A DNA stretch of 64,000 nucleotides from Echinostoma caproni (lineage: Eukaryota > Platyhelminthes > Trematoda > Plagiorchiida > Echinostomatidae): NCBI GenBank assembly GCA_900618425.1, contig UZAN01040169.1, positions 15,176 to 79,175 on the forward strand. The letters run 5' to 3'. Positions 1-64,000 of this stretch are shown here, in pieces. Made by a program: the position numbers and the translations under genes. Within the stretch, counting starts at the first letter, position 1; each line of letters opens with the position of its first letter. The notes below the pieces were generated by a model. That model saw nothing but the letters and a program-made list of their open reading frames with translations, had not been told where the DNA came from and searched no databases.

Positions 1-1440
1 CCCTAAAATCACGCATAGTTTGTATCACACCTATACATATAGGCATATATTAGCGGGAAAAGTGAATGTCAACGTGGTGCACGAGGTTGTCCGGATGTCA
101 TAACTGCTCAATTCCGTGGATGATGTGAGAAAGGATGCAAGAGAGAGAAAGAGAGAGGAAAAGCAAATGAGCATTGTTGCTAGTCCGGAATGATCGAAAT
201 GAAAAAACTACTCAATGCAAGTTACGCCATAATTGATTGTATCAAAACAGTGTTTTAAACGAAGAAAAACGTCTGAGTACCGTGAGGATGGGGATGGGTA
301 GTAAGCTGTGAGGAACATCGGGCACAGTGGAATTCTGCTTTTGTACGAAAACCTCTGAGTTGGATACGGACGGAATGGATGGTGGTGATTATGATGATGA
401 TCTGTAGGAATTGATAATACATGGTGAGGTGAACACATGTCAGACTTGTCTACATAGTTTAGGATAATACGCCAGACGGGGACGTTCATTCTAATCACAA
501 CAGCGTTTTCTCTCCCCCTCTGGTTCTTCTAGAGTGACACATTCATTCTCAGCAAATTGCTTACGAAACATAGTGTTGTCCAATCCTCGTCACCATTAAG
601 AAAGCGAAATTGGTTTTGCTATTAGTGAAATTCTTCTCACTGATGATGAAGAGTAAAACTCACCCAAAACCGATGTTAACAATCGATGTAGTCATAGCCC
701 AATCCCCTACAACGATGTGTTCTAGAGCTGAGACAAAAAACGACTGTCGATCAAAGTATCATGCCTAAGAACAGGATGAGTCAAACTACAACCCACTGAA
801 AAAAATATTCCGTACTGATGTACAAGACTGAAGACATACGTGCCAAATGACAATTGGGGCCTGTGAACAAATGCAGATCGACTGTTATAGACCTGCTGCC
901 TCTCAACAATGGCTGCCGACATTGCTGAGATATCCACGTAGTTACTATTGGGATTTTACATCAAGTTAATTTATGAAAGAGATTATATATGTCACAAAGA
1001 CAGCCTTCTTCTGATCGATACTTTCACTCGAATGGAACAGCACCACTTATTTTTGTTTTTCAATGAACGGTGTTGTGTGGCCTCAAGCATTTGTTGGAGA
1101 ACTCTTGTCTACATTGCTCTTATTGAACGCGAAATATCAATGCTCAATGTACACACACATGCGCCCATACAGACATACAAACAAACACACATGACATGAA
1201 TGTTCCTCATATCGGACCTTGATTACATTGACCAATCAGGCTGCACCACGTGTTTGCTGGCTATTGATTGGCTGAATGCTGATGACTTGTACAACCAGTA
1301 CCGGATGATGACATGCTTTTGCCATAGAACGTGAATTAAGATACTTCCAGTTTGTACCTAATTAAAAGAATTTTTTTCATGTGAGTAATGGAGGATTTGA
1401 TTCAATTTCAAAGGTGAAATTCGTCGTGTACATAGTAAAT
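1..1440. other. No convincing gene; possible weak minus exon near 270-390
   Basis: I see no assignable gene here. On the minus strand a segment at about 389-269 is bounded by a plausible acceptor (TTCCTACAG) and a possible donor (CACG then GTACTC), with two open frames, one His/Pro-rich. It could be a 3' exon of the FN3 gene further right, but nothing confirms it. A GA-rich tract lies at about 138-165. CCAAT-type motifs cluster at 1230-1275 without a recognised gene. Confidence 0.3.
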
Positions 1441-1577
1441 GGAGCGTGAACTGAAACGTTAGGGAGCACCGGATAGCTGTTTCGACCTGGTTAGGTCTCA
1501 TCAGCAGTGCGAATCCATCAACCCGGGACCTCGAAGGTAGAACGCAAACATGCTACCCACTTGGCCACTGGGCAACC
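1441..1577 (-). mobile_element. tRNA-derived SINE, type 2 unit, carrying a hammerhead motif
   Basis: Read on the minus strand, the unit starts at about 1577 with a tRNA-like head. Its A-box-like stretch is TGGCCAAGTGG and a degenerate B-box-like stretch is GGGTTGATGGATTC. A hammerhead motif follows (1510-1466), then a tail with TTTCAGTTCACG. The copy at 23535-23670 shares the head, the ribozyme and this tail, which defines a family. The unit directly abuts a different SINE (1578-1808) in the same orientation, so the two form a composite or tandem insertion. The 3' limit is approximate. Confidence 0.7.
1466..1510 (-). ncRNA. Minimal hammerhead ribozyme motif (type 2 SINE)
   Basis: On the minus strand the order is: stem I strand GCACTG; core CTGATGAG; stem II ACCT, loop AACC, AGGT; core CGAAAC; short stem III region AGCTATC; stem I strand CGGTGC. 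Stem I pairs over 6 bp with one G-U. Stem II pairs perfectly and both conserved core blocks are intact. The predicted cleavage triplet is ATC. Stem III is the weak point: the A15.1-U16.1 pair is present but the next pair is a C-A mismatch. Minimal hammerheads with very short stem III are known from flatworm SINE-like repeats and Penelope-like elements, often acting as dimers. Activity here is inferred, not shown. Confidence 0.75.
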
Positions 1578-1808
1578 GATCAGGCCGTTCATCCTTTTAA
1601 TAATTTAAGCTGACTATCCTTCGGACTTCAACTTCACGCACAATCCTCAGTTAACCGTTTCAACCATACACTCGGAAGCACTAGACTCGAGCTTCGCTCT
1701 TATTAGAGCTCATCAGTAGTGCATATCCACCGTCCTGTACGGGATTTGAACTCCGAACCCATCGCATGGAAGGCGTGTGCGTTACCGCTGCACCAACCAC
1801 CTCATGCC
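1578..1808 (-). mobile_element. tRNA-derived SINE, type 1 unit, carrying a hammerhead motif
   Basis: On the minus strand the head starts near 1808. It has an A-box-like stretch (TGGTGCAGCGG) and a clear B-box-like stretch (GAGTTCAAATCCCG), as in a tRNA-derived pol III promoter. A hammerhead motif follows at 1722-1678. The body contains CTTCCGAGTGTATG, GTGCGTGAAGTTGAAGTCCG and a T/A-rich end. The same body occurs on the plus strand at 15636-15775 and, more diverged, on the minus strand at 50630-50825. It sits in tandem with the type 2 unit to its left. Confidence 0.8.
1678..1722 (-). ncRNA. Minimal hammerhead ribozyme motif (type 1 SINE), best copy
   Basis: On the minus strand: GCACTA (stem I); CTGATGAG (core); CTCT, AATA, AGAG (4-bp stem II with 4-nt loop); CGAAGC (core); TCGA loop; then GTC and TAGTGC (stem I return). 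Stem I pairs perfectly over 6 bp and stem II over 4 bp. GTC is the canonical cleavage triplet, placing the predicted cut between 1684 and 1683. The only departure from consensus is GAAG in place of GAAA, giving a G-U instead of an A-U pair at 15.1/16.1. That may lower activity. Stem III is two base pairs closed by a 4-nt loop, as in other flatworm minimal hammerheads. Confidence 0.8.
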
Positions 1809-2545
1809 ATGGCTGAACCGAATTGCCAATTCATGTTTATTCAGGTGTCGTCTTCAGTGATAGTCAGTTCAGAGTGCCCCGACAGCAACGAAGATAGAAA
1901 CAGAGGACATACTGTTAACTCCAATCGTCATTTTCCATTTACACGATATAGCACAACCTATCTTTGCGAGCTTGTCACAGGTTTTACGAGTTTTATTGAA
2001 TACAAAGGACGGTAGCAAATCTGTTCCTTGATCTGCCCTCAGAAATATCATCAGTGCAATCCACTAAATTCTTCAAGATGGCTATTACACTTTCATAGAC
2101 AAAGCAAAACCCTCTGACGGTGTCACGTAAATGTATTTATGCTCGGTAGCTGTAAACTTCCGGTTCGGTAACTGTAGAAACCGAGTGAGAAGTCGTTGTT
2201 ATGTAACTGTAATGCAAAACTGTTGGCAATACGTGAGGCGTTGCCAATTAGATTACATAATCCCTTTCTGTGTGCCAAAGTTATTGATCAAAATCAGTTC
2301 ACTTGCCATGGATTTGACTTATGCTTTTAATTCTAATAGCCCTGTCTAATTGTACATGTCCGTTCACTTGGGTATACAAATCCAATGTGCTATAAATGAG
2401 CTTGCTCGTTTTACGTCAGCGAGTGAGAAGATCACAAGAAATGTTATTATCTCGAGATATATGTCTTCTTTCGGTCTTGGTACGATCGGTAAAGAGGACC
2501 CAGTGTTTCAGAAACCATGTAGTATGGAATAAGTGAAATATCTAC

Positions 2546-2622
2546 CATGAGATGTACTAGTACATTGACTTCTTCATTTCCCAAGCTCCCGTCGTTCTGA
2601 TAAAAAGTGTAAAACACATTGT
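2546..2622 (-). CDS. Weak candidate internal exon, possibly of the FN3 gene
   Basis: The segment has an acceptor-like CTGCCTACAG and a donor-like ATG then GTAGAT on the minus strand. One frame is open and reads NVFYTFYQNDG early on. It begins with two bases that would complete a codon left by the exon at 3811-3596, giving Asp, and it ends in phase 0. Phase agreement by chance is one in three, so this is thin support. No domain is recognisable. Confidence 0.2.
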
Positions 2623-3595
2623 CTGTAGGCAGCCGATCATTCATTCGTCTTGGTCTTTGGCCTTGCATATCGATCCGATCGATACATTCGACCTGGTCAT
2701 TATTGGTCGACCTCAGTCCCGCTGGTATTAGTCATAACCCTAGTGACCGTGTGGGGCAACACGTGAATCACGAAGTATAAGTGCATCGCTCGAACAGTTC
2801 AGTGGTCGTAACTTTACTCTAGTCAATAAGCAATAGTAAGATCGCCTAATTACGTACCCTAAACGTGTTGTTGATTTTCAGTAGATATATCTCCTGAAGT
2901 GCGTCAGTGCAGTCGAATTCGTGCGATTGATATAATATTTGTAAACAGTTCTCTTCGAAATACCAAGTGATTTTGCTACAGGGCTCTGAGTTGCACCTGG
3001 TGGATTCGGCATCCACTACAGAGTCTGAAAGATAGACGTTTTCGCATTGTCCCATCAGGTGACACCGGCTTGAACTGCTGATATTTGTGTGCCTTCCTCT
3101 CAGGGGTTATCTAATCGTCCGAATATACCGTTGTAAGAAATCAAAGAGTATCCAATCAGTGAACAGTGTTATGTGTGCATCACGTTAGGTGAAACGTCAG
3201 TGATTGAGTTCGACAGTGCAAATTGGTTACGGAACAACCCGATCATCTGTCAACGACCAACGAGTATGAGGACGGGCGACCCACTGAGGGCCTGACGTCG
3301 CATAGTCAGGACCTACGTTATCAAATACACGGTTGTTTGGGTTTGCTAAAAAGAGGGGAACATATCGGAAAGTGAAACTTCTCATGAATGCGACATGACA
3401 GGAGACTGACTGTCATTGATACTGGTTTTGTTCATTTCATCTCTAGTACGCAGCGCACTGAAATCAAATAGCCGTGAACAGATTCCCTGTAAATTAATCC
3501 AATGAAGGGAGAAACAATAGCACCACGCAAAGGAGTTCGGGTATGGGGTGCGATGGGTGAGAGCGCGAACAGTACGTCATTTCTTCGCGACATAC

Positions 3596-3811
3596 CTGGT
3601 CCACGTGCAGTGGCATCATCAGACGGAGGTTTGTGTGAGACAGACGAATCGGAGTGCAGGTCGTTTGGTAATGACCAAAGTGTCTTGTCTAAATCTGGCC
3701 AATCGGCCGTGTTGGCTGCGACACCCGAGGTTGGACCGATTTTTGACAATCCGGACACCACTTGATTCAATCCAACCGGTTGGATCCAACGAGATTGCGA
3801 GCACAACGAGA
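3596..3811 (-). CDS. Likely exon, Ser/Pro/Asp-rich, probably downstream part of the FN3 gene
   Basis: This is a 216-bp minus-strand exon with a strong donor (CCAG then GTATGT) and an acceptor ending TACAG. It encodes about 71 residues rich in Ser, Pro, Asp and Asn, including DLDKTLWSLPNDLHSD and PPSDDATARGP. Its base composition is more GC-rich than its surroundings, as for the three FN3 exons. It lacks an FN3 core or a membrane segment and could be a juxtamembrane or cytoplasmic tail region of that receptor-like protein. It begins in phase 1 while the exon at 6884 ends in phase 0, so at least one exon between them is missing from this annotation. The plus strand is also open here, which weakens the call. 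Confidence 0.45.
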
Positions 3812-3899
3812 CTGTACTGGCGCGATCCAAATTACCGTTGGAGGAGGGATTCTGTGTGCGATTTAACGATTGAAGTTCACATCAGTCGCAGATTGCAGT

Positions 3900-5228
3900 A
3901 GGCGGACGGAGACGAGGAATTAGAGAAAACAAATAGGATGAAGGGGATATGAGTCGAAGGAGGAAAATGTTTGTGTGCGTCGGTTAAAAGAGATTTGGAC
4001 GGTACAAGTTGAGACCGGAAATACCTCTATTACTTTTGGTTAGTCTGGATCAGATTGTCCCGGGTGGGTTGAAAACCAGTGAAGCGAATTTCGGATCTAT
4101 GATTGGAAAACAAAAGTGTAGATGATGCTTGAACATATGATTGACATGGAAACCCCTTGGGAAATGGACAGTTCCGCCCGAGATAGCATTAAACAAGACC
4201 TGAACTAACCAATCATTGCGTGTGTATGTGTGACAGATTTTGAAAACGCTGGTACACTGCAAACGGCCCCAATGACTGATGTGTGTAAAAACAACCCCAG
4301 AGAGAATAGGCATTTGAAACAATGCAATCTGTTCTATTGTAGCAGTCGAAAGCCTTATGTATCTGTTCATTTCAAGAATTTGCATTGTTCACGTCGCACC
4401 TGAGTTTGTAACCTTTCAATTCCCCTTGAGTAAAGTACACCTTTTCTATTTACTGTTGAAGCATAATCTAAAGGGGCATTATTGAGAATTCTCACGCTCA
4501 AAATCCCATAGTTCGTTTCCCTTCGAACACATACATCTCCGTTACCTACCACGATGACGGGGCCACAAGAATTGGGCAAAGTTTGCTTATCTCATTGCCA
4601 GAGAATGTTTAATCGTTTTATTTGAAGTACTTGTTGTCGACAGTGAAGTACAGTATATAATATAGAACGCTTTTCTACCGAACCACGTTGGGAGCGAGAT
4701 AATTTTGAACAAGTTGGAACTGTTGACCGCCGCTTTATTCATTCAGATGCGGTTGTTTCATCCTTGTGTTACGAATAGTGGGACCGCAGGTAACCAGTTT
4801 GGCTAGTGCACATTTTACGGGAACCCATTTGCTTCGTATCATGTAAGTAGCGGATTTTCCTCGCATGTATTTTGGAGAAAAAATCACTTTGTTCCGTTGC
4901 AATCAATCGGAGGATAGAAATCCATGGAATCAATGAATTTATTTAGATGGGACATCTAAAAAGCAAAAAGCCAAACGGAATTAGAATCATTAATCCGTCT
5001 AGCATCCAGTATTATTCATCAATTTTTCCGGTCTTTTAGGCATTGAGTTCATCACGATAGACTGCTGTCGAAGCATTGGTTCTTTGACTTGTAGTTGCCT
5101 ATCTGACTTCTTGATCATTTAAAGTGAGACCATGATTCCTCAATTCTTCCAATCAACCACACACTCGAATCAATACACATAATGAATACATTCAAATCAA
5201 TAACAAAGCTGAGCCCAAACCCTCGGAG
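3900..5228. other. Noncoding or unresolved stretch
   Basis: I see no secure feature. A minus-strand open frame at about 4579-4367 has a protein-like composition (PLDYASTVNRKG) but no convincing acceptor, and I could not tie it to a family. If the FN3 gene model is right, this lies within its introns. Confidence 0.3.
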
Positions 5229-5720
5229 ATGATAGCACCGAAATGCAACATCACCATTCAACTCCTTTTCAAATGTGATGATGTAGGCCAACTCATACGA
5301 AGACGGTTGGTGGCGACTGTAGCTCGCACATATTTCGCTGCGAATCCTGTCGTTCGCGTCACTACAACCCAGAATCCGAAGACCTTGGTGAAATCACCGC
5401 TCCTTCTGTCCGCCAAATCGCATGTAATCTATCAATTTCAATGTGGGTACGGAGCTACCTTCGTGGGCAGAACAGAGAGGCGGCTGCGTACCCGAGTGGC
5501 TGAACACATACTGGTATGGATCAAACGCGAGCGGGTGAGATTGAGCGCTACACAAACAACCAGGCCATCAAGCCAGTCTCACAGAACACCTTCGTCAGCA
5601 ATCGTTCGCCATCTGCTGCAGTCTGACCATCAAGCTGATCATGGGACTTTGATCCGGACTGCTTACCCAACCCAGAATGGATGGCTGCTAAAATTTGCAG
5701 AGGTCATGGCAAGGCCATAG
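5229..5720 (+). pseudogene. Penelope-like element, C-terminal GIY-YIG-type endonuclease region
   Basis: The open frame of about 163 codons matches the C-terminal part of Penelope-like retroelement proteins. Markers are VIYQFQCGYG followed by FVGRTERRLRTRVAEH, the YVG/R..EH arrangement typical of the GIY-YIG nuclease fold in these elements. Further on, SSAIVRHLLQSDHQADHGTL is the usual distal segment. The expected CxCG of the family reads CGYG here, so a cysteine of the zinc-binding pair is lost. No reverse transcriptase is attached upstream, so this is a 5'-truncated copy. It lies opposite to the FN3 gene, probably inside one of its introns. The initiating Met is arbitrary. Confidence 0.75.
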
Positions 5721-6354
5721 CAGAAGGAGGTCTACATCAAACTGGTGTTACCCTAGTGACCACATAAGTGAAAGAATGAACTGATATCATGCTAGATTGT
5801 CATCAACTGTGATATACAACATCTTTTGGTTCTGCAGTAAACACCAGTTGAGCTGCAGCGAAATGATTCCGGAATTAAATCGTGCTCGCTTGCCGTCTTG
5901 GGTTCTTTGTTCAATGTCGATTATCCAACACCACTAATCACAAGTAACTGTGAGCTAAATGTGCGGCAACTAATAAGTAGTCACTCTCTGGACCAAGGGA
6001 TAATAAAACGGTGAGTTATCCGGCAAACTGTTAGAAACTGTAGACAGGGTCAAATCGAGTTATAAATCAGTTTGATGATTGCATCTCTCTGACTGGTATT
6101 ATCCGGTTTATGTGATCTCACTCTTAGATGGGGGAATATTGATCGGAGGTTTATCCCATTGGCACCAAGATGGTAGGTACTATCTGCCTCGCCCACTGAT
6201 CTGGGCTTCAGTCTTAGTATGAGCAGCTCTATCGAACAAACTTCTAATAATGTCAACCAAATGGGCGTCAAATCTGGGACACAAATAGGAACCAAAACGC
6301 TCGGCACGATGTCTTCATTACATGCACCGATAATAGATAGACACTGTTTACCAG

Positions 6355-6510
6355 GCGTTGGTGACCCGGTGATAACGTCAGCATATTATTACTCGGGGAT
6401 GTGTGTTCGAATCCCACCAACACCACTTGACTTTCCTCATTGTGTGTTGAATGGCAGCCCTTTGACTGGCCGATTCCCTCTTCCTGAACTTTTTACCATT
6501 GCATGTTCAT
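6355..6510 (+). mobile_element. tRNA-derived SINE, family 2
   Basis: The head begins near GCGTTGG with an A-box-like GTGACCCGGTGATAACG and a near-perfect B-box (GTGTTCGAATCCCACC). The 3' CCAACACC can pair with the start as an acceptor stem. The tail contains TGTGTTGAATGGCAGCCC and TTCCCTCTTCCTGAAC. Related tails occur at 15270-15475 (+) and 29469-29620 (-). I see no hammerhead in this family. Confidence 0.7.
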
Positions 6511-6883
6511 TTAAAAGGAAGTAAAAGAGAAAGATATAGAATACAAAGATAAAAATGTTTTACTTTGCTCCCGACGGTTGTAGATAATTATGATGATGTA
6601 CGCGAACCAAATCAGAGGAAAGCTAACAGAACCCTTTTCACTCGACACCAATCACATATTAACACGGGTTTCTGTATTTTGTATTTTCATTTCCAGACTA
6701 TACAAATTCATGTTATGCGTTTAACACTGATGGATGAAACAATTCTCTGCCAGACCAAACACAGTGACAAGATAAACACAAGCAGTGTAACACTCGGGAC
6801 AGTGCAACCTACTAATTGCCTCCCGAACATCCACCAAAAACAACACACAAAGTATTACGACACGCGCGCCGAACCGCACTCAC

Positions 6884-7260
6884 TTTTGAGCAGACACGTA
6901 GTGCCAAAGCGTACATTCCGTCCGGTTGGAGAGCACGCCCGACCAAATGCGTCTCTTGCCCCCGTCCAATCTGATGCGTTTTTGCAACGCGACTTGTCGT
7001 ATCGGTCAAGTCCACCTGTACCGATTTCAAATCCAGTCCTGTTGACGGTTGTAACACCCAATTCACCAAACAGTCGACTTGGTTCGGTGTAACATTGTTC
7101 TCGTCCCCGGCCGCAGTCCCGGCCGAATTTAGGCGTAATGCAAGCAATTCATAGTGTTCCGGATTTGAGCTAGCTCGGTGTAACACCGGACAACCGACGG
7201 ACAAATCTCGTGTTCGTCTAACTGTTCCAATCACCCAGGGAGGTTGTACGACAAGTGCGG
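6884..7260 (-). CDS. Fibronectin type III repeat exon (third of three strong exons)
   Basis: The exon is 377 bp with an excellent acceptor (TTTCCTTGTTACAG) and donor (AAA then GTGAGT). It starts by completing a codon: C from exon 12209 plus CC gives Pro, so the joined reading runs STPHA-P-ALVVQPP. The product contains most of one FN3 domain. VDCLVNWVLQPSTG is the B-strand Trp region, LKSVQVDLTD the C strand, and ALQPDGMYALALRVCSK the L-P-x-Y motif with the F strand. The domain is cut before its last strand, so a further exon in phase 0 must follow to the left. FN3 repeats usually occur in cell-surface receptors, adhesion proteins or receptor phosphatases. Which of these this is cannot be told from the fragment. 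Confidence 0.85.
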
Positions 7261-10200
7261 CTGTAACAAGGAAACCACACAATGCACTCAGAATGTGATC
7301 ACGTCAAATGTATTGAGGATAATCACAAAAAGAATGTGAAATAACTGAAGCATGGTTATAGTAATGGTAATAATAATAGCAGTTTAACTGTTTTTATTAA
7401 ATATAAAAATGTATAATAAATTTTCTCGAATGAGGAATCGATCAGTCAGAGAATACCTCCAGGGCACTTAAGCACGTACGGAAGTTTGACGAGGGATATG
7501 ACCTTCGGGGTGGTGATTTTTCCAAGTCGTGTGTGTGGTTGTAAGAACACACATTAAATCAAATACATTGTGCTTGGACAAGTTCCTGTATATGGAGGTG
7601 TTCGAATAATCTAAGGAAAATCATGAATATCGCGTACGTGTCTTTTGATTCGGTCTGAATCCAAGTTTTCTCTGATCTCATGGGCGTGCTTGGACGGAAG
7701 CAGAACAATATCATAGAGCAGAATCCTCTAAAAACGATATACTGACCATAACGCAAGTCCCAAAACATGTCTATCTATAGATCCAACTCATTTAAGAGGC
7801 ACATTTGCTCTCTCTCTCTCTTCACTCCGTCACACAAACCCAATCGTCCCATTATGCGCTCTTGATAAATCGAGAACTCTGCTATTCACTGAGGTAATAC
7901 AATAAATCTTTTGTTTTAATTGTTTCGCCCGACTACGGTCACAACAAATAAAAAATATGCATAGCCTTCAACAATCACTGTTACCACGGTTTGCACTGAT
8001 CATTTCATCCATACCACTCCTCATGAAACTCTGCTGTCGGATCAATCATCACTGGACGAAACTGTCCAGTCGTGTTTTGATCACACCCAGTCAACGAATT
8101 GCGGTGCAATAGAATAACCTCGGACGGTAACCAGTAATTCTTATTTATTTCTCCAAATACTTTTTCGGTTTCTAGCTAACTAGGCCATGTCCATTCTCCG
8201 GCCATTTTACGAGAACCTAATAGATGACCTTGCGATTGTTAAATATCTTTTCACCAAGTCAGAACTGCAATCGCCTGCTAGATCAACAAAAACAGTCACC
8301 AAATGACCCGGGGTTAACTGTTCCCAGACTGACATACCACGTCCGGGTAAGCAAGTGTTTCTCCGCTCTGCTACTAGGTGTAGACCGGTTCGAGGGACCA
8401 ACAAAATACACGGCTATGACAATAATGATTGTATAATGATTGATTAGGTGATATCTTTGAATGTAACCGGATACAACGTATCGTGCGAAAGTTGTACAAT
8501 GCCATGGATAGTGAGAAAGCCAGCCGCCTACATATTTCTCACCGGAATCACATTGCTGCTCACTCAGCTAGTACCGTTTTAGCTCATCTAAAAACAAGCA
8601 GTTATTGATGCACTAAGAACACAGTAGATGATCCCCTAGATCTTCTCAGGCTTTGCAAACAGGTTCGGGTTCATCTGTATCAACCTTTTCAGATAATAGC
8701 CAAGCCTAAGTTGTCTCCCGAATGACTGCTGAACCACTGCAACTGACTCCTGATTATGACACAGAAGAGGGCACTTGAGTTCCACACTAAGGCCGATGGG
8801 TAAGACAAAACTGCGGTGATCCGAGCGTACGAGATAACGCCTTCTCTGCAGCTACGAGTTACAGTTTTTGGACCAATGCGATTAATCGAACTTCACGGGT
8901 GACGTCAGCAACGCTCGTACGTGTCACTGCTTCTGACTTCATACCATAGGCAGATCGTAGCAGCCAATCAGAGACTGTGCGGCTCAGAAGCAGAATGATG
9001 TCAGCAATACTGAAAGGTGATTGGTAGTAACCCGGATAACCAATGCGCCTACGTTGTAGAAATTATTTACTCTTTATTTCTTCCAATAAAAGAATTACCA
9101 TTTCTGTGGCCTTTTCCTCTCGTCTCAGTTACGGGGGATACTACGTGCTGGTGCAACTGCGGTCCAGTGCTTACGAGATCCAGTTCATGATAGCTGAACC
9201 TTGATTCGTGTTCCGAGCTCCGTGCGTAACTCTACTATTACTACAGCCATTACGAAAACTTACAAAGATGTTGACTCTGTTTGAGACTAAATGTCTCCAA
9301 TAGTGCTTAACTATACAGTAAACCAGTGGTGACCGTTTCATATGTATGTACATGTGTTAGTGCATTCGAACCCCGGCAACCGCGCTGTAAATGCCCCTAA
9401 TGCGTTTTATCGCACGATAGCAATTTCCCTTTCCCAAAAGCCGCTTGGACAATTATGTTATCAATAAAACGACCAGGTCTCGTGTTGAATAAAAGTCAGT
9501 TTGGTTCACATACAAAATTATTTGCTCCTGTGTGAAAAACTAGATGCAGTGGATTGTAAGATTTTTCTCTTATCGTGGGGAAAGCATTCCACCTCCTATG
9601 GGTGGATGGAACGAACCAAAGTTAGTCATCATCGTCATAGTACAGCGAAATACGGGGAAGTGAACTTTAATGATCGCTTCCAAACTCACAATGCGTGTGC
9701 ACTGGGGTTTGATGGACGGGTACTGCTGGGTGTCTAGCCACTAAGCAGGAGAACGATTAGGGTTCTCAACCAAGCCTTCAGCTGTAACAAGAACCTAACT
9801 CCAAGGAGGCGGATGAAAACAAATACCGACATTTATTCGGATTGGTTACTCTATCAACATTTTTACCGACTGAAACGCAAATTCTAGTCGACCCCCCCCC
9901 AACTTGGAGGATCAGGAGACTGCACTTCGTCCGACCTCTACCTTTCGACCTTCCAGGCATGATTGGATCTGTGACTTGACAAAAGCCGTCCGTGTAGCTC
10001 GTTGCGTCAGAGGGGTGCACAAGCCATCACACCACGTCAAGGTGCAGTCACATCGTGATGTCGTGATTCTGAATCATCTGAGTGAGGTTCAGTTCACAAA
10101 GTGTGCACGACGCACGTCATCCTACTTGCAAGGTCAGGTTTGGAATCGTGTCAAGGAATCACATAACTGGCATTCACCCACAAAGCTCTCGTATTTTTGT

Positions 10201-11474
10201 CCAGCCAATGATATACCACTTATTGTAAAATATTCCACAAAGTCGCCTGGGTCGCGTTTGTTGCGATTAATAGCATTTGACCCAGCTAGAAAATATGGAA
10301 TCATAGTGTTGATCCCTCAACGGTCTGGTCTTTAAAGAGCTGTCCAAACAAATTTACCCGGTGTTGAAAACGAGGTTCTTGTGATGAGAATAAATATCGA
10401 TATATTCAAATACCACAAATTAGGTGTGATGTAGCCTTGATTTCGATCACCATGTACATTCGTGTGAATGGAATTTGAGGTAATACGCAGTGTTTCTTGC
10501 TCGATCCTCATGTTTAAAAAGTGGTTAAATCCTAAATCGTTTCCCCTGTGTATTTATCAAATAGACGGGGGTCTGTGGGCTTACAAAATGGCACAAGTTA
10601 AAAAAGGTTTATCGAATTCAGGCTTCTGACGGGAACCAAAATGATGGAAAAGCAGTCAGAATTTTCCGTGCTTTTCAAGACAACCAATTCTCTGTTGCAA
10701 TCATTCAGAATCCTCAAATAGGTTTATTTTTATACGGTTCAAACGCGTCTGTATCCCTATCATCGCAAACACTAGATTCCGTTTGTGGTTACTGGGGATA
10801 ATTACAATAGGTTTGTTCTGTCCGATAATCATAACTCATTCTGTAGGACTGCCTCTGTCCATGAATGATTGTATAGAAACCGAAAACACTTTCGGTATCA
10901 AGTAATAATATTTAGGTTCCGAATAGTCTTTGGACCACTGTCATCTTCTTAAGGCGCATTTGTTAACTAGGTTAGTTCTCATTCGTGCAGCAACAAGTTG
11001 TTCAATATGAGAAATACTCGATTTCAATGGATAACCCTCCCCCCCCCCAAAAAAACAGTCTACATACGTATACGGTGTATACCTGTGTTTATGAATTTAC
11101 TTGACACATGTTGAGGAATACAATATTCGGAATGGTAACTGTATCCGATTCATGAAGTTATTTAGAATATACCTCAATAGAGAACATATCAGTCTTTGAA
11201 AGCATTTAAATCGTGTCTGCAACGATGTTCAAAGAACTCCTTCCTATCAACTTAATGTGTTCAAATAGGGACACAACAGCTCGAGAACGATTAATCCTCG
11301 AAGCTCTTCACTCGGTCAGTTCGCTCAACCGACACGTCGAGATAGACAAACACTAAGTCGGCGAGTGTACAAAAGGCTCGGTTGGCATTTGCCAACTTGA
11401 GACATTTGTGGTACCGTCGCGAAATCCGGCTGTTTATGAAGGGTCGAGAATAAGCTGCAGCAGTTCGGCCAGTA
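7261..11474. other. Large intron of the FN3 gene with decayed repeats
   Basis: By phase and domain continuity this is intronic sequence between the exons at 12209 and 7260. A stretch at about 8640-9135 has LTR-like traits: CCAAT motifs, an AATAAA at about 9087, and an end before TGGTGCAAC. No partner LTR is visible. Short C tracts occur at 9891-9901 and 11038-11049. A plus-strand open frame (9904-10335) and a minus-strand one (8404-8207) are discussed under rejected items. Confidence 0.45.
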
Positions 11475-12105
11475 CCGCTTTACGGTGCAGAGACTTGGCC
11501 ACTACGGAAATAGGATACAAATAGATCATCGGTTTTTGAACACCGCTGTCTGCGTCGCATTACACGAATCTGGTGGGGTAACCGGACGAGCAATGCTGAG
11601 GTTAGGAGTAGTTTAGGTAGTCGCGGTAGTCCACTGGAGCAGGTAGTCCACCTCCACAGATTACGTTGGTTGGGGTATGTGTTACGCACGTCTTGGTCCA
11701 ACCAATAGATAGGTTGCCACGGCGAGCGATGTTTGCCGAGGCAGGTGGGGGTTGGAAAAGAGTCAAGGGCAGCTAAACAAAGACCTGGCATGAGGGTATA
11801 AAAACCCTAACCAGGAGACTAGGTCACACAGGCTCCGTTAGACTCCCTGGATGAGAACATTGGGATTATGGTCACCGAGGGTTAGATACACCGAGTGATA
11901 TGGCTGTGTGTCGCAAACAGTGGCGCTCGTGCATCCACTCATTATTCCCCTAACACCATTCTGTATGAATTCTCCATCTTCCGCTTGAGTTTCCTTTCAA
12001 TATTCCAATCTTCTGCTCTTTTATCCAAATGGGGCACCAGAAGACATCAACTAAGACCGGCACACGAATGTGCATGGTTAATGGTTGTAAAAACTGAACC
12101 GAGCT
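11475..12105 (+). pseudogene. RTE-like LINE, C-terminus of the reverse transcriptase ORF plus 3' UTR
   Basis: Reading across several frameshifts on the plus strand gives the hallmark C-terminal region of trematode RTE-like elements: VFEHRCLRRI.RIWW, TSNAEVRS, LHRLRWLGYVLR, RLPRRAMFAEAG, TKTWHEGI, LPGWGPRDY. It is followed at about 12015-12105 by a 3' UTR block (AGACATCAACTAAGACCGG, then GTGCATGGTTAATGGTTG). The same block recurs at 29150-29240, 44640-44730 (-) and 49815-50350. The copy is 5'-truncated and broken, lies in an FN3-gene intron, and is antisense to that gene. Confidence 0.85.
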
Positions 12106-12208
12106 GAACGTCGCACTCGCAAATGTTGAGAATATTTCCCCTCAGGCATCGCCATAGGACAAAATGCAAACAGTACATCTGGTGTTGTTGTTTTCGTCGT
12201 CAACTTAC

Positions 12209-12458
12209 GTGCGTGAGGTGTAGAACAGGACACAGTGGTTGGGATGCCGTATAGATCAGTAAGGTCATTCAGTGTTGTCACCGAGACCGACCTGAGGACG
12301 GGTCTCACCGAAATCGTATAGATCGAATCAGACTCCATACCGTCAATAGAATGAATCACGTGACTTGGTGGGAGTTTCGGGTCCGGTATGGGGACGGAGG
12401 ACTCCCGTGTGACGGTTTGCTGATTGAATGTATATTCACGAATGCGAGTGTAGTTAAC
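12209..12458 (-). CDS. Fibronectin type III repeat exon (second of three strong exons)
   Basis: The exon is 250 bp, with acceptor TTCTGTGCATACAG and donor CGCAC then GTAAGT. It begins VNYTRIREYTF in phase 0, directly extending the LLHYR end of the preceding exon into the FN3 C-strand pattern HYRVNYTRI. This supports both splice sites. SIYTISVRP is the F strand and GIPTTVSCSTPHA closes the domain. The intron sits within the FN3 domain between strands C and C', a common arrangement. It ends in phase 1, matching the next exon at 7260. Confidence 0.87.
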
Positions 12459-14371
12459 CTGTATGCACAGAACGAATGGAAAGATTTTATTGTAATAATA
12501 ATTCACGATTTTTCAAAGTATCTTGATCGATACAGATTTAGATTTGTGTCGATAACATGTGTGCAAATGTTTGGTCTGTTCAAGTTTCAAAATATTGGAT
12601 TGTTAAATTGGAAGTTTGTTACTGGACCTGAAACAGTGTATGTAGAATAGTATGCGAGTTGTATTATTCTATGGGACAAACAATAACATTTTGTAGACGC
12701 CTGTATTCGTTCAATCTTCTCTTGTACCAAGAGAATGTTAAAACATGAAATTAATAAAGAATAAATTACGTCTATTATGCTATCTCCCTCTCCTAGAATG
12801 GAATAATTTTGAACTCTTCTCATCTGGTTCTCCCCCGGAAGATGTCTCCTAATTATCGTTCTTTTGGCATCAGCATGTATGCGGTATTGACTATATGCTC
12901 ACTAGGAATGATTCTCAACGGACAATGTTTCCCCGGACAGTGCCTGGTTGGGTTTTGTCTCCCCAATACCAGTACTACCAATAATAACACTACCGTAAGA
13001 CATTATCTTCTCGATATGGCGCCAGTGACCGGAACAATCAGGTTGCATTTCTCTTCCTTCTCATTCTCTCTCTCTCTCTTAGTCTATCATTTGTGTGCTA
13101 CGCTTCATGTTTTACCCGACGGACGCATGAGGGTGGAGTAGTAGTGGTTCTCAGCTGACCCATATCTGAATCAATTCGTCCGTAAAACACGGCGGGACGA
13201 AACCGGTAGACGCATACATGTAGCAAGGTTTACCGCATCTCTTTGAACCATGCACGCCCTGTAGTGTGTGTTTGTGTGTGTATGTTTGTGGAGACATAAT
13301 AAGTTGGATTGTATACAACATTGATTGTTAGTTAAACAGAGGGAAAATGTGTACAGGTTCATTCTGTTTTTTCTTAATGGAGGTTTCATTTTTGTCCACT
13401 TTGGTCTCTCTTTTCCGTTGTGCCAGTCGGCTGAAGGACATGTGTAGCACCATAGATCTCTGATCCCCACGCATTATTATTGTACATGGACTCGCATAAA
13501 TCAGATAGATTGTTAGATAAGAATGAGCTACCTTTTGCCACTTACAAGCCCGGTTGGCAATTGTTTTCCTCAAGGCTGTTTTGGGTAACTCGTACTTATT
13601 CAGTTCTCCATCGATCATCGCTCTACGGAGGACCCGTTGGCGCCCACTCAAAGGTTGTCCATATCCCACTTCTTTTGATACTTGTCGGAAACGTATACGG
13701 CTTGAAAACTATCCTCATATCTTGCCTTACTTTCGCCGTACTGTGATACGGCTTTTGAAGTTCTCTTATGCCGGCTTTGAAAAAGTTATAAACATGTAAT
13801 ATACTCCAGTTACTAAATTTTTGGTGAATAAAATAGTGTTAATCAAAGACCATTAAACCAAGTTTGAACGCTGGCCTAGCAGTTCAGGAATTTAATGTGT
13901 TTTTCAAGGTACTCATTTTGGCAATGCGCAGACAATTACCAGAGAATCAATGGCTGCAACGCTGCTTCATATTTGGCCTGTTCTAATGGCTTAAAAATCT
14001 TCTTTGTCAGCAACTAAAATTAGATTTGTAATATCAACCCCGGACAATTGTATGTGGCTTTCAAAAGTGGTGCAGTCGAGGATAAAATGCTTGGTTATAT
14101 CATTCAATGTTTACACGATCAATATCTGGATTCCAGACACGGGTTTTTGGAAGTTTGTTGTTATTCAGTGCAGTGCGGTATTACCTTAAGCCACATTTAA
14201 CCAACTTTTTGGAAAACAAAATCATCGACACAATAATTTTCTAAAAAGAGTAATTTTCTGTCCGGGAAGTCACGTGACTCCTGTTTGTAATCTTCTCCGG
14301 GTCACTGCGATCTTCATCGGGAATAGACATTTCTACTGTGCGTGTGTTCGATTAAAGTCCGTTAAACTTAC

Positions 14372-14620
14372 TCGGTAGTGTAACAAGCGGCCAACATGCA
14401 TCCCTCGTAACAGTCTAGGCGGTGTGAACCAGGATAGCTGCGCATTCCATCGACCGGTCTGTGCGGTGTACAATAGAGAACAGGTCAAATTGTTCACCGC
14501 GATCTCACTGCCAACGGAGGTGCGTTGGGCACGTACTGCGTCGGACCAAGTCCCCTCATGTTCCAGACGATCGATTGCACTCACACGAACTACGTAATCC
14601 TTCGTCGGATCACAGTTGGG
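14372..14620 (-). CDS. Fibronectin type III repeat exon (first of three strong exons)
   Basis: The exon is 249 bp (83 codons, phase 0 at both ends). The acceptor has a long pyrimidine tract (CTTCACTTTTCCAG) and the donor is CGA then GTAAGT. It starts in the second half of one FN3 domain (DYVVRVSAID, then WSDAV) and then enters the next: VNNLTCSLLY, AQLSWFTPPRL with the B-strand Trp, and LLHYR at the end. The preceding exon, carrying the first half of the upstream domain, should lie further right, but I could not find it within the window. This is probably the extracellular region of a membrane receptor or adhesion protein. No signal peptide or membrane segment is visible. Confidence 0.87.
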
Positions 14621-15269
14621 CTGGAAAAGTGAAGAGGTGAAGAAAAGATGTCCGGGAATTGTCTAACAAAAACCAATATGAAAAAGCAAATTTCTGTTTG
14701 TTCTAAACTCATGATAGGAGCACATTTGGAGGGTGTTTATAGACTACAGATCTTTTCCTTGAAGAAATGAGTTGTTTGTTTGGGCTTTAAAGTAACCGAT
14801 AATTCTTCGCCAAAAGTAAAACTGTGATAAGACTGGTATCAGTTTAGTGGTACACCAAAAACGAATCCTTTTCAATACCACAATCATGCCCTCCTGGGCG
14901 CATTTATCCCGTAAACGCAATCTTTGCGCTGCGAATCTGCATTTAGCTCCTATTCGTTTATTCACATATATTCGTCAAATTTTCGTCTACTGTATCTTGG
15001 TATCGTCAAATCTTTGTAATTGCACCACCTTTTACGCACGATGTGGTTTTTCCGCACCGCGTAAAGTCTTTCGTCTTATCACTCACTGATCCACACGGAT
15101 GATTCAACCACTCACCTATCACCGTATGATAGGCTTTTTTCCGTTGTTGCCGCGTATTGCAATCCTATGATCGAGTGGCACGATTTGGTCCCTTCCGCTT
15201 TTTCATCAGATCCGTTCGCAAACGTTTAGTCATCCCTTATCAGGTGAATGTGAAATCTAACCGATGGGC

Positions 15270-15475
15270 GGCGTTCAAAGCTTCTCATATGGTCAAGTGG
15301 TTACGGTCACCAACTTATCGCCCAGATTCATTCCCTGAGTATTTACTCTCGTCCCTCGCCACCCTTGCGTCGCTTAGCTTTTTCCATGTCTTTGTATCAT
15401 GTGGCAGCCCTTTGATTGACCGAGTCCAACTACCCGTAAAATGGTTTCTACAGGAAACTTTCTAAATATGCATGT
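15270..15475 (+). mobile_element. tRNA-derived SINE, family 2, diverged copy
   Basis: The head has an A-box-like ATGGTCAAGTGGTTACGG and a weak B-box-like CCAGATTCATTCCC. The tail TGTGGCAGCCCTTTGATTGA matches the tail of the copy at 6355-6510. It is old, judging by the mismatches. Confidence 0.55.
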
Positions 15476-15635
15476 ATTCGTTAGGAAGGAAGCAAGTCAA
15501 AACTTTTATTGTCTCACGTACAATGAAATGGTGCGCAGTCCATTCAAACTCAGTTTAACTCGTGTTGATAATAGTTATTTGTATCTAGCTTACAATTATC
15601 TGTGAGTTGTGGTGTGGGACAATTGCCATTTATTG

Positions 15636-15775
15636 ATCTGAGTACACGACGGATGAGCTCTAATAAGAACGAAACTCGAATCTATTGCTTCCGAGTGTAT
15701 GTTTGAATCGATGAACTGAGGATTATGCGTGAAGGTGAAGTCCGAAGGAAAGTCAGTTCAAATCAATAAATATTT
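15636..15775 (+). mobile_element. tRNA-derived SINE type 1, 5'-truncated copy with hammerhead
   Basis: The body matches the unit at 1578-1808 in reverse orientation: GATGAGCTCTAATAAGA, CTTCCGAGTGTATG, GTCCGAAGGA and an A/T-rich end. The tRNA-like head is absent, so the copy starts at or just before the ribozyme. Confidence 0.78.
15644..15688 (+). ncRNA. Hammerhead ribozyme motif, degraded stem I
   Basis: Core 1 reads CGGATGAG instead of CTGATGAG. Stem II is CTCT, AATA, AGAA with one mismatch. Core 2 is the consensus CGAAAC, followed by loop TCGA and triplet ATC. The 45-nt length equals that of the other copies. The CUGA core change and poor stem I pairing suggest it is inactive. It is useful because it preserves the ancestral GAAAC that the 1678-1722 copy lacks. 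Confidence 0.65.
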
Positions 15776-18700
15776 ATTTAGTTCATCGTGGAATCGATAA
15801 ACTCTGTATTTATATGAATGTCCACCGTACATTGATTGGATTTTCTGATTAAGGTATTTACTACTTCACCACACATCATGCCTAGATTTCATCTTTTTCA
15901 GATTGAAGTGAATAAGGAGACCTCAACTCTCCTCTCACACCGTGATTGCAACTTATCCATGTTTTGATAAAACAAAATGATTTAAAATGAATACTCTGTG
16001 GTGACGCCACAAATGAGAAACAATAATTTTTACGTGGATATCTCCTAGGTATTGCAGAAGGAGATTACAGGACACTGATTCAACGACTATGGTCTCATGA
16101 CTACGGGAACCAAATTAACTGGGAAATTTGCACGTTTGTGGCAAATCGATGAAACGCGAAACGGGAAATTAGCAGCAGAACTGCTATTATTCACTGAAAC
16201 TATGTCAGTTGTATGGTTATTCACTTGGTTTCCATCCCCTACCTTGGGAATAATTTACTACACGCCATGGAAACTTAAAAGCCTCACGTGATCAACACAA
16301 TCTCACGAGTGTTTGTGTGCATGCATGTGTGTGCATATGTGATGCGTGACAGTCGCTAAGTAAACATGGAATCGGCCGTGGAATACAAGACATCAGTGAA
16401 TGGGTTTCAAGATTGACGTGCCAAGCCTAAGATATAAAGAGGGAGAGAGAGAAAGGAAGATTCATGGCACCAAAGACAAGAGAGGTTTGTTCGGGAGGAT
16501 GAGTCATCACGCTCAGGTTCAGTTCAGTCTTCTTTTCATTCCATAAATTGTCGTTTTGTCAAAAATATGAGCTTATCTCATGTGTCATATTTCAATATGA
16601 AACAACGTTCAATAGCTGGTCAACAATCAGCCCCATAAAGTAGGTTGTATATCGAATTGCACAGCACCTACTTTTGTTCTGCACCATAAGGGCTTTCGAA
16701 CAGATGTGAATAAATAGATCATATATTGAATTGGACGAATAGATTTTACGAGATATACTTCTTCTCTTGCAGCTGAATAGCGTTGAGATAAAACAGCAGA
16801 ATTTCATTCTTATAATCCTCCTCCGCTTTACATCACAGCGCAAAAGCATGGACTCTTTTTCTATGTCCACAAACACCAAAGCTAAAGTGACAGTATTTCT
16901 CGCGGAAAATTCGTCCCTCATGGACGAATAAAGTTCATTCCTGACTTTACTTTACTGTATGAGGGTGAGTATAACTTTTATAAATATTGTTTTCTGCATT
17001 TAATTCAGTATGTAATTTCTTTCAAAAAATTATCCATCACTTACGTTGTTGCATCATTGTGTGTGTGTGGGGGGGGGATTCCAATGAACCTGTGTGAGTG
17101 GNGGGGGGGGAGTGAACCTTATTCAGTTGTCCAGTTTCCACGCGTAAGAATGTGACATTTTATGCTCGTTTTTCTACACAGACACGTTTCGTTAAATTGT
17201 TTTTTTTGCCCATAGATTTGAGCGCTTCATTACAGTAATGAACTACCGAACTAGACCTAATTGGTTCCCTCTTTCGTTTTGTTCAATTCCATCAGACAAA
17301 CTCTAGCGTTTTCCAAAGCTTCTTCACAATGATGGCGGTGGCGGTAGCCGTAGTAGTAGTAGTAGTTGCATCAAAGAGGAGCACACGAAGAACAAGATGA
17401 ATAGACAATCTCCCCGCTTGTGTGTCTGTAGGTGTGTGTTTGTGTTTGTGTAAAGGCAATGCTCTGATTTTTGACAACTTATGTACTCTAAGCACACTGC
17501 CTTCCGTCCGGTTCACGGTTCATTGCTCTTGCTCGACAAGTGCCGGGACTGACATTCGGACGTCAACCTAAACTGTGGTCGGGACCCGGTTCTTTCATGT
17601 CTACCTCGGGATTACTAATCCCTCTCGGCCTCGCTCCCTCTCTCTGCGTGTGTGTGTGTGTGTTGGAAGCCATTAAAATAGACAGGGTCACACACCCACA
17701 CCATATTGCACTCAGCTTTTCGCATGATCGCCCGCATTCTTATCGGATGAAACGGTCACCGAGCACGGATTTGGAATAAATTTTCACGCTTCCGCGACTC
17801 GTCTGCGGCACGCCTGTCGTATGCGGTCAGACTTAATCCAAACCCAACCACCCACCCACCTATCTTGTTTCACGCGATTGTCTAGGCAGCCCACTTTGTT
17901 TGTCTTTTGGTTGATTCACGCATCTGGTTACAATAGAAAGAAAGACGGTCGCAGTAGTTGTGGTTGTTGTTGTTGTCTTGGTTCCATGTTCAGTTTGATT
18001 CTTTTATCTTTTCCCACCCCGTCAAGCTTCTTTTCGAACACCGCTGTGTTGAATGCGATGTACAGATTCGGTTGAAAAGATAGTCGTAAATGTTTAACTG
18101 TGTTTTAGGATAGTGGAGACGTATCACACGCACACATAGGTACACAAACCGAGACACACTACAGATTCAGAATCTATCAATAGAACAATTTTTCTCATCG
18201 ACCACTATACTACCCTCATTTCGGATGGCTCTCTTTCAGGGGTTTTGGTCCTCGTCCGAATATTCTCAACTCGAGACAACCTCCCTACCCCCACCCTGGC
18301 CCAGATGTGTACCAACTACGGTAAAACAACTACGCAGTGCTCTATGTTGGCGACTGCACCTAAACGTGTTTGAGCAGCACTTTGGTATCTTATCGGTGTT
18401 CTGTATGTATACGATACGGACGATATCGAGAGTAGGTCATCGAGCATGAGGATTGTTCTTTCAAAATCAGCTATCTATATATTTTTACTTTGGTTTGAAA
18501 ATAAAAGATGAACATACTAATGCTAGGACCATTGTACTAATTTACTTTCTAACGGTCAATCGGATTTTGATGGCTCAAATGTTGTCTATTCGATAAGCTA
18601 AGCTCATCAAAATGAACCTACAGTTCTAATAAGGTTTGGTAAGTTGATTGGGGCCAGTGATTTGTATGTACCACTTCGTCACCTCAGAATAAACGGAGTT

Positions 18701-19159
18701 AAGGATTCCTGAATTACATGACTCTGTTGCACAAAAAGAATGCTAATACGACTGCTGCCGCGAACATTTGTTCTTACAACCAAACCGATCAATTGTTTTG
18801 ATCTTTCCACGGTCCAAGAATCTCTACATGAGTTAGAAACCCAATCCTAGCTGATAAAAGCATAACGACACTTAGATTTGTTGTTTAAATTACTGGAGGC
18901 AAAGAAATGCTGGTTTATAAAGACGAGTACCACCATATAGTGCGTGGACAAGATTAAATAGTTTACTTAATTTATTCGCCTGTTGTTTCATAGTGAACAG
19001 ATTCTTCATACTCTGATTGGATAGAGACGAAGCCCAGAAAACATATGTATGGATCGTTTCGGGTCGATCTGCGTTAGATAGAACGATAGGTTACTCCATC
19101 TGCCCATTTCATCAGCTTTATGTTAAGAAAATGGAATTCGTTTGTTTCCTAGATTTGAA
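15776..19159. other. Noncoding stretch with simple repeats
   Basis: I see no gene. The stretch contains G-rich runs broken by GTGTG (about 17058-17111, with one N at 17102), a TAG trinucleotide run (about 17351-17366), and a GT run (about 17645-17663). The 17280-18080 interval is richer in GC and CpG than its surroundings and could be promoter-proximal, but no start exon is evident. Confidence 0.4.
17058..17111. repeat. Low-complexity G-rich / GT-rich tract
   Basis: It has GTGTGTGTG followed by a run of nine Gs, then GTGTGAGTG and a second G run containing an N. Such tracts often stall sequencing, which fits the ambiguous base. Confidence 0.85.
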
Positions 19160-20061
19160 TTAAATGAAAGTTAATAGCATCTTGAGCTTAGTTAAAAGAT
19201 TCCAATATTCTTCTGGTAAGACATTTCGCTTAAAACGGTTGAAAGTGTCGTAGAGATAGCAACAATATAGCGGAATTTGTTGTGTAATGGCCCATTTTCC
19301 AGTTTGGAGACAGATACGTCTGCTAGCAGTGGGAGCAGAGGCAACCTCACGGCTACACACCGTCCCTTTGTCAATAGATCTCATTGTTGGATAAGAGTTT
19401 GGCAATAAAATTTCATCGGGAGAGGAGGAGTAGTTTCGCAGTTATCATTGGGATTGAAATGTATATATTTCCTTTATCGATGAACTACACTATATGTAAT
19501 ATACTGTATACGAATACTGTACTTTACCATAGCTTCGAATAGCCGGATGTTCATGAATAACGGCTGGGGCCCGTTCAAGAATTCTTTAGCATCCACTTCT
19601 CAAACAACTTCGTCAAACTGAAATGCATCTTTCAGGCTAAATCGTGAAATTTTCTTTCTCCCCGGCTCCAGGATCTCCATTGGCGATCGAACGCTTGAAT
19701 AACAAAGAGAATTTCTCTAATTTATTACTGGTCATAATGTTTTTCCAGTTTTGTGAATCTTCGGCGGATCTCACGTTTGGTTTAAGCTGTTCATAGTCAA
19801 ACATGGATCGTTTCTTAAAGTACCATGATAAATGGTCCCATTTTTCATCCGTTATGAGTCTACGATTGGCGTCAACTTTTATGCATAATCTCTTCGGTTC
19901 AGTAAAACTATCTCCCCGAAGTTATCCGGTTTTGAACTTATAAACTCTATATTTGGTCTCCGCTGCCTTGAGCAGATAGCACTTTTCTGACTTAATGGTA
20001 AGCAATATGACATATAGTTTCGAAAGTATTGGAAACAGTCATTACAGGAATCGATATACAT
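19160..20061 (-). pseudogene. Penelope-like element reverse transcriptase, fossil copy
   Basis: On the minus strand, scattered over shifting frames, are reverse transcriptase landmarks of Penelope-like elements. At about 19970-19890 is ISSKPDNFGEIVLLNRRDY, matching the KPDKGxGVVxLxRxDY motif. At about 19360-19290 is LPLLPLLADVSVSKLENGPL, matching SPLGPLLADxFxxKLE. At about 19270 is YCCYLYDTF, where the catalytic YVDD has become YLYD. The loss of catalytic aspartate and the frameshifts show it is dead. It is not joined to either endonuclease fragment in the window. Confidence 0.7.
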
Positions 20062-20256
20062 CCGATCTACCAGATTCTAGCCCCAAATTTTGAATGACTG
20101 GGATGGGGAAAAAGTTGGCTTACATGAGTGGAAGTCGTTGACTGGTGAAGTAGACTACCTTCTTGATAAAGTTAGAAAACAACAGAGCAGAACAATTCTA
20201 CAATGGAGCCCTGCTTGGAAACTCTTGTCACTGTCAAACTTTACTTTTCCATCTAC

Positions 20257-20318
20257 AGGTATTGACCAAACTCGTACAACATCCTGATTTTCATTACATT
20301 TGTTGCTCTCAATGCTTC
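20257..20318 (+). repeat. 62-bp segment shared with 51724-51785
   Basis: By eye this segment and 51724-51785 align end to end over 62 bp without gaps, with about 8 mismatches. Both start AGGTA(T/C)TGACCAAACTCG and end CTCTCAATGCTTC. The flanks differ. The second copy interrupts a gypsy integrase reading frame. The source of the segment is unknown. Confidence 0.75.
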
Positions 20319-22664
20319 GTTTTTACAGCCTTCTTCTTCTACTTCTATTAGCCACATGCCATTAAAATGTACGATTTCTCGATTTTGACGATGGTTGCTA
20401 GTGCATCAGTTGTAAAACAACAAAGTCATAGTAGAAAACGTAACTAGAAATTATTTATTAAAATGACTCATAGAGTTTGCATAGGTATTGCACTTTCATC
20501 TCATCCATGTTCCATTTGCCCTTCTTCATTTTTGAGCACTGGAAGTAGTCACTTTGGCATGGAGTTCACCAAATGACTGCCAAACAGAATTTGCAAGTTT
20601 TCTCTGATAAATCGTATACCCTAACCACCGAAGAACAATATCGTGGTAGCTAACTTATCCCAATTTCTGATACAGGTAAACAATTTCGATTAAATTAAAA
20701 TCCCAGCTGCTGCGCGGTGATTGAATGACTCTGACATTTAACTTGATCCCTCCAGATACTGTATAAACGTGAAAAATGATATTTAATTAAGTCTAAAGGG
20801 TTTCTACTGCAAACCTCAAGCAAGAAGACATACCAACCTTCATCTGTGAAAAATGTGACTCCTGCAATTGCATTTGAAGAGTAGCAGTTACCGAAAACCT
20901 CTCTTATCAGTGCAAAACATTTTGCGATATCCAGATTGGTGTGCGCAGCAGACCATTAACAAGGCACTCGGTATTCACTTCCGTTCTAGCTCATCAGGCG
21001 GGATGAGAATTAACTTCTTTTGACAGGTGAAACAAAATTCATCAGAAAACTAGATTAGTAAATCATCTTTCACTGTATGCTGAATTACTCGTTGGGCACC
21101 AGCGAGATAAACCCATGGCCGAATGAACAGGCAATACCATTGGAATCTGTTGGTAAAATCAATACGTCCTCTGTTTTGTCGGGCGTTCCATAACGGCTTC
21201 ATATTTCGTGGCCTCAGCTGAACTTTAAATTGAACCATCATTTTCCAAACGAAGGCGTGAGGAAAAAAAGGTTAATCAGCCCAGACTATCCTCCAGATTG
21301 GTTTTGTGCAACTGTTCTCTACCGCGATCAAATACAACCAATTTCTTGCTTTGATGTAATCGGTTTTATTCCTTTCGGTTTATGTTTTGATGGTGAAATT
21401 TCTTTGAATATGCAGCAAATTGGACTTATGTTCACATCGAAGCAATTCCAAAAGATACCAAATGAGTCATCGGATTTATGTGCTTCTGGATTAAGTTGCC
21501 TCTAGGCTTCAATTATATGCCGAAACCTTTTGAAATGGTTCAACCGGTTTGGGTATGGTGACACTACAAAATGCTTATTTTACCAGCCGCACACCTCAAG
21601 GTCAACTTTCGAAGATCAACTTTTACGTTTCTTAGACTATGTTTTCAGTTCTTTCAGTATTGTGGATAACACGTGAGTAGTTCATAGAGAAGTAATTTAT
21701 CAATTTATTTAAGTTAGAATATTTTCATAAATTTGCTTATTTACTGTGCACTGAACGAGAGGAGATAAACAATTTAGAATACGTGTGCTCAACTTAGTAC
21801 AAACTCTCATGGAGAAACAATAATTCATTAAAAAGATTGAATTCGCATGCTGCTTTGCTTAAAATATTTTCTAAATGTGAGTTGTAACTTTCAAACTATT
21901 GGGAATTTTATCGCAACACTCAAGGTCGCACAAATTCAAACGGTGATAGATGAGAACTAAGAACGTGGAAGTAGGAGATAAAATCAAGAATAAATGTACT
22001 TTACCCGTAGCCATTAACATACAAGTATGATATTGGAGATTGAAATCTATGTTCAAAATGAGTGTGATGTTGCACGAGTTTGAGCAACACCTATATATAT
22101 AATGATCTGTGTAAGTTGGACTGCTTACACACAACCCCTGTGATACGTTAAACATTCATCGAATTGCTTGCGGTTCTTGCATGGATGAGCATCTATCTGC
22201 AAACGTGTGCGCACGTTAGAAACAAACAGAAAACTACCACGAGTTGAACGCCAGCCCTTTCAGAATACCCGGTGTGAGTGAACTGAATCAATCCATCCAC
22301 GTGTAAAATGTGAGTCAGCATCTTTGTCCACACAAGTGAGGAAGCTCCTTGTATGCGTAATACTCAACTCACCTTGAACTGCCAGCGTATGATTGAAGTC
22401 TCGCCCAATGCCCCATAGTTTTGATTAAATTGCCTTCAGTAAACGCCCATCAGAATGCGAACTGAAACTACAACTTTGCCGCGTAGTTTCAACTATTAGT
22501 CAGGCATTGATTAAATTTCAGCTGTTATCACACGAACTCGGTCAGGATTGTACCAGATAATTCAATACTACTGAAAGATGGATTCAAGGACTTTAGGACG
22601 ATATTTTTGATTAGAACAATCACTAGCTCCTGCTGGTGACCAAAATTACACAATCGGATCTATT
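20319..22664. other. Noncoding stretch
   Basis: I see no secure feature. A minus-strand CTGATGAGCTAGAACGG at about 20995-20979 resembles the start of the SINE hammerhead with a collapsed stem II and may be a relic. An open frame at 21230-21505 (+) has no splice support. Confidence 0.3.
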
Positions 22665-22800
22665 GTTCTGTCAAGCGGCTCAAGTTTTGAGGTCAGAGGT
22701 TCAAATTCCAACCCCACTACCCAAATTTCCTGGTGGGAAGTTTTGTTGTTGTCGTCCACCTGGGTACCACCCTATCTATCTTATGGGGGCCTAGTTAAGT
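22665..22800 (+). mobile_element. tRNA-derived SINE-like repeat
   Basis: It has a B-box-like CAGAGGTTCAAATTCC preceded by GCGGCTCAAG, then a tail with CCTGGTGGGAAG and GTTGTTGTCG. I found no second clear copy in the window, so the family is unassigned. Confidence 0.45.
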
Positions 22801-23534
22801 TTGATAGCCCTAGTTCCTAGTTTGTCCCCTCTTAGGACTGAACAGCGGATACTTTTGACCATCGGGTTCACACGCTCTATTGCGTTCAGCACAGAGACAG
22901 TCAGCAATGCTTTGAGCAAGGTCATGCACGGCATACGACTGTGTTGCATGTGTGTGTGTTTGCATCTTACCGTTCGCGTGTTGTAACCAAAAAAGCTGAT
23001 GCAAAAAATTGGCATATGCATCGATCATGTGTGCCGAAAGAACGGTTTCCATTTGACCGGCTCACATCTCAATCTCGTATGTCCAAAATGCCTTTTCATT
23101 GTCAAGACCCTGGATTCCGGTGTTTATTGACCGGTTCATACGCAGTGTGGCGCATCTAAATTAAAAGGTAGCTGACAATAATAACTTCTGTTCCATCGTC
23201 CTATCTAGCCTCATAATGTTCCAGATTAGATGAGAATTTGAACACAGAATATATGCACTCAGAAACTGTTGTTAGACGACAGCGCAGCATGTATAGCGGT
23301 CATGCCGGGTTAGACTTATTGATCAGTTGAGGATGAATTCATTTGCGGCAACAGCTAGCTTCGGATCTCGATAGTTCGATTGAGGTTCGAATTAAAAGAC
23401 GGAACGTGTGATTCAGTGTGTTTTCCGTTTATCTTTTGTGAGTGCTGTGATGATAGAGTGATGAGGTTTACAACGAGCTTGCAGATCCGGGTTGTTCCAG
23501 TTCGTGCAAAGACAACATTAAAAAAAAACGTTTG

Positions 23535-23670
23535 ATGAGCTACCCCGTGGTTAAACGGGGTAGAACTCTTGCGTAAGTTCTCGAATTGAGGGATTAGCAC
23601 TGCTGATGAGACACAGTTAGGTCAAAACATTTGCACAGTGCCTCCCAGCCCTTCAGTTCACGTCTCGTTT
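23535..23670 (+). mobile_element. tRNA-derived SINE, type 2 unit, carrying a hammerhead motif
   Basis: It is homologous to 1441-1577 along its length: the diverged tRNA-like head, GGATT(A/C)GCACTGCTGATGAG, and the tail TTCAGTTCACG. The head contains a perfect 9-bp hairpin, CTACCCCGT with ACGGGGTAG (23540-23563). An A run precedes the unit at about 23520-23528. Confidence 0.7.
23597..23641 (+). ncRNA. Hammerhead ribozyme motif, perfect stem I but damaged core
   Basis: Stem I GCACTG pairs perfectly with CAGTGC, and CTGATGAG is intact. Stem II (ACAC / AGGT) no longer pairs well. The second core reads CAAAAC instead of CGAAAC, and the triplet before stem I is GCA. It is probably inactive, but the 45-nt layout is unmistakable. 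Confidence 0.68.
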
Positions 23671-23813
23671 GCTTTGTACGCCACGAAAATTAAGGCCAGT
23701 CGGTGGATGTGCTATTACGTGTCCACGTAACACAAAAAGCAAGCCTTTTCCGTTATACATTATATTCTGGAATTCAGTGATAATAGTAGCCGTCACCAAC
23801 CGAAGACCGGTCC

Positions 23814-24470
23814 NNNNNNNNNNNNNNNNNNNNNNNNNNNNNNNNNNNNNNNNNNNNNNNNNNNNNNNNNNNNNNNNNNNNNNNNNNNNNNNNNNNNNNN
23901 NNNNNNNNNNNNNNNNNNNNNNNNNNNNNNNNNNNNNNNNNNNNNNNNNNNNNNNNNNNNNNNNNNNNNNNNNNNNNNNNNNNNNNNNNNNNNNNNNNNN
24001 NNNNNNNNNNNNNNNNNNNNNNNNNNNNNNNNNNNNNNNNNNNNNNNNNNNNNNNNNNNNNNNNNNNNNNNNNNNNNNNNNNNNNNNNNNNNNNNNNNNN
24101 NNNNNNNNNNNNNNNNNNNNNNNNNNNNNNNNNNNNNNNNNNNNNNNNNNNNNNNNNNNNNNNNNNNNNNNNNNNNNNNNNNNNNNNNNNNNNNNNNNNN
24201 NNNNNNNNNNNNNNNNNNNNNNNNNNNNNNNNNNNNNNNNNNNNNNNNNNNNNNNNNNNNNNNNNNNNNNNNNNNNNNNNNNNNNNNNNNNNNNNNNNNN
24301 NNNNNNNNNNNNNNNNNNNNNNNNNNNNNNNNNNNNNNNNNNNNNNNNNNNNNNNNNNNNNNNNNNNNNNNNNNNNNNNNNNNNNNNNNNNNNNNNNNNN
24401 NNNNNNNNNNNNNNNNNNNNNNNNNNNNNNNNNNNNNNNNNNNNNNNNNNNNNNNNNNNNNNNNNNNNNN
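23814..24470. other. Assembly gap (657 N)
   Basis: It is a run of Ns. The 16 bases ending at 23813 are repeated as the first 16 bases after the gap (24471-24486). This suggests the contig ends overlap or a short local duplication. Confidence 0.99.
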
Positions 24471-24486
24471 AACCGAAGACCGGTCC

Positions 24487-25933
24487 CAGTTATTATGTTT
24501 ACAAAAGCCTGGTGTCTAAGATTCTCAGCCTAGTGTGAATGGACCGAATGGTCCGATGCATACTAATGACATCACAACGACGAATCGGGCATTTGATGCC
24601 ATCGGACCTCCTTCTTTTGAACGCTACTCTAACACCATATAGTCAGGTTCTCATACAGAAATAATACTCATTTCGTTGGATAAAGGACTTTCTAAATGGC
24701 CAACGACTCGAGCATGTATATTGTCTTCTCATATTAGTGGCTTGCAACGGTATACATGTGCATCGCTGAAAATAATTATTTACCCCATTTTATTTGTCAT
24801 GTATCATAGTGTGTATGATAAAACCAGTTCTGGTGTGAATGATAATACTCTTTCACTTCTATACCATCAGTAGTACAGGGGAGACGGGAAGAAAAATTGT
24901 TATTAACGGCTTTAGGAAAAAGTGAAAGAGTCAGTGAACTGAGTGGTAGTGATGGGGTTCAGCCAAACAATCTTCTGAATAATGCGCTCCATCACTGCGG
25001 ATACAGTCTACACCGGAATGGGAGATCTCATGCCTATCTTGTACGATGGTTTTAATCCACATAAGGATCCAAAGAGATTGGGGCAAGTCTATTTTGGTAG
25101 TTTGAGCTGATTGTTCGGATATTACATTCACTCAATTTCTACTCCTTTATTTTTTAATCTCTGCGTCCTTTTTCGACTAAAAGGTGAAAAATAAAACCTC
25201 TGCATAACAGTACAAGTTTTCTGACTTTTCAAATTGATCTGAAACTGAATGCTTTTTTGCTGTATATTGCAAGCGACGGTTCGATAGGTTCGCTGTCAGT
25301 GAGAACTAAATGAACCTTTCGATACACAATACCGAAATAGTCGTTTGTATGAGTCGCCTCAAACGTGCCAGTCAAGTGTGTCATCGGAACATAGAACACA
25401 AATAAGTACCAGACAACACGTGAGCTGTATTGCATCATACATTGATTGGTGGACATTTGTGTTGTTTTAACTTTTCATCTACACGGTACAAAAATAATAT
25501 TTTCCTCGACCACACGTTTTCAGTTCATTATCCTCACCTGATATTCATAGTCATTGCAATGCTCTCTGGCAATCGAATCACTTCACAAATTAGTTGAACT
25601 TTGATCGAAAGTTACGCATTAAATCAGTGAATAACCGATTCGAGGGCAGAATGTAAGTGATCACCAGCGTGGTATCCCAATAAACGTCTACCGTCGTACT
25701 GCTTGTGTTCAATGTGTAATGATAAAGAAAGCTCATTTTCGATAACTTCTTCCTTACGAATAGAGTTCAAAATTTTCAAACACCCAGATTAGAAAAGGCC
25801 ATCGCTTGTACTCTCCTTGCTGCAATGCTACGTACTCAATTCACAAATCAAAAAATGGTTTCCGTAAATTGTAATAATGCATTGCCTATTCCTTCCTCCT
25901 CTATGATCATTTACCACTTTTTTGCTTATCTTT
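24487..25933. other. Noncoding stretch
   Basis: I recognise no gene or repeat. A minus-strand open frame at 25456-25229 (reading GTFEATHTNDYFGIVY in part) lacks a convincing acceptor. It is left unassigned. Confidence 0.3.
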
Positions 25934-26335
25934 GGGAAGTTACGTCGGAAGAACACTAAGGGGATTGTCGCAAAGAATCAAGGGTCGCAAGCCGGTGGCT
26001 GAGAACTGGCAAAAGGAAAGCCATTACAAGTGCGGTGGTAGAACAACTTGCAGACACGGGGCATGAAGCGAAACAAGAAGCATTCCGAGTGATTTACAAA
26101 GTACCAGTAAACCCATCCAAAACTGTTTGTCAATGGCACCTTTCTACAGCCGAGGCGGTGGCTAATCGCCTAGTCAATCCGTCCCTTTGTTCTCAAAAAC
26201 GATTAATTCAGTCACTTCGTTTATCCTGGCCTCAAGCTTACATATACGACTGTGACCTTTGTCATAACTTATGGGTGCAGGCCAGGAATGGAACAGCTCA
26301 CTTGATCCACAGGCTGTGAACATTTCCGACCCACA
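25934..26335 (+). pseudogene. Penelope-like element, C-terminal endonuclease region, frameshifted
   Basis: GSYVGRTLRGLSQRI matches the YVGRT..L..R core of the GIY-YIG-type domain. After a frameshift near 26030 the reading continues SAVVEQLADTGHE, AFRVIYKVPVNPSKTV, HLSTAEAVANRLVNPSLC, QKRLIQSLRLSWP. This is the standard distal part of these proteins. The Arg-x-x-Glu-His segment after the core is replaced by unrelated sequence. It is a truncated copy with no reverse transcriptase and differs from the copy at 5229-5720. Confidence 0.75.
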
Positions 26336-26656
26336 CAACAACAATGAAAAAAATTATGCCCTTTCATTTGCAAACCACATATCACACGATCACAATCAAC
26401 CAGTCATATGCATCACATAAGACCAAAACATCAGTTTGACTATTTTGAACCCTACATATAACTGTTTGAGCTCGAGGAGTAGGTTATCGAAGTCCTTTCT
26501 CATGGCAGTTACCCGACTTCTAATCAGTTATTCCATAAAGCTGAAGTTAAGCATTTGACTTCACGCCACGGTGGTCTGTACATTGAAGAGCTTAGCTGAA
26601 CAGTTGCTGAGCTGACCGGAATAACCATATCACCGTTTTTAACGAACCATTTTCAG

Positions 26657-26725
26657 TTTTCTATGGCATGATAACCAAACTGTACCTTGCTACGCCTTGA
26701 AAGTATCAGATGATTTATTGGAAAA
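26657..26725 (+). CDS. Candidate internal exon of an unidentified gene
   Basis: It is a 69-bp segment between ACCATTTTCAG and GAAAA then GTGAGT. It is open in one phase and reads FLWHDNQTVPCYALKVSDD. It ends with two bases that join the C opening the next candidate exon (26789) to give Asn. The sequence looks protein-like but I do not recognise the family. Confidence 0.35.
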
Positions 26726-26788
26726 GTGAGTAGAATAAATGATCCTGATTGCGGAATATTATTGGTCCGGATCACATAATCCGATCAG

Positions 26789-26993
26789 CACTGAGATTGG
26801 TACTGGTATCCTCTTTCCAACTATACCTTCATCGACCGACCTCTTGGGACCTGATAGCACATTTCTTATTTGTGGTCAGGATACGGTTTCGTCCGTCTTT
26901 CTGAATGGAGCAATGTCGGAACGCATCACTAGAGAAGCAAAATCTAAACTGCTCAGACAGTCCACCAAACTTCTGCATTTTGGTTCATTGTGA
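26789..26993 (+). CDS. Candidate terminal exon of the same unidentified gene
   Basis: It follows a putative 63-bp intron ending ATCCGATCAG, although the pyrimidine tract is poor. It encodes 67 residues and a stop. Segments include TEIGTGILFPTIPSST, FLICGQDTVSSVFLNG and REAKSKLLRQSTKLL. An AATAAA lies 137 bp after the stop (27130-27135), as expected for a 3' UTR. Alternatively the open frame from 26739 is used with an upstream acceptor. Function unknown. Confidence 0.38.
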
Positions 26994-27129
26994 GCAGCTG
27001 AGATTAACCGGATTCTATAGTTTGTATTCATTGTTGACATCTGCTGCTTATGGATGCTAAATTTTTAATGTGAATGTAAGTGAAAAGCTAATCTGTATGT
27101 GGTTTTGTTTTACCTTGTGGATTGTGTAT

Positions 27130-27135
27130 AATAAA
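27130..27135 (+). promoter_or_regulatory. Possible polyadenylation signal AATAAA
   Basis: It is a canonical hexamer placed 137 bp after the stop codon of the candidate exon at 26789-26993. AATAAA is common in AT-rich DNA, so it is only supportive. Confidence 0.35.
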
Positions 27136-28642
27136 GAATACAAAAATACCTCCACCATCAGGGCATTTCAAGGGATAGTAGAAAGAATTTAAACAGGTAA
27201 TAAACATGAGAACAATAAAAAAATAATCCATGCGTTTGGAAAACTTTGTGCTTCACCTGTTATTTAGTGTTATACTTGATAAGAATCCATATTAAGTTAA
27301 ACTAAGACATTTAAAATTAACAAAGCAAGACCAAAACCTTCATTTGAAACACCCACCTTGGCACGTAAGCCTTTTGATTTAGTCCCTCCATGACCAAAAT
27401 GCTTCATTTTTGGAAATTTGAGCGCATTAGTTTTCACTAGTTGAGATAATCTCGGTTGTTCCTGCATAGCCGATGACTGTTGACTTTTACTATCAGGAAA
27501 ACAGTATGACAATAGGTAATTCACAAAATGCAAATATTCTTTATTCCAACCTTGATAAGAGATGTTGAACTGATATGAAGTCGTCAGTTTTACCGGATTT
27601 GCGCTTGTTTTCTCATCCCAGTAATTACTTAACGGCTTAATCGCTTAAAGAGTAATTTTATTAATTTTTTTCAGTAATGCTTATAGCGTGACTGTAGATG
27701 CTGAATTTATCTACAGACAGTTCTTTTCTGTGCCAAAAGGATATACTGGTTTGTGATTAGGCCACGTCACAATCTTCACAGATGAACTAGCCCAAATTAA
27801 GAGTTTGAATTTCAAACATATTCTTTGGTTTCGATTGTCCAGCATCATATCCAGTTTGAATCTAGTTAGTTTGCTCAAATTGAAAACTGACGAATCAATC
27901 TTTCAAGTCCGGGTTCGATGCATCACAGTCCCATTGTTCATGAAGTTCTGACAAGCCTGATTAAAGAGGAAACAGGTGTACCGCATCTACTAAGCTGTTT
28001 ATTGGTGTGGAAGACAAGTTGATCCTGCACGATCAACCACTCTTCTATCTTATACTACTCAAATGTACTGGATTGCATGGAACTGTTGTTCTAACCTTCG
28101 TGGTTCATGAGGTCATGAACATACATACAAGCACAGGGGTGGAATGGATTCTTCGTCCAGAGATATGTAATTCTGGTCAGAAAAGGTCATTGATCAATTC
28201 AATGGCCGTTGATCATTGATGACCCATCCAGTTAAATCTTCCGTTTCTTTTGAATTTTTTACAGTTTACTGTGTTTCAAATCAAGACGGATAAGTTTCCA
28301 TGACCAAGCATTCAGGTCAAGCTTCGTAGCGTCAATCACAAAGAAAGTGATAGCCGTTAAAGTGTATGGTATTACAGTAACAATAGGATTCTATCAACTG
28401 AACTTGTCGCCGTATAGAAAAAAATGAAAGGGCAATTGATTCAATCAAACATTTATTGTACCCTATCGGTATGTAATATGCAACTGGCAGTTTACCTTGA
28501 CAACAGTTTCTACTTATTATTGTGACTGATCTCATGTGACCAGTTTTATGAAACGAGCAGTTTGTTGGCCAATATCAATGCTCTTTTTACATGATAATAA
28601 AAACAAATATTTTGAGTTTCATTCATCTTATGTGTAACTAAC
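27136..28642. other. Noncoding stretch
   Basis: I see nothing assignable. A plus-strand open frame at 28007-28219 has no splice support. Confidence 0.3.
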
Positions 28643-28805
28643 ATGCTATCAATATTAAGGACGTTGGTCGCTGTCATTTGAAGACTGTCAATCAATGAAC
28701 GGAATAGTAAACCAACAATAGCGGCGTTTAAGCATACACCGCGAGACAAATTTTGCCCGGCTACTATTGAAGCACAACAAAGTTTGAGTATTTTATCGAG
28801 ACTTC
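28643..28805 (-). CDS. Weak candidate exon
   Basis: It has an acceptor-like AACAATCTAG and a possible donor AT then GTTAGT. The open reading is protein-like (LDKILKLCCASIVAGQNLSR, then LLFRSLIDSLQ) and helical in character. I found no partner exon and recognise no family. Confidence 0.25.
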
Positions 28806-29149
28806 CTAGATTGTTGCAATATGAGAAATGACCTACACCTCCTCGCACAAGGAATATTGATCTTCCGGTAGCAAATCATTTTCGCTTTACCGTAAGCTTT
28901 GGATACCACATTTGATGGGACATACAAGTGCATACATGTGTATTGTCAATCTTGGGTATGCATCAAGTTTACATCACCGATAAGCTGATGCAGGGAAAGA
29001 GAGACATGGAACTTCATACTTGTGACGAGAGTATTGTTGGGAGCGAAGTTGCACGTAACCCAATGACCAAACGAGCAAAATGCGACACTGGCACGTGAAG
29101 CCGTGCGGTAAAAATAATTACTTTTAACTTTCCTGTCTTCTCCTATTCT

Positions 29150-29240
29150 TCATACAAATGGACAGCCAAAAGACAGCAACCAAAACTGGCGCACGAAAGT
29201 GCATGGTTAATGGTTGCACGAACTGAAAAATGAAACTGAG
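29150..29240 (+). mobile_element. RTE-like LINE 3' end
   Basis: It contains AAAAGACAGCAACCAAAACTGG and GTGCATGGTTAATGGTTG, matching the 3' UTR block after the LINE ORF at 12015-12105 and 50275-50350. No coding part remains. Confidence 0.75.
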
Positions 29241-29468
29241 TTTGAACTTCAAGAGGCTATTGGAGAGATAATCATGAAGAAGACGGATAGTAATCCTCGG
29301 GGGGTTTTGCTAAGCGAATTTTGCGTGCACCCCACATGTTCACGTGTGAATCACACTCACGGTTCATAAAGTCAACAAAAGTGGACCGAGGAAGGATAAT
29401 TAAATAAAGTTGACCTCGATGTCTTTCCTTTTTCTTTTCATTTTAATTGCGTTTATTGAATACATAGT

Positions 29469-29620
29469 GATGCAAGTTTCAGGAAGATGGAAGTGGATAA
29501 TAAAAAGGGCTGCTATACAACACATAATGAAGAATGTTGGGCGATGGTGTTGGGATTCGAACACACGTGACATTACCACGGGTTACTAGGATAGATTTAA
29601 GATCGGGACAAACAATTGTG
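29469..29620 (-). mobile_element. tRNA-derived SINE, family 2
   Basis: On the minus strand the B-box-like GTGTGTTCGAATCCCAACACC is followed by TTATGTGTTGTATAGCAGCCC and a CTTCC-rich end. This matches the copy at 6355-6510 in order and spacing. Confidence 0.68.
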
Positions 29621-30609
29621 TCTAAATGATCAAGCGTGATTCGATTTGACGTTCTATTCGAATGTTGGTAGTGACCCACTCAGATCCACTCATGTGGCTG
29701 TGAAGCCTCAACAAAGAGTGCGCCTGGGCAGAATATTTTGGGTATTAAATGAATTTATCGGTAAAGCTCTATAAGAAAGTGTGAATTTTTCATAAAATAA
29801 TGCATGAATTTGTTTTTGTGAATGATGAAAGCAACATATGAAAAGCATGAGCAAAACAGAACCATTACAACTCGCAAACATAGATTGATAAACCATCTAT
29901 GTTCAATTGAACACAAAGACAATTCCAGTTTTTTCAATCTTGTCTCAGGGTGTAAACTGTGAAGCTTAGGAAGATTCTATCTCTTGCAGGCCCACACAAA
30001 AATTCTTTACGAAATTGTGTGGTGGTAGATTATTGTCAGTATGCTGACTGTAGTGTGTGATCATTGGTTAAGCTCACGTTGCGTGAGGCTGAAACTGAGA
30101 AATTGATAACAATATGACTCTTACAGGCTAACAGTCGAAGGATAAAGTAATGCATATTCTGATTTCGTGTGGAATGAAGATAGTTTGTTTACAAAATTGT
30201 GTCAAATGCTTCAAACGGTGTAAATTTTGTGGTATATTCTTACCGGAGCGAAAATCACTTTTTCGGGCAGATTGTTAAGACGCTACTGAGACAACGATTG
30301 GAGCACAGGAAGTTAAAATCGTTGAATCCCTTCGATCATAGTCGATTGGATAGGAAAAGCAGGACGTTCAACCCTGATCTTATCGGATTGTAAGTTTCTG
30401 GGGATGTGCTGCAGTGAATTTCATGTAAACCTGTAGCCGTTATCGAGTGACTTCATGATCTTCAAAGTGCGTTTGTGTTTTGGTGACGTAAACTATACGC
30501 AAGCGGGAGCTCCACATTCTACTTATTTTACTTTAATCAACTTAACGACTGTGACAAGACGGGGTGAATATGAAAAATAAAGGTTGAATAGATAAAACGT
30601 CCAGTGACC

Positions 30610-30990
30610 GAAGCGCAACATTATATTGGCAATACATCAAGAGTGCCTGATTCCTCTGAACATTCTATTTGGCTAACCCAAGCTTACTTTTCTAAATTGA
30701 TTGATCCATTCGCACAATGTGATGACCGCCGACCGTGTAGCTCAGGGGTAAGGATTTGAAGTCCCAAACCGAATGGTTGCGGTTCGAGTTCCGACAGGGA
30801 CACAAAAAGTATGCACTGCTGACGGTTATCACAAACATTTCCATCGCAATTAAATGCATGCAACTAGTGGGGAATTACCGAAATCCAAAGGAGTGAAACC
30901 CACACCCGAGACGATCAAGAGTGCCCGTTGGCTCTGAAAAATCCAAGCTTGCTACTCTACAATGCCCAAACATATCAGATTTCATGTGCG
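30610..30990 (+). mobile_element. tRNA-derived SINE with a second tail copy just upstream
   Basis: The head at 30725-30802 has A-box-like GTGTAGCTCAGGGG and B-box-like GCGGTTCGAGTTCC. Its tail holds ATCAAGAGTGCC, TCTGAA and CCAAGCTT. The same order of tail motifs occurs at 30636-30690, upstream of the head. That suggests two nested or adjacent insertions of one family. Confidence 0.6.
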
Positions 30991-33268
30991 TTACTCTTAA
31001 AAATGTCTGTTCTTCGTCCTTGAAGTTTGTTGGCGGGTAAATAAAAGATAAATGGCTTTTGCCATTTCCGATAAGCTAACCTTCGTTTCGAAAATAATAC
31101 TTCTTGTTAAGTATCAGACAAAAGTATTGTTCACCTGAGGTAAGCCGACTATTTGGTCATGGAAGAATAATCCAAGAATCAAATGATAGAACAGATACTA
31201 CGTATTTCTGCAGTTATTCTACTCACACCCGACCAAGTGACCCTTGGAACAAATAATAGCGTGGACACACAAGCAAATGTTCACATTTGGCAGCTTGGCA
31301 AAATCCAAACCAAAATTTTCTCAAACAAATCAATCGAGGTTAAACGTACCTGTTGGTGGTGGTAGGACTCATGTGTGTGTGTTTGCGTGTCCATTTACTT
31401 ACTGACGTGTCTGTGTACACAGAATGAATGTGTTGCAGTGAGAATCACCGAAAATACACATGTAAATGTATTTATTTCTATTTCTCAGCGTAATCAGATT
31501 ATCACAGTCAGGTGGTTCGTCAGTTTCGGGGTTGGTCGAATAAATTGCAACAATCGTACAATGATAGACGGTTTGTTGCACGTAATGAGAGCAGGCTAAA
31601 AAGAGCTGCAATGTCACACAAGGTCCGGCGATTTCAATATCGGGTTCAGATAATTTCAGCTTGGAGGTTTGGGAAAACATTTCCAACGATGTGACATTTT
31701 TTCGGTTCGTGTTGCAGCGTCAGAAATTCGCCTTCACGCGTTGACACCCTGCTGCTGGTCTCGTCATCACTTTGTTCGCACTAGCAAAACGGGACACAGT
31801 TGGGTTCAGTCTTTTTTGATCGCTTCAACCTCAGCAATGTCTGCAGTTTCAGAAACGTTTTGTGGTTTAAAAAGAGCTTTCTTGCGTATTCTGTATTATT
31901 TGGACTGATGAAACCAAGCTGAGGAATGTTTCACTGAAACCTAAAGGGTGGATATATTTATGCGAAGAATGATTTTTCTGTTTGGTCGTTTGTTTACATG
32001 CCTCTTAAATATGGAAGTTAATTAGTCGCGCGGAAAATATGCTTCCAATTTCTCAAACGAAGTTAATTACAGTTAAGTACAGGCAAGTCGACAACTGAAT
32101 CCAAAACTCCGATGGTATCATTGAACAAGGTTGTAAATAATAGTAATCAAGAGTGATTGATTCTTATCGTGAAGCGCTTCGTGAATAAAGGTTACTCGGT
32201 AAATCCGGGACCAGCATTTCGGGTCATGCCGGAATTTTTACCGCTTTGGGTATAACGACTGACACGGATTGCATTGCACGCAGCGAATGGGGTTGCCAGC
32301 GGCATCCACCAGTTATCCCAATCCGTGCGAACAAACGCGATCTACTCAAAACCTCAACCCACTTTTGCTGTACCACGTGAAGCCATCACTAAACGGTTGA
32401 AACTGAAAAATGATGTGCACAACATTTTTCTCAACTAGATTGGTAATGTTATAAAATATTTGCCCGCTTGCTCAAACGAAATATATCTGGTGAATAAATC
32501 GGGATTGTTGTTGAATGCGTGTGCTTCTTAGTCCTTTTTAACTGAGCTCACTTCGAATTGGAGTAACCAATGTGGGGAGATCTCATATCCATTCCACCGC
32601 ATCCGTCAGTCTACGTCGTTTCTGTATGTCACACAGCCCTCGATTGATTGCAGCCCCAATTAACTGTATAATGGATTATTTAATTTTAAAAATGAAATAT
32701 AAAAGACCATTGAAAATGAAAATCCCTCTACCGGCTATTGTTTTTGAGCTGAATTGAAATTCGGCGTTAATCACTTAGTAATGGTGGAGCATTTATTTCC
32801 TTAGGTGAGGTGTTTGAGTGGTGCTCTTGTGTGCCAGAGAACTCTTGGGCATGCACTGATGATGCTTTCTAACAAGAATAAAGCATTGGGTATTCATAAT
32901 CATTAGACAAAATATATTTCAAAAAAACAATTACTGATATTATCAGACAAAAATAGTAAAAGTTTTATTTTTTTCTAATCCGTATCAATGAGAATTTTCT
33001 CTGATGAACGACGGCTATTAGTGAAACAAAGAACGTTAGTATGATGCAGAATATCAAATGAGGTAAATGCACAGCTGAACATAAATTATTATGCTATTAT
33101 TGAAGATAGCAGTGCCATAGACAAATGCAGTTGGACCGAGGTAACATTTAGCTTAAAATAAAATCAGCTTTATATAAAACAAATTGGCATTTTTGTGGTC
33201 AGTAGCCCCGACAGATAAAATACCTGAGATCTCGGTTACATAAATTGTTTATTTACTAAGTTCTACCC
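30991..33268. other. Noncoding stretch with ambiguous open frames
   Basis: At about 31600-31480 the minus strand has an acceptor-like CTCTTTTTAG and an FN3-like reading (TVYHCTIVAIYSTNPE). No matching donor or partner exon was found, so I do not call it. Nothing else is recognised. Confidence 0.3.
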
Positions 33269-33553
33269 TCACTGCCTGGTTCGTGTGTGACCTGATTTGA
33301 ATCTTCCAGCGGCAACAAATGACCGGGAAGATTTTCGTGTTTTCACGTATGGAATTTCCCCTACTCTGATTTCCGTGCATGTCTTTACTCGAGGAGTCAG
33401 TTTCCTGGGTATACTGGGGATGCTACTTTTCGATTCGCTGTAACTGGTAACAGGGATACTACTTTGGATTTTGCTCTCATGAACTTTTCGCGTCTGTCCC
33501 TCTCCCGCTTGTTCTTCCTCGTAGAACCCGCTTACAGGCGGATAGCCACTCAT
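33269..33553 (-). CDS. Weak candidate C-terminal exon, Ser/Lys-rich
   Basis: The open frame is of protein-like composition (EEEQAGEGQTRKVHESK, SYSESKSSIPSIPRKLTP). A stop is followed within about 20 bp by AATAAA on the minus strand. It resembles a disordered tail. The splice acceptor is unclear and no family is recognised. Confidence 0.25.
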   Translation of the reverse strand: MSGYPPVSGFYEEEQAGEGQTRKVHESKIQSSIPVTSYSESKSSIPSIPRKLTPRVKTCTEIRVGEIPYVKTRKSSRSFVAAGRFKSGHTRTRQ

Positions 33554-33604
33554 TTCAAGTGACTATCTCCAGGTGTCCCATTTCTAACTTTTAGTCATCT
33601 TTTT

Positions 33605-33707
33605 TTCCAAAGAACAGCACAACTGTGGAACACTCCCCCTTTCGGTCTTCCCTCTAACGTTCAAAATCCTTGTTTTTAAACGTAGAATCAACAAGCTGGT
33701 TCTAGGT
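33605..33707 (+). pseudogene. LINE ORF2 C-terminal remnant
   Basis: The reading RTAQLWNTPPFGLPSNVQ, then after an internal break FKRRINKLVLG and a stop, fits the common non-LTR retrotransposon ending (WN.LP...V.....FKRRLD). It is short and decayed. Confidence 0.45.
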
Positions 33708-34208
33708 TGAAGGTCCCCATACCTTCCCATTCACAGTATATCTCGGAATCATGGGCTTACTCCTGTATTCACTTTCGTGTAATAAAAAAGGGAGGGTGCA
33801 TATTCTGGTTTCATCCCGGTTTTGGATGTGAACTCCGAGGACAAAATGTAAGCCCAGGTTCCGGTTCACCGTTGTTGCCTGTGTTTTCAGTTATTCCCAA
33901 GCTGATAGCTCTATTCATTCTCGGTGTGCGATTATTTGGATAACCTGATAGTTTTGCGACGTATGATATGGTCTAATCACCACAGGAAATGAGGCTGAAG
34001 TTGTTTTACAACAATCTACTGTGGTCTCACTTGTATTTTAAAAGCCAGTAAAACGAAATGGATTCTTGAATTTGGTGTAGACCCTAGCGGTCGAACACCT
34101 CCAGCCGAATATACATTCAGTTATAAAAGGCGTGTGTTAGTCAACATAGTTTAGGACGAGGTCAATATCGGCACTGTCCCAGGAGAGACCCACTTTATTT
34201 TATGTCAG

Positions 34209-34436
34209 CTTGGGCTGCCACCGAGCTCTGTGATCTAGGCTGCATTGAAGGTCAGGCGAGAAGCAATGGCTTCTGCAAGTGTTCGATTTTCGAGGTGTCC
34301 GAGGGTTGCAAACAGCCAGAATGCGTAGATCAGCACGGTCGACTGGGCGATAGCCGTTTCGCTAATGTGCCCTGCATTAGACGCTCTAAATTCTCAAATG
34401 CAGCAATTGACAACACAATATTCGCGGATGTTGGGT
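34209..34436 (+). CDS. Candidate exon, cysteine-rich, possibly antistasin-like
   Basis: It has a good acceptor (CACTTTATTTTATGTCAG) and a possible donor (GTTGG then GTATGG), and the frame is open throughout. The translation begins WAATELCDLGCIEGQ and continues with NGFCKC and EGCKQPEC. The spacing C-x3-C-x10-NGFCxC resembles antistasin-type or similar small disulfide domains in secreted proteins, but it is not an exact match. The C-terminal half lacks this pattern. Another frame is also open downstream (34365-34583). Partner exons and a signal peptide are not identified, and function is unknown. Confidence 0.35.
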
Positions 34437-34819
34437 ATGGTTAAACGAACACCCGATCTACAGACGTTTTGCGTTCTACACCTTTCAGTTGTTTGTTTTT
34501 GTCACCCTTGTCCACAGAAAAGTACAGTGTGCGTCACTTACGGGTTCAGTGCAGCAACAAAAGAACGCGTATTAGATATATGACCGTGGAAACACTGTTG
34601 GAATGCAGTACAAAATGTTTACTCCATCTGTATCAATCAGCGCTTTTTATTCGGAAATGCAACACCACCCTCTTCACGACCAATTGCGAATGGACAAGGC
34701 AACAGAGCACTGCAGTGCTTAAACAATCCTTGTCTCATTGAAGCACTTTTAAACAGCACATCCATTCTGAACGTGGTTTATTCGTCTACCTATCGTGCGA
34801 TTTACCATTGTGTGGCCTC

Positions 34820-34876
34820 TGACCTACTGATGAGCAGCCCCTAGAAGTTACGGGTGAAAGTTGAGTACCGAAACTG
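34820..34876 (+). ncRNA. Hammerhead-like motif, degenerate
   Basis: ACTGATGAG (34826-34834) is followed by a possible stem II of CA(G)CCC and GGGTG with an 11-nt loop, then GAAAG, TTGA and GTA. This parallels GAAAC, TCGA, GTC of the SINE ribozymes. Stem I pairing is not convincing and no SINE body follows. It could be a chance match. Confidence 0.25.
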
Positions 34877-36019
34877 GACTGGTGCCACTAAGGGGACACG
34901 AGCCCCCTCCAAAGAAATATGCCAATACTTTCTTTCACTCTCAACTACCGAAAGTAATAAATTGTTTCATTATTATGTGCAATAGGTCATTATATAGCAT
35001 TCACTTACATAAAAGGCACCAGACGCAACAAAGTATCAGGTCAAGGTAACTCCAAAACCACAGCTGGTTAGCATAAAGCAGTACATAGGTGCTAGGGGTG
35101 AGCTATGCGTGCGGTTTGGAGCTGGTAGTTCATAATTCGTGTGGTGTGTGTGGGCTGCAATGTCACGGTCTAGGAGGGTAAGCGTTATATATATCTAGAT
35201 GGAAAATGTTTCTACATCGCCGGTGATTACCTAAAGGGCTACACTCACTTCGACCTCAAATTTCGCAAGTCATTTGAAACATCCAATACACCAAAATGAT
35301 AATCGCAAACAAATTAGTATGAATGATGGAATTCAATCTTTATCGAGCCGTTCTGCGTATTCCCACAAAGTTCCACTATATGTCACCGTATCACCTCATA
35401 GAATGCCAAGTGAAACGATCGGATATTGAAAAAAATATGCCAATCGATTGAAAGCCTTACGCATGAATAGAACATAGTTGAAATCTTGATGATGTGATTG
35501 GTTTATCGATTCATTTTATCAAGTAATCAAGCTACTACAGTACTACCATATTGCTCAGTCGATGAAATCAGCTGTTTGACCATCTCGGTCGAAGTATGCA
35601 TCCAAAGAACGGCAATGATATGCACACAAATACACACATATACACGACTGGTCTTAGTGTCATGTGACCCGCACGCCACAGACATCGGTTCTAACGGATC
35701 ACTAAACCGTTAGTTCCAAGTGTGAGCGTTGCAACTTATAACGTGTATTGAAATTTTCAATCACAGCAAGGTAACTTGCATAATACTTTAGATAAATGCA
35801 ATCAATCGCGTTATCGAACCTAGCCGAGGAAAGATACCGTGAAGTTATTATGAAGCAAACCATTCATTTTATTTCCAATCTCCTAACGATAATGAAAATG
35901 ACTTGACTTCCCCTAAAACAACCTCAGAAGAAGAAGGTATTGATCAAATTTGTGCGACAACGCGTCTTTCGCCCGATGGGTTCCTCCTAAGGCCCGGGGA
36001 ACCAGAATCCCAAATACAC
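34877..36019. other. Noncoding stretch
   Basis: I see nothing assignable. Confidence 0.3.
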
Positions 36020-36158
36020 CTGTTTTTATTGAAAATTTTAGATTGGGTATCAGCGGCAAGCACGCACATGTAGGCAATGCAGTATCCTGCATAGAACAAG
36101 GAAAATAGTCTAAACAATTGCTGGTACTGAACTGGATGGTATGCGTCCATCTCGAATT
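36020..36158 (-). CDS. Weak candidate exon with a hydrophobic segment
   Basis: It has an acceptor-like GAATCGTTTCCAG and a donor-like AAACAG then GTGTAT. The open phase reads EMDAYHPVQYQQLF followed by a likely membrane helix, FSLFYAGYCIAYMCVLAA. A different frame and the plus strand are also open, so the call is tentative. No family is recognised. Confidence 0.28.
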
Positions 36159-39100
36159 CTGGAAACGATTCCAAGTTGGGTCGATGAACTCGCACCACTG
36201 ATAAAAGACATCCAGGTTGAAACAGTCTTTCAGTTTACGTTTTCCGTAATCTATTTCAACAAACTTCATCACCGAACAACAGGTCTTTGGAACTTTGTGG
36301 TCCGAGCCTTCTGCAGTTCATTACACAAATATGTGAAATGAAAAAGAAATTATTACCATCAATGTCAGTAATAATACAGTCAGATGAATAGCACCAATCA
36401 TCCAACAGTTCCAAGTCTCATTGAATTCGCTTAGTCGATCCGATCGAATTTCTTCTCTTCAACGGTAGGATGTAAACTCGTGCATATATTTACGGTTTCG
36501 TTCAGTTTCTTTTTCACTCCTTTTGGATGTTTCATTTTATGCGATTGGTCAAGAAATCTTTGTACCCCGTGCAACCCAAAAAACAATGCATTTATCACCG
36601 GTAGTGATCTATAGAAAGAACGTTTAACCAGTTCATTCGGTAGCCTTGCATCATATACACAACAGCTATACAGTATCTAACCACAGCGAACCACACCGTT
36701 TTCATTGTTTCTCACAGTTAGCCATCCGGAATGGCCCAACCACTCCAGAAACGAACGAAGAACATCAATTAGGGTGACAGACATTCTTGAACTGATCGGT
36801 TGCAAAGACAAATGTTGTTCATGCCGTGAAACGCGCCGTTTTTCTCAATTGCTCTTCAGACAGACAGGTCAAGCTGAGTCGGTCTGAACAAGCAGTTTCC
36901 TTCACAGCCAGCTTAATAATAGTGCCAAACTCACGAGACCTGCAGGTTCTCTGAACTGCCGATCAGATGCAGAATCTTGCCGTTCCGAAAAAGTCAATAC
37001 CTTAACTAATTAAATACGTACCAAGTATCGGAAGTTTTTTGATTTAGTTTGGTTCTGAAAATATCATCATCCTGTAAATGAAGATTGAATAGAGAAGAGG
37101 TGTTCAAAACACACCAGAATTTTTTATGTATTGATTTGTATCATCAAACATGTTGCCAAACTACCAGTATTCAAACTGACTTATTGTTTATCGAAAAACA
37201 ATCTGGTGTGAAGGCCAACAACAGACTCCACTTAAAAACTAATTCGGCCATCATTCATCAGTTCTGCATAAAATATTCGGGTCCCATCTGGGACTAGACA
37301 CGCAAACCTCTAACTGGAGGCTAAAACCCACACCTGTGTGATTGTGCTGTGAACAGCGATGGGAACAGCTTTGCGATGTTCGCTTGGCGTACGGATCAAT
37401 AGAACAATCAAATACACACACAAAGTACGTTAGTTTTATCCAGTTGTGTTCCGTTGTCTAGTGATGAACTGTTTAACATTTCCCGATAAACGTTTCTTTT
37501 CAAACGTCTTATCTACTTTGAACAGTGCATCTATGTTGTCAATAGTGACAGCCTTAATTGTTAGGTTTCAGTTAATTGGCTGAGCTAATCGACCCCGCTG
37601 GTTTGGAAATCGTAGGGCACAGTTTCATCTGATTCTTTCGAACCAGTCTAAGTTAAGAAGTAATCAATGGTTCATCTTTAAGGTTAGTTCTAGACAATTA
37701 ACTATTTCAATTGTGTATTTTCTTCAAGACCCCATTCCATGTTTTTCGATGAGAACTAAGAAACTCTCACCCTTGGTGCTCGCGATGAAATCCTCCTTGC
37801 AAAGCTAGCAGTGTCCTGAACAACTTGGATCCGTATAGGGACTCAAACTGCGAAACTGCCAGTAGACAGCTGAAACCCTTGTATCTAAGATGACCGACAT
37901 GCACGCACATATGACCATGCAAACCGTATAAGTTCTTCCGTTACTTTCAAACGAGTTCACGGACAAGAGAAACTGTGTATTTTTGTTTAGCATTTATCTT
38001 TCGTCTATCGGAAGTTCTTTTTTCTATCTTATTTCTGATGCACTGACGAAGAATAGGACAGATGTTCAGTGATCTTTTATATTGACCTTCACTCAACACT
38101 CGTTCGATAAGCATAGAATACAAGGGACCTCATACAATAACCTGGTTATGCCTCGGAGACGAGATAAATTGATGGATTTGGCTCAACCAAGCATTCACCA
38201 TGATGCATTTTACAGTCTGTCTGTTGTGGTACGTGGACCAGACGATGCCTTGATTGGTGCGCTAATTGACAGGTACTCTAATTGACCTATCAGTACTGAA
38301 CCCGAGCATTACGGTTGTATTGCGCTGTCTTAACCAGCGAATATGGCCATGTGATGTTTGTACATCACGTGATTGACAGTGCTGATCAAAACATTTAACC
38401 CAACACTTCTAAAGGCAGAGGTCAAGTTGTGTTTTTTCGTTCGCTAATCCTGTTTTGATTCAGTTTGGTGTCATAGGATGGAGGGGGAAGAACGCTAGGC
38501 AGCCGTCCGGTGTTTTGTAGCGCCTGTATCGTTGCCAAGACATACATCAGCTTATCATCCCCCATAATAACGCTACACTTACGATCAAAATTTTGCCATA
38601 TAGTGAACCATTTAATTGAACTCTTTGTGCTCGGACTGTACGTTGGCACGGAACCATACAACCGATTTATTTGTCACAACCACATTCGAATTGTTTTTGA
38701 GTATAATCGCATTAAATGCGATAGCACAGTAAGTGGATATTAGTCAAACAATTTGGGCCGTTCGTGGAAACTTACATTTGTAAGAATACCTGATCTGGTT
38801 TGTTTTATTTAATCGGCAGTTATCGTCCAAACTAACATTTCACACGGATTTCTATTGTATTTATCTGTGTTCAAACTTTACGAATACAAATTATTCATTC
38901 GAGTAAACTATCGACAAATCGCATGCAAATCAGATCAGTACAACCATATTCGAGTTACATTACTGTGTTAATCTACGGAAGGGGAAAAAGCACGTTTGAC
39001 AAACCGCTCAAACGTAGTCTGCTTTTATTTTATTGATAGGTGTGAATTGTGAAAACAGATGTCATCCTTTAGCGCTCCTCGATCGGTTCCATTTTTCATG

Positions 39101-42100
39101 CCCTTGAATGCATCATTTTACCCTCAAAGACTGTAATATGGAAACCGGATACTATCAGAAAGACTGAAAACAAACGTAAACCCGGTGTGAAACGAAATTC
39201 CCCCAAAAATGGTAGATCATGGTCGATCATGTAACATTTGAATGCATTCGTCTATTTAAAATATGTATCAGTGACAGGACCACTAAACCATACGCGACAG
39301 AGCGGATTTGGCTATATTCGCATCAATGTTCAAAGCAAATTCACGACTCATTGCAGTTCTTGATACATGAACACCCGAATATCTCTGTTAGAAAATGATT
39401 ACTACGGTTCAATATTGTGGGATGACAATTGATATAGATCAACCACCGACAGAATCTACCGGCTTTTGTTCCACTTGAAGCTGAAAACACTTAGACATTT
39501 TAACAGTTCAAGGTTTAAAGACCAAACATTCAAAAAGAACTCGTCTCCACAAAAAGCATGGAGAACATCTGCTGAATGATGGCCATTCAAGGTCATTAAG
39601 GAACATATACACCGGTATTTTGAGTGAGTGAAAATGTGTGACTACTTGGTATGACATTAGCACAGTTGGGTACTGATCTAAAGCATTTTAATCCAGTTTT
39701 TAATGTGCAATAACCTGGAAAATTTAGCGTCGTCTTTGGTGTGAATTGGATAAGTTTTATTGGTTGATGCCATCATCTTCATTGTTGCGGTGAGGAGAGA
39801 TGGTTCTATATTTGATTTTGAAACGGAAGGGACTCGAATATTTCCGTCTTGAATAGAGGTTATAAACGACCTCAACTGTCAACCGTGAAGCACCTTACCA
39901 GAAATTCACACGCGGTTCACCACTATTGAGTCACTTACTCCAAACTCGTCATACTAGTGCACCGCCAATCCTTTTCCGGTGTCTTCAAAAATATTTTTGA
40001 TTCTGTTGGTATAACATCTATCTTGGCTAACGTTTCTTACCATATTCCAAGTACGCCCAAATTTTAGTTTTCTTTTTTTATTGATGCATAAAACCTTTGA
40101 ATATCTAAGCTGTTTCTATATACATCATCCGATCTTCAACACAAAAGTACTGTTATTCATCCAACAAACCATTTTTTGCCGAGCAGGAGTAAAATTTTGT
40201 TATTTCCGCCTTCGCTTCATAGCTCATTTGGAAATTTTGGACCACTACCAGCTCTTCAGTATATATATATATGCCAGTTATCATATATGAGCAACTTACA
40301 ACCGTGGGAGGCATGCTCAGACATGATATGGTCTCAATTCACTCTACCACAATCTTCCCTGGCAGTAAGATAGAGGAATAAAAAATATGATACTTATCAT
40401 ACAATATGTCAATATAGTTTTCATTTGTTTCTATTTTAGGTTCATTTAATTTTGTATAAAGCTTTTCGACTGATATTACAAACCCTCATTATTTTTAATT
40501 AAATCATGCTAGCGGCACCAAACCCAGAAACAAAGCACTGACTGGTCGAATTTACCGTAAGCTTATAAATGATACGAGGAACGCTTTTAACCAATCAACC
40601 GTTTACAGTGGCTGTATAGCGCTGAACATGCAAAATAACCCTACATCAACCTAATTCATAGCTAGACACAAAACTTAACGGCCTTTTGAATGAAGCGCAA
40701 TCAGAGATTCACATTACAATACCGTTAGGTGATTTGTTAACCTGCGTGGCTTCATCCATAAGGATCAGCACTCTATGTGATGCACCAAGACTTTACTAAT
40801 ATCCTCATAAGGTTTTTCAGACCGTACGTGATCCATTGTGCCGTTTATTGAACTTGTTTAGTCTTTTTACTCTTCTTATGTGCAGCCGTTCACAAATGAC
40901 TTGGAATCGGAGAATTATAAGATCAATCTATTTTTATCTCACCAACGGGCACGGTATCTCACAGACAGAACACACGCGTATATCTATTTAGCAGAATTTA
41001 AAAGCTTTATACATTTTATCACTGCTCCTTGTTACGGAATTCTCAAGGGACACAATGGCTTCCATACTCGTCTTTTTGTCATCCACTGAACGGATACTAG
41101 TGTATTTAAGTCCACGTAACAAACTAACATTGACCAATGTGGGCGTCTATGATATTGTTGTGTTTTGCAGATGTCCCGTACATTCATCTACACGTAGAAT
41201 TAAAAGTAGAAAACATCCAAAAGAAGCAAAACAAAAATGGACCACAATAACCTTAGTGGTCATGGACATGCCTTAACATATACGTGAAGAACATCCAATG
41301 TTATCGAGCATATCTGGTTAGCACATGTGAGTATTCGGCACACTTGATCACGTGACTGGAGGCGGGTGTAGCTTTGTTCAAGGCCGAAGAACACGCCATT
41401 TGACCGGTATCGACACACTCAACATGTGTAATAATCACATGAACCGGTGCAAACACTTAACCCGATTGGGTCACATACTTGAATTGTGTGCGGTGCATCA
41501 CGAAAAAGAACAAACTAACTCTGTCCCAGCCTACCTACTCAGCTAAACCTAACGAGAGTGTTTATGCTTATCATATGACAGTGATAAGTTTTCCTGAAGC
41601 AAGAATTTCGTTTCATATAACAATTTTCTTGTTCCGCTCAACTGGAAATCCATGAAGTTGGCACGAGGAAAAAATTCAATCGTTCTCGCCATCCTACGTC
41701 AGACCGGAAATCAAACCAAGCAGATTAGCAGAATGCATTAGATGCATTGTGTCGCTGTAAACCTTCAAAATACTTTCTGCGGGATTTAGAAAACTTATCA
41801 TAACAGTGGTGGTTCGATTCTTTGCCCTTCAACTTAAGTTGCGTATTTAACTCCATTTCTGTCTCACGAAACCCAAATCTTGTTACCTGACGATTTTTCC
41901 ATTCTATTTTGGATATCATTAACTGGTTAGTGGTTATTCAACGTATGGCTTTCAGATCGTAGAGCAATGATTCCCATTCAGCAATATGGTCTGTGTCGTA
42001 TCGATGTTTTGGGGTACTACGCACATATATTAGTAGTATGGTTGGGGTGCACAAAAGGATGTGACTGGCAGTTTCTTACCGCGGTCATAAATGAACCAGA

Positions 42101-43460
42101 CCTTCTAGAGCGAATTACTGTGTTCAATATTGTAACTACAGCTAATGCTCATCAACTATCGGACGGTTCCATTACCCTTCGTGATTGTGGTAAATGTGAT
42201 TACCTAATCCGAATTAGACGCTTTGTTGCTCCAAGTTACCGTTATTTCTAATAAACAACCCTCCACTCCCGGCACATTAATAGTGCTTGACCGCAAAAAT
42301 ATGGTAGTTTTCTCCCGCACACATTTGATGCCAGTGTGAAAAGCATGCGTAAATTCAGATGAGTTACGTACGCATTGGAAGCTTAGTTGCCAATTAATAT
42401 TAACTGATCACTGGTTCCTTCCACAGACAGAGTTTTATGTATACTCACTGAAGTCCCGTCGTCGGATCATTAAATAAACAAGTCCTGGATATAATGCTAA
42501 ATGCTTATATTTCGGGATGTGTATGCTGGTGTTGTAGGGTTCACCAAGGCCGAAGTCGCACTGATGATGTTGCCTACAATGAATGCAAAACTTCTTTATA
42601 CTACAATTCTTCCTAGGAGAACCTTCTAATGCCAATTATGAGTTCCTTTCAATAGTAACTTCATTCAAATGAGGTAAAGGTTTCCTTCCGGGATGATATT
42701 GTTGAAAACCGAGATAACACAAAATGTGAGGTAACTTTGCAAGTAACTGAAAGGTTGTCGGTAGAATTCCAGGTTTTAGGGTTCAAATGAGTCTCGGTAG
42801 CATGTTTTTTAAATGTAGGAATCAGTATTCGCGAAGAAGTTTCTTTTTGATATATCCCATCAGGCGTTTACATATATGAGGTGAACATAGTACAGATATC
42901 TGATTGGTCGATTTACAGCTCAGTTAGTAACGGTGACAGAGGCGAGCGAACCGAGCAGAGGAATATGACAAGGCTAGTAATAACCGTGGTGGGTGTGAGA
43001 GGACAAAGATCAAATGGAAAACATTGGACAGATGGGCAGATTAAAATGAAGATTGTGATCTAAGACGAAAGAGCGGGATGGAGTTACGTGAGATACATTG
43101 GAAACTACATGTCAGTGATATAGTCTGGAACGGACACTGGAGACAAAAATAAAATAGTTAGTTCTTAAGATTGTGGTTGATGATACTGGATGAGGAAGGG
43201 GGGTTGAAACTCTGTTTTAGGCACAATCAATAACAATATTGTATACAGTAATACTCAGAAGGTGTATGTTTATGGTTCCGTAACGACATCCTGTTTGCTT
43301 TAATCCTTTTGAGATACTTCATGGGGCCCACAAAAACGATAAGACAAAGTGAAACACTTTCTCTTGCCAATCGAAAACCTTCAGTTAAACCAAGTCTTTC
43401 ATATCGGTGTTTGTGTACAGAGTGGGTGGAAAAATCGGAACGACTTCCAGTTATTTACAG
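36159..43460. other. Long stretch without a secure feature
   Basis: The stretch is AT-rich with a short TA run at about 40258-40272. Several short open frames have protein-like composition: minus 38661-38422 with an internal GTAAGTG donor, minus 39875-39678, minus 41919-41725, and plus 41967-42251 ending at TAATAAA. None has a complete set of splice signals or a family match. It is probably intronic or intergenic. Confidence 0.35.
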
Positions 43461-43600
43461 CCACAAAAGGTGTTGTCCGTCGCCGAAACCATAGGCGAAC
43501 AAACCATAATTTAAACCGAAATGATCCTGTGTCTGTGTATCCACGGGAACATAGAAACGCAACTGGTCACTCCGGTGTTAGTTACGGTCTGCTTGACTAA
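43461..43600 (+). CDS. Weak candidate terminal exon
   Basis: The acceptor-like CCAGTTATTTACAG opens a frame of 46 codons including the stop. It is rich in Arg and Asn (GVVRRRNHRRTNHNLNRND, then GHSGVSYGLLD). It could be a cytoplasmic tail. No family or partner exon is recognised. Confidence 0.25.
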
Positions 43601-44639
43601 GTCTTTCGCGACCGATAGCTCCTTTTGTGGCTGTGAACAACTCGAGGTCTTTCAACCTTTTCTCACTCTTCATTTATATATCTCTAGTTAAAACTGTTAG
43701 ACAAGCTTTTCAATTGAACTTGTGAGTAGTTTTGAGGAGTAAATTGTTATCGCTTTTGACTGCGAACGTCTAAAATTAGAGCATTAAGTTATACATATAC
43801 TTGAGATGTACCATACTCAGTTTTTGCTCCCACTGGAGCTCACTGGTTCATCCGACGTTTGAACCCCATAATGAACGATCCCGAGTGTATAATGAACTGG
43901 AGGAACTGCGAAAGGTGCCTGAAAATGTAATTTCCAAGGTTGAAAGTAAAAAACGCATCTTATCACTCACTGCTACTCATGGGTAATTGTTGATTTAAAT
44001 TTATATAATGTGATATCTTACGGCGTCTGAATATAAAGTACGTTCTTTCAAGAGTCGAAGAAAGCAGTTGATTCGAATTCTCCCTTATTCCATTAATTGT
44101 CAGCTGTAGGTTTCAGTTATGTTATTCCCTAAGCGATGATAGTACTCTATTTTCCCGGTAGTTTGCAGCCCTCTCACCTACCCTCCTCTTTTCTCTGATC
44201 TCTTTATTGTGCAATGTTCACGCCTTTTCAATTATTTTGAATCACAATTTGTTTACGGTCATCAACGGTCACGAACAGATCACCGAAAACTTGAATGTAG
44301 TCATGCGGTTGCTGATTCCACCCACCCGTCCAAGCATCCGTACCGGCATGTCTAATCGAGTTTGTCGAACAAAAAAGGCGTGCTATTTAGGATGCGTGTG
44401 TAGCACACAAACACAGATACGCAGCATGTATTCGGTGATTCGTGTGCCACAATCTTATTACAAAAAATTACGACCCCATTTTCGGTGTTTTGCCAAATCC
44501 TGATGAACCATCACGGGACAGTTAGTCGATGGATCTGTGTGTACCGGTCCCCATATTTCACCGATGAGACCGGATGTGGTAGAACTCATGTAGAGACACA
44601 TTTCAAACACTTTATCAGCCGTCCAGTTTATCAGACTTG
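43601..44639. other. Noncoding or unresolved stretch
   Basis: At 43801-43986 (+) two overlapping frames look protein-like (one reads YNELEELRKVPENVISK). I could not choose between them or find a family. Confidence 0.25.
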
Positions 44640-44730
44640 GGAACAAAAGCGTGTTCAGTTCAGGGTCAGTTTTTACAACTATTAACCATGCATTTTTGTG
44701 CACCGGTTTTGGTTGCTGTCCTTTGATCAC
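44640..44730 (-). mobile_element. RTE-like LINE 3' end
   Basis: On the minus strand AAAGGACAGCAACCAAAACC, then GTGCA and AATGCATGGTTAATAGTTG, match the LINE 3' UTR block at 12015-12105 and 29150-29240. No coding part is present. Confidence 0.7.
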
Positions 44731-45229
44731 CCAGTTAGATGAAAAAGCGTAAGGAAGATTGGGATGTTGAGAGCTGAGTCAAAGAGAAGATATAGAATTC
44801 ACATAAAGTGGGATTGAAAGAATATTAAGTAGATTCAAGAACGCCATTGCTTGTGACACTCAGCCATATCACTCAGCTTCCCTAATTGCCGGTTACCCCG
44901 ATCTCGCACTCCCCATTCGGGGAGAGTGGTTAAGGGCTGGGTCAACGCAATCTCGTGCCAATATTTGACACTTTGAAGATGCAAAACGCAAACATTGCTA
45001 CACCAGCATTCAAATCTTGCAACTTACTTGGATTTTCACTTAGCTGTACAAAAGCGTCTGCATATTCCAGATCAGACAGTCTACCACCCGAAAGTAAATT
45101 AATGCATCTATCCTGGCGTGAGGATAAGGCTGTTGTACAAACATAGTGAACTCGGGTAAAAAAGTGCAGTAATCTCAGTCTAGGCTTCGGCTATCAGTAT
45201 AATGGCAATATTGAAATAAACTTTTCGGG

Positions 45230-45545
45230 TACGTCCTTCAAGGAAAGGCAATGCTAGAGTTTAGAGCAGTCGACTGAGTCGAAAGCCGCTTTCAAACTGA
45301 GAAAGACATAGATGGTGGGTCTACAAACTAATGTCGGTACTCCAGAATTTGACAAAGAGTAAAGATGTGGTCGATACAACCTCGACCAGGTCTAAAACAC
45401 ATGTACACTCTTCAAGTACGACAGACAATCGATGGAGTACATAACCAGTGAGAATTTTAGATGCACTGCTGATTAAACGAACCCTCTTAAGGTTTTCACA
45501 AGAGGATCTGTCACCTTTCTTGTAAATCGGTAAGATGACTAATCT
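45230..45545 (-). pseudogene. RTE-like LINE reverse transcriptase fragment
   Basis: Minus-strand readings in shifting frames give LPIYKKGDRSSCEN, SASKIL, FRPGRGCIDHIFTL and LKAAFDSVD. These are the fingers-to-palm motifs (including the motif A region) of trematode RTE-like elements. Stops and frameshifts disable it. It probably belongs to the same family as the C-terminal fragments at 11475-12105 and 49815-50350, but no overlap exists here to prove it. Confidence 0.75.
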
Positions 45546-46995
45546 ACACCATTAAGTTGGAACCCGCTCACTCTCCCCCACTGAACCCAGAAGTTTTGTC
45601 AAATCCAAACCGGTCTGATAGACTGTGCGGACATGAAATGCGGATAAGTGCAGAGTAGATTTTGGTTTCAAAAATCTGAGAGCCCTTGGCTCGTGGACCT
45701 TACTAGTTGAACGCTGAGTGATATCCCATAAGGTCACCAATAGGAGACGTGTCCTGAGATTTGGAGTGTGAGGGAGAACTGAACGTCTGAGAAGAGGGGG
45801 GAGGAGGGTCAATACGGGTGCTGAAGACTTTGATAGCCCACACCGACGAGGGANTTTTCTAGAGACCTGTAGCGCAAGGTCAGTGGGTTTCGTTTCAGCG
45901 TGTGCATTATCGATACGATCAAAACAAATGTACTGCTAAAATTGTAAAATGGCTAAAATTTATTTTCAACGATCACGAATCAGAAAAGCAGTTGGTCTCG
46001 AATGCCACAAAAATGCACCATTAGAAAATTTCTTGTCTGCTGGGTTATAAATCCTTACTCCTCTCTGATTTTAGGCTATAGCCAAAACAAAAGAGGAAAG
46101 ATTTGAGTGTCACACAATAATTCGCTACCCTGTCAATGTTTTCCGTCAATGTGTGTTGATCGGGTGGTTAGGAAAATGAAGTAGATGTGGCACAAACTGT
46201 TCCGATAACTTATGTGATTTGCCTAGCCATTGGACCAGTTCTGATGGTAGATGGATGCTCGGTCATAGGACGCTTTGTTTGTGTCGAAGGGGTAAATGAG
46301 AATTATTTATGCTGTTATCAAACTTTTATTCCATCTCTAGGTGATTGCCACCTTGTACAGACTGTGCAAACCGTTTTCGTTCACCTCGAAAACCCCGGTC
46401 CGGAACTGTGATGCGTTCCGTTTTTATTAAAATCCTTTGCTCGAAAATGATGAACGTCAATGCTGAATGCGACATTGCGATTAGTAAGCTAGCCCTGTTT
46501 TTAAACAAACAATCTCAGGGCTGTAGGTGAATAAATTAGTCCCCACTTTTGAATGTTGTTCACAGTAACTCGCTCACCTGACAGATCTATAGGCACTAAG
46601 AAATCGATATATGTGCAAGAAGCCTTCCAATATCGGAAACACTGGGGGGTTGATTGTTTAAAAAACTGGTTTAATTGTTCTTATCGTGAAAACTAGTATA
46701 TGAGATGCAACTGTTGACGATTCTGATTCCGGGTGTGTGAACAGACGTTGATCTTTCGAAGTACCGATAAGCAAACGGTTGTAGCATCCTGTTCGGATAC
46801 TTTGCAGATGATTAGATTACATATTTCACATATTTCGTGATGGATACTGATAATATGGATTGGAAAACATGAGTAATCATGATCAAGTGTTCAATTTGAA
46901 CCACCTCCTTTTTTCACAGTCTTTTTTCATGCCTGTATGGCCAAATGAACTGGTCAGTTTCTTGAAGTCAATGATTCACCAAGCTGGACACGATG
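45546..46995. other. Noncoding stretch
   Basis: A single N lies at 45854. A plus-strand open frame at 46187-46411 starts hydrophobic and is Cys-containing (CLAIGPVLMVDGCSVIG), but has no splice or start support. Nothing is assigned. Confidence 0.3.
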
Positions 46996-47132
46996 CAAGA
47001 CGAAAGTACTAAGCACAATCCAAGATAAACCAATCAGAAATATAATCAAACAAAATGAGACATTCATCGTTCCCCACTTGTTGAACCGTTGAAACCAGGA
47101 ATCGGGTTAATGCAGACAAGAGACTTGATCGC
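46996..47132 (+). repeat. 137-bp direct duplicate, left copy
   Basis: By eye it is identical base for base to 47769-47905. It lies 159 bp before the gap. See the finding on a probable assembly artefact. Confidence 0.95.
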
Positions 47133-47291
47133 CGTACAACTTAATTGTTTGGTAAAGGAGTCTGAAGTTTACCACCCTCTCTCTCCAAATAGCTTATCTG
47201 ATAAAAGGCACCTAGTACTCGAGAGTCGGTGTGGCACCGGTAAGTACCAACTTGATCATTGATCAACGGTACAGAAAACAGCAGATGAATG

Positions 47292-47768
47292 NNNNNNNNN
47301 NNNNNNNNNNNNNNNNNNNNNNNNNNNNNNNNNNNNNNNNNNNNNNNNNNNNNNNNNNNNNNNNNNNNNNNNNNNNNNNNNNNNNNNNNNNNNNNNNNNN
47401 NNNNNNNNNNNNNNNNNNNNNNNNNNNNNNNNNNNNNNNNNNNNNNNNNNNNNNNNNNNNNNNNNNNNNNNNNNNNNNNNNNNNNNNNNNNNNNNNNNNN
47501 NNNNNNNNNNNNNNNNNNNNNNNNNNNNNNNNNNNNNNNNNNNNNNNNNNNNNNNNNNNNNNNNNNNNNNNNNNNNNNNNNNNNNNNNNNNNNNNNNNNN
47601 NNNNNNNNNNNNNNNNNNNNNNNNNNNNNNNNNNNNNNNNNNNNNNNNNNNNNNNNNNNNNNNNNNNNNNNNNNNNNNNNNNNNNNNNNNNNNNNNNNNN
47701 NNNNNNNNNNNNNNNNNNNNNNNNNNNNNNNNNNNNNNNNNNNNNNNNNNNNNNNNNNNNNNNNNNNN
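47292..47768. other. Assembly gap (477 N)
   Basis: It is a run of Ns flanked by the exact duplicate described for 46996-47132 and 47769-47905. Confidence 0.99.
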
Positions 47769-47905
47769 CAAGACGAAAGTACTAAGCACAATCCAAGATA
47801 AACCAATCAGAAATATAATCAAACAAAATGAGACATTCATCGTTCCCCACTTGTTGAACCGTTGAAACCAGGAATCGGGTTAATGCAGACAAGAGACTTG
47901 ATCGC
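47769..47905 (+). repeat. 137-bp direct duplicate, right copy
   Basis: It begins at the first base after the gap and ends at a single N (47906), beyond which it no longer matches the left copy. This is the pattern of an unmerged contig end. Confidence 0.95.
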
Positions 47906-48682
47906 NAATGCAACTGTAACGGTTTGTGTGTCTGGCTCCCATCCAATATTTGGACGATGCGGCTGGTTGGTTGGATGTTGTTGTTTTTTTGTTGCCACGG
48001 GCATTCGTCTAGCATATGGGTCAAGTGAACTTGAACATATGATTGGGTTGGTGACTCAACGTACTACCTCGTGCAAATTTTCTGTGCTGTCCTGTGACAT
48101 CTCTGGTAAAGATTGATCGGAATTGATTAATGGACAGGCATTCAGAACTTGTGATCGGATCACCTTTGTTCCATCTGAAATGACACATAATTGGCAAGTA
48201 GACGTCACTGACTAGTATTGCGGCGACTCATTTATGAAGTCACAACGTTGGTTATTCAAGCAGTGGTTATTCCGTTTTAAATAGATATATGTATGGGAAA
48301 ACTACAGTACTGACGATATTGTCAAACAGCACTATCTGGATACCCCTATCTTGCAATCACTCATTATATAATACATTCCTAGGTGGCAATTAAAGCAAAG
48401 GTGATTCCATAATGTGAGTTTGAATAGAACTATGGAGAAAACCGTTGTCCTCAGTTATGCTTCACAAATAGGCCATTAAACTGATCTCGGGTTCACCGCT
48501 AAGATTGCAGAGTAAAGCAACCAGACACCAGAGGTGGATATATTGCGTTTAAACGATAAATAAAACAAATACAACCTTTTATTGCGGGTAATTTACAAAG
48601 ATGATGCTTATTGAGTTCCATAGGATCTGGACGCACTGGGTTCGATTGGTACTATAATTAAATAATATATGATCACGTCCAT

Positions 48683-49449
48683 TCACCGGTGCTGAGCAGT
48701 TTGGTGTTTCAATGGTTCATCAAGCCATGGCTTGAATCAGTCGATGGTTGGACCATAGACAGCTTGAGGTGGAACAGAGTTCCAGTTATTACAAACTCTA
48801 AGGCTAAAAGCGTGGCGCATGCAGTCTAGCCGACGCCTTCGGAGTAAAAGTTTCAATATATGTCCCCCGAGGTGATAATTTCTGTGTACAATAATAAGTA
48901 CTATATGGGTGGTTAGACTGATGCAGTATTGCATGCTCTAGGATCCGAAAAATTCGGCGTTTTTAAGATGAATAAAGTTTAAAAATTTTCAGTCTTTCAG
49001 CACAGGTAATGTAATGTAGCCTTTCGACCATTCTTGTTGTTATTCTCTTGTGGACCAAATAACCACTTGGGTAGCATACTCGCTGTGTGGTCTAACGTAT
49101 GCTGACAGTAAACGGAGTAATAGGTTTGTTTTGAACCGTCCAAAAACATGCCTGAGCAAGCCAATTTGCTCTGCACTGAGGACACTCTAACACAATGCTT
49201 GGAACATCTTAGATGTTTTTGAACAACAACTCTTAGATCCTTCTCGCTTGGAGCACTAGATAGTGGCTGATTTCCAATGGCTGATGGAAAATGACCGCTG
49301 TGACACGATGATACAACCTTACATTTTTCAACATTGAAATCGATGTCTTTGGTGATAGACAATCGGTAAGCTGTGTGGAGTTTCCCATAATGTTTTATAA
49401 TCTTCAGGATGTTTTGGCGTCTTCGGTGAATCACATTGCTTGAGCCCAA
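48683..49449 (-). pseudogene. CR1-like LINE, reverse transcriptase C-terminal half
   Basis: Minus-strand readings over several frames give FNVEKCKVV, GNQPLSSAPSEKDLRVVVQK, LRCSKHC, then RLDCMRHAFSLRVCNNWNSV. It closes with FKPWLDEPLKHQTAQHR and a stop. This is the conserved thumb and C-terminal order of CR1-like ORF2. A stop replaces Ser in the usual DSFK motif, and there are at least two frameshifts, so the copy is dead. No 5' part is seen. Confidence 0.85.
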
Positions 49450-49814
49450 AGGCTATTTGGTAGATCATTTATGAATGCTAGGAAAGGTGAGATCAAGTAT
49501 GGTTTCTTCTGGAGTTACACAGACCTTGGCGATTGATCCCGATAATGAAGCATTAACTGGATTCGATGCGGTACTTTATCGAAAAATCTTCTCAATCCAA
49601 TCAAGAAGCAGTCCTCGAACACCACAGTTGTGGAGCTTCCATTGCAGTATATGGTGGTTCATTCTGCAAAACCCTTTGGAGAATTTCAAATAGACTACGC
49701 CTACTACCTCCCTGCGTCGACTTTCCTTGTCCACTCACTTCGTGCAGGTAGCAGAATAATAGAATTCAGTAAATAAAGCTAAGAGACATTGAAAACATTG
49801 TAAAACTGTTCTGT

Positions 49815-50350
49815 CCGGTATGCTAGCATTGGGGCAGCCGGACGAGCAATGCTGAGCTTAGGCGTGGAGTTTTGGGTAACCGCGGTCGCCCACTGGAGTA
49901 AGTGGTCAACCACCATAGATTTCGTTGGTTGGAGTATGTGTTACGCATATCATCAAATAGATTGCCACCGCGAGAGTTGTTTGCCTAGGCAGATAGTGGG
50001 GGGAAAACCCAAGGGTGGTCAACCCAAGACCTGGCACGGGGGTACGAAATCCCTAACCGAGGGACTGGGTCACATGGGTCCCGTTAGGCTCCCTGGCTGG
50101 CGACCTCAGGATGACTGTAACCGATGGTTAGAGACACTGAGTAATATGGCTGAGTATCGGAAACAGTGATGTTTGTGCATCTTCTCAATTTCTTCGCATT
50201 CTTAGACTACTGAAATTTTTCATTTTCTGTTATACTGCTTTTTCAACTTTCCAGTCTTTCTCCTACTGTTCATTCAAATTGGCAGCAAAAAGACAGACAA
50301 CCAAACTGCCGCGCGAAGGTGTATGAGTAATGGCTGTACAAACTCAACTG
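49815..50350 (+). pseudogene. RTE-like LINE, C-terminus of ORF plus 3' UTR
   Basis: A second copy of the element at 11475-12105: GRAMLSLGV and RWLEYV-type readings, KTWHGGTKSLTEGLGHMG, VRLPGWRPQDD, RWLETLSNMAEYRKQ. It ends in the same 3' UTR block at about 50275-50350. One long frame (49849-50169) is open and other parts are frameshifted. It is 5'-truncated. Confidence 0.85.
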
Positions 50351-50629
50351 AACTGATGCTGGGAATCGTTAGATACGCTTTACTGTGTAACCCAAGGGAG
50401 TTGCATAACAGGGCATGATAGTTTATTGTTTCAAATGACTTCGTGTTCAAACTGCGAGAGTACCATTTCTCGAAGATTTCCATCAGACCAGAACCACACA
50501 ATTCTTAACCAAACCTGATTCCCTCGGCTACCCATAGCATAATCTGTGATCAGATTAGTACAGTGACTTTGCCGTCAATCAAGGGTCCAGTACAATGAAT
50601 TTCCCACCAAGTATTTACTCCTCATGTCA

Positions 50630-50825
50630 TTTAGACTACAACTTCAAGCACTATCCTCAATATTTTATAATCCACAGTACACTTGGAAAACAACACAACT
50701 GAGTTTCACATCCCTGCTGTACCTCAACGGTGAAGGCTGACTATCGGTCCATCCAACCTCGAATTCCTCGGATGTGAAAGTTGTATGCGTTGCCACTGTG
50801 AGAAGCTGTCCATGACGGGGTTGGA
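50630..50825 (-). mobile_element. tRNA-derived SINE type 1, old diverged copy
   Basis: Minus-strand order matches the unit at 1578-1808: a head with GTGGCAACGCATAC and GGAATTCGAGGTTGG, then a degraded hammerhead zone that retains GAAACTCAG, then TTCCAAGTGTAC, GAGGATAGTGCTTGAAGTTG. The first core block (CTGATGAG) is gone. This places the ribozyme inside the ancestral SINE. Confidence 0.6.
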
Positions 50826-51184
50826 AAGAAACTGTGGATACAATTTTGGTGATGAGTGGATCACTTGCAGATGTACAGCCTCAAAGATAGCCACATTAGG
50901 TGTGTTTAATTCCGATCCAATACTGGCCACCTGATCAAACAGTAACTAACCTGTATGTTGCAAGAATCAATACGGTCTAGAGTGTTAATTTGCCGCACGA
51001 ACATAGCGAATAAGTAAGAGCACATCATCTTTTTGGGTTTACTGAAGAAAGAAATAATGAAAAATGGCCCTAAGTGAAAACATCGGTTACCTTTAATAAA
51101 TCCCACTACCCTGTTCACGGAACACCTCTTGATTACGCCTATCTTTTCGTTAGCTTTAGATTATTCCAAAGCAGCCCTCGCAGT

Positions 51185-52285
51185 CTTCAGTGGTGACCAA
51201 GGTTGCATAATGATGTTGTTAAAGTGTGTTATCTGTGTGAAACGTGTGCCTTGATTAGAAATCGCGTCCCATCGTTAGGAGCATCTTTGTAGCCCATGGT
51301 TGTCACGCACCCGGGGTAACGAGTTGAAATCGAAATAATGGGCCCTCTACTGATGATATGTGAATGTACCCGATATATACTAGTCTTGATAGACTATTTC
51401 ACGAAATCGACTGAGGCTATTGCCATTTGGTTCCAGAGAGCGAAAACTGTCGCGAATGTATTCTTCCGTGAATTAGTGAGCCGATATAAGGCTCTGCAAG
51501 TCCTACATTTTGAATCAGGTGCGGCTTTGGAACGCAAGCTGTTACGCGAAGTGTCTCGCTTCCTCGGTGTAAAACGAACTCGGACGAACCATAACCATCC
51601 TCAAAGTAATGGGCTGGTAGAACGCACCAACCGATCAAAAATGGGCGTCCTCCAAGATTTCTGCAAAACCCTTGATGCAGATCGCTGAGATGAAACGTTT
51701 CCGCCATGAATGCTCGTATATAAAGGTACTGACCAAACTCGTGCAACATCCTGATTTTAATTACGCTGTTTCCTCTCAATGCTTCTTACCGTAGTGCCAC
51801 TGGGTACAGTCCTGCATTCTGGACTCTGGGACATGAGTTACGTCCACCTGTAGAGATAGAGATGCCACCGTTGCCAATCGCCGTAGAAACCACGCTAGTA
51901 TACATGCGAGACCATAACCAACGTCTTCAGCAAGCCCTCCAGCACGTCCGTGAACACTCCGATCGAAGATAAGATCAGCAGAAACGGACTTGCGATTGTG
52001 TAGTTCACGTAAATCTATATAACGTGGGAGACTGTTCATGGTTACATCGAACAAGGCCACCGCAAGGTAGTTCCACCAAGTTCCATTCACGAAACTCTGA
52101 TGAAGTCTTTTTTCAACGCTCATTGAGCCCCTATACGATCCATGAAATCGGCTCTCGCCAAAACGAAACACATTTCAATCGGTTGAAGCCTTTTTGCTTA
52201 TCCAGAGACACCCCGGAAACCGAAATAGAACTCATCCAATCTGCGGTCACTGGTTATGCAGGAATACGGCGATTAACCAGGGTTT
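51185..52285 (+). pseudogene. Ty3/gypsy retrotransposon integrase, decayed
   Basis: From about 51190 the readings show the end of the zinc-binding region (WWPRLHNDVVKVC, CETCALIRNRVP). The catalytic core follows (GPLLMICECTRYILVLIDYF, LHFESGAALE, NHNHPQSNGLVERTNRS), and then the C-terminal region (SATGYSPAFWTLGHELR, VEIEMPPLPIAVE, LQQALQHVREHSDRR, DCSWLHRTRPPQG). The first catalytic Asp reads Glu or Ile (EIEIMG) and the second reads Glu (HFESG); only the Glu in LVERTNR remains. Stops occur at DRW and CML positions. A 62-bp foreign segment interrupts the frame at 51724-51785. LTRs are not evident. Confidence 0.88.
51724..51785 (+). repeat. 62-bp segment inserted in the gypsy integrase, shared with 20257-20318
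   Basis: The integrase reading is collinear on both sides. It is DET..PP.MLV before the segment and SATGYSPAF after it. The segment itself has no integrase counterpart and matches 20257-20318. Confidence 0.72.
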
Positions 52286-55200
52286 GAAACAGCTACCTAT
52301 AAATCTGTATATTCATTGCAATACGCAGCTTCATGACGATCAGTTAGTGACTAGATGAATTCAGTGAATAGGATACCTAGCCGTGTTGTTAATCCGCTCT
52401 AAGTTCACACTGCATTGATCGATTGGGGAAGCCTAATCGTTATGAAGAGAACACGCTGGAAGGGCGACCAGTCGAATGTGCAAATCAAATTATTTCCGTG
52501 TCCATGTCTTGTGGTGTCCGGGAAGAGTCAACTTCAATTACAATAGACTACATTGGTCACGTGAGACAAACTATAGACAAATCGAGCTGTTGGTACGCAA
52601 GATAGATATCTCACAAAATTCAAAGGCAAACGAGGTTTCGGAAGGTTTCAGTCAGCAGCTTTATAATACAATGAGCAAAATATATATGGCACTTTATCGT
52701 TACGCGACCAAAGGCCGTAATAGCACGACTTTTGAAATACATAAATGGAATAGGCCTAGTAACCTAATCGGTTTCAAATAAACGTAACCATCAGTATTCA
52801 ACGCGACAAGGGCATTGAAGAATTTAGACTTACTGAAACGTTTCGACGGTTCAATGACCAGGGCACTAGAACCATAAAAGAGGTGAAAAGGTGATAAGAT
52901 TAGCACCCTGGATCGTCGACCACATCAGGCCATAAAACACAACTGTATACACACATACACATCACCAAACACACAGACACACGCATACACACACTTTCTT
53001 GTGCATACGCACACGCAGAGGGGAACCCGGTGATCGATGAAGTCAGCATCGAATACACACCCGAAGCTATGAAGGCCCAAAGAGGCCGATAATTTATCTC
53101 AAGGACACTGGTGGTACCAACTGTTGTCTGCTTTTTTTCTATTGTTGTGACGCAACACACCGGATAATCAGGTTAAGCAGCTCATATTTTGTCTATTATT
53201 CCAAATACACAGCTTACATTTGGCGTTCAACGGAGCGACATTTCACGTCAATTTTGTATTTTGTGTTGTTTTTTCTCTCTCCCAACACCTACCTCATTTC
53301 TTCGTTTCGCATGGTTTCAGCCCGTCCGACAAATAAGTACTAAACATATGTCCCATCTCACATAAAAACACTGTAAAAGTTGTCTATCAATGCATATATC
53401 TCTTGACGTAACCATTTAATGGATAGTGCGCATAAAGAGCTAAATTTGAAATTTAACGGCATTTTGTGAGGGAAACCGACGAGGTGTCAATACGACTTTC
53501 TCTCAGGAATCTGCAAAGAAATATCGTGCATAAATCAATGCTGCTACTGAGATCACTTCAAATAATAACTCGACACATACATCTTGTACATCCCAACAAC
53601 CCAACATACAACACCCGAATTCCCGACACTGACAATTACACCATGGACAGAACGAAGACAAAGCCGTGCGTTATATTATTTAGAATGGTGAACGCAAGTT
53701 GGGGAATGTAAAGAATCGGTGTACATAAGGCTACGCCTACTTTGGTGCATTTTCTAAAAAGAAACATGGACTGCACATTGAAGTCACTGACGATTGTTGC
53801 ACACTTGTTCGGGAATGGGTATAGGTTAGATACCGATTCGATTTGACCATCCTTTACCACGACCCAGGAAACACAAATCTAGGGCTGATCAGATTCATAT
53901 GTCTGCAACAACCAAGACAGTTATCATCCGTTTCTTTTTTAAGTCAGAATTGCACTCAAAACACTTGCTCATGCACCCAAACTTCCCAGACCCAAAATGA
54001 ACAATATCACGTCTGAGCGTTGCGATAAGCCAAATCAGACGCTTATGTAACCGGTTCTTATCTGAAGGAGAAAACCGAAATCCAATTTGTCCTTACCCCA
54101 ACCCTATGCTATAATTATATGACCTGGACTGTATAACTCCAACACAAAACTCCCTCCTTATTTTCGTAAATGAATGTTTGTAATGACTTCAGAATGAACT
54201 TACCGAAAACACATGTACACCCATGATCTGTGTTCTGATGATACTTAATTTACTGTAGGGCACTCTGATGAATTAAATTCCGCTTATTTCCTTTTTACAA
54301 AACATTTTGCTTTCTAATGAGTTCGTTAGACATGAACGTTAACACTGGGCACGGCAGTTGCCAAATTCGATTCAAAGTAGATCGGGTCTATTTGATATTT
54401 AACTGATTAGCCCCTGTTTTTATCGGCTCAGGCCAAACGGTAATTTAGAGTTGCAAATTAGGCATTGGTCGATCATAAACGTGAATCTCTTATCTTATCC
54501 ACATACTAACGAGACTACCCCCATTCTTCCGAATTGCAATAAAAGAAAACAAAAGGCGTTACTCTCCGTTAGTCTCCGAGCGGACACTGTCGTTCTAAGA
54601 TTATGCTTGTGATAAAGTAGATATTCATATGCAATTCTTTCGAAAACAAGGCGCAAAATACTATGTCCAAATCGGGTTACATTTATAGTTAACATGGGAT
54701 AGCAGTGTAATGTGTGTTCGTTATCTGTTGTGCAATCACGTGATTCAACAGTGCAGATTTTGAGCATGTTTATGTATCGAACCAGTTTGTGTTGTGCAAT
54801 GGTTCACATAGATCGCATCCAGACAGCACAGACATGCTAGTTTTCAGCTTTAATTAAAAACACGCAATCCTGCTGTACTTTGGTGTAACGTTTCTTTACT
54901 ACTGTTGATCAGTATGCGTGATATGGTCAATATCTAACCATCGCATGTTCTGCGTGTGACTTGGTGACAAGGCAGATTGTTCCGTCGGATTATTGATCGG
55001 TTGAGGCTCGGTGAGGCCATGTTGTCCCGAAGTGAACGCTGGAAGGTCATCATTCCGTGCACCTGATCAGTTCTGATCGATGTCGGTCAATGTGAGCTTT
55101 TGCTTGATCTGTTTTTGTGTACGATACACACACGGAGTAGTTTTAGTAGTGTGCTGAGTAAAATAATGAGGATAAGATCGCTGTCACAGAAAATGACTGT

Positions 55201-56032
55201 CATGTGGTCACCGTACTCAGTTTAGGCTATCGATCCACTTTTAGGCTACAACGAATCTGATTGTTCTTTCGGTGTTTACTATCTCATATTGGGTGCACGA
55301 AATGCTTTTAGGTTACTCTCGTCTTTCCAAGACTTTTCATAAATAAGTATGAGAACGATCATAAGACTTAGTGGACTTCTGTGTTGTTCCACCGCTGCAT
55401 TGGGTTAGAATACTTTGACTCAGCAAAATTGACTTCACCGCGGACAATGTATTTAAGGGTTAAAAAAGGTTTATAGTGCATTCCATGAACACTGGCAAAA
55501 ATGTGCTCACTATAATTCGACAAGCGAGTGGAATAAGTCATACATATAACCACTGTCTGAAACCACGCTCCATGTAGATCAGGAACTAAGTAATGTTCAC
55601 ACTATCAGATGGAATTGCGAATTTCAAACTTTCAGACATGGAAACGGAAAGATGTCGCACGGTCAACGGTCATGATCTGATCTTGAGTGGGAGAAAGATA
55701 TCCGCACGCGAGAGTACCTATTTGTAAGACTACAAAAAATTCGTTCATCAAGACAAGTTATTCGGAACCTTTCAACTGATCTAAGCTGTTATCAATGGAA
55801 CTAAAAAAATTAGAACAAAGAGACAAAGCTCTGAGAATACACGAAATAAAATATACTAACAACATTTACCTAACTTTCATGCGATTAAATATTGGTTTTG
55901 TGGTATACCACGAGTGCTACAAACAGCAATATATCTAAGGTACAGAAAGAATGAGGACAGCATGATTGAACTCCGCAATGTAGATCTAGTCGGCTGAGTG
56001 ATAATTGACATCAGAAGACAGAAATAAAGTGA
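52286..56032. other. Noncoding stretch with CA-rich repeat
   Basis: It holds a CA-rich interrupted microsatellite at about 52943-53014 and a 32-bp micro-exon-like segment at 52834-52865 (see findings). No gene is recognised. The interval 54000-56000 contains nothing assignable. Confidence 0.35.
52943..53014. repeat. Interrupted CA microsatellite
   Basis: Runs of ACAC interrupted by T, G and C continue for about 70 bp. Confidence 0.85.
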
Positions 56033-56186
56033 TTAGTAGTGACAAATGTTCAAATTGGACCGGCTAGTATACTCCTGGTATGAAATGTGGTAAAGTAAGA
56101 TTGATTTCAGCCATTGAATCTTTTGCGGGGGCTCTGCAGTGAACTGAAGCGACATTTCCTCGAACTGTGAATCACGAATGTCCGAT
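56033..56186 (-). CDS. Candidate exon, PH-domain-like C-terminal helix
   Basis: It has a very strong acceptor (CTTTCTGTTTTTGTTTCAG). One phase is open and reads SDIRDSQFEEM, then LQFTAEPPQKIQWLKSI. The pattern F-x-A-E-x-P-x-x-x-x-x-W-L-x-x-I resembles the final strand and helix of PH domains found in RhoGEF and signalling proteins. The frame runs on to a stop at 56033, but the exon may end earlier. There is no partner exon in the window, and the similarity is short. Confidence 0.33.
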
Positions 56187-57135
56187 CTGAAACAAAAACA
56201 GAAAGCCGACGCATAAATCAGATCTCTGAACGAATTCCCTCTCACTGCATTTTCGGGAGATTGTCCAACGAACTGACCCAGCCCTACACATAGCTTAGAC
56301 CAATAATGCCTGAGTGTTGCGTTGAGAGATCAATACAATCGATTAACCCGCTCAAATTCGTGATTTATACCGTGCTTGAAGTTCATAGACCAGGTACGTC
56401 CATGCAAGTTCAACAGTCAATAGTGACTTCGACAAACTGAAGATACCAGTCCTCAACTCAAACTGAGATTATCTGAAATCATACTTTTGAGTAAACCGAA
56501 GTGATTTCAGAAGTCCTGAACAATGATGGTCATTACCTCCAGTCACTAGTTAGTCGTGTGACAGAAGAATTTAACTCTCCCAAGGTAGGTTGTCCGGGAT
56601 AAAAATTAGTTTCTGCTGAATTAGAATGCAATGTAAGCACCTGGGCTTACGCAAGTAACGCAAACGAAACCGCTTAAGTGTTGAAATAAGACGTCAACAC
56701 TACAAACTTTTACTGTCCCATTCATATACGTTTGGGAGAAGTTGCCAAAAGATCGCGAGTGAGCAAAAACCATTGCTTGCTTTGCATGTTTCATTTCGCA
56801 ATATTAATTTTGACTAAACAGGTTGGAAACATGGGTCTGCACAATTTATCCGTGATCATTTCACTGCAGCCATACAGGAACACTCAGCAGTCAAGGTGAC
56901 TTTTATAGTCAGTGAATAACAACCGTAAGACAATATAAGATTGCCAATTCAAATTTGTGACGGGAGAACAGCGTTTGCAATGTGAACTTTGTCTTCCGAT
57001 GTGTAGCTTATTCAAACCATTTTATACGTTACAGAAAAACCCTTTGCAGATTATATTTTTGTTAACGAACTCATATTCCTTTATATTTTTAAATGTTTCC
57101 CTGTTGGGAAATCTAATTGCCATATTATCAAAGCT

Positions 57136-57378
57136 TCACCCGCCGCTAATAGTAAGCATAATCATCAAACCCTTATCAAGAAGAGAACGCGTCTCGAAAA
57201 TCTTAAAATCAACGATTTTCTCTGCAAAATACAAACTATCTGTGACCATGATCTTCCTGTTTTCCTTTTTTGTGGCTAAATTGCAAGCTTTCCTAACTTC
57301 TTCCACGAAACGTGCCATCCTTTTTTCTTTACTTCCTTTGATTATACACATAATAATATCATTTTCAAACAAGTGGAA
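57136..57378 (-). other. Unassigned AT-rich open frame, Lys/Glu-rich
   Basis: About 80 codons are open on the minus strand, with strongly protein-like composition (KEKRMARFVEEVRKACNLA, KIMVTDSLYFAEKIVDF). A stop lies directly upstream with no acceptor between, so it is not an obvious exon. The opposite strand is open over the same stretch (56957-57391). It may be a fragment of an unrecognised element. Function unknown. Confidence 0.3.
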
Positions 57379-57391
57379 GCCGCCAATTTAA

Positions 57392-60300
57392 TAGCTGACG
57401 TCAGGATCCAATAACAGATAACCTTATTTGTCTGATAGTGACTGAAGTAATCATTCGAAAGAGAAAAATAAGATTATCGCTCACGAGACAAGTAGACTGC
57501 TAAATCCATCGCCGTCTATATGAAGGAAGAAATAGTTTTCCATAGCTACATTTATGCTGATGCCGTTCTCAATGAATAGTCTTACCTTCAGTTATGGAAA
57601 GACTTGAAGCTACTTCGCGGTATTCAAAGTGTCTGGCAGAAAGAAAACTCTATCTCTCACCTGTTATGATGTTCACAACACTTCTGCACTCCAAAGAAGG
57701 TGAAGTGTATGTTTCTTCCAAGTGCTTCCTCCTCCACACCACTCCAGTGGTTCGAGCACACCCTTAAACATGCTCATATTTCCTTGGGTTAACCCTAACT
57801 TATTTAACTGGTTTCATTTATTATACTGTGGGCAACATGACCTACTCGATCCACTTCATTCTGACCAAGATTGATGAAACTTTTGGTTTATAAGTACGAA
57901 AAGGTTTTGAATTTGACGTATAGAATTTTTAATCACTGTTATGACAATGTAAATTCCTGTCCGATCCGTTTTATTAAATGTGTAAGTATTTTACTGACCA
58001 ACACCTGTTCATCTGTTTCAACTGAATCACCATCACCTTTGTCAACTGAGTTCTAATCCAGGGTACTAAATCCTCATGATTTCCTTTTTCTGTTTTTATA
58101 CGCCTTGAAAAAGATATTTTTTGTATATGACAGTATTTCATATGCATCGTTTGTTGATTTCATTGTTGACCCAAACCTTGTAGTTTGTGATTATCCGACT
58201 GACGCATTATATCCAATGCACCCAACATACACTCTCACTTCTTATCGATCTCTGCTAGAGGGAACAAGTAAATCCAAAGCTATGTATATACTCGTACCGC
58301 AGTGTTTTACAGCTCCCGTATGCCCTAAGTTTGTCGTTTATTGGTTTGTAGGAGACCAATGACTAATGGCCTGAAACAAAATCTCATTTCGCTGAGATGG
58401 GGATCTCAGTGCCTATAGTAATTCATTTTTCCTTTCTCACCATTGCTTTGCCTACATATTGTGCCATAACCATGTGAGTTCATAAACACCAAACTAACGG
58501 AAAAACATTTTACCGGAAATTTGCCCACGGTGGAAGAGTAAAATACAGTCTTCATCTGGCTTGACCTAACTTGATTCAGCCGACATTCTGATTTGATTGA
58601 ACTCGCCGCTGCACTGATCAGAGTAATTGCCAATTTTGTGGCCGTCCTCTGTTGTCTTGGTGTCGTGAATTTTCTGTAGCTGCATGCTAGAACGATTCCA
58701 ATTGCTGACCAATGAACAGTTCGGGTTTCACAATTTGGTATCACGGTATGAGTAGACGACCACGTCAACCGGTGCGCCCTAGATCAACTAAGGGTTGGAA
58801 TTGTTCGAGTTGTGATGTATCATTCATTCGTAAATACGGCATGCAGATTCAGTCGGCACTGCTGTTGGTCTCGACATTTAGTTTCCGTTGAAGTATCTCG
58901 TGGTTTCCAACACCCCTGCTAATTTGCAGCACGAAGCCTTGAAATGATCGCCCCCTGAATGCCCTGACTTTCATATGAATGGATCAGAAAAGTACAATTT
59001 TTGAGACTCGCAGAGTTTATACCATGCTGCGATTTCGTTTTCTAACCGAACAGACAGACGACACGGTGATCGCTGAGTTTTCCAATTGCTTCACTCTGGC
59101 ACAGTTATCCCGATATTTCCTCTGCTGTGCACAGTAGCTGCAGCCTGTTTGAACAACGTGAATGACTCAGCTCACACAGTGTAATCAGTCAGTTTATCTG
59201 AAATTACCAAGTGCGCAATGCGCATATTCTTCTCAAAGGAAATGGTAAGACTAGAGACTAAATGTGTGCAGAACAAAATCAGACGGATATTCGAAATCGT
59301 GGATGAAATAAACGAAAAGCAATGCGATAGTCAAGGGTGGAGTAATAATGGATGATAACCGAATATAGCACTTAACCCGTGTGTAACGCAAGCCAGGTAA
59401 CTGCGCGATCTCCGTGGGTATTCTTAAGCACCACTTGTATAAACCAGTCACAGTGATGAATAAACATAGCAGAAAGAGTGTTTCCATTGTTCAATGAGGG
59501 GCTATTTGTGACCCCGTAGCAGGTGACAAGTGGGAAGAGGTAGTCACCGAAAAATAGTGATCCCTTGGAAACCGAAATATTCTAATACTACTTATGTGTG
59601 TGCTTATTCGGGATTTTAAATTTTCGGAGGTTGTATAGTGCTGATATATGTACTGGCGAAAAAAAGTGGTATTTGAAGCTAGAAACAGATTTGCTAAATA
59701 TCAATGTGACATATCTCCTTCGAGAAAATTAGGTTGATTCTTTCTTCCAAGATCTATTGCTATTTGTGTCGAGATGTCTTGTCCAGTTTTTCAAAAATGG
59801 CTCCTGTCACAGACAATTTTCCTGGTGCCCATCGTGCATTAGCATTACGATCGAAAGGGGTGTGACTCACTCTGAGACCATGATTTTGGATAAGGCGTGA
59901 GTGTGATCAGGATTTCTAGCTTAGAAGCATTCACTGTATGTTGTGAGCACGAGTTCCATTGTGCCTACACGTGAATATTCTGGGGGAAGAGCTGAGTGCT
60001 ACCTAGTGCTTCCTCAGGTCACAAATTTGGAAACTATCAATATGGCAGCCAACCGTGAATAAATCGGGTTCGCACTCACGGAGTAGGCGACTGCGGAAGA
60101 GCAGTTTCACTGATCGAGGAGATTGCGCGGTTTCATGTGGTCCGGGTTCTCCGCCTAAAAACCACAAAAGTCCGAAGACGCTACTGGGACGTGGTGGTCA
60201 TTTCTCGTCACTTACTATATCCAATGCTCCTTTTCTCTGTTCAAGACATTGTATTCAATCGGAGGTATTTCTGGCAAGGTGCCTTTTTCAGTGAAGAAAG

Positions 60301-61123
60301 TCAACGAGAACAAGGAATGTCATTTTTGTGCCAAAGAGTTTATCACTGCAATAGATATATAATAGAAATTAATAACAAGTGGTATTTGCAGGGAATGAGA
60401 AAAGGAACATTAATATTGCTTCTCTAATACACTATGTTCGACTTGAATTGGCTGAGTATAGCAACAGATAGTCTGCTGTATTTTATCATGCTCTTCAACA
60501 AAGGATGCAAGATCAAAGACTAATGAATAACGGAATGAATCGTGTCTAAACAAAAAGGGAAGCAAAAGTTCAGCTTGATGAATAGGTGGTAGTGAAACTG
60601 ATCAATGTTTTGCGCGATCACTCGTTCCATAAGTAACAAACGAATACTTTCTGTACCATCATTCGAACACAGTGATATTTTCACTACTCACAACAAAGTC
60701 CAGCTGTTTCACATCACCCCCCCCCCTCGCACTCCACCCCACACACACAAACCAACAACAAACAGTGCGTTCTGCATTCATTACCTCAGTATTCATGGGA
60801 TTCACTTTAATTTATTCAGACACTTTGCACTCGGCTACGGCGAATTCTAGTCAGTTTTCACTCTTATCTGGGTGATCAAACAGTTTCATTCATGGTCACT
60901 GAGAAGAGCGCTTTGCCCTTTAAGGTCCAATGTTAGGACCCTACCAGCGCCAAAACAGTCGCCACACAACTTAATGGGAATCCGCTTTCCCGTCGTCTCT
61001 CGCCTCTCGCCAAGCTTCTTGTGTAATGCAATTAGACATTTGTGAGGGTACGGATCGCCCGGGTTGACTTTGATCGGTCTCACTGGTCAAAGTGAATTAG
61101 TGATTGAAAAGGGATTATCACAG
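57392..61123. other. Long stretch without a secure feature
   Basis: Protein-like but unsupported frames occur at 58105-58362 (+), 59487-59375 (-, a Met-initiated hydrophobic start followed by a GTTAAGT donor), and 60055-60345 (+, with ECHFCAKEF resembling half a C2H2 finger). A C run lies at about 60716-60726. None is called as a gene. Confidence 0.35.
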
Positions 61124-61256
61124 GCAGGATGCGTCTATCGGAGTTCAGGGCACAGCATTGTGAGGGCTCGTAAGCCTTGTTTTACACGCGGACAATGCGA
61201 TTTTTACCGCGTACATAACAAATACCTTGAAATTGCTATTAAACATCTCGCTTCAT
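61124..61256 (+). CDS. Weak candidate exon
   Basis: It lies between GGGATTATCACAG and CTTCAT then GTAAGC. It contains 44 full codons, open, reading AGCVYRSSGHSIVRARK, then FTRGQCDFYRVHNKYLE. Both splice sites are reasonable. No family is recognised. Confidence 0.3.
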
Positions 61257-61788
61257 GTAAGCACATGGTAGGTTTCACTTGAATCAATCCCTGGAGTCAA
61301 GCTGAAGAACCGATTGTTCGTGTATTGATGTCTGCAGACAAATTTTCAACAATTATGCGATCCCTTCGGTGATATCTAAAATGATGAATAGCAATCCTAT
61401 ACCATTTGGTGTATAACCACCAGTGTTTCTGTAGCTTTAGAGAGAAAATCGGGTAGACGATGGTAAAAGTCATCGTTCATTCTTTGAGCGTTGCTGGTCA
61501 ACCTGTGACCCAAACTAGCACGGCCTCTGACGGTTTTACCATATCTTTTGTTCTATGTTTATTTATCAAGCGCCGTTAAAGCTGCAGGAAGCAAAACGGC
61601 ATACAGAGTATGACTTCCTATGGATAATAAATAGAGTGGGCATTGGCATTGCCTTCCCGGTTTCAGGTTGGAACTCAGAAGAGGAGAACTGTAGGCGATT
61701 CGAGACGCATTGCACATAATGGAGATCATTGACACGAATAATTCTCTGTCAAACTTCTGTGCAAAGGGATGTTTGACAGATTTCAAGT

Positions 61789-62034
61789 TTGTATGGCGAT
61801 GGTGAAAAGTTCAGTAGCCTCGGTGGGATTTGAACCCACGCATGGATGCCGCCTATGCTTTGTACGCGCACGCTCTACCAGCTGAGCCACAAGGCCATAC
61901 TGATAGAACTGATCTTTTCACATTCGAATTACCCATCCTACTTACAGAGGTATATAACGTCCACCAGTTAGCATGTAAGCTGACTTCCCCGACCGGTTTT
62001 CCTTAGAATTCACCGGAGTCCACTGAATGAACAT
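61789..62034 (-). repeat. Left arm (246 bp) of inverted repeat containing a tRNA-like gene
   Basis: It is the reverse complement of 62123-62368 with scattered mismatches. The outer part carries the tRNA-like sequence and the inner part carries CAGTGGACTCCGGTGAATTC and GCTTACATGCTAACTGGTGG. The spacer is 88 bp. Confidence 0.9.
61816..61896 (-). tRNA. tRNA-like sequence, probably a repeat-borne pseudo-tRNA
   Basis: It is 81 nt on the minus strand. The acceptor stem GGCCTTG pairs with CGAGGCT (7 bp with G-U). The D arm is GCTC, AGCTGGTA, GAGC, and the T arm GTGGG, TTCAAAT, CCCAC is perfect. Both pol III internal boxes are near consensus. The interval between D and T arms is 32 nt, longer than in a class I tRNA, and the anticodon stem pairs poorly. 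The best loop, GTACAAA, would give an ACA anticodon, which is atypical. No amino acid is assigned. Confidence 0.65.
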
Positions 62035-62122
62035 ATAAGACATGGTTAATTATGCAAATGGATATTTGGTAGATTTGAAGTTTGTATCGTCATACAATAC
62101 AATACAATTAACCTTGTATTAG

Positions 62123-62368
62123 ATGTTCATTCAGTGGACTCCGGTGAATTCTAAGGAATACCGCTCGGAGCAGTTAGCTTACATGCTAACTGGTGGATGT
62201 CATATGTCTCTGTAAGTTGGATGGGTAATTCGAATGTGAATAGATCAGCGCTATCGGGGCGGCCTCGTGGCTCAGCTGGTAGAGCGTGCGTGTACAAAGC
62301 ATAGGCGGCGTCCATGCGTGGGTTCGAATCCTACCGAGGATACGGAACTTTTCACAATCGCCATACAA
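62123..62368 (+). repeat. Right arm (246 bp) of inverted repeat containing a tRNA-like gene
   Basis: It is the mirror of 61789-62034. Both arms have the same internal order and the same length, and the tRNA-like part points outward in each. Confidence 0.9.
62261..62341 (+). tRNA. tRNA-like sequence, probably a repeat-borne pseudo-tRNA
   Basis: It is 81 nt, the partner of the copy at 61816-61896. The acceptor stem is GGCCTCG / CGAGGAT with a terminal mismatch. The D arm is intact, and the T arm GTGGG, TTCGAAT, CCTAC has one mismatch. The loop GTACAAA and the long variable region are the same. The B box GGTTCGAATCC is a perfect consensus. The shared unusual features in both copies argue for a tRNA-derived repeat rather than two functional tRNA genes. 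Confidence 0.62.
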
Positions 62369-64000
62369 CCCCCTGTGCCTCGTGAAAACACAAAGAAGCA
62401 AAAACTTAACATCAGAAAAGTATAATGAAAACACAATCAATGCTGTTCTTTTTTCAGATAATTTGTCTTTTTACAGTATACTTCTAATGAATTTTGATAT
62501 CATATCACAACCTTCCAGGGACCATTTGTAATGACACTAAATGTAATTTTGTCTTACTATCTATTCAATTACTCGATCCGTAACTATTGCGCACTATACA
62601 GAGTATCCGAGAGTGGATGCTCAACGCAATGCAAATCTGGTAGAATCAAACGATACAGTCCGAAGGCGAGCGGCCATCTTCAGTCTCATCGAAACGGAAT
62701 TCAGGTAGAGTTCCTAAGGCGTTCTGATCAGAGTTTGCATAGAAGTTCCAAGGATGTCAAAAGGGATTTTGAATAAGTATCTGAAAACCGCCGGCGGTGG
62801 GGCTGCACCGTTTAAACGCTTGCCGTGAGATAACTAAGCCACTTCGCAAAACATCCATAAATATGATATAATACATATATGAGCAATATATTATATTCGT
62901 ATAATTTGTGAACATCACATTTTTCAGACTTTTATTCAATATATGCTGTAACTGAATATGATGTGCTGTTTAAGGTCACGGCACGAATCACGTTCCCTGA
63001 AAGACTAAAGCTCTGACAGCGACCAAGTCACAGGTGGGTTTGGAAACATGCGTACGCAAGCAGTACACACACGGTGTGCGATGAGTCCATATTTGCAATG
63101 GCCTTTACTTGTTGATCGCTGAATGAAATAAAATAAAAAATAGAATAAATATATTTTTACTTCCTTTTTCTATTCATTGAATATACAAATGCACAGTCAA
63201 CTTTCAGGAAGGGGGCTGCGGTCATACTTTGGAGGAAAATACAGATATAGGAAAGACGGGCGGCGGTGGAGTGGTTTGAATCCGAGACACTTAGGTCACT
63301 AGTTGGTGACCTTACCACTTGGCCACCACCGCCCTATAAACACCAGGTTATTGTACTTTTTTATGATGTAGAGTTCATCACGTGAGCCTCAGTAGAGCGC
63401 TGCCCGATCAACGTGAATGCGATTAAGCTTCACTTACCCAGTCATAATAACATGTGGCACACATTGTTCAACGTGTCTCAGCAACTGCAAAAGACTTTGT
63501 TATGTGGGGTACTACGGACAGTATAATCTGATCTAATCGAAAATGATTATACTAATACCTTCAACAACATAAGGATTGTAAAACAAACAAAATCGATCGC
63601 ACGATTCGCAAATCAATTTTTTTTGGAACCGTCCAACAAGATAATAAGTAAGTTCACTACATCAGTGGACAATTTGATCCAGACGATCATCTGTTGTACC
63701 GGTGTTTAGTGTTCAGTGATTTAAGTTTCCGGGTTTCATGAATTACAAATGCAAATAGTAATAGGAGCGAAGAAACATTATATCAAGAAAGCGCGATAAC
63801 TCTAATATCCATAAAATCGGGTCTCCATTAGTGGGATATCGGAAGTAAATCTCATGTGGTATTTCAATGACATATCGGTCGCATACATAACTAGGAATCA
63901 CCGTACAAAAATGAAAACTGACACAGATATTCGAGGTGATCGAAGACTATGACAGATCGGAAGGTTAACAAAAGTCAGAGTGATCGTTACCTTTATTTGA
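62369..64000. other. Noncoding stretch with tRNA-like palindromes
   Basis: Apart from 63258-63334, there is a tRNA/SINE-like stretch on the minus strand at about 62850-62788. It has GTGGCTTAGTTATCTC and a 12-bp palindrome ACCGCCGGCGGT. No gene is seen. Confidence 0.4.
63258..63334 (-). tRNA. tRNA-like palindromic sequence (77 nt)
   Basis: On the minus strand GGCGGTGG pairs with CCACCGCC at the ends. The A-box-like TGGCCAAGTGG and B-box-like CGGATTCAAACC are well spaced. GGCC, AAGTGGTAA, GGTC forms a D-like arm, and GGTCAC, CAACTA, GTGACC forms a strong central hairpin. The T arm is imperfect. The head resembles that of the SINE at 15270-15475. It is probably a SINE head or tRNA pseudogene. 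Confidence 0.55.

Follow-up and report, generated by a model that had tools for sequence, protein, structure and literature searches.

Two hammerhead-bearing SINE-like repeats of different families in tandem, very probably neighbours by chance

Two repeat units of different families, each with its own hammerhead ribozyme motif, lie head to tail on the minus strand of the window, the whole stretch of 64,000 nucleotides that was analysed. The type 1 unit (1595-1815, 5' limit approximate) consists of a region with an A and a B box, hammerhead 1 (HHR1, 1678-1722) and a tail ending in TTAAATTATTAAAA. Its last bases, AAATTATTAAAA, directly adjoin a spacer of about 17 nt (1578-1594, limits approximate), which is followed by the type 2 unit (1420-1577), made up of an A box without a B box, hammerhead 2 (HHR2, 1466-1510) and a tail. 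The outer limits of both units are approximate. Both hammerheads are type I motifs of 45 nt, and cmscan confirmed them at the places and on the strand that had been given in a preliminary description of this DNA (1722-1678 and 1510-1466, minus strand). Stems I and II, which had been claimed to be paired, are complete in both motifs (6/6 and 5/5, respectively), and the distance between the motifs was counted as 167 nt instead of 168 nt. Cleavage is predicted between 1684 and 1683 in HHR1 and between 1472 and 1471 in HHR2, and the 5' ends thus predicted, 1683 and 1471, are the same as those proposed before. From these two predicted positions a hypothetical double-cleavage product of 212 nt (1472-1683, minus strand) would result.

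To characterize the state of the two ribozymes, the window was subjected to a covariance search, with E values that refer to the whole window. HHR2 matched Rfam model RF00163 (Hammerhead_1) with 36.1 bits, above the gathering score of 34 (E 2.2e-5). HHR1 was detected in the permissive search only, where RF02275 (HH9) was its best Rfam model; this match (32.7 bits, E 2.4e-4) lies below the gathering score of 52. A descriptor demanding both cores, at least 5/6 pairs in stem I and at least 4/5 pairs in stem II, which was composed after the motifs had been seen, found exactly HHR1 and HHR2 in the window and had no match in 200 first-order Markov windows. HHR2 has the features of a type I hammerhead, namely the CUGANGA and GAAA cores (CUGAUGA and GAAA, both intact), stems I and II, an NUH cleavage triplet and a score above Rfam gathering; its stem III consists of an A-U pair followed by a C.A mismatch at the second pair. 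In HHR1 the CUGANGA core (CUGAUGA), stems I and II and the NUH triplet are present, and GAAG is observed in place of the required GAAA. Stem III of HHR1 is the palindromic GCUCGAGU, in which the first pair is G.U. Judged from these positions, HHR1 is a hammerhead by descent that has been damaged, and it is probably impaired, either weak or dead. For comparison, wild-type ribozymes were described as exceeding the tested mutants at 15.1 and 16.1 in activity by a factor of at least 10, while a natural variant with U15.1-A16.1 was still weakly cleaving; a G.U pair as in HHR1 is not named in the relevant part of that article (PMC3088659). HHR2, with its cores intact, may still be able to cut alone. 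In the optimal fold of the HHR2 monomer the core is paired with the motif's own stem III segment (-16.4 vs -6.3 kcal/mol for the hammerhead fold), energies that serve as a rough guide, as the optimum of the RF00163 control is likewise not a hammerhead.

Both families recur in the window, with two further copies each, which is the interspersed occurrence that marks a SINE. The second type 1 copy (15644-15770, plus strand) is truncated at its 5' end and has a broken core (CGGAUGA); HHR1 together with the tail aligns to 15645-15770 of the plus strand with 87% identity. A decayed type 1 copy of nearly full length was found at 50627-50798 on the minus strand, where the alignment to type 1 is weak (score 49, against 31 at most among the best scores of six shuffled windows). 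For type 2, a second copy lies at 23517-23687 (plus strand, score 107) and a decayed one at 36098-36354 (plus strand, weak alignment, outer limits uncertain). The core of the former is broken as well: in its hammerhead at 23597, AAAA replaces GAAA and the cleavage triplet reads GCA. All four of these copies are unpaired, and the focal HHR1 and HHR2 are the best preserved of the four hammerhead motifs in the window, which could hint at youth or at selection.

These four motifs served to build a covariance model (model R1) that describes stems I and II and places no constraint on stem III; searched against the window, it gave seven matches up to E 10. Besides the four training motifs (52-61 bits), a fifth match was obtained at 43849-43808 of the minus strand (19 bits, E 0.0052). 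Its flank aligns to type 1 slightly better than any of 200 shuffles (67.5 compared to 57 at most), and 43808-43849 is probably the remnant of another type 1 hammerhead copy. The remaining two matches are at chance level (53074-53089, E 4.8; 36192-36236, 8.9 bits, E 5.5), the latter falling within the decayed type 2 copy. When the two focal units were compared with each other, likeness was confined to the hammerhead and its short flanks (score 41 vs a maximum of 29 in 200 shuffles), and no similarity was detected between their 5' parts (14) or their tails (10; maximum of 200 shuffles 25 in each case). Exact hammerhead patterns had no match in collections of genome contigs and viral contigs, an outcome of little weight, as by design these hold no animal genomes. 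A looser pattern occurred in one viral contig (L001), which has no Rfam match at the gathering score.

The window contains further repeats and coding-like stretches. Another interspersed repeat is present in at least four copies (12020-12098, 29149-29227 and 50269-50347 on the plus strand, 44663-44753 inverted), and their likeness to the one at 12020 is 67-80%. An inverted repeat pair at 61789-62051 and 62106-62368 (89% over 263 nt, 54 nt apart) includes a tRNA-like segment, which ARAGORN names tRNA-Cys (aca) and which the Rfam tRNA model scores with 47.7 and 35.9 bits. On the plus strand, 51320-51685 possibly holds a retroelement integrase remnant (Pfam rve, E 0.0022, below the cut-off), and 5136-5720 is an open frame with a stretch that by eye resembles a GIY-YIG endonuclease and has no Pfam match.

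It was previously proposed that both units are tRNA-SINEs in tandem. The tandem of two hammerhead-bearing repeat families stands, while a tRNA match was found in neither unit by ARAGORN or by the Rfam tRNA model, including a search of 461 bases up to E 10, and this part of the proposal is less well supported. A pattern scan detected an exact A box (1795-1785, TGGTGCAGCGG) and, 33 nt further on, an exact B box (1751-1743, GTTCAAATC) in type 1 on the minus strand. Since such pairs occur about 1.1 times per shuffled window, compared to four in the real one, the boxes would be weak evidence of a pol III head if taken alone. An origin of type 1 from a tRNA is plausible. In type 2 the same scan found an exact A box (1567-1557) and no B box, which has possibly decayed, and a tRNA-derived origin of this unit is unproven. 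We consider SINE-like a fair name for both. Between 1860 and 1301 the minus strand has a single TTTT, at 1367-1364 and hence 3' of both units, where pol III might stop; because none occurs from 1860 down to 1368, a single pol III transcript could cross both units.

A convincing target-site duplication was not found: in three comparisons of flanks, the best score was reached by 38, 10 and 27 of 40 shuffles. A match of 13/19 between the type 1 flanks, noted by eye, scored below the best listed matches and not above shuffles. Old copies lose their target-site duplications, and the absence is expected, yet it is no proof of two insertion events. The 5' flanks of the focal type 2 unit and of the copy at 23517 are alike, but their score was reached by 381 of 2000 shuffles, and a shared flank was rejected as not beyond chance.

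To understand if the two ribozymes could act together, as had been suggested, their stem III/loop III segments were compared. In some weak type I hammerheads two motifs act as a dimer, held together by stem III/loop III pairing, and in hammerheads of the repeat type this segment is mostly palindromic, as far as described in PMC3088659 and PMC7229834. Self-match of the segment is 8/8 for HHR1, 8/8 for the RF00163 consensus and 6/8 for HHR2, whereas the mixed pair of HHR1 and HHR2 matches at only 3/8. An HHR1/HHR2 dimer is disfavoured because the two segments do not match, and it was rejected on its palindromes. With RNAcofold, HHR1 formed a full double hammerhead with itself (stem I 6/6 twice, stem III 8/8), and none was formed by HHR2 with itself or by the mixed pair. 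Gains were -9.3 kcal/mol for HHR1 and for RF00163 with themselves, -2.8 for HHR2 with itself and -1.6 for HHR1 with HHR2. The window copies of HHR1 and HHR2 gained -7.7 and -3.5 kcal/mol with themselves, HHR2 and HHR1 gained -8.5 and -3.4 with their own copies, and the other three cross-family combinations gave -3.2, 0.0 and 0.0. However, the optimum of the RF00163 consensus homodimer, which served as control, contains 0/8 stem III pairs despite its gain of 9.3 kcal/mol, and because of this failure little weight was given to the cofolding and the argument rests on the palindrome counts. Claimed ribozyme pairs can be judged simply by comparing their stem III palindromes, and where these differ in a mixed pair, a double hammerhead is unlikely.

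Release of a defined RNA, which was part of the same suggestion, is unlikely from the focal copy because HHR1 is altered in its conserved GAAA. Folding of the 452 nt from 1815 to 1364 gave a lowest-energy structure in which HHR2 has stem I 5/6 and stem II 5/5 and HHR1 has stem II 5/5 and stem I 0/6. In the ensemble, pair probabilities of stem I were 0.35-0.60 for HHR1 and 0.91-0.92 for HHR2, with 0.07 for the last pair of the latter. The 5' strand of HHR1 did not pair with the 3' strand of HHR2 in the ensemble fold; the 5' strand of HHR2 and the 3' strand of HHR1 match in a hybrid stem I of 6/6.

The arrangement itself was compared with what chance would give. Within about 600 nt downstream of the further type 1 copies a type 2 unit was found in 0/2 cases, and within 600 nt upstream of the further type 2 copies a type 1 unit was found in 0/2; the seven partner scores of 18-25 lie below the best scores of shuffled whole windows (26-37, six shuffles per unit). 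Near the remnant at 43.8 kb there was no type 2 match among those listed by the whole-window scan, which is its sole coverage. From the densities in the window (two to three type 1 and three type 2 copies in 62,863 known bases, focal pair included), same-strand pairs of type 1 followed by type 2 with a gap of up to 30 nt are expected 0.0015-0.0022 times per window, or 24-35 times per Gb. Without the focal pair in the densities the expectation is 0.0005-0.001 per window and 8-16 pairs per Gb, to be read with the window having been chosen for the focal pair from an unstated number of windows. That such a pair exists somewhere is unsurprising, but in a single 64-kb window it is a rare event. As to the idea that the mixed-family arrangement is special, no other copy found in the window is paired, and in a large genome pairs of this sort are expected by chance. 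Among the papers listed by literature searches we saw none on a tandem of two distinct hammerhead SINE families; units adjacent by accident would in any case scarcely be published.

Taken together, we consider it very probable that two old insertions of different hammerhead SINE-like families, made independently of each other, came to lie next to each other by chance and do not co-operate. What counts against chance is the expectation of only about 0.0005-0.002 such pairs in one given 64-kb window, together with the better preservation of the two focal ribozymes and the lack of a target-site duplication that would prove two insertions. Three other readings were weighed against it. An A/T-rich type 1 tail could be a preferred target of type 2, so that pairs would be enriched without any joint function. 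SINE insertion into A-rich tails is common, and type 1 ends in its tail sequence right before the spacer; with the flank of the 23517 copy no better than shuffles and no target-site duplication, this reading is very improbable. Type 1 and type 2 could also have been amplified as one dimeric SINE, of which the focal pair would be one copy. Dimeric SINEs occur in other animals, and the same strand, the head-to-tail order and the short spacer would agree with such a composite, yet 0/2 and 0/2 of the further window copies are paired and no second pair was found in the window, which makes it very improbable.

That the pair is functional, with both hammerheads cutting one transcript into a chimeric RNA of 212 nt (type 1 tail and type 2 head) that is perhaps circularised, is highly improbable in our view. 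The absence of TTTT between the units would allow it, the hybrid stem I could close the circle, 212 nt falls within the range of animal retrozyme RNAs of 170-400 nt as given in PMC7229834, and HHR2 would need no partner if it resembles those minimal hammerheads of Schistosoma mansoni W elements that cut without one, according to PMC8490949. Against it stand the GAAG of HHR1, the mismatch between the two stem III segments, the absence of stem I from HHR1 in the fold of lowest energy, though not throughout the ensemble, and, as a rough guide, the non-hammerhead optimum of the HHR2 monomer. An extension of this idea is that mixed tandems serve as a route of module exchange between hammerhead SINE families: readthrough from type 1 into type 2, double cleavage and ligation would yield a chimeric circle of 212 nt, its ends joined at a hybrid hammerhead made of HHR2 and the 3' strand of HHR1. 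We regard this as extremely improbable; if true, such circles could found new families, and the restriction of likeness to the hammerhead and short flanks would be explained. More generally, mixed pairs that released chimeric circles would provide a route to new retroelement families.

According to the preferred reading of chance neighbours, the two families would have inserted independently and in the same direction, and their distance of about 17 nt would have arisen by chance. The ribozyme of a live copy would most likely trim the RNA of its own family, with a transcript through one or more copies being cut at the hammerhead and stem III being completed either by a single motif or by two motifs that belong to that family. 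The unit-length RNA left by cleavage could be circularised and reverse transcribed into DNA, a cycle that has been proposed for animal retrozymes. At the focal locus HHR1 and HHR2 would not complete each other, and no specific chimeric product is expected. We infer the independence of the insertions, the pol III transcription and the retrozyme-like life cycle; the motifs, the two families, the broken core positions, the stem III mismatch and the solitary state of the other copies are direct observations.

Repeats of this kind are known from schistosomes. SINE-like elements with hammerheads, Sm-alpha and Sj-alpha, were described as abundant in schistosomes, with an estimate of more than 10,000 copies for Sm-alpha and with about 38,500 candidates in S. 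mansoni and 5,000 in S. japonicum obtained by blastn with the motif (PMC2770079). Like these, both families reported here are short repeats scattered as separate copies, with a single type I hammerhead in each unit (PMC2770079, PMC8490949), and RF00163 matches HHR2; the likeness to Sm-alpha rests on description, the aligned sequence being the RF00163 hammerhead consensus only. Unlike Sm-alpha and Sj-alpha, two families are present here that share nothing but the hammerhead and short flanks. Some W elements of S. mansoni were reported to carry minimal hammerheads that have a very short stem III and are active, and others to carry inactive ones; three of five tested cleaved in vitro without a partner, and the two inactive ones were mutated in the core or at the cleavage site (PMC8490949). 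By description, W25.2 and W36.2 resemble HHR1 and HHR2 as minimal hammerheads with very short stem III, but they are satellite-like W elements, unlike the pair studied here, and W36.2 itself resembles Sm-alpha (PMC8490949). The hammerheads of Penelope-like elements, according to PMC7761336, are likewise minimal type I motifs that may act as dimers; among the seven ORFs scanned in the window there was no match to a Penelope-type protein. Animal retrozymes were described as tandem repeats with type I hammerheads, from which RNAs of about 170-400 nt arise in both linear and circular form (PMC7229834, PMC7761336). The head-to-tail type I hammerheads recall the metazoan non-LTR retrozymes, for which repeats of about 150-450 bp were reported, compared to 212 bp here (PMC7229834, PMC7761336). 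In contrast to these, where one unit is repeated in tandem, the two units at this locus show no relation to each other beyond the hammerhead and its short flanks, and type 1 has A and B boxes, whereas retrozymes are said to lack promoters (PMC7761336). Most likely, the units belong to the kind of repeat known since the work on schistosome Sm-alpha, to which two hammerhead-bearing families are hereby added.
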